Assembly: GCA_025677815.1 (NCBI GenBank)
Contig: JAIXMP010000001.1
Span: 434,001-498,000 of the forward strand
Direction: 5' to 3'
Origin: Phascolomyces articulosus
Taxonomy: Eukaryota > Mucoromycota > Mucoromycetes > Mucorales > Lichtheimiaceae
DNA: 64,000 nt
In this document: positions 1-64,000 of the stretch, one piece after another
Numbering within the stretch: position 1 is the stretch's first letter
Layout of the letters: the number at the start of each line of letters is the position of its first letter
Notes under the pieces: generated by a model
Databases searched by the model: none
What the model was told of the DNA's origin: nothing
The model's input: the letters and a program-made list of their open reading frames with translations, nothing else
Made by a program: the position numbers and the translations under genes

Positions 1-1933
1 AAGGGGTACAATCATTAGAAGAGAAAACTTCATCTGCTTTATATAAACAACATGCACCAATCGCTGTATAATGATTCTTTTCTCCTCCACGGATTTTCTT
101 GATGACAGGATAGTAAGTATAACTCTTATATCCCTTGAAAGGTATTCCGGTAAGCATCACATACTGTGTATTAGTAGTAGGGTCCAGATCCATGATCTCC
201 GTCAGTATACTTAAGTTAAATTCAGGTACATCAACACGAAGTTGATCGCTGGGATACCAAAACAAATTTTGCTTTTTTATCTTTATAAATTTTGATAACC
301 GTTGAAGCGTCAAAGAGATCAAATGAAGTATTCCTTTAGTCTTCCTCTTCTTCAAGGAATCACTGCTTTTTGTTACTGCTTCTTCTGAAATATAACCATC
401 ATAATCACAAATGTAAATGTTTTTGAGTTCGTTTTGACCAGGTAAATCGACCTTTAATCCAAGATGCCTGGTTCGTACATAACCATCATCAATGGAAGAT
501 TCAGTACTTGAGAAAGGGGGAAGGTCCTCGAAACGCATTGGTGTAAAATAATCACGATCAGTATTGAGCATGGATTCCTCGCTACTGTTCGTCAATCCAA
601 TACATGTGATTCTCATGATTCTTCCTTCAATGCAGTAATCTTGAAAAGGGTGTTTGGTCGGTGCATAATCACATTTATGTTGATAAAAGTGCTCTCCAGC
701 AATACCAGTCCAGGAGGGTAAGAATGAATATTTTTGAATCGGGACTTGATAAGTCCACGAACCGGCGGATAGTATCGGTGGAGCATTTTTATCACTTTTT
801 GATATTGAGTCCTTGTCGTCGTCGTCATCGTTGTTTTTTGGCGTATCACTGATTTTTCCCATTGCTTTATATCCACCGTGTCCTCCAAACAATAAGATCG
901 TAATATCCCTTTCAGCCAAAAGGCAATATAACTGAACCATAAGATCTTCCAATGATTGATGCTTTTTGTACTCCTGGTCGATTTTTAACTGTTGAAGAAT
1001 GGTATCGGGGAAAAGATTGGCAAGTGCATATATGCGGTCATGATCCAGCATACATGTCCGTATATGTGCACAAAATAGAATATCACTCAAATGCCATTGT
1101 TCGAGGGGTGTATTGATCAATGGATCAAGAGGTATTTCTGTTGCAGTAAAAACATCATCGGACCATAAATGAACATTTTTACCAATGATGACCATACGAT
1201 TAGAATGGATCGCTTCCATCAACGTCCATAGGCGCTTGAACCATTCGGATTGTTTCATTCGGACAGTGGTCTCTAAAAGTCCTATTTGTGCAACCTCCTC
1301 GGTCGTTGTTTGGAATTCAGGCACGAGTGACACGGTACAATGAGCATGTTTATATACCTGATGCATTTGTTGAATTTCTCGATGTTTCTCCTCTAAATTG
1401 TCTTGATCAATACACATTTGATCGTACCAAAGGTAATTGATATTGAATTGTTGACAAATTTGTTGAATGAGCTGTTCAAATGAAACATGTTTTTGCTGGT
1501 ATTCAATTATTTTCGATTTTTCATCGTTGAGACGGATTAGGAATTTTTGATATGGGTTGCTTTGAAAAAAATAATTTTTAAATCCGTCTATGATGCCTTG
1601 GACATTATCTTGAATAGTTGCATTTTGTGCTGTTTTTGTGATGGGTTGTATAATGATATGTTCGTTTTTATCGACATTATTTTTCTTTTCGTCTCCACTA
1701 GCTGTACACGATTGGCTCCATACATAGGATAGCGCACAGTATCCTTCGTTCACTTCAGATCCCGGTACTATTTGCATATCACATATACGAACAAGTTTAC
1801 TCGGCATAAATTCTGGTTTGGGTGGTGAAGTGGGTACTGTTTTAGGTGGTTGGGTAAATCGGCCGATTTGCATCCTTTGTAATTTAGGATTGCGGATTCT
1901 CGTCCATTGCGTTGTTTCATAAATAATGGGCAT
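1..1933 (-). CDS. HET-domain-like (heterokaryon incompatibility type) protein, 3' end outside window
   Basis: One uninterrupted frame runs from an ATG at 1933 to the left edge, giving at least 644 residues with no intron. The N-terminal half carries the order of motifs known from fungal HET domains: 'GYCALSYVW' at about residues 64-72, 'YLWYDQMCIDQDN' at about 167-179, then 'M..VYKHAHCTVSLVP' at about 190-205, and a later 'WFKRLWTLMEA' at about 228-238 that fits the W-R-x-W-T-x-Q-E segment of the family. 'DHDRIYALANLF' further on fits the usual end of the HET region. In ascomycetes HET proteins drive cell death after fusion of unlike hyphae; in Mucoromycota their role is not established, so function here is open. 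An acidic Asp/Lys stretch and a Lys-rich stretch lie in the C-terminal half. No TIR, NACHT or WD partner domain is visible in the part present. Confidence 0.72.
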   Translation of the reverse strand, partial: MPIIYETTQWTRIRNPKLQRMQIGRFTQPPKTVPTSPPKPEFMPSKLVRICDMQIVPGSEVNEGYCALSYVWSQSCTASGDEKKNNVDKNEHIIIQPITKTAQNATIQDNVQGIIDGFKNYFFQSNPYQKFLIRLNDEKSKIIEYQQKHVSFEQLIQQICQQFNINYLWYDQMCIDQDNLEEKHREIQQMHQVYKHAHCTVSLVPEFQTTTEEVAQIGLLETTVRMKQSEWFKRLWTLMEAIHSNRMVIIGKNVHLWSDDVFTATEIPLDPLINTPLEQWHLSDILFCAHIRTCMLDHDRIYALANLFPDTILQQLKIDQEYKKHQSLEDLMVQLYCLLAERDITILLFGGHGGYKAMGKISDTPKNNDDDDDKDSISKSDKNAPPILSAGSWTYQVPIQKYSFLPSWTGIAGEHFYQHKCDYAPTKHPFQDYCIEGRIMRITCIGLTNSSEESMLNTDRDYFTPMRFEDLPPFSSTESSIDDGYVRTRHLGLKVDLPGQNELKNIYICDYDGYISEEAVTKSSDSLKKRKTKGILHLISLTLQRLSKFIKIKKQNLFWYPSDQLRVDVPEFNLSILTEIMDLDPTTNTQYVMLTGIPFKGYKSYTYYPVIKKIRGGEKNHYTAIGACCLYKADEVFSSNDCTP

Positions 1934-3509
1934 CGTCTATGTTTTTTTAAAAATTACATTTTGATCATTCATATGAGTAATGATTCAGAAATGCAAAAGC
2001 GATCAGAGAAAAGAAAATGGCGAGGGTATCAAATAAACTTACAGTGGATAAATTGAGTTTATAAGGAATGATATATCTTCTTGTCAATGGAATATTTAAT
2101 TTGTCAACTTCTTTTCCTAATAGTACAATTCATCACTCATTAACGTGGCGATGTTTCTTTTGTTTTTATTATCTAGGCAATAGACCAATAATCTAATACA
2201 GTTACTGATAGAATAGGATATCGTAATAAAATAAACGAATTAAATAGAAACAAAAGATTAGACAGAAAAATTAGCAATATATTTTTTTTTACAATTCATA
2301 TTCCTATTTTTACATTCCAATAATATTTTATTGTACAACGAAAATTATACAAGTGTAACATCTGTTTCAACATTAAGAACTATACTAATACATCCTGCAT
2401 TAAATTCTACTAATATCAATTACTGTTATCTTCCCTCTAAAGAGGTTGCTACATAAAACCATTCATTTGTTCGAAGTAGAAGAGTGTTTTTATATATAAA
2501 AAAATACTCGCTGCAATTTACCATTAATCCAATCTATCAACTCTTTATACATTGGTACTCTCTTAATGCATTTATTGTATACCTATTCCTATGTTTAGGT
2601 ATATGGAACAACCATACTCTATAGAATATTTTACCATCAAAACTGTAATTTTTTGACTGTCATGATTTTGGTCTTTTTATATTATAGTTACTAAGTAATC
2701 ATTCTTCAATCTGTAATTATAGAGGTAGTATCATTATATGTGACTATCAAGAACAATAACAGAAGAATTTTAAATACCAAAAATATGGGATTATCCATTT
2801 GACAGGTCTATCCCAAAATGTGAAATATTATACTACTCTATGTAAACCTAGAATACACTTCTTGCATGAATGGATAACTTCAATCTTTTATAATAATATG
2901 TCTAGCAGCTGAACCAACGCATCATTTTTTTTTGTACAACACATCATTACATCATTAAGTTGTACGAATTCCATAATTCCAAAGTATATAATATAATATG
3001 TGCTGGTTTTCATTGAAAGTTTATCCTGTACCCAATAGAAATAAAAATGACTTATCTAAGAAAAAGAAAAAGAGAAAAAATTTCCTTTTTCTATTTCAAT
3101 AATGAAGAAAAAAATACGAGAACAATGGATTTTTGTGTATATGAATGCAAAATAAAAGACGGTAACAAGAAAATTGAGAGAGGAAAGAAAAACGCGCGCG
3201 CAAAAGATAGGGGAAGAAAAAAAATGATTAGAATGAAAAAAAAAGGAGGAAAGAAATTGAATTCGATGGGGGGAAAGAGGTAATTGGTCAATCAAGTTTT
3301 GGCGAAGCGTTATCAAGTCATGTTTGTTATATATATATATTTTTTTGCTATTGTTTTTTTTTGTATAATATATGGATTGAATGGAAATGGATGTTGTTGT
3401 TGTAGTAATAGTAATAGTTGTAGTAATTTGTTGTTGTTGGTCATGCGGAGGAGAGAGAGAAAAAAAAGGATGTGTGGGAGAAGGAGATTGGGTGGGAGTT
3501 GGGATATTC
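1934..3509. other. intergenic, AT-rich
   Basis: This gap lies between the start of the HET-like gene and the 3' end of the PITP gene. It is AT-rich with long homopolymer tracts. Small open frames near 3.05-3.6 kb are low-complexity or antisense to the last PITP exon. I see no RNA gene or repeat family here. Confidence 0.6.
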
Positions 3510-5042
3510 TTATTTTCCTTCATTGGTCTTAATACTGCTAGCGGCAATACTGACCGAATCCGAAGGTGATGGAACGGCAATGGGTGGACCTTCATTTCTC
3601 TTCACATCCAAATCCTTTTTAATTTGTTCTTCCAATGAACGGATATCTTCAATTGTCATACCATACCATTGATCCATCCAGCAAAACAATTGTCTAATTC
3701 ATCATATATTCTATTAGTATAAAAACACACACATAAAGAGACATAATACTCTCTCATTCCATCAATTTCTTTTTTAACCCTCCATTCCCACTGTCAATAT
3801 TTACCTATGGAACTTGATAAATAAGTTATGAATGGTCTTTGCAAGGAAGGACTCGACCTTGGTCTGAAGACCAAACCATTTGAATTCAATATATACAAGT
3901 TTATAACAGGTCATTACTGGTTCGCAGGTCTGGGTCCAGTTCTTCTCGGTCAGCGGACCACGACCGGTCTTGATGGAATGCATAAGCTTGGGATCTTCAT
4001 GGGGCTTATACTCCTTGGGATCGATTTTATCGTTTGCAACGTCAATCATTACAACATCGCGCTTCTTGAGGTCAGAATCTGAAATCTTGAGTGCATTAGG
4101 AAGTTCACCACGCGAACCATCCACATGCAATGTTTCATACACAATGGAGAAGTTGTCCTTCATATAACCATTCTTTAAAATAAAAAGATATAAATGTAAT
4201 CGTCAATTTATTGATTCATTTCAAATTTTGTATATATCATCCTTATCCATTTATCCTTCATAAAATGAAAATTTCTTTTCCTTACCTTCAATACTGTATT
4301 ATCAAGTGATCAACAAATAATAAATAATAAAAGCATAGATGAGTGATCTTTGTTTTTCAAGAGAAAAAACAAGAAATGCGATATAAAAAAAACAGCCAAA
4401 GGCCTCCCCTTTTTTTTATATAGATGATAATTCCTTTCCCCTTAATCCTATCCATTTATTTTACCTGTTTTACAGTAAGGATATGCGTTCCATGCCTAAG
4501 ATGAATATATAAAATTTTCAACAGAAAATAAGTAAACAGTAACTAGATATCGGTTGTCAACTATTTTAAATAAAAAATTGTTATTACCTCTTCATAAAGA
4601 TCAAGAGCACCAGCAGGTGCAATAGCGCGTACAAAACCAGGTACACGCGATGCTAAGCGAAAGATCTTGTATGTGTATTGCCCCTTTTCACCATTCTCCT
4701 TTTCATAAGGTTCATTCTTGAGAACTTCAACACCTTCACCACCACCTGTTTGTTCCTTTGATGCCATGGCAGTAGCATACAATTGACCTGAATTCCCAAT
4801 TAAAAAAAGAAAAGAAAAGAAAAGAAAAAAGGATTATATTCATTAGATAACAAGTAATATAATGAGAATTATTCATTCAGGATTCTTTGTTTGCCCTTTA
4901 CATCTGACAGTTCATCGGGATGGTACAAGAATGAAAATATAAGACACGATGGATATATATATAATAAAAATAGAAATACTTTACCGATTTTATATTCGGC
5001 TTCGGTACAATTATTGATGACTCTATATTCTTTAATAAGCAT
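3510..5042 (-). CDS. phosphatidylinositol transfer protein (class I PITP, START-like)
   Basis: This six-exon gene has exons 5042-4985, 4787-4588, 4495-4465, 4286-4293 (only 8 nt), 4172-3805 and 3693-3510. The frame is kept across all joins and gives 282 residues, close to the ~270 of animal PITPs. The family is recognised from 'MLIKEYRVI' at the start, '[15 protein letters not shown]', '[19 protein letters not shown]', '[10 protein letters not shown]', 'SIKTGRGPL', '[19 protein letters not shown]' and '[10 protein letters not shown]' near the end. PITPs move phosphatidylinositol and phosphatidylcholine between membranes in the cytosol and feed phosphoinositide synthesis. This is the animal-type PITP fold, not the Sec14 fold that dominates in yeasts. 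The last ~35 residues are Ser/Pro-rich and specific to this protein. No paralogue is seen in the window. Confidence 0.93.
4286..4293 (-). other. 8-nt microexon of the PITP gene
   Basis: An AG acceptor at 4295-4294 and a GTAAGG donor at 4285-4280 frame an 8-nt exon. Joined to 'AAAACA G' of the exon before and 'AAT GGT TAT ATG AAG' of the exon after, it completes T-V-L-K-N-G-Y-M-K. The PITP family expects this run here (T-V-I-T-N-E-Y-M-K in animal proteins). Without it the frame breaks. Confidence 0.85.
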
Positions 5043-5472
5043 GATGAAAAAAAGGATGGGAACCCAATAAAAAGAGGTAGCTGAAAAAAAGTTGAAAGAT
5101 GAAAAAAAAAAGAAAAGAGAAAAATAAATAAGAATTTGTATGGTGAATTGAGTGGCTCACACTTCTGACTTTATTAGGATGCTGTGTGTCCTTACGTGGA
5201 GTTCCAATGCGTGTAAATGTATGTATCTCTGCCAAAAAAGTAACTTTACTACCTTAAGATAGAAATGACGTGGCAGCATGATGGTTTTAACAAAATGAAC
5301 GAAACTCTTTTCTTTTTCTAGATTCTTAACATTTGATTTTATTTGTTTTATACCTTATTTATCAAGTAACTTGCAGTTAGAAAATACGTCTTGTTTTTTT
5401 AAAAAAAATCCCAGAACAAGCCTTCGGGGAAATTCTATTTTGCTTTGCTTCGCATTATCGTGCTTAGCGGAC

Positions 5473-5490
5473 AATAATATTAATATTATT
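5473..5490. repeat. 18-bp perfect AT palindrome
   Basis: The 18 bases AATAATATTAATATTATT read the same on both strands. They lie 430 bp upstream of the PITP start. They could form a short cruciform or simply reflect AT-rich composition; no function is implied. Confidence 0.6.
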
Positions 5491-6307
5491 TATAAGTTGC
5501 CAAGCAACAAAGGTATGTCATTCGTCGTTGACTAGGAAACCCATCTTTCTTGGCTATTTTTTTTCTCGGGATAATAAAAAGTAACCATGGTTCAACGACA
5601 TAACTTTCTTCATAACAAAATAAAAATGCAGGAGAAACAAAAAATAAATTTGTGTGAGCTTACAAACATCAAGGGGAGAAAGATCGGGGAACAAGTTACG
5701 TATTTTATTATTATTTGTATATATTTACATACGTTATAATAAGATTTTTGATCATCAGCCATTCTCTCTCCCACACCTCCTTTTATGTTTTCGCCACGGG
5801 ATGATAATGTTGATGATGATGTATGTTGAGACGATGGATGGAAAAAATTCAATTCATTTTTCACCAAATAGAACCAGTTATACCTTGTGAAACAACCAAT
5901 GATATCTTTCTAATTATGTAAATTGCTAATGTTGGGGGTATATATTAAGAGTAGATGATATGTGTAAGAAAATGGGATTTTATTTTGACAGAGAGTCCCC
6001 CCATATGTTAAAAAAACAATGCATAAAAAAAAGAGATAGAAAGGTTACAACTTTGACTCAGCTTTTTTTACTTAAAAAAATGTAGGATGGTTAAGGTAAG
6101 AAAAGTATTTTTTTTTGGAGTTTAAGGTAGGCGTTCATTTAAGGTAGGGCAAAATCTTTTTTTATGATTGTGCTACAACTGCCATTAACAAGTGCAACTA
6201 TAATTATAATATATTAATAAAGGTATATTAAACTGTTCGATAAAAGATGATACTTCTTCAGTCTGATCTACTTGCAATAGTTCTAACTTCTATGTGATGT
6301 GCATTCT

Positions 6308-6379
6308 TACTACATTATATACAAATATAATCAAATTAGTATTAATCTTTCAATATATAATTATATTTGTAATGTAGTA
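6308..6379. repeat. imperfect inverted repeat (hairpin, possible short MITE relic)
   Basis: The left arm 'TACTACATTA..CAAATATAAT' (6308-6330) pairs with the right arm (6359-6379), read as 'TACTACATTACAAATATAAT' on the other strand. A 4-nt insertion in the left arm breaks the match. The loop is about 28 nt. Size and layout fit a small foldback element, but the arms are AT-rich and no clear target-site duplication is seen. Confidence 0.4.
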
Positions 6380-9300
6380 CATATTTTATATCCCACTACT
6401 TTAATTTATCATATGTTTCTTTATTATCTTTAAATTATAATAGGCTCCATGGAACATTTACACTAAATGTATTTATATGATTGGATCATGATTGGTTCCA
6501 GAATAATAACAATTTGTACCTTGCCCTATGTACCTCCGTCGTGTCATGTTTCTATAACATGATATGTTTACTTCTTATTATACGTCATAATGGTGAATAA
6601 TCGGCGTTGATGAGTTTCCAGAATCATGTTGTAGGAATGAAAATCAAGTAATTCTGTATAGGCCGATGAATCAAGGACAAGAAACTCAAAGTAGATGAAT
6701 ACCTCAATCAACAAGATTTAAAAAAGAATATAAATTATAAGCCAAAATTCATCACTTAAATTTATATTTCTCCATTGAAAAAGATTAACTATGTGATCAA
6801 TATTTTTACTAAACGGTAATAATGTATGTTCGAAGTATATTATACTTCTTTTGTTCTTATAGAACAATATTACAACTTGGGATTTTTATTCTTTTAAACT
6901 CTTCATACAGAGTCCATCAAAAATCCTCTACTACCCATTATCATGTTACCAAGGGCAACATATTATAATAGTGTACTACGAAACATTCTGGTATTAATGT
7001 GATAATATATTACAATACAACAAAGACACATAAAAATACGAACCAAAGGAAAACATACAATGCAGGAAAGAAGATTTTAAAGCAAATGTAGATGCTAGTC
7101 CTAAAGCAAACTAGGCCGAAAGTAATACTAATAACAGTACTGGTTCTGACACAGTGATACTTTGTGCTCTTCTATCAATATTACTCTTCCTTTCATTTTT
7201 TTGTTGTTAACCATATTTATGATTTTCTATAATATGTTGATTGCTTCTTATTAGACTATCATCGTTTTTTCTTTACCAACTTATTAAAAAATGTCTATAC
7301 GTAGTGGTATAGTGTCATGTTTCTTATCACCTTTCTTTTCATTCAATAAATAATAAATTGGGAAACCTGTCGATGAAATAAATGTTCACGGATGACAATA
7401 ACATTCTTTTTATTACGTAGCATGAAAAGACAAAAAGCACACAAACTACGTATCCTAATGCAAAAATAAAAATTCCATCCATCCTTTGTTCAATATAACT
7501 TATTGTTTTCAATACCTTCAATCCAGATCCTTAATTGTTATTGAAATGAATCTGTGAGAGTTTATATATCATTATTTATATTCTTTTCAACGTGCCATAT
7601 GGAAAATATCATCAAAGAGGGAGGATGCTTATCAATAGTACATACACATGTAAATTCCTATGTACTGAATCCCGGCTTTAACTAATTAGTTACCATTAAT
7701 TATGGTTGGTATCTGTGGATTCGCCAATCCATCTGGTTCCCCGTTTAGTTGTTGATTGTCGATTGTTGATTGTTTTTTTTTATCGTAACATCGCATTTTT
7801 CAAGAATAGCGGCTTGCCAAAGCTAATAAAAAAAAATTCGATAAAATTATTTTGTTCTCTGTGGTGTTCAAATATGATAAAGATTGTTGTGTGAGGATCC
7901 CAGATATGAGATGTCGTGAAGTGTCCATGGCTGCTACATTACCAATATGTTGTTGGCGTGTCATAAAATATTGTTCTCAACTACTATCAAAGTGAATGAA
8001 TATGGGATTTTTGAAATTTCGAATGCTTGATCTGCGTATTAGCCGTCGATTTTGATAGTATAACAGATGCTATCAATAATATATGTAAATTAACCCAACA
8101 GAGACTTTATCATCCAGGTTAATTTTTGTACAGGAAGTAACTAATAGATTGCAGATCTTCATCCCAATTATCAACTTATTCCATTCTCTTGATGGTAGTG
8201 TCAACGGATAAATATTTTTGTATAATACGTAGCTATACGGTACACTTGTTATGGGCTTTCTCAAATCCGATCCATGAGAACTAAAAAAAACAGGAATAAA
8301 TTATTGAGCCAGTATTATTTTATAGTTGTATTCAAAACTGATGAATAACTTGTACTGTCAGCCATATGACCGCCCACAACAATCCACTTCACCCATACAC
8401 CAAGAATATACATACCGGCTTCATGTTCTTTCTTGGAAACTACCTACAAATACTATAATAATAATAATTGTGATCGCTTTCAATCACTCTCGACTCAATT
8501 TACTGTGATTCTCCGTTAAACTATCCCTTATATAAATTCAATCTTCAGTTAAGTCAACCAAAATTTGCCCTCTAATACAAAAGGGTTTATATTACTGGTA
8601 GTTTAAGATACCCTCACTTTTTTCACCTCTCATTTAATTCAACCTTCCCCTTCAAGGTAAAACTAACACGGAACCACTGTACTACACAGATCATTATTCA
8701 GAAAATTTTTACGAAAAATACTTACGGCAATGGTTTCCATAAATGATTGAGAAAAAAGAAAACGGGATGATGTTTGTTTGGGAAAGATTTGGTGATTGGA
8801 CCAATTATGGTACTTAACGCATGATCACCTAGACGTGGAATATGAAGGCAAAAAAAAAAACCAGGTATCAACTAATGCAATCATAGTGTCAAGTCTTTTT
8901 ATTAAAAACTGAAAGTCGTGGTGTATAAGCATAGAATATGGTCTTGGTGTTGAATAAATACCTATGTGTAGTTTGCTATGTGAAATACTCGAAGTTCGTT
9001 AAAAAAATTAAATAATCCAACCCTTTTATACTTTTACTTATGTCAAGACCTTACAATTATATACTAAACTCATTTACAAAAAAAGTGTGTATTTGTGAAT
9101 AAAAACCAAAAAATTACGCCATGGACGAATCGGTTCATGTGAATCAAATAAGAAAAGAAAAAAAGAGATCTTTATTATATTTATATAGTAAAGTGGTAGA
9201 ATAATGGGTATGTCGAGTGAATAATTTTACTCAGGTTGCAAAAAAAAAGTAACCTATGTGAAACACCAGATAGTTTGGCTGTGTAACAACTCCGACTCAG

Positions 9301-9540
9301 CTCCCATACTTAATGCAGCGCCACCCCTTCTTCCTTCCAAATTCAGAAACTTACATAATAATGTCAACAAAAAATACGATGGTCGTATTCAGTTCTTCTT
9401 TACCTTTCGAATGACACCAAAACCAAGACTTGTCATTATGAACTATTTGCATGACAAAAAGTAAATATATTTCTAAAGACAGACTTTTTCAATACAAACC
9501 CACGATTTGCAAAAAATTCGAAAATGACTAGGATAAATAG

Positions 9541-9725
9541 ATTTCGGACAACATCAAGTAAAGTGGGATGGGGCTTGGTACCCATCAATCAGGTCCTCGC
9601 GCAGAAGGACTAAGTTCCCTTGAATATAGAAGGACTCGGTGCCTTCGAGGAAGGAAGAGCTCCTTCTTATATGATAAGCACCATAAATACAAGTCTTTGA
9701 ATATAAGAGGGTCATTATATATTAC

Positions 9726-9762
<37 letters not shown>

Positions 9763-9765
9763 TGA
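9541..9765. repeat. G/C-richer block with TTA microsatellite tail (SINE-like layout)
   Basis: From about 9560 to 9690 the base composition is much more balanced than its surroundings and contains repeated 'AGAAGGACT' and 'GGAAGGA' words. It is followed within 30 bp by about 14 tandem TTA units (9722-9762). A structured unique block ending in a simple repeat resembles a SINE or other short retroelement, but I cannot find convincing A/B boxes of a polymerase III promoter. The TTA tract itself is certain. Confidence 0.35.
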
Positions 9766-10599
9766 CATTAAGAAGATTATTTTTGTCTTTTTAAATTTGA
9801 ATAAAAAAATAAAAAAGTGTTGGCATTTTAACTCGTTCCATTTGCTCATTATGGTGAACAAAGTAGTTTATATATTATGTGTACTTGTGTTATAAAGTGT
9901 CTAATATACTTGTTAGTTTAATTATGAAAAACATCTTTTCCAAGTAGAGTTGTTGTTTAGTATATTACAATCCAGCATGCTTATTGATTTTAAAAGAAAC
10001 AATTTCAATCTTGACGTATAAAAAAAGTCAAGTCTCAATCGCTTATTCGGATTCTTTATATTCTACAACTTTGCCCTATAATGAAGCCGAATATACTATA
10101 GTATATATCATAGTAAGACCTTATCTATTTTATGTTCTATATACATACCATAGCCTTTATCAAATTATCCCTTATTATAATATATGACGCATACTCTATA
10201 AATATAATGTCTCTTCGCAGCTGTAATAAATTTCAATATAGAGTAACATCAAGTCGGATCGACTGCTTTTTTATTCAACAATAGTAGTTTTTGATATTGA
10301 TTCTATTTCTAACTTATTTATTATTGTAATGGGTGATGATGGAACTTGTATTATTAATATATATTATTGGATGCTTCGTGCTGGTATATTATATATATTT
10401 AAATGATTCAGTCGCATCAATACATAAAAGTATCAGTTATACCACGACTCTTCTCATGTTCAAAAGACATTCTAAAACCAAAAAATCTTCGTGTTACATA
10501 CAGTTTTGCATATTTTTTCAGTTCCAAAAAAAATTATGAAACGCGTTTTTCTTTCTCAGTGAAAAATAAATCCTAGTTCAAATCCAACGAGAAGACACA

Positions 10600-12105
10600 C
10601 CATCAGATTATTATGCGGAATCAGAAATGGAGGATTCAGAAGACGAAGTGGAATCAATGGAGGAATAAAAAAACAGAGGATTTGAAGGATGAATCAGAAA
10701 CAAAGGAACCGGAGGAGGAACCAGAAGCAAAAAAGAAAACAAGTCCAGTCGATCAACTCATGAACGATGTTGAACGTTATAAAAATAGGGTGATGTGGTC
10801 AAGAGACACACACTTCTTGAGATTGTCATGTCATTGGATCCTCAACGATCGGAGTAGTATTATACTAGTGGAGAACTATACGAAAAACACGGTCGTTATG
10901 AAGATGTCATAAAAGTGTATGAGCGGCGATACATGCTTTGGAAATGGATATTTGAGACGAAGAATTTCAAGAAATATATCAAGAAATGAAAAACCTTACC
11001 GAACGTGTCAAAAATAACCAAATGGATTTGATGTATATCATGCCACTAAAACTTACTAAACTGACCTTTGGATACTTAGCAACACATGAAGAGACTGTCT
11101 TTCAATTCTTCATGGTATCCAAACGGTGGCGATCCTTTTTTTTTGTCCCGTGTGTTCTTCCCTACACCAATGTGCTCGATGGGGGGGGAAATGTATTTGC
11201 TGCCACTTTACCATCCTTTATCATGATGGAAAAAGTGACACCGTATTTGACAAATATGGATTCAAGAGGTTTGATGCCTGAAAAAGTCAAAAAGAAATAT
11301 CGATCTATATTGGAAAATGCAAATTTGGATTAGATGCAAGAAATAAAGACGGTTATATATATATATATATATGAATCAAAAGGGAAAATGACACCTACTT
11401 TTTCTTTCTTTCTTGTTCCAATAAACTATAGTTGGATTGTGATAAAAACTCTGCCCCTCGACTCACTTTATCAATGATTGTAGGCTCAACCCATATGGAT
11501 CTTCTTATTTCAAAGATGTGAAAACAACTGACGTTGCTGATGCCTGGATTATCGACCTTGCTTTGGAGATTAAATCCACAGGGCGCCTAGGCTTGTTTAA
11601 GAACAAGAACAGTACTAAACTCTGTCTAAGTATGATAAAAAAAATTCTCTTTTGTTAATGATGGGTGGTAATAGCGAAGACTTATCAACAACGTCAGTAC
11701 GAAAAATAACTATCTATCTACACCTTCTAACATTGATGGTATACGAACAATATCTGAGAACTTACATTTGAAAAGCTCTATTTCAACGGTCGCCCAGTTT
11801 ATTGGCATTTGGCACAAATACAACTTGTAGTAGTTGATATACTAAAATATAAAACAAAGGCATATGCTCACAATGGAGCAATTGGAACCTTATTGGTTCC
11901 AACATCTCAAATATCTTCTCATCGTACTTGCCCGATTATTCACGGTACTATTTTAAACCCACCATTCAACAAGTTATTGATGAACGCTCTTGTCATAAGG
12001 ATGAAATAAAGAGCAATCAAGATATATAAATATGATGCTTGGTGCAGCCAAAGCATGTCCAAGCTGTGCTTCATTGAGGATGTTTCCTCTCAACACAAGA
12101 TAGAC
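10600..12105 (+). pseudogene. decayed TPR/F-box-type protein gene
   Basis: Coding-like pieces appear in turn in different frames. An acidic N-terminus ('SEMEDSEDEVESMEE', then 'KDESETKEPEEEPEAKKK') is followed by a TPR-like helix pair ('SGELYEKHGRYEDVIKVYERRY') and an F-box-like stretch ('MPLKLTKLTFGYLATHEE', then 'FFMVSKRWRSFF'). Later fragments such as 'NPYGSSYFKDVKTTDVADAW' lie near 11.5 kb. At least three frame changes (one next to the A-run at about 10666) and an in-frame stop separate them, so no single functional product is possible from this sequence. The order TPR then F-box matches the intact gene at 32.5-34.7 kb, so this is probably a diverged family member on the opposite strand. 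The 3' limit is approximate. Confidence 0.6.
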
Positions 12106-15104
12106 ACACACACACACCAATATTAATCTATTTTATCATTTTTAAAACCAAGGGCATTGAAGAAATCCAAGACCTTCTCTTTTTATATAAACTTTGGTTT
12201 CAAAATGAAACAGAAAGAAAAATAAGTAGAGAAAGAGGGGAGGGACACTTTATTTCAAATATCAAAACTCACATATCCATTTATTGGCAATGTTCATTGT
12301 TGTTTTTCGCTGATATTATAGAATATATACACTATTGACATGGAGGAATACATGTCCATGCAAGAAATTCAATACGCGCCCCATCGTGCAATTTTATTAT
12401 TATTATTTTTTGTCATGAATTTATTGGCAGTAGTAAATAATTTAAAGACATTAGCCTTTCATCGTTATTATGTGTTATTTTTTAAAACAAACCAGCGAGC
12501 AATAAATAAACCCCAAACCTCACTTTTCTGACCCAGCGTATTATCTGCAAACAATGGTCCAGGCAAAAGTAAACATAGCGTTTACTATATAAATAATATA
12601 TACACTACGTGTTATTATCGTGAAACAAAGTTTCACCTTATTTTTATAATATTAATAACAAGTCTCCTAATAGTTGATTGTCATATATTGATATAACTAG
12701 ATTTAACAAAAAGAGGTATTTCACTCACTGACTATAGGATATAGATGGCACTAGGATAGCAATAATGAACGCTAAGTTAGAGCAGTGTGGTGCAAACTAA
12801 GGTAAAAAAAAAATATGTAATCCAGCAATAGTACATAGTACATTGTATACATACGCATTTCTCATAATTATATGAAGGTAAATTTCCAGTTAAGGCAGTT
12901 TTACCACATTATTTTTTTTCATAGATCCTTCCCACGGATACGTTCATAAAAAAGTTTATTCTTTTTAGTCGCGTTATATATGCGCATTATAGTGTTTTTT
13001 TTTACAATAACATTTGACCCTGTGAATGCCTTCATATGGATATAAATGACTTTTAGATAATATAGAGAAAAAAGCAACACATAAAAATGGCGCATAAAAA
13101 TGACACAATGTTTTAATTAAAAGCATCTCAAATGACGATTGATTGATATATATCAAGTTACGTAGCATGTTTATTAATAGCTATCTCAATATCTTAAGTG
13201 CTGGTCTGTGCAAAAAAAAAATTACCATACCAATAACCATGGTGATCACCCTTTTATTTCATCATATTTTATACACATGATCTATTCCATGGGTTTACAA
13301 GATATGCAACTTTTTTTTTCCAAAAATGAACAAAACCATGTGCTATCTCGTGCGCCTATCATCTTTGGCCTCTTTTTTGTTGACAATGCCAAATTTGGAT
13401 AAACATACTTTTATATTTATTATAATAATCCATCTGTCATTATAGGATCTAAAAAAAAGGACGTTATTATGCACTTGTTTCTCTATAATATATTATATCT
13501 ATTCAATCAAGATACGTAATTCATTGCACACCATGTCATTTTTCTTATAATTTGGATAACTAGAATGTGCCATCATTATTCTTTTATCTCATTTTTGTTA
13601 CCGAGTGGCGCATCATTCTATGAGGATGAAACTTTATTCAGGTTTATATTGTTTTAATCACGTATCAAAATTATCAATAATGCTTGTCACACATCACAAC
13701 CTTTCCTACCTAAAACAATCAAACAAAAGTTGGGGCTGTTTCTTTACCCTCCTCCCGAAACGAAATGGTCTTATCAATCAAAAATCTTTTTGGGCTAAGT
13801 TTATAATAACAGCTTATAGCGAATTTTATTGTAATGGTTACAACACTTATACGTTATTCTCTTGTCATCTTATTTCAACTTGAAATGTGTAATTATGCAG
13901 CTGTGTGAAAAAAAACCAAAACAAAACAAAACAAAACACAACGCATGATTGAAATCCTGCGGGAATGAATGGGTCAAACTAACCAAGGCAAGTTCCCATG
14001 CTCGCGGAGATCTCTTAAACTTTAAAATGATAAAAGAATGAAATAAAAATAGTGTGAATTTGTAGATTATGGAAAAAAAAAGCCTTTCAAAACAATTATT
14101 TTATTCAAAGAAACAAACTGATATTGCTTTTTCCAAGTTATATCCATCACTATACAAATATAATAATATCTGAAATCATAGGTTGAATACTTGTACTCAC
14201 ATGGATTTCACATGCTTATATGTATTATGGTTGAAGGAGGGTTACTAGCAACAGTAAAAAAGATTGTCGGTTGTCAAAAAGAAAATTCATACTTTTTTTC
14301 CCCCCACTTTTTTTTCGCTCCCTACTAGTTATGTATATGATAACGGATGAATAATGCCCACAATCGATTGGCTCAGTTTGTTACTGTGGTCATCCTATAT
14401 ATATAGGATGGGCTATTAAGCGCCACTCTCCTGTTTTTATAACATGAAAAAGTGATGTAATATTTAACGAGTCAGAAACGAGGAAAAGGAGGCGTGTCAA
14501 AATTTCATTTTATTGTTGTAGATATTAACCATAAACAAAGAATAATATAGGTATCACTAGGGAGAATAACAACAAATCTTGTTTCCCAAGGAAGTGTATC
14601 ATCATAAGTTAATATAATATTCATCACAAGGTAAGGAAGTTACTAAATAATCGGAAAATAGAAGTACAAGTGATATATGATAATGAATAATATACCAACC
14701 TATTATTACCAATAACTGCTTGAACGTGGACTATTCAGGTACCAATAATAAGTAAATCCGAAATGGTTCAAGTATAAATATTTTAGTTTAAAAACACGAA
14801 ACACGGGTTTATTCGTTTTGGAATATAATTTTCTCCTAATAAGAAATCGTCATCATCTGTCTAACTGTAGCCAACTATCTCTATCTTCTTACTTATTTAT
14901 AGTGACATCAACCTAGAACCAACCACCCCCAAAAAAATAAACCTATTTCGGAATTGGGAATTTTTTTTAGCATTTACTATTTAATTACTCGCATTTTTTT
15001 TTCTTTTTTTTTTTTTTCCTTTTCTTTCTTTTTTATTACTACTCTTCTTTTACTTGTTCTTTTTCTTATATACACTTCTTTATTTTTATTTTTATTTTAT
15101 TATT
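12106..15104. other. intergenic, AT-rich
   Basis: About 3 kb lie between the F-box relic and the GDE1 start. Frames up to 92 codons occur (13.6-13.9 kb) but show no motif or splice logic. A pyrimidine-rich tract at about 14,990-15,060 directly precedes the GDE1 start codon, as is common for promoter/5'UTR regions in these fungi. A perfect 20-bp palindrome at 14391 is listed separately. Confidence 0.5.
14391..14410. repeat. 20-bp perfect palindrome
   Basis: CATCCTATATATATAGGATG equals its own reverse complement. It lies about 700 bp upstream of the GDE1 start codon. It could be a symmetric protein-binding site or a chance AT palindrome. Confidence 0.55.
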
Positions 15105-18100
15105 ATGAAGTTTGGTAAAACTTTACTTCGTAACCAGATCCCCGAGTGGTCTAAAAACTACTTGAATTACAAAGCTCTCAAAAAGTCGATCAACGAAGCC
15201 GCACGCAATTCCCCACCGTTAGAGGAGGATACCACTGGTAATGCGATGAGTGGACAATGATCAAGAAAAAGTTTGAATCGTCTCACACATTCTCTTTTCC
15301 CCTTCTCCCTTTCTTCTTCTCCTCTCTCTCTCATTCTTGTGTGTATGTTGTTCGACGAACGTTTTGGGGGGTGTGCACAAACACATACATGGGTTGCCTG
15401 TTATATATGATCCATTTGGTGTCTGGTCCTTGAATCTCCTTTTTTTTTATTCTATGTGGGATGTCAGCTATCTTTTTTCAACTGGATAGAGAATTAGAAA
15501 AAGTCGATACATTTTATACCTACAAGCAATCACAAATTGATCGACGATTATGGATTTTAACGGAAAAGTATAATCAATATCACCCATCTGTTTCTCTTTC
15601 TACGTCTACCTCTACTACTCATGATAGTACGACCAGTAGTGAAGGGGATGCCACATTAAATGGTAATGATACATCCACTGTATCGAGTTACCCTGATATT
15701 CAAGAAGAGCTTGTCAGTGCATTACAAGAAACACGTGCACAAATGAGTAAAATTATGTGGTTTGCCGAATTAAATGCTAAAGGATTTAGAAAGATTTTGA
15801 AAAAGTAAAAAAAAAAAAATTGATTCGAATGTGGTTGTTTGTATCAATTCTCACCCCACGTGCTAACATTCGTTGGATTTTACTTTTTTTTTTTTTATTA
15901 TATAAAGATTGGATAAAAAACTTGGCTTGGATACTCAGAATGTTTATTGGCAAACAAAGGTAAATTTTTATAGATAGAAAGTGAAAATGAAATTTTTTTA
16001 TTTTATATTCATCCCGTACTACTATGAATTTATGCAACCCATCATAATCCTCCACAGGTTGCTGTATTACCTTTTGCTTCGCATGAGCATATTCGTACGG
16101 AGATTGACAAGTTAAATCATTGGATTTCCACATTGGCTGTGGCTGATGATCGGTCATTAATTCGTGAACCGACAATGCGGCATCCTGCTTCTGTCTCTGT
16201 CAAGTTACCAATGTCAACGACTATTCGCCGCCATAACCTATTACCGGACCAAGAAAATGAACAATATGCCATGGCCATTGATCAAGATGACCCTATCCAA
16301 TTAGAAAAACTATTGGTCAATTCCAATACATTGACGACTGTCAAGTCAAAGTCAGATGCAGATCAGGTAGAAAAAAAAATGAACCAGTGGGAAATTATCC
16401 AAACAGGGGAAAGTGCGATTTTTTTTTGAAAGGAGGTGCAGTTGTACTAAACCCAATTTGGATTTTTCATCCTTTTTTTTTTTTTTTTTACTTGTAGGCT
16501 CGTTATACGCTTTTAGAACTTGCAGTTCAAAGTGGAGCTTTGGGTTGTATTGAATTTTTAATCCAACATGGCGCCAGTCCAATGGAACATCATGATATCA
16601 ATGAACGTAATATATTACACAAATTATGTATATTGAGTGGTGAAGCAAGACCTGAACCACGTTCTTCCAAAGTATTGACGGCTTTATTGAAATGGTTGCC
16701 CGAATTATCGGTTCAAAGAGATTTTGCTGGTCGTCGTCCTTTGCATTATGCAAGTGAATTTGGTCAAACAGAAACAGTTCGGGTGTTGATGCAGCATGCA
16801 GTACAATATGGGTATTATAATGATACAGGTTTTGCGGATCCTAAATGGCAAGATCGTGAAGGTCATACGCCTTTGTTTTTAGCTATTCTTCATGGCAATT
16901 TCCAAACATTGAGTGTATTGATCGAATGTGGCAATATCAAGGATATTGACAGTGTTATTGCAGGTATGGTATCTCCATTGAGTTATTTTCTCCCTTCCCC
17001 CCCCTATACCTCTATATTTTTTTTTATTTGTTATAAAAAGAGAGTGTGTGGTCAATTCTTACTCATTCATTGGTTGAATTTTATATTTTTTATTTAGCGG
17101 CTTCACAACGGCAATTGAATGGTGCTACAAATGACGGTAATGATTCAATTCCCGAGTTTGCTCGATTGTCACACCACCCTTCAGCAGTAGCCATGGCATG
17201 TGGGCAATCCAATTTGGAACTTTTAACTATGTTGATTGACAATGGTGCTCAAGTGGACCTTGCCGATGAAGATGGTGAAACAGCTCTCCATATTGCTGTT
17301 CGAACTCATTTTACTGAGGGTGTTAGAGCTCTTATAACACGAGGTCATGCTAACGTCAACCTTCCTGAGAAAATTAATGCATGGACTCCTTTGATTATTG
17401 CTGGTAAGTAATGAGAAAAAAAAACGCACCATCTAGTACCACATCATTTTACCAACATGTCTATACGGAATGTATTTATTTTCTATGATAGCCATGGAAG
17501 GATGTCAAGATATTGTTGAAATTTTGTTGGAAGCAAAGGCAGACAAGGCTTACAAGGATAATGGTGGATGGGAAGCTTATGAACATGCTGTATTCCGTGG
17601 TCATCTCGAAATCGGAAGACTTACCAAACCTGATGTGGATTTAACAGACTATCCATTCCCTGCACCCGCCATCAATAGTACCACCGTTGCTCCAGGAAGT
17701 CAGAGCCCTCCTACCAAAGCAAGAACAAGAGCAGGTCGTCTTTATGGTCATAAATATTTGACGGATCAATGCATGATTATTGTCAAACTTGGATCCAATG
17801 ATATTCGCAATCCACTTTCCCAACGGTTTTTAAAGATTGATGATACCCGATTGGATGAACAGCGTCTCTCCATTTCCATCTCTGCCGTTAATGCTACAGG
17901 TGAATTACCTATTCTCGATTTGCCACCCAATAATCAGCAAGCCTTGTTACATCCAGAACCTTTGGTCCTTTTTGCCTCAAAACCGGAAGATGTTATTTTG
18001 CGATTTGATTTGTTGGAAACTTTCGGATCGCCTCAAGCAGAAAAGATTATTGCTCGAGGTACAGCCACCTTTGCTTCTGATTTTATTTATACCAAATCGA

Positions 18101-19745
18101 GAGGATTCAAGGGTAATGCTGCAGGCAATTCATCTTTACGTGGACAACAAACAGTGCCTTTGGTAAAGGCTTCTACATTGGATTATATTGGATCCCTTGG
18201 ATTCGAATATTTTGTGGTGACACCTTTCACACATCCAAAAATGACGGTTGGTGATCGATATACTTATTATAAATCTCTAGACACAAAGGTAACTTGAAAG
18301 AATGGGTGATTGTTTAATATAGAAACATAGAGTTCTAAAATATGCGGGGAATTTTTTTTAGATTATTGGCCATCGTGGATCAGGTATGAATAAACGTGCA
18401 GCAACTTTGCAAGTGGGTGAAAATACAGTCCTTTCATTTATTACGGCCGCTTCTTTGGGTGCTGAATATGTTGAATTTGGTAAGTTTTGTTCCAAAGGAT
18501 AGTGTCTTTTTATTGATTCCTATTCTCTCTCCTTCAAAAAGAAATATCTACAGTGAACTGATCTGTATGCAATTTTGTTTACAATCATATTTAGATGTTC
18601 AGCTCACGAAGGATTTAGTTCCTGTTATTTACCATGATTGGACTGTTACTGAAACTGGCTTTGATATTCCACTCAATTCAATTACATCTGAGCAATTCCT
18701 CAACTTACGTCCTTCGGGCCATATTCGAGAATACCATATGGGTGTCAGCGATGGTAATCATGAAGGAGAAATCCTATCTACTATCAACAGTGCAAACGAT
18801 GCTGACATGACGGTGACGACCTCTCCTATGGTTCATTATATCCCCACGATTGACGTCAATGGAAATACACTCAAACCACCTTCCTCTCCAGGAAAACGCA
18901 TCAATCGATCCAATTCACTGAGTGCTATCAGCAGTCCAATAATGAACAGTCGTACCATTGCCACCAATCGATTAGAACTCACACGTACCAACAAATTGGG
19001 CAAACTCAAAGGCAATGGACCTGAAAGTATCCAAGCTCCCTTTACCACATTGGCTGAAGCCCTGAAAAAGATCCCCAAATCAGCAGGTTGTAATATTGAA
19101 GTCAAATACCCCATGATTGATGAAGCCGAGAGCGACGAACTCCACCAATTCCAAGAAATCAATATCTTTGTCGACACTATTCTTGAATGTGTTTATAATA
19201 ATGCAGAACAAGATCGGCGTATCATCTTTTCCTCTTTTCATCCCGAAATTTGTGTTGCCTTGAATCTCAAACAACCCAATTATCCTGTGTTTTTCTTGAC
19301 GGATGCAGGTACATTGCCCATGGCAGATGTCCGTTGTAATTCGATCCAAGGCGCTGTCCGATTTGCAAAACAAGCGGATTTATTGGGTATTGTCACGGCA
19401 AGTGAACCAATCTTGGATGCACCCCGTATGACCACCATTATCAAGGAATCTGGCTTGTTGCTTTTCACTTATGGAGTATTGAATAATGAAGTCGAACATG
19501 CAATTGCACAAAAGAAATATGGTGTAGATGCTGTGATTGTGGTATGTTATTAAAAAGAGAAACAGAGAAATAGAGTGTGTGAGTGTGTGTATATATTTAT
19601 GTGATTTACGAGTTGTATGGCCAAAACTATACAGAATTGGATGATTAATTCATGCATGCTTTTATTTTTATTTTCTGATTAACAGGATTCTGTTGTGGCA
19701 GTACGTAAAGGTTTACGTGGTGAACCCCAAACTACCACATCTTAA
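15105..19745 (+). CDS. GDE1: glycerophosphocholine phosphodiesterase, SPX-ankyrin-GDPD protein
   Basis: Ten exons (15105-15237, 15468-15804, 15908-15959, 16058-16366, 16498-16963, 17098-17403, 17492-18288, 18362-18479, 18595-19541, 19686-19745) keep one frame and give 1174 residues, close to yeast Gde1 (about 1220). Domains in order: SPX (residues 1-175; 'MKFGKTL', 'NYKALKK', 'GFRKILKKLDKKLG'), which senses inositol pyrophosphates; ankyrin repeats (about 278-585; 'GRRPLHYASEFGQ', 'DGETALHIAVR'); a linker domain; and a C-terminal glycerophosphodiester phosphodiesterase barrel (about 802-1165). The catalytic motifs are intact: 'GHRGSG', 'GENT', 'EFDVQLTKD', 'VIYHD', 'IEVKYP'. That argues for an active Gde1-type enzyme (glycerophosphocholine to choline and glycerol-3-phosphate) and not a Pho81-type regulator with a dead barrel. 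A Ser/Asn-rich insertion sits inside the barrel after 'IYHDWTVTETGFDIPL'. An AATAAA at 19773 follows the stop. Confidence 0.95.
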
Positions 19746-22635
19746 AACACCAAAACCAAATTCTCCCAAATGAATAAAAAAACCTTTTATAGAGTTTTAC
19801 GTTTAATCGATATATAATTATAACAACGTCATGATCATATATATTTTAATATAATGGAATTCAAAACATTCAATGAATTTTTTTTTGGTGATGAATAGTA
19901 TAAGACTACCTTTCCCTAAAAAGCGTGCCGTTTTATGAAGGGCAAACACTGGCTATAAGATACGAATTATAAAATAATTTGTTCTTATATATAGAATAAC
20001 AAGAGGCTGCTATCTTGATTGGAACATATTGTCTGTAATGATATACTGATCATTTACATTGGCATTTTCTAAGTTATGAATAGCTTTCTCTGAGTTCTGT
20101 GTATCAATTCTTCTAGGAAAAGAATAAATGCTCATCTGCATGTACCTCCTGAACAAAGAAATGTTATTAAATTTATGCATCATCGGCACCTTCCAATAGT
20201 TTTACCTCCGTTAATTTTTGACGTGCTTAGTATTTTTCTCAAGAAGATGTACAACCAATCAGATTTTTAACTTTCTCAGAATATCCATTGTAACTATCGT
20301 TCCTTGTTCTCGTTCCAGCTCCACTATTATATGTATTCAAACGCCTGAATTGAAACATAGATTATGCTTGATGCTGCCTCAGATACATTGGACATTGAAT
20401 TGCGATTCTACTGTGTATAAATAACTCAACAATATTTTACATAATAATAATAATAATAATAATAAACGCCTTGTGTTAGAAAAGATATAGTTTATTGTTA
20501 TTAAAAGAGAGTCAGAGAAAGATCGGCAAGCTGAACATACGTAAATACATATCAACAACCAGTAGCCGGGATTTATGAATGAAGAGGTTCTATAACACCA
20601 GTTTCCCAAAAAAAAAAAAAAAATAGGCACATTGTACAATTCTCTCGGAAACAAGTGTAGTCACATCACCGTGTGAATGAATCACCATCTACAAAAAAAG
20701 AGTCAATTCATTGTACAGTATACCTGCTCGTTAAACCAGTATTCGTTAAATCGGTATTTCGCTAAACCGGTACAGGTCCTTACATATTTTGAGTACCGGT
20801 TTAGCGAGCGGGTACTGTAATAACGGGATAGTCAATGCATACTACATAGTTTACCATTTGTTCGTTGGAGTGCTCCTTAAATTGATCCAATGTTTTATTG
20901 TGATGCAAAGAAATCATCGTGCTTAATAACAACTACTTGTTGATCCTTGCTTGGTTTCGCTACAGCTTACTATCTACTGCGTTGTACTTCTCGCCAAACA
21001 CACAGCAATATCCCCAACTAATATTTAAAGGATAATAAACATTAAAAAAAACAAATAATATTTCTTTGTCACAATTATTACTGTCACTCCAATGTGTAAT
21101 TAACTATACGTAAACTATGCTGGAGCTTATTATACATGAAAGTATAAAACGATAATTATTTGGAATTGAAGCCTAATGGTTTATTATTGAATCAAATAAT
21201 CGAATTATATTATTTATACGTACCCAATGACTAGACTAAGGAACGGTCTATGATCTATCTATTATTATAGGTATTATTGTTTTGCATGTCCTCCATATTT
21301 TTGATAATGTAATAAAATAATCCCGATAAACATGAGTTCAATAGCTCCCATCAAGAGACGGTCTAACGATGATAACACAAGTCAAGGCATAGTGGGTAAA
21401 AAAAAACGATGACAACGGTACCATTACTTTCCTTCAAAATGTGTTGATCTTTTTCATTACCTTCAGCTTCTTTCCTCGACTACGTACAACAACACAACAT
21501 AGTACATAATTCACTCAACCCTTTTTCACAATATATGATATTTCTCCATCTATTCCCATGCATATAAACCTACTACCCAAATATATTCATCTTATAACTT
21601 TATAAATATATATCACTTTATATGATGAATTATTTTATTACCTCTGCTTTACTCCAACTCATAATAAAACCGTGATTGACCATTGAAAAATAATTTGTGC
21701 TTGAATTAATTTATAAATAGTAGTTATTACGATCATTATTAAAGAAAAGAAACAGTTGTACATTCTTTTAGCCTTCTACTACTTTTATTTTCATATTGAT
21801 TCATTATAAATAATTTGACAGAAAGCTTTTTCCCATAGTATCTTAAGGCATAATCCATATTAATGATGTAAGTACTACGAAAAACCACTCTGAAAAAAAA
21901 TACTTAAGACCAATAACACCTTGGGTATTCCATATATGGTCCTTTGTGGCACGATTGCTTACCATTAAACTGTATATAAAAGAAAAAGTGGGTCAAGATC
22001 CCATACAGAACCCAAAGTTGGACAGATAAAAACGGATCAATGGAGAAACACGGAATCAAAAGGAACCTGATGATGCCGTTCCCTCAGTGATTTCATAGTG
22101 AATAATTATTTCTATGCCCACTTGTTATAATGGTATTGTAGATAGAACGATACATTTTTTATGTTATTGGTTGTATCGTTATACTGAGCTACTACTGCAC
22201 GAAATTTTTATCATCAGTTGTAATTTCAAGACAGACCCAAGCGCCATCCATCAGCATGATCGTTGGTATGGATGGTAACCATTACCATATTTGGGCAAGC
22301 CCTTACATCATTCATCAAAAAAATATAATAACACGCGTCCTGGGCATCACTATTCGTTTCATAACTGTAAGTTATTGAATTATATAAAAATAATATTACT
22401 GTCTTTGCCTTTCCTTTGATGAATTACTGACCAATATAAAAGATGCAACAAGAATGTGGTCTGTGTAGTAAAAATATAAAGTTCGAGAACTGATTATTTT
22501 GACTCCCAATTCAATATGCATTTTGTATTTCAGTCACACCTTAAAATTGACTTTAAGTTTTTGGAAAGAGGCACTCTTTTTTTTGAACCCTTTTTTTTCT
22601 TTCCCGTCAAAAAAAAGAGAATATATTAAAATCCC
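19746..22635. other. intergenic with one MITE
   Basis: About 2.9 kb of AT-rich sequence between GDE1 and the next gene. It holds a TAA microsatellite near 20.44 kb, the 102-bp MITE at 20716 and a short hairpin near 22.25 kb (CCATCCAT...ATGGATGG). No coding region is supportable. Confidence 0.5.
20716..20817. mobile_element. 102-bp MITE with pogo/Tc1-mariner-like ends
   Basis: The element begins CAGTATACCTGCTCGTTAAA and ends in the inverted form (TTTAGCGAGCGGGTACTG). It is flanked on both sides by TA, the target-site duplication of the Tc1/mariner/pogo superfamily. The terminal repeat is about 20-27 bp with mismatches. The left half holds three roughly 16-bp direct repeats of a CG(T/C)TAAA(C/T)CGGTA-like word, probably subterminal transposase-binding sites. 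There is no coding capacity, so it would need a transposase from elsewhere. The pogo assignment rests on the CAGT start and TA duplication. Confidence 0.7.
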
Positions 22636-24386
22636 ATGGAATCCTGGGAGGATAGTAGCGATGAAGAATATGCACCCATTGTTGCCACCTCCTGGGGTGA
22701 CCAAGCTGCAACAACTGATAAAAAAGACGAAGAAGACAATGTTCCTAAATCATGGAACGATCTAGTCGATCCAACGTTCAAAGTGAAAGCCAATGGTCTT
22801 GGTGGAGGTAACCTTCATCGTCAAGGTCGCAATTATAAACCTGTCGACGAACAATTCATCTTGAATCAACGTCTTAAAATTCCAAATCCTCCAAAGAAAA
22901 AGGTAATTAAAGTAAAAAAAAAAGCTCTTATTTTTAGTTTTGACATTGTTCCTTGTTTCACTCCCCTTTTTTGTGATTTCTTGGTTCTCTTTTTTTTTGA
23001 AGGAGATATATAATGAACGCTGAACACATTATATAAATAAATAATAATAGAGAGGTGAATCGAGATCGAAAAGAGGTGGGGGGCCACCACCATTGACAAA
23101 ATCGCGTTCATTACCTAGTACCGCACGAAGACCTCCACCACCACCTGTGACAACACGACCACCACCACTCTCGACTGTTAGACGACCTCCACCTTCTGGA
23201 AATAATGCATGGACGAGTGGTGCATTGGTGGACGTTCCATTTTGGGAAAAACAAAATAATAATAAAATGGCCAATAATCAATCTACTACTAACGTAAGTT
23301 TGTTTTTTGACACATGTATGAATCATAATGAAAAGAGATACCAGCTCACTATTTGACACTTTTACTAAACAATATATATAGGTGGTGGGAGGACGAGGAG
23401 AAGCAGCATCTTCTAGTTGGTCTAGCTGGGGTTCTCAGCAACCAAAGCCTTCGCCATCTCAGCAGCAACAACGGCCTGATGTACCAACAAGTTGGGATAA
23501 TGCACCACAATCCCAATCGCAGCCACTACCACCACCGAAAAATTATGGTGGAGTACAAAGGGCTAGTGTACCTGATAGTTGGGATACTCCACATTGGAAT
23601 AATTCACAGAAACAACAGCAACCACAACAGCAACAACAGTGGGGTGACACTAGTAATACTAATACCAATAATGGATGGGATAATAAACCTGATGTACCAA
23701 CAAGTTGGGGTAATAATGAAACACCTAAAGAACCACCACGACAACCTCCTTCAGCTCAACATAATGTTGAATCACGTCCGGTTCGTCCAGCTAATATGAG
23801 ACCTCCACCAGGATTGTTTAGAAACGCTATATCGCGTCTTAATGAAAAATCAGGTCCACCTGGATTGTCACCTATTCCGTTACATCATCATCCTACTGCT
23901 CCTTCTCAGCCACCATTATCTCAAAAACCACTTGCACCCCCACCTCAACAACAGCAGCAGCCATCCCAGATGTTATCTCCACCTTCATCCACACCTTCTC
24001 CTCAACCACAGCAACAGCTAGTGTCAGCACCATCACAACCGCCGCAGCAGCAACCACGACAAGAACAACGTCCAGCATCTACTCCTACTAGCATGCCAAC
24101 ACCACCACCATCCGATACTATGTCACAACAGGAACCCCCACAACAACGGATTCCACCACCTGAAAAGAAAAATCCTGTCGTGATTACTATCAATATTGAG
24201 CTCGAAACGGGCAAGAAAATACCCGTGGAATTACGGATGTATGATGATCCAAATGTTCTTGCACAACAATTCAGCTATGCTAATAATATCCAAGATATAA
24301 ATGTTACAAATGCTTTACAACAATTATTTAGTAAGCAACAAAAGCATGCAATCCAAAAACGAAATGTACATAATAGTCGAAATTGA
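22636..24386 (+). CDS. Pro/Gln-rich low-complexity protein with repeated V-P-x-S-W motifs
   Basis: Three exons (22636-22902, 23051-23293, 23382-24386) with GT-AG junctions, all at codon boundaries, give 504 residues. The N-terminus is acidic ('MESWEDSSDEEYAP'). The middle is Pro/Arg- then Gln/Pro/Ser-rich. A short motif recurs: 'VPKSWND', 'DVPTSWDN', 'VPDSWDTP' and 'DVPTSWGN', with a related 'ATSWGDQ' near the start. The last 70 residues are different: a well-ordered segment starting 'NPVVITINIELETGKKIPVE' and going on through 'LRMYDDPNVLAQQF' to 'NALQQLF', like the small C-terminal ubiquitin-like or beta-grasp-type modules at the ends of some fungal scaffold proteins. I do not recognise the family. 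The disordered middle and short aromatic motifs suggest an adaptor or RNA/protein-binding scaffold, but that is inference. Confidence 0.75.
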
Positions 24387-24552
24387 ATTTGATACCTCTT
24401 TTTGCTCTTCTTTTCCTTTCTATACATTCAATTCATATATTAAATAATAATAAAGCTTATTCATCTCTCTCTCTCCTATTTCCTTTCCTAATTACTTATT
24501 TTTCTTTTCCGCAAAATAAATAAATAAAAAAAATAAAATATAAAAAAAGAAT

Positions 24553-26727
24553 ATGACGCGTGAATACTTGTCGACATGTTATGGTGATGAAGGATCCCGG
24601 TAATTTTTTTGTAGTCATATTTATACGATCTACGAATGATATGCTTATAAAAAGAAATATATATTCACGGTATTGCGATTAGAATTGTTCAGCTATTTGA
24701 TCTTGCCTTTCAATCAGATCGTGATCCTTGGGCACCACGATCTATATTGATCACTGGCGATTCTGGTATAGGTAATGTTTATACTTTCAAATATGTAAAA
24801 GAAAAAACTATTATATCAATTGCACCAAGGGAATGAGTGCTTATAGTTATTATAGGAAAAAGCACTGTACTAGATATGTTGGCAACAGAGCATCAGCTTC
24901 AGGTAACTTTTACATCTTTTTTTTTTTTCAATAAGTATTATCCAAAATTAACCTGTTTTTCTTTTATAATAGACATGGAAGATATGTTTAGGAGAATTGG
25001 CTGCAGAGTATGATGGTAAACTTGGTATAGGATTGGAACGTAAAGTATGGCAATGTATAGAAGGATCAAAATGTATCATCATTATTGAAGATATTGATTT
25101 ATTTTGTCCGCGACGAGGTGAAGCTCAGGAAACCGGGTTTTTACAATCTTTGCATCGGGTTTTCCGAGATTTAGAAAATACACCTCATATTCTCTTGGTA
25201 AAAAGAAAACTCAGAAAAAAGATATTGGATCAGAAGGAGACCGGATTGAAAAGAACGCAAATTATAAACTAAAGATGTTGCTCTTTTCACACATGGTTAG
25301 GTGGCTACAAGTCGTGATCCGACATCTATTGCTGCGGATGCACGAAAATTGTTTGAAGATCAAGTAACATTACAGATACCCACACCCAATGAACGGTTGG
25401 CGCTTTTACGCAACCTTGTGCTACCATTAGATCTGGCACCTGATGTTGATTTGGAAGCACTTAGTGGACAAGCCCATGCATTCGTTGCAGCTGATATGGC
25501 GCGATGGTGCCATCTTGCTCTTGAAACAGCTGGGTATAGTATGTATATATGGGATGGGTACAGGATTTTGATGAACCAATAGATGGAATAATGAAATTAT
25601 CTTACACACGTTTTTTTAACTAGAACAAGTAAATATGTCACACTTTCTTGAAGCTATGAAACGGATACGAGTTAGTGGGATCCAAATGGCAGAAAAGCCA
25701 GAACCTGTATATTGGAATGATATTGGTGGATTAGAAGAAACAAAGGTATATATTTAATAATGACCGCAAAAGGTACTTTTTCTTTTTTTTTTTCTGATAT
25801 CACTTTCTCTTATTCTTCTCTATTATTTTTGTAGAAAGCATTGGAAGAATCTGTTCTTTGGGTATATAAGCATAGTGATGCCTATAAACGATTAGGTATA
25901 CGGCCACCGCGAGGTGTTTTACTTTATGGACCGCCTGGTACGGGTAAAACATTACTTGCCAAAGCCATTGCCACAGAAACCGCTGCCAACTTTTTACCAG
26001 TCAGTATACCCGATTTAATTAAAGGTGAAGTGGGTGAATCTGAAAAGGCAATTGCATCCATATTCAAAGTGGCATCGCGGTGTAGTCCATGCGTCATATT
26101 TTTGGATGAATTGGAAGCTATTTTTGGTAGTCGCGAGACAAGTGGCGATGTTGGGAAAAAGGTAAGTAGAGCTTTCCTCCCGAATAAACTTGTTGAGAGC
26201 ATGCTTATTGAATAAATTTTACTCATGGATAATGATTCAATGTATAGTTGATTTCACAATTTTTGATTGAAATTGACCATGTTGGAAAAGCGGATCAAGG
26301 AGTTTTATTACTTGGTGCTACAAATCATCCCGATGCGATTGACCCTGCCATTTTACGACCAGGTAAATGATTAAGCGCGTTTAAAAAGAATAATGATATT
26401 TACGGGAGCAAATATATTAATATATATATTCGTTTACTAATAGGACGGCTGGATCGGATGATTCATGTGGGATATCCAAATATGCAAGAACGTGTGGGTA
26501 TATTAGAGGTACTTAAACGAAAAACAGTTGTTCATGATAATGTGGATTTGACATGGGTCGCTGGGAACACAGAAGGTTACACAGGTGCAGATCTGAAAGC
26601 TGTCATGCGTAGAGCTGGTCTTTTGGCATTGAAACGAAGTTTATTATTACCATCTAATGAACATGTCATTATTGAACAACAAGATATTCAAAATGCAATT
26701 GATTCTGTACCCCCATCCTCTTCATGA
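24553..26727 (+). CDS. two-domain AAA ATPase, AFG2/SPATA5L1-like
   Basis: Nine exons (24553-24599, 24683-24771, 24856-24902, 24973-25197, 25301-25538, 25624-25745, 25835-26161, 26248-26362, 26444-26727) stay in frame for 497 residues. The first AAA module has a Walker A 'GDSGIGKS' (interrupted by an intron) and Walker B 'CIIIIEDIDLF'. The second has 'NDIGGLEETKKALEESV', 'GPPGTGKT' (about 288-295), 'CVIFLDELEAIFGSRE', 'GATNHPDAIDPAILRPGRLDR' and 'GYTGADLKAVMRRAG'. Segments such as 'LIKGEVGESEKAI' and 'LEAIFGSRE' fit the AFG2/SPATA5L1 branch, which helps cytoplasmic maturation of pre-60S ribosomes, better than Cdc48 or Pex1/6. Family members are usually 650-780 residues. This model starts just before the first ATPase module and lacks the N-domain, so either the protein is short or the true start lies in an unseen upstream exon. 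Exon 5 uses the GTATGT donor at 25539; the nearer GT would break the frame. Confidence 0.8.
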
Positions 26728-26830
26728 TCTCATAATAAAAAGCAAAGTACAGCAAAAATTATGCATATTTCTTTTATTACTGTAATTAGTGATATTATAT
26801 CCACTAAACGATTGAGTATAATCCATCTTT
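26728..26830. terminator. shared 3' region of convergent genes with a poly(A) signal for each strand
   Basis: Only 103 bp separate the stop codons of the AAA ATPase (+) and CTP synthase (-). An AATAAA at 26734-26739 serves the plus strand. On the minus strand AATAAA (26778-26773) lies about 55 nt after the CTP synthase stop. The two 3'UTRs are likely to overlap. Confidence 0.55.
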
Positions 26831-28671
<1,841 letters not shown>

Positions 28672-28993
28672 GTTGCAATGTAATTAAATGTAGACAACAG
28701 CCCGCCTCTCGAAAGAAGGGGAGAGAGCCATGAAAAGTGGAAACTACACGCTTTTATACCTGCTGATGTCGCCGTTTTTTTTTCGTGCTGCGAATTTTTT
28801 TTAACTAATCGTGACAAAAGTAACGCGTTTTTACACAAACGCGTAATATAGATAATCTTTTATGCTTCGTGTTTTTTATTTTGAGAGGGTATATATATAC
28901 AACAATTATCATTTATATATGTACAATAAAAAAATTGGATGCGACAATACATTATTATTATTACAAATTGTATAATGAATAGGTGGAGGTTTA

Positions 28994-29824
28994 TTATGAC
29001 ACTTGTTCGTTCTCATCTTGTTCTTCATCATCCTCATCTTCCCAATCACCTTCGTCTTCCACAGTAATCCCATCGAATTCTCCATCCATGGATACAACGT
29101 TATAACAATTCTCGATACTCAAATAGTTAAGCTGAGGTAATTGTGCTGTTACGCAACGGATACCTTGTTCTGTTATCCGATAACAATCTGAAACATCCAA
29201 TGATTCCAGCTTTTTGCAGTGTTCGGCAATCAATATCAATGATCGATCTCGAATAGCTGTTGCTCCAATATCCAATTCACGAAGTTCTTTAAGAAATGGT
29301 ATAATAGATGCTAATGTTGTATCGTCCACATGTCGATTTCCATTTATTGAAAGATATTGTAGTTGTTTAGATGTCTTTGCACAAGAATAAAGTATACCAG
29401 ATTCACTGAATAAGCAACAACGTTTGTCATTAGTGTTTTTCGTTCATTCGGTTGAAAAAGTTTTAAAAAGATAGATAAAGAAGAGTACATAAAGAACTTA
29501 CAGATGACATAAACATAAATTCAAGCGCTCAATATTTTTTGCTTGATTCGTTAAATTGAGAATAAGGGTATTAATCACAGGTTCCCAACGATGGGCAGTA
29601 AGACTTAGATCAATCGTTCGAATACATTTTGCTGTTTTTTCATTCAAATTTTGTATAAAGGATTGAAATCGTTGAATCGTACTAAATCGAGGTTGTTGGT
29701 ACAAATGCTGAAGTGAAGCATAATAAAGTGATTTACAAGTACTATTAATATTGGCAATTGAAGTTTGATTACCGTCAAGGTGGTGTAAAATAAGTTGAAT
29801 GATTTCACTAGGTAACTCGTCCAT
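28994..29824 (-). CDS. F-box/LRR protein
   Basis: Two exons (29824-29502 and 29405-28994) joined at 'CHL|ESGILYSC' give 244 residues. The N-terminus reads 'MDELPSEIIQLILHHLDG', a clear F-box, which binds Skp1 in SCF ubiquitin ligases. It is followed by leucine-rich repeats ('TKQLQYLSINGNRHVDDTTL'-type, 'LRELDIGATAIRDRSLILIA', 'LESLDVSDCYRITEQGI') that would choose the substrate. The tail is strongly acidic ('EDEGDWEDEDDEEQDENEQ'). An ATG at 29905 would add 27 residues in frame; I chose 29824 because the F-box begins directly there. It is much shorter than the TPR/F-box protein upstream on the same strand and is not its copy. Confidence 0.78.
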
Positions 29825-30091
29825 ATGTGTTTTGTTTAAAAATGAATTTTGCTTTATGCGAAAATTTTCAAATTTCTGGGTTATAAAGAACTCATTGCTG
29901 TACATCGCTAATATCCATGCTCATTATTATATTGTAGACTTGGAAATATATCAATACACTCTGAAGATATAGTTTTCATCATTAATGATAAATAATCAGT
30001 AGAAAGCCATGTATCTTTTGAAGATTATTTATAATTAGCAAATAGAGAATGAGAAATGAATATTGATATTCTTATTCAATGTTTTTAATAG

Positions 30092-32160
30092 GTTGACAGT
30101 AATGTTTTAATATAGTTTACCAACAATTCTTTGCCGTATCGATTAAAATATTCGTGAGGATCGGCACAACGCAACGCCATAGATTGCAGGTCCTTACATT
30201 TCACAATAGCTTCTGCTGATTGGTTCGTAAAGGGAAAATTATACAGATCGAGGATAGTAGTAACTATGAAGATTCTTGTGCTCCAAGTAGCAAATGTGCA
30301 AATTCAGTTGTATCAGATGGTATAGGTTGATTATTCCCAATAACCTCTAGTTTGAGTGATTGTATATAAAATTTTTATCTTTGGAATTTGCCGTAGTCGA
30401 GAAGCTGTAATAGTATTCTTGTTATCGACAACTGTTAAAGACCGTAGTAAATCATTATGCTGTATTTCAACCGACTTTAAACATTAATAATCAAGCATCC
30501 GTTCAAAACCTTCGCCACGTATATTATATCCATACGAATCAACTTTAGTGTTGGTAGTTTATTGATTGCTCGGATCAAAGCTTCAAATACGTTGTACATG
30601 TTGTTTTGTCAAGTAGACCAAGTGTTACAGAATGAAAGTATTCTTGTTCCAAACAAAGCGATTCTAGTCCGGGAAACAATGGACGATGGTGGAGAAATGC
30701 TCATAGAATTCTAAAGTTCCATTTGTTATATAAATAATAGTCAATTTATTCATGGTGAAATATGATAGTACCTGCCAGTTATTTAACTCAACAATGTTGG
30801 CGGTAGTGTAAGCTATTGCAAGAGAAATGCTTCAAGAGTATTGACACTTTTTTTTCCAATCGAGAGCGTAAGCTTTCTGGTAAAATAACTTCGTTGTGCC
30901 AAAAACCGTAATCTTCCATAACTTTCGTCATCGTTGCTGTCATCATTTTTTTCGTTAATTTTCAGTGGAATTGCAGCTGGATGCGGATAGGTATAGCTAC
31001 TGTGATTCATGGGAGTTGCTTGTATCAATATACGCCCTGTATTTGGGTAAAAGCCTACCAGACACATGCTAATAACCTCTAAATTTGGACAGTGATCTTT
31101 GAGAGAAACCATAATAAGATCTTTATCTAAACAAATCATTACTTCATATCGGAGATGTGGAGAGCGATGCGAAATTGATTTCAAGGATCCCAATAGAGTC
31201 GAACTCCATGAAGAAGAGTTGTGTTAAAGATGTGGTAATTAAATATTCAGGCAATCCTATTCGTCGATCGAAATATCCAATATATATGTCTACTAAATCA
31301 AGCTTGATGAGACTGTTATTTTTCGGCATACAGAAAGAGGTCTACTACAGAAATACGAAAGGAAGAACGTAAACATAATAATTGTATTTCAGTCAAGATA
31401 TTTAAATGAGATGTGTCACCATATTTACACGATTACTAAAATCGGCACCATACGTTAACATTTCTATATAAATTGAAATAATTATTATAAAAAGTGTACT
31501 ATCATCAACGTATCTGCACGCAATATATTATTCTATATGTAATATATTGAATAAGAAAAAATGACAACAAAGCAATAACCTTGTTCCTTACCATTATCAG
31601 AGATAGTCAACGATCCGAAGTTTGAAAATCTGGCTATTTTAAACATTGTTGAAATGTACTGGGTAATATTATGACGTGTTCTGGGCATGATTTGTATGTT
31701 CTGTATATGATGAGCAACAACGTAAATAACCTGTGGTAATTTATTATTATTTTTTTGGTCCTCGATTTGATGGTTCGCATAGATTATTATATGTTCTCAC
31801 ATACGGGAACAATATAAAAACTTGGAACAAACATCTAGAAAACGAACAAAAGGTGTTTCTTATTTATTGATATGATTGATAATACTGCAGACAATTTCAT
31901 AGGGATAATGTGTAGTAAAATTCATCTGTCGGTCGTGTTGAGCTTAAATGTATTCAATTGTTGTTCAAGTACATGATGTTGCTCTTCTTTCTTGGTAACA
32001 GTAGACAAACACTTTTGCATTAGTATAATTGTTTCTTGCGGATTTCCTTGACACGAATAATAAAGTTTTGCAGTCTCCAAATAATCTTTAAAGTCATGGT
32101 AATTAATTTCGAGTTTTTTCAAAAATTTCCTGTATTTCTTGTGTTAGAGTCCTTTAGACT
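30092..32160 (-). pseudogene. broken tandem copy of the adjacent TPR/F-box/LRR gene
   Basis: This stretch follows, in the same order and on the same strand, the whole of the intact gene at 32544-34743. The N-terminal part ('TLTQEIQEIFEK', then 'DFKDYLETAKLYYSCQGN') matches its 'TLTQEINEKLIK' and 'DFKGYLEVAKLYSCQGN'. 'HRSPHLRYEVMICLDKDLI' and 'CPNLEVISMCL' match 'HHSPHLRYLVVNCLRWADL' and 'CPKLEVISTCS'. The last part (about 30.10-30.25 kb) matches the C-terminal end at the DNA level. Stops, frameshifts and a deleted F-box interval break it, so no full product can be made. The intact gene probably duplicated in tandem and this copy decayed. Limits are approximate. Confidence 0.82.
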
Positions 32161-32543
32161 AAGCTTTGCTGCTTGAACGAATCAGGAGTAGTTGTTAATA
32201 ATGACTGTACAGGCATATTCTTTTGTCTCACTGTGCACTGATGCTTTATATAGTTAACATCTATACATTCATTATTCCCTCTCTTTGCTGATATGAATTT
32301 GACCGATTTTAACAACGAGAAGGTTCGCTGATGCATATAGTATGCCTTTGTATCTCATTATTAAACATTATTGTTTTGCATATATACTGTTATTACAATA
32401 CAACATATTGCCTGTTTTATATTTCTTTGTTAAATTATAAATCCAAGGGCCATCCTTTTTATAATGTGGTTGATGGTCAATTATAATTTTTATTGCAATT
32501 ACTGATGAATGTGAAATAATTATTCTTCCGTGTCTCTTTTTTT

Positions 32544-34743
32544 TTAATAGGTCGATAGTTCTTTGATGTGTTTTGCCAGTAACTTTCTACCGCGCTGAGT
32601 AAAACCTTTGCGAGCTCCAAAACCATACAAAGACATGGACTGTAGATTCTTGCATTTCACGATACTCCGTGCAGCATCGTCGGTGAATGGGATATTACGG
32701 AGATCAAGCTTAGATAACAATGAAGCTTCTTGTGACGCAAGCAATTGTGCGAATTCGGTTATTTCAGATGATATAAGCTGATGATTCAGGTCGGCCTCTA
32801 TTCTTAGGGACCGTAAACTTTTTATCTTTGAAATCTGTCGTAATCGAGGTGCCGTAACAGAGTCGTGGTTGACAATTATCGTTAAGGACTGCAATATATC
32901 GCGTAAATCTTGCTGCTGAATATCCACTGACATTTCACCATAATAATCAAGCATTCGTTCAAAACCTTCGCAATTTATATTCATACGAATCAGTTTTAGT
33001 GTGGAGAGATTATTTTCCGCCTGTATTAATGCATTGAATACACTATTGCGAGTTGATTCGTTTTCTAACCCATATCTATATCCAAATCCCGGAATATAAT
33101 CATTCTCTTCTTGTTCCAAACAAAGCGATTTCAGTGCAGGAAAGCACTGGATGATGGCCGGAAAATGCTCATAAAATCCCTTGGTACCGTTGGTAATATG
33201 AAGATCTGTAAGCTTGTTCATGCTAAAACAGGAAAGCCCTCGCCAATCATCTGGTAGTCGAGGATTATTAAACGAGGAGTTGTTATCTCCTGAAGCAACC
33301 ATCGCCAGGGACAATTTTTCAAGAGTATCAACACATTTTTCCAATCGAGGTCGTAAATATTCTGCCGAAGTAATATTGTCAAGCACCAAGTACCGTAGTT
33401 TTCCACTGCTGTTGTCATTATCTTTTTCGGTTATTTTCCTCGGAACTGCAACTGGGTGTTGGTTTCTATAAATTCCACTGCTCGTAGGCGCTGCTTTTAC
33501 CATTAACTGACCGGCATCCCAACGGTGTTGTATAGAACACGTGCTGATGACCTCTAACTTGGGACAATAATCTTGAAGAACACACATGAGATCTGCCCAG
33601 CGTAGACAATTCACTACCAGATACCGAAGATGTGGGGAATGATGTAAAATGGGCTCCAAAATTACAGTAGGAATGGAACATGATGTAGCAAGTTCAAGAT
33701 GTAAAAGCGACGTACTAGTCAAGTCTTCAGGAAGTGCTATTCCATTAATAAATATTTCTTTAATATCCCCTATATCAAGCTTGAGAATTAAGAGTTTTCG
33801 GCATGTGGAAATTATACACTCTAGTGATACTTTAAAAGAAGCACGCAAACAGAGTTGTAACTCGGTCAATGTACTCCCAACAAAAGATAAGGCCATATTT
33901 ATTCGACGACTGAAATCAACACCGTGGGTAAGCATTTCTACAAAATCATAGAATTAATATATTATAATGTGTCTACAGATACATTAAATATGTTGTATCA
34001 TATGGAATGCAAGTGAAAAGAGAGACGTCTAATTCCTTACCAGCATCTGAAACGGCCAAAAATTTAAGATTCGAAAATTTATATGTTTCGAGCATTGTGA
34101 CAATATACTGATTAATATTTTCTCGTGTTGTTGGAAATATCTGTAAATGTTCGACATGGTTGTTTACTAAAGGAATGATTTGTTGTAATTTATTGTTTCC
34201 TTGATGGTCGGTTTGATAGCTTGCGTTAATCATCAGTTGATGCCACATGCTTGAGCAAGACAATAATTTTGATCGCCAACCTTGAGAAACGTCTATACAG
34301 TGAATGAAATGCACTTGATGATTATCAAGATAACCAACAATATTACAAACAATTTCATATGGACATTGAGATATAAAATCAATCCGTCGATCGCGTTGTG
34401 CTTTAATGGCATCTAATTGCTGTCGAAGTACGTGTGCATTCGCCTTGCTGGTGATTGTACATAAACCTTTCTCTAATAGTTCAACCGCTCCTTGCTGATT
34501 TCCTTGACACGAATAAAGTTTTGCAACTTCTAGATAACCTTTAAAATCACGTCGTTTCGCTTTAATCTTTATCAATTTTTCATTGATCTCCTGTGTAAGA
34601 GTTTTATAAGTCGTTTCTTGTTCCTTGACAGAACCGGTAGTTACTGACAATGGTGATAAATTCATTTTTTTCTGCAGTATGTTTTGTTCTTCTCTGAGTG
34701 ATTCTAAATTGGAATCTGTCGTAATGCTAGTGTCATTGTCCAT
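32544..34743 (-). CDS. TPR/F-box/LRR protein
   Basis: Two exons (34743-34041 and 33937-32544) joined at 'VSDAG|EMLTHG' keep the frame and give 698 residues. The N-terminal 100 residues are helical and end in a TPR-like pair ('DFKGYLEVAKLYSCQGN', 'GAVELLEKGLCTI'). An F-box-like segment follows ('DFISQCPYEIVCNIVGYLDN', then 'CIDVSQGWRSKLLSCSSMW'). The rest is a long leucine-rich repeat array ('LKSLRIEADLNHQL', 'LSKLDLRNIPFTDDAARSI', 'KNLQSMSLYGFGA'). This architecture resembles the Pof3-like/Dia2 group of SCF receptors and the large F-box families of Mucoromycota. The substrate is unknown. A decayed tandem copy lies directly downstream and a more distant relic at 10.6-12.1 kb. Confidence 0.85.
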
Positions 34744-35069
34744 TGTTGACTGATTGCGTGATGAAGAAGAATCAAGTCGTCTTTAAGTTTTAATGAATCA
34801 AAAAAAGGAGGCTGAAAACGGAAATACCTATTTTGGTAAAAACAGTTCTGCGCATTTGTCCTACGTAACTCCAAGCAAAGTAGATATCATAGAGCCAATA
34901 CTTCCACAAGTAACAACATATACCTTTTATGACTTTTAGTTAAGAATGTCATATCCAGCTTATTACAAAAGTTAAATAAGGATAGCTTTTTCACTATTAT
35001 CTGTTGTGGATATATAATACATATAGCTTACTGAAGGAACACTTAAATTGAAATATACTACAGGTAGTA

Positions 35070-35430
35070 TCCATGGTATTACCTATTAAGTTTCGTTCAG
35101 AGAAACTTGCACGGTTAAATAAGATTATATCAACTAAGCGGGTATTTATTTGAATTATTGATTTCCATGACATTTAATGTTATCATATACTTAGCTACAA
35201 GCATTCATGTAGGCTGGTTGATGATGGTCATGTAAAAATATTCTATTTACAAAATATAAAAAAAGGTATACCAAAAAATAAAGGAGTCTTTTATCGTTCT
35301 AATCATCAAGGATTTGATGGTTGGAAGTTTATTGAGTAATCCATAGCTTATGGTGGAAGACGTGATATCAAAACCTTCTATGATGAAGATGATGAATGCT
35401 GTGTCAAGTTAAAGAAAAAGATACCACGTG
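35070..35430 (+). pseudogene. possible gene relic
   Basis: A short start-like piece ('MVLPIKFRSEKLARLNKIIS', followed by a GTATTT donor-like site) is followed by 'LVDDGHVKIFYLQNIKKG', 'NKGVFYRSNHQGFDGWKFIE', an in-frame stop, and then in the same frame 'SIAYGGRRDIKTFYDEDDEC'. Composition is coding-like, but the stop and lack of a clean junction argue for a decayed gene. I do not recognise the family. It ends about 90 bp before the J-protein start. Confidence 0.35.
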
Positions 35431-35522
35431 ACTTGACAGTAATTTTGAATCATTTTCATTTTTCTCAGAATAACGTTTTCTTATTGTTCTTTATATTAAA
35501 AACATACACATGTAAAAAAAAT

Positions 35523-36215
35523 ATGATCCGACGTTCATTCCATTCTACTGCAGCAGCATTAAAAAGAAAAAGCCATTATGACGTTCTCAATGTTCATCGT
35601 AATGCCGATAAACGAGCCATTAAAAAGTCATATTATCGACTTTCGAAACAATACCACCCTGATTTGAATCCTAACAACACAGAAGCCCATGCCAAATTTC
35701 TCGAGGTCAATGAAGCATATGCGATCCTTGGCAATGAAGCGAGTCGACGACAGTATGATTCTTCCATGGACCATGGCGATTCAAGCACATCGTCTTATTA
35801 TGGAAGTAATGCTTCGTCTGTTTATAATGCAGCTTTCCGTACGGCACCATCCCAATCATGGCATGGACGAGCAAGGCGAGCCAAGAATACTGGTTCAGCT
35901 AGTGCACGAGCACAAGCAGAAGGAATGGGCAATAAAAGCACGTTTAATTATCGAGAGCATTATGCAAAACACTACGAACAAGAAGAAGTACGTCGTAAAC
36001 AACGCGTTTATCAAGCGGCAGAACGAAGGCGTCAAGCAGGATTAGATGAGGATCATGATAGTCATCGACATCACCATAGTAAAATTGATACGGTTTGGTC
36101 TCGGATATGGCGTTTGGGTGTTGTGCTGATCGCCATTACCTATGTTCATCAAAAGTGGAAACAAAATACCCAACAGGATCAATCACAAAATAAAATAGAA
36201 TCAGCCCGACGATAG
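35523..36215 (+). CDS. mitochondrial J-domain (DnaJ) protein with C-terminal membrane anchor
   Basis: Single exon, 230 residues from the ATG at 35523. The first 20 residues ('MIRRSFHSTAAALKRKSHYD') are basic and hydroxylated with no acidic residue, typical of a mitochondrial presequence. The J domain follows at once: 'HYDVLNVHRNADKRAIKKSY', the HPD loop in 'KQYHPDLNPN', and 'EVNEAYAILGNEASRRQYD'. A charged middle region leads to a hydrophobic segment near the end ('IWRLGVVLIAITYV'), so the protein is probably anchored in the inner membrane. The layout resembles human DNAJC30 and yeast Jid1. J-proteins stimulate Hsp70 ATPases, here presumably a mitochondrial Ssc1-type partner. The frame is open upstream of the ATG, but no better start is visible. 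Confidence 0.85.
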   Translation: MIRRSFHSTAAALKRKSHYDVLNVHRNADKRAIKKSYYRLSKQYHPDLNPNNTEAHAKFLEVNEAYAILGNEASRRQYDSSMDHGDSSTSSYYGSNASSVYNAAFRTAPSQSWHGRARRAKNTGSASARAQAEGMGNKSTFNYREHYAKHYEQEEVRRKQRVYQAAERRRQAGLDEDHDSHRHHHSKIDTVWSRIWRLGVVLIAITYVHQKWKQNTQQDQSQNKIESARR

Positions 36216-36504
36216 AATTTTCTTTTCATTCAACCTGTTTTGCCACCCATGTCCTCTCCTTTTCTTTATAATTTGTTGTTCTTATGTAGATAGAAAAAAA
36301 AAAGCACCATTACAAAAATATATATCCCCTACACTTCACATCCCCCTCTCGTATTTATCCCCTTTTTTTTTTGTTAAATTGACTCATCCAATTCCCTTCA
36401 ACCGTATAATAATATGATGATACTAATAGATCTTGATTATACATGTCTCTTTTTGATCTCTCGTGATAGATGAGTATTATTATTATCGTATATATTAAGT
36501 GATA

Positions 36505-38210
36505 TTATCCACAAGCTGGTTCTAACTCTACATCACGATCATCCGCCATGCTTGACATAAATTGAAAATCATCCATCATATCATCATCATCATATTGAAC
36601 TCTATCTTTCCTTCGATTTCGACCTCCTGACAAAGGTTTATGCTTTCCAACAAACTTGGGTGCTTGAATCCCTTTCAATAGCGGGTTATTGGCATATGTA
36701 CGTGCAGATCCATCCTCTTCCTGTGGCTGCTCTTTTCTTACTCGTAATTCTTCTGGTTCAGAATCTGATGATGAGGACTCTGCATCATCCATCATCACTT
36801 GTCTTGTCGAAACATCAATAGATATCACACGTCGTCTTGAAGAATCTCCTGTCGTTCGCATTAGTCGTTTCATATTGGATTGCTTCTTTTTCATTTCCAA
36901 TGCACGTTCTTGAGGCGTTAACCATGGGTTCAGTTGGTCGCTAGGCAATGTAAAATCTGTTGCCTGATCAATCACAGTGGTTCTTTTTGCGCTTGTACGC
37001 TGGAATTCTAACAGTTTTTCTTTATGTGCTTCTGCCTTTTGTCGATTTTGTTCTTCTTGATCATAATCAAAATTGGGTTCTTGATAGGCATTGGTAGGGA
37101 CAATTTGACCACTCACTTTGGCAGCATAACCCACAGAGGGTGTTGATCCTATTTGTTTGCTTCGTTTTTTGCTGGATTGCTGTTGGGCATTTAATCGCTG
37201 CTTATCTTCGACACGCTTTTTCTTGGCTTCGGCAATCAATGCAACCTGTTGTTCTTTGGAAAGAACAGGTGTGTCACAAAATGTACATGGACCAGTACCT
37301 TCCACTGTACAGATGATTTTACCACAATTTAAACAATTCGGTGCAATTGTTAATAATGGATGTTTCGTAGCTAAATATCAATCCATTAATATTTTTTTCT
37401 CTGAGTGTGTGCTATTATTTGATAAATATTGTTATCTTTTTATAGCTACCTTGACATTGACAGGGTCGACGTTTACCACTTTCTGCTGTGGATGCCTTGA
37501 TATGTAATTCTTTCAACGCAGCTTCGAGTGTCATTTCGTTCTTCTTTTTCTTTTTTGGTGCAGTTTCATTGGTGGTAGTTGAAGATGAGTTAGATTTGCC
37601 CTTGTTCTTTTTTGAAGTGCTAATAATCCAAAGAAATGATTACAATGATTAATAAATCAACTGAAAACATCACAAAAAAAAACAATTCAATGACCCTCTC
37701 TCCTTGTCAATACTTTACCCAGAATAATAGTCACCTTGGGTATCCTTTTTCATATAGACGTTAATATTAGCTGGCCATTCTGTTTGTCGATTTTGTTCTG
37801 CTGGAAGGGATGGAAATTGTTGATCTTTTTCTTTTTGCTGCGGTTCATGCTGTTGTTGCTGAGAGCTTGAACTACTTCCAACTGTTGTCGTTGCTTTTGC
37901 CGTTGTCGTAGGCTTTTTGTTGTTATTATTGCTAAAACGACGTCTGGAAAACTCTTGAATAAAATCAAGTGCTTCTTCATCCGTACCAAGCATGCCCTAT
38001 AATAAATATGGAAGCTATTAATATCTACTGCGTCGTGTTTTCTCACAAGAGATATTTTTTCTTCGTTATATACTGTACCATCAAGTGATCACCCAAAGCA
38101 TCGGGTGATTCATAAGATAGTAAGTAAGGTAGCACTTGAGTTTTCAAAGTTTCGTCATCGATTCCAAGAAATTGACTTAATTTATCAACAGCCCACGCGT
38201 CCAAGCTCAT
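36505..38210 (-). CDS. RQT4: RQT4/TRIP4 (ASC-1)-like C2HC5 zinc-finger protein, ribosome quality-control trigger subunit
   Basis: Four exons (38210-38079, 37996-37719, 37619-37450, 37370-36505) give 481 residues. The N-terminal ~100 residues are the conserved helical module ('AWAVDKLSQFLGIDDETLK', 'EEALDFIQEFSRRR'). After a Ser/Gln-rich linker comes the zinc finger, split by an intron: 'RPCQCQ|ATKHPLLTIAPNCLNCG', then 'GTGPCTFC', holding all Cys/His ligands of the zf-C2HC5 family. Downstream are 'DQATDFTLPSDQLNPWLTPQ' and an Asp-rich tail. Human TRIP4 carries a C-terminal ASCH domain; I see none, which matches yeast Rqt4. Family role: part of the complex with the Slh1/ASCC3 helicase that splits collided, ubiquitinated ribosomes. 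It is divergently arranged with RPS23, 211 bp apart, so the two may share a promoter. Confidence 0.88.
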
Positions 38211-38421
38211 TTTCGTATAATAAGTAGATATAAAGGAAGGGAGAGAACAGAGAGCCAACTCAAAGAGAACTGCTTAAAAAAAACCAGTGCCGCAGTTAAT
38301 TTCCAAAATGGGATCGGAGAAACTCTAAATTTCCAAGGTGGTGCTCCTGTGGCAAGTGGATATGATTGCGGTGAAGCGGCAAGACTACAAACCTTCTTTC
38401 CGAAAAACCACATAAGCAACC
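38211..38421. promoter_or_regulatory. bidirectional promoter between RQT4 and RPS23
   Basis: Only 211 bp separate the two start codons, which point away from each other, so both promoters must lie here or overlap the first introns. The ribosomal-protein side has the more balanced composition (about 38,285-38,400). I cannot name a binding site with confidence. Confidence 0.6.
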
Positions 38422-39161
38422 ATGGGTATGTTGAATAATTAAAAGAAATGAACTGATCAATGGATGGATGAATAGATCATAGATACGGATAGATGGATAA
38501 TGGATGGATGATAATAAAAAAAGGATGAGATGGAAGGGAGCGATATAGATTATTCCACCATAATATTGAGTGATATAGTCATTCATATTGGATCGTATCA
38601 TGACATTATTTAATTAACTTGAACATTCCATTAGGTAAGGGACAACCTAGAGGTTTGAATGCCGCTCGTAAGCTTCGCTTTCACCGTCGTGAACAGCGCT
38701 GGGCTGATAAGCAATACAAGAAGCGTGCTCTCGGTACCGCTTTCCGCTCCAATCCATTTGGTGGTGCCTCTCACGCCAAGGGCATTGTCCTTGAAAAGAT
38801 GTAAGGAAAAAATAATACCGCAGCAAATTCAGTAATACCAGCAAACTTTACGAATATATTGGAATTGACACTAATAATAATAATATAATATAGTGGTGTT
38901 GAAGCTAAGCAACCTAACTCTGCCATTCGTAAGTGTGTTCGTGTTCAACTTATCAAGAACGGTAAGAAGGTCACCGCTTTCGTTCCCAATGACGGTTGTT
39001 TGAACTACGTCGACGAAAACGATGAAGTCCTTATTGCCGGTTTCGGTCGTAAGGGTCGTGCCATTGGTGATATTCCTGGTGTCCGTTTCAAGGTCGTCAA
39101 GGTTGCCGGTGTCTCTCTTCTTGCCTTGTACAAGGAAAAGAAGGAAAAGCCCAGATCATAA
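38422..39161 (+). CDS. RPS23: 40S ribosomal protein uS12 (S23)
   Basis: Three exons: 38422-38425 (ATGG, only 4 nt), 38635-38800 and 38894-39161. They give 145 residues, the exact eukaryotic uS12 length. The sequence is nearly invariant: '[20 protein letters not shown]', 'KAKGIVLEK'-type loop, '[20 protein letters not shown]', '[18 protein letters not shown]', '[20 protein letters not shown]'. It sits at the decoding centre; Pro in 'KQPNSAIR' is the residue that is hydroxylated in other eukaryotes. An intron directly after the start codon is common in fungal ribosomal protein genes. C-ending codons in the coding exons stand out from the AT-rich neighbourhood and fit high expression. An AATAAA at 39187 follows the stop. 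Confidence 0.98.
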
Positions 39162-40405
39162 ATACTCTTTGTTTTACTTCTTGTGCAATAAAAATTTATT
39201 CTTGCGCTCTCTCTTTGTCTCTCGATCAATGAAACAATGCATCAATATTTCGACGAATGATATGGAAACTATATATATGGGATGGATATATGTTACTGGA
39301 ATATGGGTTATGAAAAAAGGGGAAGAACTTTTACTTAAAACGATTATTGAATGTAATTGGATGATATGAACGATGAAAGGGAAACATATATATATATGTG
39401 ATATGATCTGAATGGCCGGAAATCTTTTTGTAAGTGTGGTTGTTTTGCACAATTACACAATTATTATTGGTAAACTGGATTAGACACAAGAATATATTTT
39501 TAAATGAAGAATACTGGACGTGATAACACGTATAGACATTACGATTTTTCAGTACGTGAGATATGTTTGTAATATTGATATATGATGATCGTCATAATAT
39601 ACCTGAGATATGTAGATCAGATATTACTGAGTGCCAATAAGACAGGTAAAGAATCGAAAGCATCCGCAATTGTTAACCCCTCAGATTACATAATTCATTG
39701 TACTAGAATGCAACAAAATGCCGTCTCACTTGACGCTTCACTAGTATCCTCACCCATTTTATAAACGCTATTCTAGAGTTATATACTAATTGATAGAAGG
39801 TTTGGTTTGATTTTTCTTACTTCTTCGCAATATATTAAGAACGTGTCTTATCATTCAAAAGGTATCCACCTTACTTTTTCTAGTCCAACTATGTCTCTTA
39901 TATTACCCTCATAGCATTCTTTATCATTTAGTTATCGGGGCTATTAAAGTAACCATTTCCACTACATAAATAGATTACGTAGAAATATAAAAACTTCTCC
40001 CATATATCATACATTAGCAAACGTTATACTTATAGTACCTGGTGTGAACCTGCTATTTTTTACTTATAAACTAACAGTAAAAACATTTGATCTTCATTAT
40101 ATATTGTAGAGAGTGAACCTGATATACGTATAAAAATACAAAAGTAATTTATTAGCAATTGAAGATATCACATAGTGGTTTGCTCTGAAGTTTATAATTG
40201 TATAACTGATCTACTTGATCTCGTTACTGCGGGTATTTTTAGTCTAAATATTTCTACTGATAGATACTAGAATAAAATAAAAACACCAGTATTTATTTAA
40301 TTATCATTAAAATAGTATAAATGTATTCATTACCAAAAACATTATCAAAACTACGGGCTTTATGGAAAACTTTATTATATCTTATATACTAATATTATAA
40401 TATTT
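39162..40405. other. intergenic, AT-rich
   Basis: About 1.2 kb between RPS23 and the membrane-protein gene on the other strand. The two genes converge here. Only short low-complexity frames are seen; a TA-repeat lies near 39.39 kb. Confidence 0.5.
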
Positions 40406-41534
40406 TTATACTTGAAAACGATCGAGTCTTGAATTAAAAATTTTCTGTCCGATTGGAACAATAAGGAGAAGGAATAAAAAGATAAAGAAAAGAATGCAAA
40501 GTAAAAAGTTGATGATACGGTTGATTAAATAGAATTGTGCTAGTAGCAATTGAAATAGTTCGCCATCATTATCTAAATGTGCGTTGCAAAATAAACACTA
40601 CGGGAAAGAAACTTGTTAAATCTTGTTCATTATGGTAATTTCAATAAAATATCTGTTTGGACCAATTTTATTGAAATTACCAGAACGAACAAGATTTAAC
40701 AAGTTTCTTTCCCCTAGTGGAAAATTACAATTTTAGTACGCATTATGAAATATTGGCACATAGGATTATGTACATCTAAAATGAGCACCAATAAAAATTA
40801 AAAAGAATTGAAAGAGTTTATAATATACATACTTCTTGGTTGCTGCTGTTGAGAATAATGATTTTGAGGAGTAGGAAGAGGAGGGCGAGGCGAAGAAGCA
40901 AATTCTGAAGACTTTTTATAAAATGGTTCTTGATGGTGTTGTCTTGCGTGATCTTGTTGATTCCTATTGATTATAAATAGGTATACAGCGTGTTTATCAT
41001 TACACCATATAATTACTTAAGTAACTGTCAATTCAACCCAACATTTAGTTTATTTAGTCAATCAATGCCTGTACAAGCAATAACATATTTATACTCACAG
41101 CATTTTCTGCGACTGTTGATCAGCAACCCCGAGCTTGTTATTAGGGACGAGGAGTTGCTGTAATAGCTGTTCTAGCTTTTTCCATTTTTATTCTTTTGTA
41201 AACTTTCGGAAAGCATAGTATCGATATTATCACTATCTAACAACTTGTCGAATTTATACAAAGGTTGGTCGTCATATTGCGGAGGAGAAGACGGTTCGAT
41301 TACTGTTGGAGCATTATCAGAAGAGAAAGAGTACCTGATACCAATGGCAGTAGCTGATTCTCTTGTTGTTTCTATTTCTGTTTTAGCTGTTTCTTTTTTC
41401 GTAATGGCATCTCTGTGGTCTTTATTATTTGCGGATGGTTTAAATGTGCCAGATTCTTCATCATATACCAGCTGTGCTTGTGTAAAAATAGCTAGCAGTA
41501 AAATAAAAATTAAAATAAAAGCTATATTCTTCAT
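40406..41534 (-). CDS. small type I membrane protein, reading frame interrupted in exon 1
   Basis: Three exons can be read: 41534-41099, 40963-40833 and 40572-40406. The N-terminus is a clear signal peptide ('MKNIAFILIFILLLAIFTQA') followed by 'QLVYDEESGTFKPS'. The lumenal part is polar, and the last exon ends in one hydrophobic helix with the core 'FLLCILFFIFLFLLLIVPIG' and a short basic tail, 'FNSRLDRFQV'. The last two junctions are clean (GTGAGT and GTATGT donors; 'L|NQQDHARQ', 'PR|NNDGELF'). In exon 1 the frame stops at 41172 ('NKNGKS*'), yet one base over, at the A5 run (41182-41186), it goes on as 'KKLEQLLQQLLVPNN'. One extra A would give 244 residues. A 32-nt GT-AG intron (from 41201 down to 41170) would also restore it, but is very short. 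I do not recognise the family. A MITE sits in the last intron. Confidence 0.6.
40596..40719. mobile_element. 124-bp foldback MITE inside an intron
   Basis: The sequence starts CACTACGGGAAAGAAACTTG and ends with its near-perfect inverse (CAAGTTTCTTTCCCCTAGTG). The arms are about 50 bp and carry on through 'TTAAATCTTGTTC' and 'GGTAATTTCAATAAAAT' with few mismatches, so the whole element can fold into one hairpin. It has no coding capacity. The CACTA-type end is suggestive of the CACTA/EnSpm superfamily, but I cannot define a target-site duplication, so the superfamily is open. It lies in the last intron (40832-40573) of the membrane-protein gene. Confidence 0.75.
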
Positions 41535-43656
41535 GCTTTTTATTGATATCCGTAAAAAAAATAAAAGACATTTGTAATGGCTTTTATATATGAGTTGAGT
41601 ATAGGAAACAGAGAAATGAATCACTTCCCCACAATGACATTTATTCAGGGGTAAAACATTCAAAGTACGTATAAATTCATTTCACTGTTTGCTTCTAACA
41701 CAACATGCATCTGTTAAATCCCTATCCCCATTTTTTTTCACATAACCACCAAACAATATGAAATATAATCTTTTTCTTCTTAACGACAACCTTTGTTCAT
41801 ATCCATTAGTATTGTCAAAATTTGATAAAAAAGTTGACGTGTCTTTTCGTACATACTCTGATTAATAGAATAATATAGATTAATAAAATGTTATCATCCT
41901 CAAACATAATCATCATATTATTGTTTATTTTCTTCACATTATATATAGTACAATGGTAACAAAAGAGACCTTCTTTATAATATTTTTTCAAACTTTGTTT
42001 AATTGCACTGTTGTAAAGTAACGATCAATATATTTTAAAAATGCCAAATAATTAAGCTAAGCACCTTCATTTTTTTTTGGTATATGTGCAAATAAAAACG
42101 ATAAATAGTCTTATTATCATTTTTACATATTAAACTTTGATTGTTCTCTTTGTTAAAAATACCCGAATAAACTTGATGATAACAAAGAGAGATATAATTA
42201 ACGTTCATGCATTGGCTAATGTAAATACTATTATAAAGCATTTATAATCTCAATGAACATTTATCAACAATAAGATTTTTCATTCGAAACAAGCAATACT
42301 GCATATCTTATGATTCTAATAAAAAAAGCCTCATTTTCTTTACCTAATCCGTGTATATCACTGCCTTAATAAAACTAAATTCAAGTAACCAGGAATATGG
42401 TAAACGTTTTTGAAATCAAAAGAATAATACTAGTTTACCTATATACTCCTTTAATTCAACTCACATCGTATTATACTATATATACAAAAAATACATTATA
42501 AGTTTAATTATGAAACAAGTACATACCAAATGCGACAATTAATAACTGGAATATAATATGAGGTTGTAATTTCCTCTACGTAGCTATATAAACTATGTAA
42601 TGTTGTTGGTTATAATATCTAGTACAACTTTATATTTTGCATTTATCGATGCATGAAGTAGACAATTTGAAGGTGATTCATTATAGTATTCACCTTTTAT
42701 ATATTAGTATTTGAAACCAAAAAAAAAAAAAAATAACAGTGTATATATCATTTCAGTCAAAATATATAGTAGTCGTTTGTGAAAGAAGTAGAATTTTTAT
42801 ATGGTCTCTATCTTTCACCATAAGCCGTTTGATAAACTTTGTCCTTGCCAATCCAACGTGGGACATTCCATGTCAGTTGACGGTGTATTTGGTATTCCTG
42901 CGCTCAGTTATATGTTGGATCAAATATAAGGAAGTATGAGAAAGTGGGACTCAATGGTCCCTTAAATGTATATACTCACCATTTATTGGTTTTTTTATTA
43001 AAAAAAATATCCTTATGAATAAAAGGCTGATTCCAACTTTCATTCAAAAGCGTGCGGTACGAAAACTAGAATCGATTTATTCATCAATTTTTGGGGTACG
43101 CTATCTTTTTTAGATTATCTGTATATTGTTGTACTGAATGGTCTTAAGCGAATAAACTCGCTCATGACCTGTGTGAAAAAAATAGATAGAGTTTAGATAG
43201 AGTTTTTACACAACCCGATATGGCACCAGTGTCAAAAATTATAAGCATTGTCATATGACTTCCAATTTTACAGAGTCAAAAAGTCTCAAAAAATAGCGGG
43301 CACGTTAGATTAAATATTTTTATACATACCGTTTTCACATCAATTATTTAACGAAAATATATTGTGAGAATACAAAGGTGACTAAATATTTTATTATATA
43401 CATTATTGCGACATCAAGTGCGTTTATATAATAATATATATTGCGTACGTACTGCTGTAATAATAAAAAAAAAAGTGAAAACTAATTTCAATATTGATAT
43501 ATATATATACTAAATACTACTATTTAATTGTAATGGGAAGGGTAGAGAAGAAAAAAGAAAAATTAAAAGGTATACAAAAATAAGAGAAATGCACAAAAAA
43601 AAACGTTTTAATAATGATAAAAAAGAGGAATAAAAATAAGCATATATAACATTTTT
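41535..43656. other. intergenic, AT-rich
   Basis: About 2.1 kb with no supportable gene. A short perfect stem (AAGGTGA...TCACCTT) lies near 42.69 kb. A somewhat more G/C-balanced stretch at 42.78-42.93 kb has an open frame of 66 codons without recognisable motifs. Confidence 0.45.
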
Positions 43657-45408
43657 TTAAATTTGATAATGATATCCATTAGCAAATGTGCTGACCAAAT
43701 CATCAACAGCAGCCCAAGTACCAAAAATAAGAGCGACAAGGCCATAGAGAAGAACCAAGGCACCCCATGCTAATTCATAAATGGGCTTGTTGCGGAAGCC
43801 ATCCAATTTCCAATAAAACAAGACGGGGAGAATAAAAACCAAAGCACTATTGGAGAAGGCACCTAGTAACGACATAAGCACGTCAAAAAATGGAATCACA
43901 ACACCAATGACAGCAACAAATATCATGGTGGCTGTGCGGAAACCTGCACGGACAAGGAATTCTTTTTTCTTTCCCAAACGTTCAACAGTAATATTCATCA
44001 TATCTTCCACATCTAAAGCAAAGGAAACAAGCAAAAGTGGGCAAGCAATGACTACATGAAGTGTAACCAAGACAATGGCAGCAATACGTGCGGGACCATC
44101 GGGTGTACTGTTGTATACGGGATTGACGAGCTTATCACCATAAACATAATAACCACAAATGGAAAGGGCAAGATAGATAGCTTCACAAGTGGTCAATGAA
44201 CTGACAACGACAATGGGCCATTTTTTGGGATTTTTCATTGAACCTTCAACGTTTGCATAAATCAGATTGGAACCGGCCGCATAAGCAATAGTTGAAAGTG
44301 CCACAGGGAAACCTTCCCAAATAACATTTTCATGTTGAACGGTGCCAACATGATTAGGTGCATCGATACCAGTAAGAACAATAGTAATAAGGACCTGATA
44401 AAAGCATAATATACAGTATTAGATTATTATTATTACTAATAACAATGAAAAAGATGATGATAAAAATAAAGACTTACTGTGCCAATCATAGTCACTGCAC
44501 CAATTAAACTTGATAGTGCAATCTCTTTCATAGACTTGATGAAGATATAAGGTATACCGACAATGACACACCACACAATTGTCCATTTAAATGTACCAAT
44601 TTCGCCTGCTGTGCCTGCACAGAGTTGGTTCAAATTCGCAGCAGCCAGTACCAGGTATAAAATGGGTGTACCGATAAGCATCCAAGTAAGAAAGAAGAAT
44701 GATATCCATCCTCCAATTTTACCAAATGCTTCATCACCCATTTCTTTATATGAGGCTAAACGTCGGGTTTTGCCCTTATACATCGTTCGTTGTAAAATGA
44801 TACCAGAGTACTAATGGAACAGAAATGGAGACCAAAAAGACGAAAAATAAATAACGTGCATTTTTTTTTTCAGAAAGAAAAAAATTCACGAACAACGTGA
44901 AATGAAAGAAAGAAAAAACAATAATTACACTGCCCATTAGCCATGCCAAAATAATCAAGGCTAAACCGCCCCAGCCAGCATTTTTGACACTCTAACATTA
45001 GAATGAGAAAGAAAATGAAAAAAAATGAAATCAGATAACGAATAATAAATGTAATAACGAGAAAAAATCATAATAACGAAATTTATGTATATGTAGAAAA
45101 AAAAAGTAGTTTGTAGTTTACCGCTGGAAGACCCAACATGCCCGTACCCAATGTAAGACATGTTAGATTGAAATATGCATATAAGGCAGAACCGCCATTT
45201 GATCGATCAATGTCATAACCACTCTTGCCAAACTCAGTGTCTATTTTTTTTCGTAAATTAGGAATAACAATGATCCAGAATTATGATATATATGACTATT
45301 TCACTCTTATTGGCTGTAGTAGTAGTAATATATACCTTGTGGTGGATCAGATGAAAAACTACTGGATATACTACCAGCTTTTTCATGTTTTGAATCCGAT
45401 GTATTCAT
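43657..45408 (-). CDS. amino-acid transporter, AAAP (AVT) family
   Basis: Five exons (45408-45336, 45240-45122, 44991-44929, 44810-44478, 44394-43657) stay in frame for 441 residues. After a ~35-residue Ser-rich cytosolic tail comes the family start 'AYFNLTCLTLGTGMLGLPAS' followed by 'VKNAGWGGLALIILAWLMG', the signature first two membrane helices of amino acid/auxin permeases. Further helices include 'ISFFFLTWMLIGTPILYLV', 'WTIVWCVIVGIPYIFI' and 'GFRTATMIFVAVIGVVIPFF', about 10-11 in total. A conserved 'GSNLIYANVEGSMKNPKKWP' lies mid-protein, like the E-x-S-M-x-x-P motif of AVT proteins. Yeast relatives act at the vacuole as proton-coupled amino-acid exporters or importers, or (lysosomal SLC36/38-like) at the plasma membrane. 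Substrate and direction cannot be read from sequence. Confidence 0.92.
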
Positions 45409-46835
45409 ATTTTTTTTTGTGATGAAGGTATGATGTCAGTGATATATATAGTGATAAAAAGTAATAAGTAAAATAGAAGAAGATTATATATCAACAACAA
45501 ACAAAAAGGAATGTTTTTTTATTTGATGGTTTATATATTTTTTAGGAAAGAAATAATTGAATTCCGCTCAAGTTCTAGATAAAGATTATCGATATAAAGA
45601 AGAATTCTATGGCAAAAAATGACAGTTGTTTAACGATACAACGTACCTTAATACGGTAGAAGGTTCAAAGTCCTTTTTTGTATTTCCCATGAAAGTCCCC
45701 ACGTTTGACTGGGTCATCGTCATCATTTCCCTTTATATATAGATAAGTATAAACAGCATGAGGGATGGAAAAAGATATATGTCATTATTTGTGCGGTTTA
45801 GTAAAAATCTTATCCAAATAAGGTGGTTTCAATAAACTAAAAAAAAAGGCACAAGGACAAGGAATTTTTGACAAAGAATAAAAAAAGGAATAAGTTACTC
45901 GTATAACTTTTCCCCAGATCATCTCGATATCGCAGTTCCAATATTATTTTGATTCTCACGGCGACGACATCTAAAATTTCATGTTTCTAATTATTTTTTT
46001 TTTTTCCAATTCATCATCGAAAAGAGTGTGTGACATTATTTATAATCTTATAAAAAACACAAGTTGTTTGTATAGTACTTTATTAAGTGTGTGTAAGAAC
46101 CTTGAAAGGAAGAAAAGGAAAATGAACTACAGTGAGAAAAAAAAAGACTAGCCACCTTGACAACTTTGTATTTGAAAGAAAAAAGTTTGGAAATTCCATC
46201 ATATCAATTTTTTTTTTCAAAATTCCAAATGACAAACTCTATCTTTCTCATTCTTTTGGTCAATAATTCCAATTGAAAAGAAAATACTCCTTGTAATTAG
46301 TGCAGTATAATCAGATGACAATGAATGTTGTGCTATGCTTCTCACACTACACATATAAGTGTAAAAACAAAACTGTGTGAAATTCTGGAATTATGAAATG
46401 TGTGAATATATTGAAACTTTCTAAAAACAAAAAAGGAGAAGTCGCCTTGATAAGTCGTATATCGAAAGTTATCATATTAATTGGAACTTATCGAAATTCT
46501 TTTTTGTTAAAAAAAAGGAAATAGCCTTTACTTATTATTTTCTATCGCTGTTCTATGTACACTTTATATACATTTATCGCAATCCATAAAGAAGAGAGAG
46601 AAAAAAGATAGCAAAGATGTACTAATAAATAGTGTGCTCTGTGCGGACTGATCCCCAGATAATAGATCATTTTTATATAATAATTTTGAGATGGCCGGTG
46701 TTCATAAAATTACAAACACCTACTTACTCATCATACCACGCAATATACAACTATTTGTTCCAGCAGAATGGGTATAATATTCTATTGGTCGACGTTCAAT
46801 AATATACTCATGATTTTAGAAATCTTGTTTCTATC

Positions 46836-46862
46836 CCTCTCTCTCTCTCTCTCTCTCTCTCT
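46836..46862. repeat. CT dinucleotide microsatellite
   Basis: About 13 uninterrupted CT units. Similar shorter tracts are at 28.44 kb (CT) and 63.52 kb (GA). Confidence 0.9.
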
Positions 46863-47192
46863 TTATATCAAAAATGAGTGTGTATTGCGTTTAAACTTTA
46901 AAAAAGTATTTTTACTAAGTATGGCCGTATGTTCGGCCAACAGCGAATAATTATATAAAAAGAGATTGAATTAGCTCTATAAGGAAAATGATCCGTCCTT
47001 TCGGTTAAAAGAAAAAAATCACTGTTGATAGAAGGGAAAAATTTGAATAAAAAATAATAACTTTTTTACTCTAGAATAAGGAATTTTGCCAAGGAAAATA
47101 ATAACAATCAATTTTAATGAAGAAAAAAAAATTCCAATGAATTGATAAAATTGGTTTATTTTGTGTTTTATGTTGAGTGAAAGATAACCCTT

Positions 47193-47830
47193 TTATAATC
47201 CGCCGTAATACTTCGTAAAATCTCGGATAGAAATCAATTTATTATCTGCATTATTTACCTGATACAACAAAGCATAAATGTAAGGATATAAAACTCTCAC
47301 ATTTCGCTTTATTTTGTGAGCATGAGAGATTACGCGAATAACAACACATTTGCAGTTATGATAATGAAAATCTATGCACTTTCGGAAATGATGAAGTGAT
47401 TGTTCATATCTATGTATTTGAATTACTGTTGTCAAAGAAACTACGCTTCTTCTTTAATATAAGTATTTAAATCAATAAATTACAATAAGCATATCATTTT
47501 AGGTTATAAATCCCTCAAATTTTAAAGTCCCGCATTACGCCACTATGAAATTCAACACCTGGATGACTTTCCTAAATAAGCGTGGATAATTTGTTTGAGA
47601 GGAAAAAACTCCACCATCTAACAGAAATGATGGCTGAAACTTTTGATTTGGATATACAACTACGGGTCGATCTTGAATCTTCTTAATTACCGCTAACCAT
47701 CCTTGTTCTGGGCCTTATACTTTTTTAATTCAAGATGTATGCTCTTGGGGTACATGATGCATCATTATTATGGTACGATATAGATCGTCAAACTTAATCT
47801 ATATTTTTCAATAGCAAATAACTTATTTGA
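47193..47830 (-). pseudogene. decayed coding remnant of unknown family
   Basis: On the minus strand one frame reads 'DDLYRTIIMMHHVPQEHTS', a TGA, 'IKKV', a TAA, then a clean run beginning 'GPEQGWLAVIKKIQDRPVVV' and continuing through 'YPNQKFQPSFLLDGG' and 'SSQTNYPRLFRKVIQVL' before the next stop near 47.55 kb. A second open stretch of 80 codons lies at 47435-47193 ('NVRVLYPYIYALLYQVNNAD'). The even composition of these runs, against poly(A/T) surroundings, suggests a former gene with point stops. I do not recognise the family, and whether the two stretches belong together is unknown. Confidence 0.4.
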
Positions 47831-48717
47831 TTGTTTAGTATTTTTTTTATTAAAACAACTACTATTAGAAAGCATCAATAAGTAGTAGTACAAGCAGTTA
47901 GAGCCAGGTACATCTATCCATTACGTAATAAGTAATAGCATTCTTAACACCGTCTTAATGAAACAGTTATTTATTGATCAGGCAAAAAATAAATGCTCGT
48001 AGAAAAAAATATCACTATACATTTTATCGTCATCGTTAGCACCATCGTACTGAATAAAGGGGAGGAGTGTCGCTATAAACAAATAATTATCCCTGCTATG
48101 AAATTCAAAAAAAAAAAAACAAAACAAAACAAAAACAACAACAACAACCAAAGGAGTTTTGTATCCCAAAAAATACAGATGAAAAAGCAGTGTGTTCAAA
48201 TAGAATTATGTATATACTCAATTTTTTTAATTGTATTGTATTGAGAATCATTAAAATGAAATATACTTATCTTTTACCTTTTGTACATTGATTCGTTTTC
48301 TAATAATAGTATATTGTAGCAATTGGACAGGTTATAAAAAAAGTGGATCAATGTGCATCGTCTTTGTTTAAACACTTACTCTGCATAACAGAGCAACACC
48401 AAATATAGAAATAGTTTCGTGGTAAACAAACTCAGAGCAGGATCGCGAAAAAAAAAAAAAAAAAAAAAAAAACGAGAATGACAATCGCTAAAAGAAGGTC
48501 TAATTCTAAAAACTATAAAAACGTGTCGTTTGAAGGACAATTCGTGACGCTATATATCTATAACAATGTTACCTGCCAACATTTTTCTTTTATATATTGA
48601 CTATCACGCTTTTGTCACGGTCAAAATAGTATGTCGCGTAAAAAATATATGATTTCAAAAAAAAAAAAAAAAAAAAGGCGGGGGACCTGAAAATTTCTGG
48701 GGGAGCTTAATTTTAAT

Positions 48718-48752
48718 AAAAAAAAAAAGTTGCTATGACAACTTTTTTTTTT
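48718..48752. repeat. perfect hairpin just upstream of the orphan ORF
   Basis: A10-11 followed by GTTG, a six-base spacer (CTATGA), then CAAC and T10: a 14-bp perfect stem ending about 30 nt before the ATG at 48784. It would lie in the 5'UTR or core promoter. It may affect translation or only be a by-product of A/T tracts. Confidence 0.55.
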
Positions 48753-48783
48753 CTTTACCAATTGCCATTTTATTTTCGTTACC

Positions 48784-50559
48784 ATGTCCTCGACATCTGC
48801 TCAACTCAAGCTCTGCCTGTGTGCTCTTTTCCTCGTGCTCTACGGTGATCGTATTTCTAAAGCTATTGCTTTAGCATTACTCATCTTGATTGACGCGTTC
48901 ATTCAATTCTGTTTCCTGGTCTGGCTCCTTCACCCCAAGTGGGTTCTTTTTCTCTCCCTTTCTGTACTTTGGTACAATATCAAATCTACACCGTCGTATA
49001 CTTTTGTATACAAACATATTGTTGCCAAATTAGTGGCATTACATTGTTCTCTCGTCTCGCCCTCACTGCCACCCACAACCGACACTGTGTTCCGTTTTGT
49101 TTCCATTTCGAGTTCACCCATGGAGCGCCCACAATCTTCGGATTGCAAGGGCAAAGATAAAGTTCGTTACGCACCTTCTCTCTTCTTTTCAGAAGATGAT
49201 GAAGAAGCTAAATTTCCTCCTAACGCTTGCGAGGCTCCAGTGTATTCACCAATTTTTGGTAAATATGTCCCTTGGTTCATTGCGCGTTTAAGCGAGGAAA
49301 AACAGCTCTGGATCGTGGAAAAATGGGGTGATACCCACACGATGCCAAAAGTATCGGTTTACTCGCCAACTGATGTGTTGGAGCAAGAAGTTGATCTCTT
49401 GTGCGATCGTTTCGCGGCCATGCACCTCGGTGCTAGTGCCCAATCTTCGGCTATCGATCAATGCCTCGATGAGCACACCTCGCTTTCGATGCCGGTTGCT
49501 GCATACGATGCTGTCACAATGGAAACGGGTGATTCCACCATTGTGCGTGCTAACGTCACTGATTCTTCACCAGTGATGGCGATCACTACTTCCCCCGATT
49601 GCAGTATGGATGTGGATGAATTGTCATTTGGCGATTCTCCATTCGCAGTTCTTATGGACGTGGATTCAGTGTCTTTTGGCCCTTCTCCATTTGCGATCCT
49701 TCTTGCAGAAGGCATGGAGTACGCCCCTGTTCGCATGACTGTAGTGGGTGATTCCACCGTCATGAATGCTCCACAACAATATGAGCAAACTTCTGTCGTG
49801 CACTTGCTGCCTTCAGAGTCCCTGCAAGGAGTCGAAAGTGCTCCAATGGGTACTGGTGTAGGCATGATGGATGTGTCGTCTTTTGATGACTTGCCTGCCA
49901 TGGCCGCATCGACACCTGCTGTTGAGTCCTCCCACCTTGGATGGCCATTGGGATGGGGTGATTCCTCCGATGTGCCATCAACCCCTGTAGTAGAACGGTT
50001 TGCAGTTGGTAGCAATACCTCTACTATGTTTGTTGACGAAGGTGTTGTTGAAGAAGAGGAAGACACACTTGCTGTGCGTTCAACGCAATTGTCAAATGAC
50101 GGGGAACCCTCGGGTGAGTCTAACGACAACAATTCCTCGGACATGGATGATTCTTCGGATGATTCCATGGAAGGTGAGGAATCCACAACGGGTGAGTCCA
50201 CAGACAACAATTCCTCGGACGATGATGATTCTTCGGATGATGAGGAACCCACAACGGGTGAGTCTACTGCAGACGACAATTCCTCCGATGATGGTCAGTA
50301 TACTGGGGAACCCTCTATGGGTGAGTCATCAGGCAACAATTCCTCGGACATGGATGCTTCCATGGATGATGAGGAACCTTTAATGGGTGAGCCTACCGAC
50401 AACAATTCCTTGGTTGGCCAAGGTGTCCCTTCGGATGCCTCCAGTGTTGTTTCGTCTGCAACGGCGGACATTCCTATTGTTGATGGGGGTGATTCCTCAT
50501 CGCAATATGATGACGAAAGTAGTGATGGCGAATCTCTTGAGATTCTACTCGCATCTTAA
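48784..50559 (+). CDS. orphan Ser/Asp-rich protein with hydrophobic N-terminus
   Basis: An intron-less frame of 591 codons, visibly richer in G and C than its surroundings. Residues 1-65 hold two or three hydrophobic stretches ('LCLCALFLVLYG', 'AIALALLILIDAFIQFCFLV', 'WVLFLSLSVLWY'). A second in-frame ATG at 49120 ('MERPQSSDCKGKD', residue 113) follows and could be the real start, giving a soluble 479-residue protein. A folded-looking segment comes next ('PVYSPIFGKYVPWFIARLSE', 'EKQLWIVEKWGDT'), then an internal duplication ('MDVDELSFGDSPFAVLM' and 'MDVDSVSFGPSPFAILL'), then about five copies of an acidic repeat around 'GES..DNNSSD'. No known family is recognised. The lack of introns and the degenerate duplicated DNA after it suggest a fast-evolving or element-derived gene, which is inference. 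Confidence 0.6.
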   Translation: MSSTSAQLKLCLCALFLVLYGDRISKAIALALLILIDAFIQFCFLVWLLHPKWVLFLSLSVLWYNIKSTPSYTFVYKHIVAKLVALHCSLVSPSLPPTTDTVFRFVSISSSPMERPQSSDCKGKDKVRYAPSLFFSEDDEEAKFPPNACEAPVYSPIFGKYVPWFIARLSEEKQLWIVEKWGDTHTMPKVSVYSPTDVLEQEVDLLCDRFAAMHLGASAQSSAIDQCLDEHTSLSMPVAAYDAVTMETGDSTIVRANVTDSSPVMAITTSPDCSMDVDELSFGDSPFAVLMDVDSVSFGPSPFAILLAEGMEYAPVRMTVVGDSTVMNAPQQYEQTSVVHLLPSESLQGVESAPMGTGVGMMDVSSFDDLPAMAASTPAVESSHLGWPLGWGDSSDVPSTPVVERFAVGSNTSTMFVDEGVVEEEEDTLAVRSTQLSNDGEPSGESNDNNSSDMDDSSDDSMEGEESTTGESTDNNSSDDDDSSDDEEPTTGESTADDNSSDDGQYTGEPSMGESSGNNSSDMDASMDDEEPLMGEPTDNNSLVGQGVPSDASSVVSSATADIPIVDGGDSSSQYDDESSDGESLEILLAS

Positions 50560-51060
50560 GGTGAAGTGCTTGTACCAAGCCATACTTTCAATTATTTATG
50601 TTTATGTTTGCTCCGGCAATCTTGGACAACGAGGTTCCTTTTTTTTTCCACTACCATCATTCTCATCGAGTGTTTGGTTTTTATGGAGTCCTCTTTTTTT
50701 TTTCTCTTTTTTTTTCCCTCTCTCTCGTACGACGTATGTGTGTCCGTTTGGTTTATGCAGCTTGCATCCAGCATCTATGGTAAGTTGATCGATATTTTTC
50801 AAGACATGATATAATTATTATTAATTTTATTATGAGTGTACTAATGATGGTTTTCCGTTTTTTTTTTTTTTTTTTTGGCCCGTCGGGTTATTTCCTCCTC
50901 TTCCGTTGTGGTGTTATGTGTCGCAAGTAGCGATGTTAGGTAATAAGCGAATGAAAAAAAATATATGATGCCATCCAATTTATAGTTTGACAAGTTATTA
51001 ATTTTATTTATTTATTTTTATCGAATAGCTTCTATGCAATTGTGTGTGTGGCATTATCTG

Positions 51061-51150
51061 TGGCGGTGCTTTCTGTGGCGGTGCTTTCTGTGGCGGTACT
51101 TCTCATGGTGGTGCTTCCAATGGTAGTGCTTCCTGTGGTCGCGCTTTTGC
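51061..51150. repeat. 15-bp minisatellite, six units
   Basis: The unit TGGCGGTGCTTTCTG occurs twice exactly (51061, 51076) and then four times with growing divergence, with a partial unit before. Its period is a multiple of three, so an open frame reads it as Cys-Gly-Gly-Ala-Phe repeats; whether it is translated is unknown. Confidence 0.85.
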
Positions 51151-51464
51151 AGTGGTGCATCTGCGGTATTTCGGTTGCGCTTTTGTTCATGTTTTTTTGG
51201 TATTTGCCTATGACGCCCGTCTGTCATGGTAAGTTTATTTCATCAATCACCATTCATTAAATTATTTATTTATTAAACGTGTCAACTCATCCATAATATA
51301 TCATTAAATAATAAACGAACGATGGCGTTCTGGAGTTTTCGCGTGTGTACACGCCTTTGAAACTTTGGTTGGCTTGGGTCAATGAGCGACTTGTTTTCTT
51401 TAGCGAGGCGAATTGGCAAATAGGCACCTCAGTGGATGGGGGTCCTTTTGGGAGGAGTGGAAGT

Positions 51465-51660
51465 TCAAGGCATGTGTGGCTGTATAACTTGCGCTATAAC
51501 TGGTGGGCGATACAGGGTATAGGTATGTTACAACTTGGTCTCTGGTCAGGGATATATTGGAGGGACAAGGGATTGTGGTAGAGAGAGAAAAAGGACAGGC
51601 TTTTGTTTTCACTTGCTGTGTTTTTGTGGGGTTCATATAGAGTATATTGTTGGAACACCA
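51465..51660 (+). repeat. copy A of a diverged inverted duplication
   Basis: This block can be aligned with the reverse complement of 51998-52185 at roughly two thirds to three quarters identity by eye. Both copies encode the same short peptide pattern: here 'WLYNLRYNWWAIQGIG' and 'KKDRLLFSLAV', there 'WLHNPHYNQWEIQSIG' and 'RKDRLLFSLAL'. The match at protein level across stops suggests a once-coding sequence that was duplicated in opposite orientation. Confidence 0.7.
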
Positions 51661-51997
51661 ATCTTGGATTACGACGACAGGTATCTTCGCTTAAATATGA
51701 TAGCAAGAATCATTTGATCCGTATACTTTTGTATGGTAAGATCATCTCATTTATATTTATTTTGTTTGAATTGAAGAAAAAAAAAGATCAACGTTGCTCA
51801 CTAGATTTTAAAATTCATGTTTAGGGTTTATCTTTATGATAATTTATTCTTGCTATTCTACAAGAATGAGTTGTTGTAAAGAAAAACTCTTTTAGATTAT
51901 TTTTTCAGGACCGGAAACATTATGTTTCAAAACAAATTGTTATCATTTCACGATTCCATACCATTACAGCTTGTAAATCCTCTCAGACCAAAAGTTC

Positions 51998-52185
51998 CTT
52001 CGGTATGCTCTATCCCACCAAAACACATAAGGCAAGCGAAAACAAAAGTCTGTCCTTTCTCTCTGCCCTCCAATCTCTTGTTCCTCCAATACAGTTCCTG
52101 GCTATCCCCGGTTGTGATGCACCTATACTCTGGATCTCCCATTGGTTATAGTGTGGGTTATGCAACCATATCATGTTGCTGGCTT
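51998..52185 (-). repeat. copy B of the inverted duplication
   Basis: This is the minus-strand partner of 51465-51660. It reads 'IWLHNPHYNQWEIQSIGASQ' then 'NCIGGTRDWRAERKDRLLF' without the stop present in copy A, so it may be closer to the ancestral coding state. The spacer between the copies is about 340 bp. Confidence 0.7.
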
Positions 52186-52385
52186 CCTCCTCTCTCAACT
52201 GGATTCTCCTGAAGCTGGGGTTGTCCTATTTGTCAATTTGAACATGTTGCGTTTTTGTTGGTAATCACATGCATGGTGGGAAGTGTGTGTTTTAACCAGG
52301 TTAATTCAGAGTGGAAAAAGGTTTTTTTTATCTTTTCTTTCTTGGAGGAAGATGGAAAGGATTACGGTACATGGTGTGGATAATC

Positions 52386-52727
52386 ATGTTTGGCAACGGC
52401 TGATTTTGACCCTAACTATGGCAAGCTACCTGTCATTTAGTATAGGAGAAGGAAATAAGTTGGATGCAGGCAGAATTTCTGTTCAGGTTATTAACCTGCG
52501 GAATGTATTATCTCTCAATGTATACAAAAAGGAAAGGATTTATTTTTTCTTTTTCCTTTTTTGAGGAGGAATACATGATGCGTTGATATTTGATCATGTC
52601 AAGCAACGATTGATTTTGACCCTAACTATGGCAAGCTATGTGTTTGTAAATTAGTGAAAGGAGAAGGAAATAAGTCGTGAGCAGGCAGAATTTCTGTTCA
52701 GGTTTTACCTGTGGAAGGCATCGAACA
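52386..52727 (+). repeat. diverged direct duplication of a ~130-bp unit
   Basis: The units at about 52386-52508 and 52594-52727 share several long exact words ('TTTTGACCCTAACTATGGCA', 'GGAGAAGGAAATAAGT', 'GCAGGCAGAATTTCTGTTCA') in the same order, with small insertions between. Both are followed by sequence rich in A and G. No function is visible. Confidence 0.8.
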
Positions 52728-54246
52728 TCATTTCTCATTGTGTGTTAAGAGAGTAAAAAAAGAGAAAATCCCGTCTTTGGTTTTGATTGGAATTTATTGT
52801 ACTTTGATATCAGTTCAGGCGGTCTGGATTCATGAAACTCTTTTATTTGCCTTCACATATCTGAGCCTACTTGTCTTAGGGGAGGATACCTTCACAGCCC
52901 AATTTTATCTTTTATTTTGATTGCTATTATTGGATTGATTTTACCTGGTTTTCTATTGAGCCGAGTTGACCATATAGGCATTATCATTGTGGAGAGTGAA
53001 GGTGAAACTATTCTGGTTCTTTTTTCTTTATTATTTTATATAATACAGGAAAATGCTAGTTTAGAAAAGGGAAGCAATATTTTCAATCATCCACCGATAC
53101 TTACAGCCGACGGCTTGTTTCCGATATCATACTTACGTGTTACGTCGTACTACTTCTGGTGCTTTATTTTTTCGGCGTGCCTCTTTGTATAACAAGTGTT
53201 TACTGTATCATGTATCAAGACGGGAATCAAATCAGCATGATGTGCAGGAAATTATTATTATTATGTGTATGTCCCATCGGTTTATTGTGTATCTGAAATC
53301 AAGAAATCATCCAAAAACCAAATACTCCATTTCAAATTCATTTGGGTGCGGAGACATCATCTTTCCAAATGATGGTGCTGTTTGTTGTCACCTATCGCCA
53401 TTCAAGACAACCAAATCATCCAAGTGTTTGCCTACAAGCTACGGTATACTATTGCCATTACACTTTAACCGAATCAAGAAAGGGGCATATTCATAACGAG
53501 GAACCAAATTCCGTTTAGTATGACATCCGATGACAAGTCATAATATATGAGTACCAATAATCCAACAACAAATATTCATCAAGTGTTTGCGTATATACTG
53601 TCGTCTGGTGTCATGCTTTTTCAACCAAATTTTATTATACTCTTTGACTGGGCATAACATCATTTAGTGCTATAATGACTTGTTTCCTTGGAAACACTAT
53701 AGTTATTACTCTATTTGATGGGTGTTCTCGACATGGTATCAAGCAACGAAAAAAGTGGTAAAACGGAAACAGAGCAAACACCACTGACGCATACGATATA
53801 ACAACAGATGAAATCGCTCAAAATATGGCGATCAACAAAAACAAGACAATAGTTGATCTATCTGTATGCTTATTCGTATTGTGTGATAACAGGCATTTAT
53901 TGGGATTTGGTTACTCGTTCTTATGATGTATCCATATTTGGTCTTTCAAACAATCAAACAAAACTACTGGTGGTAGATGGCGAATACAACAGCAAGCAAA
54001 AAGAATACCATCAAGTCATAACCTTTGCTGTCGCCAACCACTGTCGAACATAATGTGCCATGGCGATTGACACAATCAAGCAATCAAACAAACCAAAAAG
54101 CAAATGAATCGCTGCCTGCCAATTCGAGCCTTTCTTATCACTATGGCGCGGTGCAATTTATTTATACATGTATCAAACGTATATATAATCAAGATTATAT
54201 TCTGGTGGCATGATTGGGACCCAACCGACAAAATTCTTTGGAACAA

Positions 54247-54276
54247 GGGGTGAGTGTTTTTTTGTGGGGTTTTTTG
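54247..54276 (+). repeat. left candidate terminal inverted repeat of the MULE
   Basis: GGGGTGAGTGTTTTTTTGTG followed by GGGTTTTTTG. The right end read on the other strand is GGGTGGTGTGTTTTTTTGTG followed by GGCTTTTTGG. Five mismatches in 30. Confidence 0.6.
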
Positions 54277-54451
54277 ATTTAGCAGCTGACAAAAAATTGA
54301 AATAGGCGAGAAGAAAAGCAGTCGGGGAAGAGGAAAAGCAGTCTATACGCAATTAAATGAATACATTAAAAGGATACTCTTGTAAATTGTTTGAATTATT
54401 CTTACTTCTTAATTACTTCCAATTACATTATCACTGTTTTATTACTGTACC

Positions 54452-57400
54452 ATGTCTTTCCCTCAATTTCCTGATGGTAAAAATATTTACCAAATCCAAC
54501 TTCGCGAAGCTAAAAAGGAAAACAGCAAAAACAACGAAAAAGAATATGTGTATGACATGAGCATTGGATGGCAGCTTTTCCAAAGAAATTATGGCCACAT
54601 CAAGAATGGCCTCAGTATCACCAAGATTTGTTTGGGTGCAGTAAACTGTACCAATAAGTCGTGTGGCAAGATAATCAGACCCATGAGTACGCCTAAAGGT
54701 ATAGAAAAGCAGGTCAAAGGCACTTGTGAATTCTGTAATGAACACTCCTTGCAGCACATTTGTTGTTCAGTTAGAGTGAACTTCAAGTTTACTGGGAGAA
54801 TAGGTACACTTGACCATCAAGGCACACACACTCATAACAGGTTTGAACCATTGCATGACACCATGGAAGTTCTTGACCAAGTGGAGGAACGTGTGCTTGA
54901 ATGCCCGTCAGAAACAGCATACGCGTTGAAAGTTGGCACCAGCAGTATACGTCCACAACAACCAGCACGACCAATGATCAAAATCAGCAAGACATTGCAT
55001 CGTCTCGGCAAAATTAAACGTTACCGACGTAATTTTCTTGTCAAGAGAGGAAAACTCCCTTCAAGCCGCCCCTCATTGGAATCTGCTAGTGACGAGCTTG
55101 GTAATCTTATTGAGGAGTTTCCCGATTACCTCCAATCGACCGATATAACACCCGGCAAATTCTGCATTACGTTCTGTGCCCCAACTGTTGCTGCTCGTGT
55201 CGATTTTCAATCTTACCCTATCCTCACCGACGTCACATACGATTGTTTCTCGAAGGGTTATTACCTGTGTTCTACAAATATATTTTTTGAAGAGACGGGT
55301 AAGTTTGGTGTGGTTTTTCAAGCTGTTCTTGATGGTTTGACAGCCACACATTTCAAGGCTTATTTTCTATCCTTCTTTCGTACCTTTGCATTTGCATTTG
55401 GCAAGTCAGACGAGGAACTGGATATTAATTTTTCGGGGCTGGTAAGTGTATAAAATGATCTACTGTAGTGTAGATGGTTGGTGATAGAATGAGTGTTTTG
55501 ATGGTGAGCGAGTGATGGGGTAAAAGGCTTGGATGAAAAGGTGATTGGTGAAAGAGTGATGGGTGAAAGGGAAAGGGTATTGAGAGGTTCAGTTAATGAA
55601 GTTTGTGATAAGGATATGGGTATGAAAAAATGTCTTGAGCATGTGAGCATGTTTGATATAGAAGGAGCATATACTATATGGACGAGGGGAGGTTGTAGAA
55701 CATAGAATAAGGACGTGAAAACAAGTAACTTAACAGCCACAATATTGTCGAGTTGCATTGTAAACATGAACGGCGAAACCGGCTGTATTTTGATTGTATT
55801 GCTTACTGGTACGTGATTTTTGAATGTATGAACTATATATATATATTGTTATAGGTTATGGATTTTTCCCAATCCCAACGTCAAGGTTTTCTTGATGCGT
55901 TTATGGATGCGTTTCCTCGAAGCAACATTGATGCAACTACGCTCCTTCGTGGATGCTATCATCATTGGAAGCAGTCGGTCCAGCGCATAGTCAGCAATCA
56001 CTTTGTCGTTCCTCGTGGCTTTGATGATAATTTTTTGAATTTGACGAACAAGATGTATAATGCCAAAACCGAAAAGACATTCAATAGTGCAGTACAGGAT
56101 CTACACAACGAATTTCCAAACTGCCATCGTTGGTTAAAATGGTGGACAAGAGATGAAATTGCGGTAATGATTTTCAGATCAAAGGCTGTCTTGAAGAAAG
56201 AATTGCAAGAAAATAAATGTCGTACAACCAATGGCATTGAGGCGTACCATCGAGATCTTTATAGGATTGTTCATGCCAAGAAACCAGTGATTGAAACATT
56301 ACGTCAAATGTTTTATTACTTACAATCACTGGAAAAAGACTTTGAATGCTTTGACAATGGCTTCAGAGTTAAAGACACTCAAAATAAAAGGTATTATCAT
56401 ATTTTTGTATGATTAGCTAGTGTACTTATATATTTCTTTTTATGATAGTTCAAAGCCAAAGAAGGAGAGATTTATAAACGATGGACGTGCACCTGACACT
56501 ACCAAAGCTCTTCTTGGTCATGGTTAGTACCCGATTTTCATTTATTGTACTGTTTACATTTTGATATTTTATATATATTCCATACATTTACATTAATGTG
56601 TTGTGTTATATAGGGGAAGAAAAGAAAAAAGAAAAGAGTGGTGATGAGAAGGGAAAGGTTGACGGCGATAAAAAAGACCAGCCGAAGGAGGAGCATGGTA
56701 AGTCGAGACGAGAATTGTTGGCAGCCAGGCGCGAGCAGCAAGCAAACCAAATACGTGAAGAATATAAGGAGAACAAGAAGAGAAGAAGAATGGAAGAAGA
56801 GGAACGCGAATTAAAACGAATGAAGATGATAAATGAAAAGTCTGCTAGGTGAGAAGGCAGATTGCCGATAACTGATAAAAAAAAAGAAACATGGTATGTT
56901 TTTAAAATTTATAACTGGTTATGTTTTATTTGTATAGAGAGAAGATGTTTAAGCCGATGGTCCGTGAGTTTAACCTTCTTCCCATGTCGGATTTACATAT
57001 GCGCCAGTTCAAGTTGGATAAAGAAGGCGTTATTGGGAGATATAGCCCTGTTGATGATGGTAACTGTGGTTGGCGGGCTGCATCTTTTGCAATTTATGGA
57101 AAAGAAGACCAGTGTTTTGTTGTCAAGTTATGTATGAAGACAAAAATGGAACAGCAATCGACACTGTTTAAGGATATGTTTGGTGAAACACTTTACCATA
57201 AATTGATGAAGAAGTTTGATCAGCCAGAAGGACCGGTGACAATGGGGTTGTGGTTTGACAATCTGGAATGTCCAATTGTTTTAGCTCAAGTTTATAATCG
57301 ACCAGTCATTGTATTGACAACTCCCATTGAAGCATCATTTACATTCTTGCCATATGTCGAAACAGAGAATACAGATGACGACAAAACCCCCATTATATTA

Positions 57401-57559
57401 CACTTGGATAGAATACATTTCTATACAGTTATCATGAAAGACGAAGCAATTAATCATATGCAATGGCCACGTTTGGAACTCACCTATGAACCTTATGTGA
57501 AGAGAAAGCAACTATCAACAACATGGTTGGATTTTTATCACCAAAGACACCATATTTAA
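54452..57559 (+). CDS. MULE transposase fused to an OTU-type cysteine protease domain
   Basis: Five exons (54452-55441, 55855-56390, 56449-56522, 56614-56848, 56938-57559) with GT-AG junctions keep one frame: 818 residues. Residues 60-130 hold a Cys/His zinc-binding segment ('CTNKSCGKII', 'CEFCNEH', 'HQGTHTH') like the WRKY-GCM1 DNA-binding domains of Mutator-like transposases. The DDE core is complete: Asp260 in 'ILTDVTYDCF', Asp332 in 'VMDFSQSQRQGFLDAF', the C-x-x-H block 'CYHHWKQ' and Glu459 in 'TTNGIEAYHRDL'. A highly charged Lys/Glu/Arg coiled-coil-like linker (about 535-615) leads to an OTU-like domain: 'SPVDDGNCGWRAASFAIYG' with nucleophile Cys655, 'ECPIVLAQVYNRPVIVL', and His772 in 'LHLDRIHFYTVI'. 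OTU domains are deubiquitinases or related proteases. No stop or frameshift is seen, so it may be a recent, perhaps active element. Confidence 0.88.
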
Positions 57560-58059
57560 CATGTATGTAATATTCAATATGGTTAACCAAAATGGTACTA
57601 ACTTTTTTTTTCTTTTCACTCATTATAGTTAACTGACAAAGCATTATAATTTAACTAATTCGTAACATAGACGGGCAATGACCCATTTGGAGATAAGTTG
57701 ATGACTTTTTTTCTTGTTGTTTATTTCAATTGTTGTTTTGTTTTATTCTTTCGGGTTTCATATAAGGATGGTCTATATGCCTTTATATTGTACGATCAAG
57801 TGGATCAATATGTATTTGTCATGTGTGAATAAGGTATGGTTTACTCAGGTTGAATTATGTGAACCTGAGGTGAATTGGTGAAGTAAAGTTGTATGATTAT
57901 ATGACGTTGTTAGTAAATAGTTCAATATACTTGGTAAGTGACAAATATTAGATATATATAGTCAATAGAATAGTTAAATAGAATAGTTATAACTATTGTA
58001 ACCAGAGCCTAAGATAGTTTTTTTTAAAAAAAAGATGAATAAAAATCACTTGATAAACC

Positions 58060-58417
58060 ACACAAAAAGTACATTTTGAATTTGCCACACAAAAAATACC
58101 ACACAAAAAAAATCGCTTGTAATATGGACTATATAATGCTGTAAATGATAGATACCTAGTTTATACCACACCAAAAAAAAAAACCACAAAAAAAAAAAAA
58201 AACCACAAAAAAAAAAAAAAAACCACACAAAAAATACCACACAAAAAAAATCTTTTGAGTGAGGGGAGTGAGCGCCATGAAGAGACAGGCCCCTAAAAAA
58301 AAGTACACAAAAAAAAGTACACAAAAAAAGTCGCTTTTTATAATACCCAAAGTACTGTGTAACATCCACACCGGTGGCGAAGTACACAAAAAATCTGTGG
58401 CTAAATACACAAAAATG
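58060..58417. repeat. A-rich subterminal repeat array of the MULE
   Basis: Many copies of C(C/T)ACACAAAAAA, CCACAAAAAAA and AGTACACAAAAAA occur in two clusters (58,060-58,250 and 58,290-58,417), and the word CCACACAAAAAATACCACAC occurs twice. They echo the motif at the element's end. Such subterminal repeats are usual transposase-binding sites in class II elements. No similar cluster is seen at the left end except the terminal repeat itself. Confidence 0.6.
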
Positions 58418-58447
58418 CCAAAAAGCCCACAAAAAAACACACCACCC
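58418..58447 (-). repeat. right candidate terminal inverted repeat of the MULE
   Basis: CCAAAAAGCCCACAAAAAAA followed by CACACCACCC, matching the left end in inverse orientation at 25 of 30 positions. Confidence 0.6.
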
Positions 58448-58839
58448 TAAAAAAAATCATCTTTTTTTTAATTGCTTGTTGTTGCTTTGCCATTGAAAGA
58501 TGAAAAGAGTATAAGTACTATTTTTTTTCTTGGTGATTAGCTTGTCAGAGTGCTGTTTATTACTCCAAACTGATAAACAAGAAGTTTGTAATTTCTCTAG
58601 CTGTAGAAAATAACTAGATACATTATGCTGCTGATAGACTTTTTTTTTTGCAAGAACAACTCTATTCACATATACTGTATATAGTGAACTGTATATATGA
58701 ACAAAAAAAAAGCAGGATTCATTTACCATAACTTTTCTTTCTCTCTTCCTTTTTCTTTACTAAAGAAAAGAGCATTGTTGAAATATTTCAATCCAAACTT
58801 TCCTAACTAAAATAGCAAGATTAAAAGCATCCATAAAAG

Positions 58840-60010
58840 ATTATTCACTCGAATTACTACTACCACTATTACTTCTTATCAATTTCAGAAGGATGGTCTT
58901 CCTGTATCCTCTTCTTCTCACCATCCACATTATAGTAATAACAACACAGCTAATGCATGGATGAAAATGACCGTAGAAAAAGAAAGAAAATGGCGTCGTT
59001 CTATTTTGGAACACCACTTGAATGACCTATCCATACATATCCCATTGGATCTTCAGTGTGACTATTTCGAAACGGGGTGACCTCAAGGATTTTGAAACCA
59101 TTGTTGAAAGAAATAATCAAGGAAGAGAAGGCAAAATATACGAACGCAATTCTCTTTTAGAAGAACGTCGTAAGAAATTGAAAAGCAAATTGGATCAACA
59201 TGGATTAACATTACAATCTGATTCTGTATTATGTAACAAGTACATTACCACTGGATATCCTGATAATTTTCAACGACATTGTACGTATAATACTTTAAAC
59301 CAAGTGGCTTTATGAAGAAACAAATTACCGTGGTGTCATCGTTGAGAATAATGAACAAGTAGTATTAAGTAATGATGATACTGATCAAAAAAGTAGTATC
59401 ACTCAATAGCATTCCTTTTGGCCAAATGAAATGTTAAAGAACAACATGAAAGGTGGTAATGTATCCTATGATTATCAAAAGATGACAACATCGGACAAGT
59501 TATTGCCGTCATCTTCTTTGGTTCAGTCTAAAAAAAAAATGAAAGTTTGAAACATTATATTTGGCGTCGATTGATGGTGCGTGTCATGTAAAAAATGACC
59601 ACCATGATGGACCTACGACTTTACCTCCTCCCAAATGATTATGATGTTTCATTGATAAATTATCACCTCCCATTTGGCAGATACTTGTTGTATCAAATGT
59701 GGTATCATTGTTGATTCATTACCTTTATTAAATCTCAAGAATGACTTATTGATCCAAGCCATGAATCAAGGTGCCATGATGCTTCAATAAAACTTCATCC
59801 GTATCTGATAATCATAACCATCATGCTCCTTCTCATCAAGAACTTCAAAGACAATTACAACAACAGCAAGAATTCAGTAAAGCAATGCCATTATTTTCAG
59901 GTGAATCCAAGTTTCAAAGTTATTTGGACGATCGCCGAAACTCGAGTTATTTTCTTCATATCATCCAATCCCGTTGTTCAGCATCATTATCACTTTTTTT
60001 GAGAGAAAAA
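58840..60010 (+). pseudogene. frameshifted relic of an unrecognised gene
   Basis: Coding-like runs follow one another on the plus strand in changing frames: 'MKMTVEKERKWRRSILEHHL' and 'LSIHIPLDLQCDYFETG'; a shift; 'DLKDFETIVERNNQGREGKI', 'LLEERRKKLKSKLDQHG', 'LCNKYITTGYPDNFQRHC'; a shift; 'YEETNYRGVIVENNEQVVLS'; a stop; 'SYDYQKMTTSDKLLPSSSLV'; a poly(A) frameshift; 'ESLKHYIWRRLMVRVM'; 'DTCCIKCGIIVDSLPLLNL'; and 'HQELQRQLQQQQEFSKAM'. The order is consistent with one former protein of 350 or more residues with a Cys pair and a Gln-rich stretch. At least four disruptions exclude a full product. It starts only 390 bp beyond the MULE's right end. The family is not recognised. Confidence 0.55.
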
Positions 60011-61375
60011 AAAAACGTATCATCTTTTTTTTTTTTTGCTCTACTTCTTGAACTTCCTCTCCCCTCCTCTTCTCCTTCCTCCCCCTCTCTTTTTCATTGG
60101 CTTCTTCTTGTAATAATTAGAATATTCCTCTCCTGTATTAAATATATTATAATATTATTACCCTCAGATGATCTCATTCTAATTTCTCTAATAATAGCCA
60201 TCATCATTATTACATAATTTCTCTTACACACAATTTAGTAACAATGTCAATAAAAACATCACGTTTTAAGTGAACAAATATTATTATTAGATTTAAATTA
60301 TCTACTATACTATGTTTATACCATTTTATTAAATTCTTTCTATGAACCATTCCTTCTAGAATAGAATTACTTTTCATCCTAGAATATTCTTTTGCTTGAA
60401 TATATCAGAAGGATATTTAAAAAAAAGAAAGTTTATTTTTCATTCATTATAACAAGCTATATATACGTGTGATATAAAATAGGTCTTTTTTTTAATGATT
60501 ACATGATGATGAATAAGAGACCCTGAATTCTTTTTGATTTTACTAAAAAAAATATTATATATCACGAGGTGGAAAGCCTTTTTTTTTTTTTACTAAATCA
60601 AGGAGCCGTATAGATTAAAGTTGATTCATCCATGCAAATTAAAGTTTTTGTTTTTTTAAGGGGGTGAACTTCAATAATATTAAAAAAAAATTGCTCAAAT
60701 GATGATTTGATCATCTTGTTTTGTTGTCGGATAGATGAGTCCGATTTGATCCGTTTTAAGTGAGTTAATATTTTCCACCCGAAAGTTCTATATTATTACG
60801 TATTGTTAGTATTATTACGATTGGCAAATTGGCTAATAATAATAATAATTCTTTCTAATTATAACTCTTCTTATATTCTTATCGGTGTGTGTGAGAGAGA
60901 GAGAGAACACATGACATATATAGATAAAAAGTGCAGCACAACAGAATATCAATTATTTAATGCTATATATGAGTGCGTGTGTGGCACTATTCTTTTATTT
61001 GATTACGGGGCATCAAAAGATTCTGTATCATAGAAATTGTACTATGTAAAACGGGAACCTTTGAGATTGAGGATAATATGTTTAATTTATCTTTTTTTTA
61101 TTATTTAGAAGAAAAACAGGAAAAGGAATTCTCAATGATGGACGACTACTACAGTAACAAAATGATTCATTTGTTGTTTTTGTTACAAAAGAAATAAAAA
61201 TAAAGTTTTTATAGTATAAAGTAGGAGGGAATGATACAAGAGTTTTTTTTTTAAAAAAAAAGACATATATGTTATTATTATTATTAAAGTAATAGTAAAT
61301 TCTAAACTTTGCTTCTCTGTGTCTTTTTTTTTTTTTTTTTGTGGTTGAAATGATGTAATGTAACGTTATATAAAC
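60011..61375. other. intergenic, AT-rich
   Basis: About 1.4 kb of low-complexity sequence with T-, A- and GT/GA-rich tracts. It separates the relic from the 3' end of the chitin deacetylase gene. No gene is supportable. Confidence 0.5.
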
Positions 61376-62943
61376 TTAAATGAAACGCAAGAACTTTAAT
61401 GCCATCCATAAAAAGATGAATAATTGGAAAGAAGGTAACAATTGACCAGGTGCCATACTATGATCTTGACTTTGAGCATCGGCGGAAGCACTTCCATTAG
61501 CACCAGACCCAGAAGCACTGGCGGAAGGCGAAGAAGAATTATTCAATGTTGTTGTGGAAGGGTTCGCTTCTGTTGGATAAACCCAAGAAGTTTCCCAATA
61601 AGGTTGAGAAATATTCATACATTCTTGAACAGTGACCACATTGAAAGTTTGTTGTAATTGAGGTAACCATTTTTCAGCCATGGAAACAGTAGCATTATTC
61701 AATTCATGTTCCAAAACAATATGACCTTGTTGATTATCAGTACCATTCTTACGAGCGGCAATCCAATCTTCGAAATAACCATCGACTGTATTGGGAGACA
61801 AGTTGCCTCCACCATCACCAGGCATGGCCCAATCATTGGAATCCTGTATATATCATCAGTGGTTTATGTTAGTATTTTGATAATACCATATGATGATCAA
61901 GAGATAGTATTTACTTATTTTTACCTCATCCCAAATAACGGTACGTAAACCCATTTGCCATGCAATTGCACGAACACGATCATCTACATCACCATAGGGT
62001 GCTAAATAATAAAGAAAGAGTTGTTAATAAACATCTTTTCCCTTTCTATTACCATTGATGTTATTATTATTAAATGACTTACGACGCCAACACTTGGGTG
62101 TAACACCGGTAGCTTCCTTAACGGCCCGAAGAGACCAATAAAGTTCAGCAACCACCAATTCATTGGATTGAGCAGTCATTTGAGGATGAGACCAAGTATG
62201 AAGACAAATGACATGACCATTATTAATAGCGCGCTGAGCAGCTGCAGGATAAGTTACCACATTGGATCCAATATACTATAAGAAATTTCTATAATTAATT
62301 GTTTTCTTTCTTTATAGCATTTCTTATTCAAAATACCATGATCCCCAATCAATTGCATGAAAAGAGGGAACAACAACAAACTATAACTTACAAAAAGAGT
62401 AGCTGTTTGATTATGTTCAGCCAAAAAATTATACAATTGGGGTTCAGCCCAAGTAGCATCACCTGTATCTGGAGGATTATAAGGACCATCATCGTAAGTT
62501 AAACCCCAATCACCCACACGAGGACAATAATAAATATCTTCTGGAAGATAAGTAGCCTTGGGTTTGATACAATTTGTATCAGACCACCAACAATCAGGAT
62601 CACTTGCATCATAACCGGACATGTCTAAGTCACCATTGGAAAGAGCCTTATGGACGGTGGCATTGGGAACATGACCCCAATCAATGGCGTTGATAACGGC
62701 TTGAATTTCAGGATGATCCGTGGTAGGTTGACCCCATGGTTCAGGATAAGAAGTCAAATTCAATGTTTGCCTTGAAAGTGTGGCATCGGTATTACGACTG
62801 GTTTGATATTGAGTAGCCACACCAGATGGGACAGAAAATGAAGGTAACCAAGTAGGAGAAGAGACGGCAAGAATACCAGAATCTGTACTAGTAGTAGAAG
62901 ATGTATCAGATGAAGAAGGAGAAGGTGCTGGAGCGGATGACAT
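61376..62943 (-). CDS. chitin deacetylase (polysaccharide deacetylase, CE4), probably GPI-anchored
   Basis: Four exons (62943-62392, 62275-62083, 62001-61925, 61843-61376) give 429 residues. The CE4 motifs are present in order: motif 1 'LTYDDGPYNPP' (149-159) with the catalytic Asp and metal Asp, motif 2 'HTWSHP' (210-215) with both metal-binding His, motif 3 'RPPYGDVDDRVRA' (split by an intron), motif 4 'IWDEDSNDW' and a late 'IVLEHELN'. The enzyme removes acetyl groups from chitin to make chitosan, a main wall polymer of Mucoromycota. After the catalytic domain a Ser/Ala/Gly-rich linker leads to a hydrophobic C-terminus ('LLPSFQLFIFLWMALKFLRF'), the layout of a GPI signal. No signal peptide is seen: the model starts 'MSSAPAPSPSSS'. 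An AG acceptor about 30 nt before this ATG is in frame with it, so an unseen upstream exon could hold the signal, but I found no convincing one. Confidence 0.92.
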
Positions 62944-64000
62944 TTTTTGACAATGCTTGAAAAAAGAGAAACTAAAAAGAAAAAGGGATAGCTAAATACT
63001 TTATTTTTTTTCTTTTATAGTTTTTTTTTTAACTCTGAGTAAAAAAAAAAAAAGTATAAAATTAGAAAAATACTACGAGAATAGTTATCAAGTGTTGTGT
63101 GTGGTAATGGATTGATATATATATATATATATATTGTAAACGAATAAGGCGTTTCTTTTTTTTTTATCCTCACATCTCAATTCGACAAGTAACCATGTTC
63201 TTGTTGTTATTGTTTATATCATCATTACGCACTTGTAATGTGTGTTCATGTCGTACATAAAAGTATAAACAATAATAATCTATATATATACTTTTTATAT
63301 ATATTTATACATCACAGTTTAAAATGAGGCGTTCAATCTTTCTTGGCATGATTCAAAGAGTTCAAAAAGAAAAAGAAAAAAAAAAGTGCATTACAATAAA
63401 CGGAATTAATTTTACCCAATTAAATTTTCTAAATTTGGTGAATTTGTTTTTTTTTAGGGGCGCAAGTTGTGTGTACAAAAAAAAAGCTTGTTTTCTACCT
63501 TTGTAATATATATATAAAGAGAGAGAGAGAGAGAGGGAAATTGAGTTTATTTTCATATATATATAATAATAATAACAACAAGCCAAATCCTCTTATTAAT
63601 CCCGCGCTCTCCTTTTTTTTTTCTTTTTACTTTTTCTATAAGTTACTAATATGAGAGTACACCTTTTTATATTTTATGATAAACTTTTGCCACTTTATTT
63701 TTGGGATCTCCTTTAAATATGATTATTCATTCATCATGAATAAAAGTCTCCTACCTATTTGATGATCATTCTCAATGGAAACATAGGCGAAAAGTAATAT
63801 AAAAGTTAAAAGTAGTAACGTTATTATAATAATAACTCGCATGTCTTTCCGTTCATGGAGAGAAAAGAAGATGCATTATGCAAACCTACTTTTTATTATT
63901 CAACCCACTAAGAATACTTGTTTTATTTTACATCCTTACTATTGTATATAGACTATAACATTTTAAGGGGGGGTGTGTGTTGATATACTACGTAATAATA
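62944..64000. other. upstream region of the chitin deacetylase gene and window end
   Basis: About 1 kb, strongly AT-rich, with TA (63,115-63,134) and GA (63,517-63,536) microsatellites. Only frames in low-complexity sequence occur. The promoter of the chitin deacetylase gene must lie here, but I see no named site. Confidence 0.45.

Follow-up and report, generated by a model that had tools for sequence, protein, structure and literature searches.

A recently mobile MULE of Phascolomyces articulosus that very probably couples a DDE transposase to an OTU-like protease domain in one gene

The window, a stretch of 64,000 nucleotides from the genome of Phascolomyces articulosus, contains a recently mobile MULE that, with high confidence, we describe as encoding a GCM-type zinc domain, a DDE transposase and an OTU-like domain in a single gene. 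A preliminary description of this DNA had placed a transposase fused to an OTU-type cysteine protease at 54452..57559. The gene is found there, but the feature itself is larger, as a whole transposon extends from 54248 to 58447 (Table 1). OTU-bearing transposons are already known; what appears to be new here is a recently mobile fungal OTU-MULE whose protease module is apparently exchangeable.

Table 1. Positions of the element, its gene and related loci carrying a different C-terminal domain (unprefixed positions are those of the window)
Feature	Position	Strand	Description
Complete MULE, presumed autonomous	54248..58447	+	4200 bp, GGGTG...CACCC
Left terminal inverted repeat	54248..54274	+	inverted repeat and boundary from the duplications of other copies
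Right terminal inverted repeat	58420..58447	-	inverted repeat and boundary from the duplications of other copies
GCM-type zinc domain	54620..54841	+	residues about 57-130, limits approximate
Exon 1	54452..55441	+	N-terminus, GCM-type zinc domain, opening portion of the MULE core, including D260 (codon 55229-55231)
Intron 1	55442..55854	+	413 bp, GT-AG; relative L042 is a single ORF across the junction
Exon 2	55855..56390	+	remaining MULE core: D333 (55861-55863), Cys-His motif, E459 (56239-56241)
Exon 3	56449..56522	+	kept segment NDGRAPDTTK
Exon 4	56614..56848	+	charged linker, rich in lysine/arginine; 49% identity to each Circinella fused protein (aligned part)
Exon 5	56938..57559	+	OTU-type cysteine protease domain, C655 (57065-57067), H772 (57416-57418)
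Different-domain locus L049	C13:272700-277700		C-terminal domain other than OTU
Different-domain locus L050	C56:1691700-1696800		C-terminal domain other than OTU
Different-domain locus on C20	C20:799475-799834		C-terminal domain other than OTU
Different-domain protein P0017			Circinella; C-terminal domain other than OTU

Imperfect terminal inverted repeats of about 27 nt bound the element, as is expected of MULEs; the underlying pair (54246-54274 and 58420-58448) agrees at 86% over 29 nt, ungapped. Window positions 53900-58700 were used as the query in a DNA search of the species' own genome (47.4 Mb, 110 contigs), and the window copy and five others matched at 100% over about query positions 349-4548. 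These six copies, which answer the earlier proposal to look for full-length copies in the genome, span 4198-4200 bp; in an alignment of 4200 columns they differ at only 2, each of which falls within a poly-A run and outside the gene. Target-site duplications flank five of the six. Four are 9 bp long, the length for which the script tested, and one, recognized by eye in the flanking sequence, is 10 bp; both lengths lie within the 8-11 bp typical of MULEs. Because six near-identical copies exist and duplications flank five of them, we conclude that the element has transposed recently. The 27-nt left end has seven matches in the genome at up to three mismatches, against none for a reversed-pattern control; all seven belong to the six copies or to a degenerate copy on contig C70, and at this length and tolerance no short derivatives sharing the left end were found.

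The window copy, which lies on contig C1, has no target-site duplication in its flanks, and its insertion site may have been rearranged. The genome search matched its right flank to itself alone. The left flank (53900-54247) has a 91% paralogue lacking the element at C1:523256-523611, about 25 kb past the window. Elsewhere in the window, positions 50175-50410 hold a tandem repeat with a 66-bp unit (3.7 copies, 72% matches).

Broken older relatives of the element are present on C70 and C27. The degenerate copy at C70:114458-121856 (L036, L030) is hypermutated in a RIP-like manner, with 229 of its 275 substitutions being C>T or G>A. By context, C>T changes affect 52 of 74 CpG, 51 of 167 CpA, 4 of 100 CpT and 0 of 78 CpC sites, and the observed/expected CpG ratio is 0.13 over 7.4 kb of this copy versus 0.83 in the window. 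No comparable C>T or G>A bias was seen in the C27 copy. Such a RIP-like pattern was unexpected in a Mucorales genome; in a kingdom-wide paper on RIP (PMC12543289) the word Mucorales does not occur, and four passages on Mucoromycota say nothing of RIP in that group.

The gene of the window element is one open frame of 818 aa, made of five exons spliced through four GT-AG introns (54452-57559), in agreement with the spliced arrangement first proposed. Joins 1 and 2 are backed by the relative L042, a 653-aa ORF that is intronless there (for join 2, on visual inspection). The evidence for joins 3 and 4 is the GT-AG frame and the annotation of P0001, P0002, P0005 and P0014, all incomplete, as single proteins. 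The charged linker anticipated between transposase and protease corresponds to exon 4 and is basic, rich in lysine and arginine. Given six near-identical copies, we rejected the idea that a single degenerate copy had produced the fusion as an artefact.

N-terminal zinc domains of the WRKY-GCM1 type are common, not universal, in MULEs, and the Cys/His DNA-binding finger predicted for this protein proves to be of that type. Residues C71, C92, C95, C105, H126 and H128 are invariant across eight aligned proteins, and a profile of 14 transposases (A4) searched against the PDB retrieved the GCM1 structure 1odh at E=2.5e-5. The Pfam GCM family had no match in the window protein itself and matched 4 of the 14 window-type transposases scanned below the cut-off (4.7e-5 to 0.0065).

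MULE DDE cores are characterized by the motifs D-x-T-Y, D, Cys-His and R-[TS]-x-N-x-[IV]-E. Of the triad first assigned, Asp260 and Glu459 were placed correctly, but residue 332 is a Met and the Asp is residue 333. The suggested comparison with the MULE profile gave no direct Pfam match, PF10551 being undetected at E<=1 in the window protein and in each of the eight members of alignment A2, but the profile of its relatives does align with PF10551-type MULEs. Across the eight A2 members Pfam returned scattered sub-threshold matches only. The window protein by itself gave almost no Pfam matches, and one to CDC45 around the linker (E=0.62) was rejected as chance. With untrimmed profiles of window-type and PF10551-type MULEs, hhalign gave a probability of 10.5% and E=0.0029; with 12 trimmed window-type cores set against eight PF10551-type cores, it gave a score of 36.8, P=3e-4 and a probability of 40%. 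None of 60 column shuffles scored as high (maximum 25.4), and the reversed profile scored 14.9. The aligned part of the core covers window residues about 342-489, comprising the FP, Cys-His and R-T-x-N-x-E459 region; the alignment begins past D333, and D260 and D333 rest on the conserved motifs TDVTY and MDFS. Profile alignment and motifs together support the assignment of the window core as a divergent MULE DDE core with D260, D333 and E459 as its predicted triad.

The C-terminal domain required a similar approach, as the window protein alone reaches no Pfam cut-off with either catalytic domain. Exon 5 scores 15.2 bits against PF02338, below the cut-off of 23.3, but profiles built from its relatives match OTUD5 and other OTU proteins, so that the profile check proposed earlier fails for the single sequence and succeeds for the family. 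Six of 11 MULE-linked OTU regions match PF02338 at E<=1, the best at 7.4e-4 (20.5 bits). A profile of exon 5 and four full-length relatives, searched against the PDB, placed OTUD5 first (E=0.0015); OTU-domain proteins occupy 6 of its 10 rows, the others being chance matches. The profile of all 11 MULE-linked OTU regions (A5) was more sensitive, retrieving OTUD5 at 3.1e-9, OTUD1 at 7.8e-5, OTUD7B at 0.0016 and A20 at 0.0048. Of the 21 PDB sequences found with A5 up to E=10, 19 read as OTU-domain proteins and the other two are papain-like proteases (E 1.6 and 2); four matches named RNA polymerase we take to be L proteins of nairoviruses, which contain a viral OTU. The likeness to OTUD5 and other OTU deubiquitinases is one of profile similarity from the D-G-x-C motif to the His region; those are cellular enzymes, unlike the transposon-borne OTU of the window.

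The predicted catalytic residues are where the preliminary description had put them, with C655 in Asp-Gly-Asn-Cys and a late His at H772. All 11 rows of the alignment have D-G-x-C-G, all nine that extend far enough have the His, and the WP...W tail of exon 5 is common to other MULE-linked OTUs. OTUs usually have Asn or Asp two residues after the catalytic His; here that residue is Tyr (HFY), versus HYN in the OTUD5 row, and an upstream Asp is a possible third residue. Profiles of relatives and the existence of fused relatives support a gene model that joins a MULE transposase to an OTU-type cysteine protease, and it is probable that the C-terminal domain is an active ubiquitin-type isopeptidase.

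Fused relatives occur outside this species. A search with the full 818 aa found eight proteins, among them P0001 and P0002 of Circinella minor, both annotated as OTU domain-containing and 54% identical to the query, of which they cover 94% and 100%, respectively. Single-protein gene models of another Mucoromycota species support the fusion, although all annotated fused models are incomplete: P0001 stops ahead of the OTU His, P0002 lacks the stretch around the Cys-His motif of the core, and P0005, a 40% relative from P. articulosus with a matching gene on C27, is missing a portion of the core, and its annotated form also has no OTU His, although that residue is present in the genomic frame L015. 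An alignment-based search, which scored only the 7997 candidates with the most shared words, returned 16 proteins, including P0014, an incomplete Circinella protein that extends from the core across the linker to the start of the OTU. Compared part by part, the window protein is 73% identical to P0002 and 71% to P0001 in the MULE core, 49% to both in the linker, and 45% and 40%, respectively, in the OTU. The OTU of the type found on C80, used as a query, retrieved one protein, P0018 of Circinella minor, which is a PF10551 MULE with an OTU.

How general is the association between the protease and the transposase? Counting an OTU as linked when it follows a transposase on the same strand at a distance of no more than 3 kb, we detected at least 21 loci of the window-type transposase, of which 13 have an OTU, three have a different domain (the C13 type) and five have neither detected. 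The PF10551-type transposase was found at no fewer than 28 loci, with an OTU at 12 and none detected at 16; all these locus counts are lower bounds, and the searches score best candidates only. Conversely, 25 of the 30 OTU-like loci found sit immediately downstream of a MULE transposase, and five do not, one of them (C14) near a contig end. The distance from the last transposase match to the OTU is 539-728 nt for the window type and 1433-1727 nt for the PF10551 type, and the chance expectation is about 0.001 OTU loci per transposase locus. Linkage at so many loci favours a transposase-tied role over a random passenger. Because the OTU is retained beside two divergent transposase types, we propose that the protease serves the transposase. 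As a separate observation, with 25 of 30 loci linked to MULEs, the number of OTU genes counted in genomes of this kind may reflect transposons; the survey may miss genes with introns inside the domain.

Phylogenetic analysis of the OTU domains points to a more complex history. In an unrooted tree of 12 domains, a single branch with support of 100/99 separates two groups. The first comprises the OTU of C24, which belongs to a window-type transposase, together with those of the PF10551-type loci C80, C46 and C64 and of Circinella P0018; the second comprises the window-type OTUs and the OTUs of the PF10551-type loci C19 and C100. The 12-row tree was flagged for long branches, and with the long C64 row left out the same branch is recovered in 11 rows at 99/97. 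A tree uniting the six window-type rows was rejected (p-AU 0.012; 11 rows, C64 excluded), in a test that followed prior sight of the likeness of C24 to PF10551-type OTUs and was accordingly not blind. Because this branch splits the window-type rows, the tree suggests that the OTU has been exchanged or gained repeatedly, a reading drawn from one branch, few rows and fast-evolving sequences.

A sister group (C13, C56, C20 and Circinella P0017; Table 1) has the same transposase type with a different C-terminal domain in the place of the OTU. This C13-type domain carries the motifs MSCYIDA and GxHxKTT and is cysteine-protease-like by motif. Its likeness to the USP/CYLD catalytic domain is at the level of motifs; tested as a USP, it matched no Pfam family and gave no relevant PDB match. 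It is conceivable, if somewhat doubtful, that in the Mucorales the OTU has moved from one transposase lineage to another, the two having separated long ago, and that the sister group has swapped in an unrelated cysteine-protease-like domain.

Protease-bearing transposons have several precedents. Plant MULEs with ULP1 are exemplified by KAONASHI and CUMULE, which resemble the window element as Mutator elements with a protease for ubiquitin-like proteins; theirs is ULP1, acting on SUMO, and Pfam found no ULP1 match in the window protein. KAONASHI had been put forward as the precedent, and protease-carrying MULEs are indeed known, but MuDR-6_HM of Hydra and Ginger1 stand closer. OTU-bearing Helentrons, some of them fungal, share the OTU and are Rep/helicase rolling-circle elements, not DDE transposases. 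In Table 1 of PMC6446971 (Dupeyron et al. 2019), MuDR-6_HM (group 14) is a MULE entered with 'Ovarian Tumour Gene'; it shares with the window element the pairing of MULE and OTU, differs in being cnidarian, and is compared here by description only. Its terminal inverted repeats are given as 'None' in that table and its target-site duplication is not indicated, whereas the window element has terminal inverted repeats. The same source describes MULE-Mucorales (group 5) as having a 10-bp target-site duplication, one ORF, a 40-bp terminal inverted repeat, SWIM and no other motif. It is like the window element in being a Mucoromycota MULE with a 10-bp duplication and one ORF; the window element differs in its inverted repeat of about 27 bp, its GCM-type finger and its OTU, and Pfam found no SWIM match in its protein, so that neither the SWIM zinc finger nor the 40-bp repeat of that group is present. 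Ginger1, as described in PMC2836005 (Bao et al. 2010), has a DDE transposase and a C-terminal OTU, with Ulp1 instead in other members; it differs in that the transposase is integrase-like, not of MULE type, and the tabulated hosts are animals. The same paper cites Mutator elements with Ulp1 from plants, hydra and lancelet, and suggests a role for ubiquitin in transposition or repair. In the open-licence literature searched, within the portions of text available, no description of a fungal OTU-MULE was found. The term 'OTU' is absent from the main text of a paper on arthropod MULEs (PMC13359780), and one OTU-domain gene of Mucor lusitanicus is reported as an RNAi target, a tie to MULEs going unmentioned in the relevant passages (PMC11943222).

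Why would a MULE carry an OTU domain? In the mechanism that we propose, the GCM domain would bind the terminal repeats and the DDE core would cut and paste the element, leaving 9-10 bp duplications; binding and cleavage are predicted from the family. Carried covalently into the transpososome, the OTU domain would most likely strip ubiquitin either from its own transposase or from other proteins present where the element leaves or inserts, which could result in a longer life for the transposase or in easier strand transfer and repair. It is plausible, as was suggested at the outset, that the transposase or its complex is spared ubiquitin-dependent turnover or that chromatin is acted on. Protection in cis of the transposase or transpososome is our tentative choice for the main role of the OTU, at a little under an even chance. 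Taken as a whole, an OTU-carrying MULE acting as proposed is the best explanation that we can offer, and we consider it slightly favoured.

The substrate could instead lie elsewhere, with the OTU acting chiefly, at the donor or target site, on factors of chromatin or DNA repair, such as ubiquitinated histones or repair proteins, and not on the transposase. Fusion to a DNA-binding transposase would bring the OTU to chromatin, and PMC2836005 suggests a role of this kind for the OTU and Ulp1 domains that Ginger1 and other transposons carry. The protein, however, contains no chromatin-reader module detectable by Pfam at E<=1, and we regard this alternative as unlikely, though a serious contender.

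Is the domain catalytic at all? A relic with little or no catalytic activity, or a module that binds ubiquitin without cleaving it, would be consistent with the lower conservation of the OTU relative to the core between genera (40-45% versus 71-73%), with the lack of Asn or Asp at the usual third-residue position and with the missing His of annotated P0001 and P0005. On the other hand, six recent copies retain the Cys and His, as do other families with an aligned OTU identity of 20-39% to the window, and we judge a relic to be quite improbable. Slightly less probable still is that the transposase and OTU are two separate genes inside the element, joined by the gene model alone. Joins 3 and 4 lack a read-through relative, and in L042 (C24) the two parts fall in separate stop-to-stop frames, of which the second begins no more than 10 nt from where the first ends; against this, the reading frame is maintained across both introns, the linker is kept at 49% identity and several relatives are annotated as single proteins. 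Proteases in some other mobile elements process polyproteins, and the cysteine protease here sits after a long basic linker, but Pfam finds no ubiquitin-like domain in the protein and OTU enzymes are isopeptidases with ubiquitin-type substrates, and a self-processing protease that releases the transposase from its tail is very improbable.

Why proteases for ubiquitin or SUMO should be found in transposons that are unrelated to one another is a question raised in PMC2836005. Identical intact copies of a recently mobile fungal element, together with relatives in which the protease has seemingly been exchanged or replaced, make this question directly testable. If the catalytic cysteine matters, ubiquitination would be a host control on transposition that the elements remove. 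If the exchange of protease modules among the transposases of the Mucorales is true, ubiquitin removal at the transpososome would be a repeatedly selected need, which would point to a ubiquitin-based host defence against transposases.
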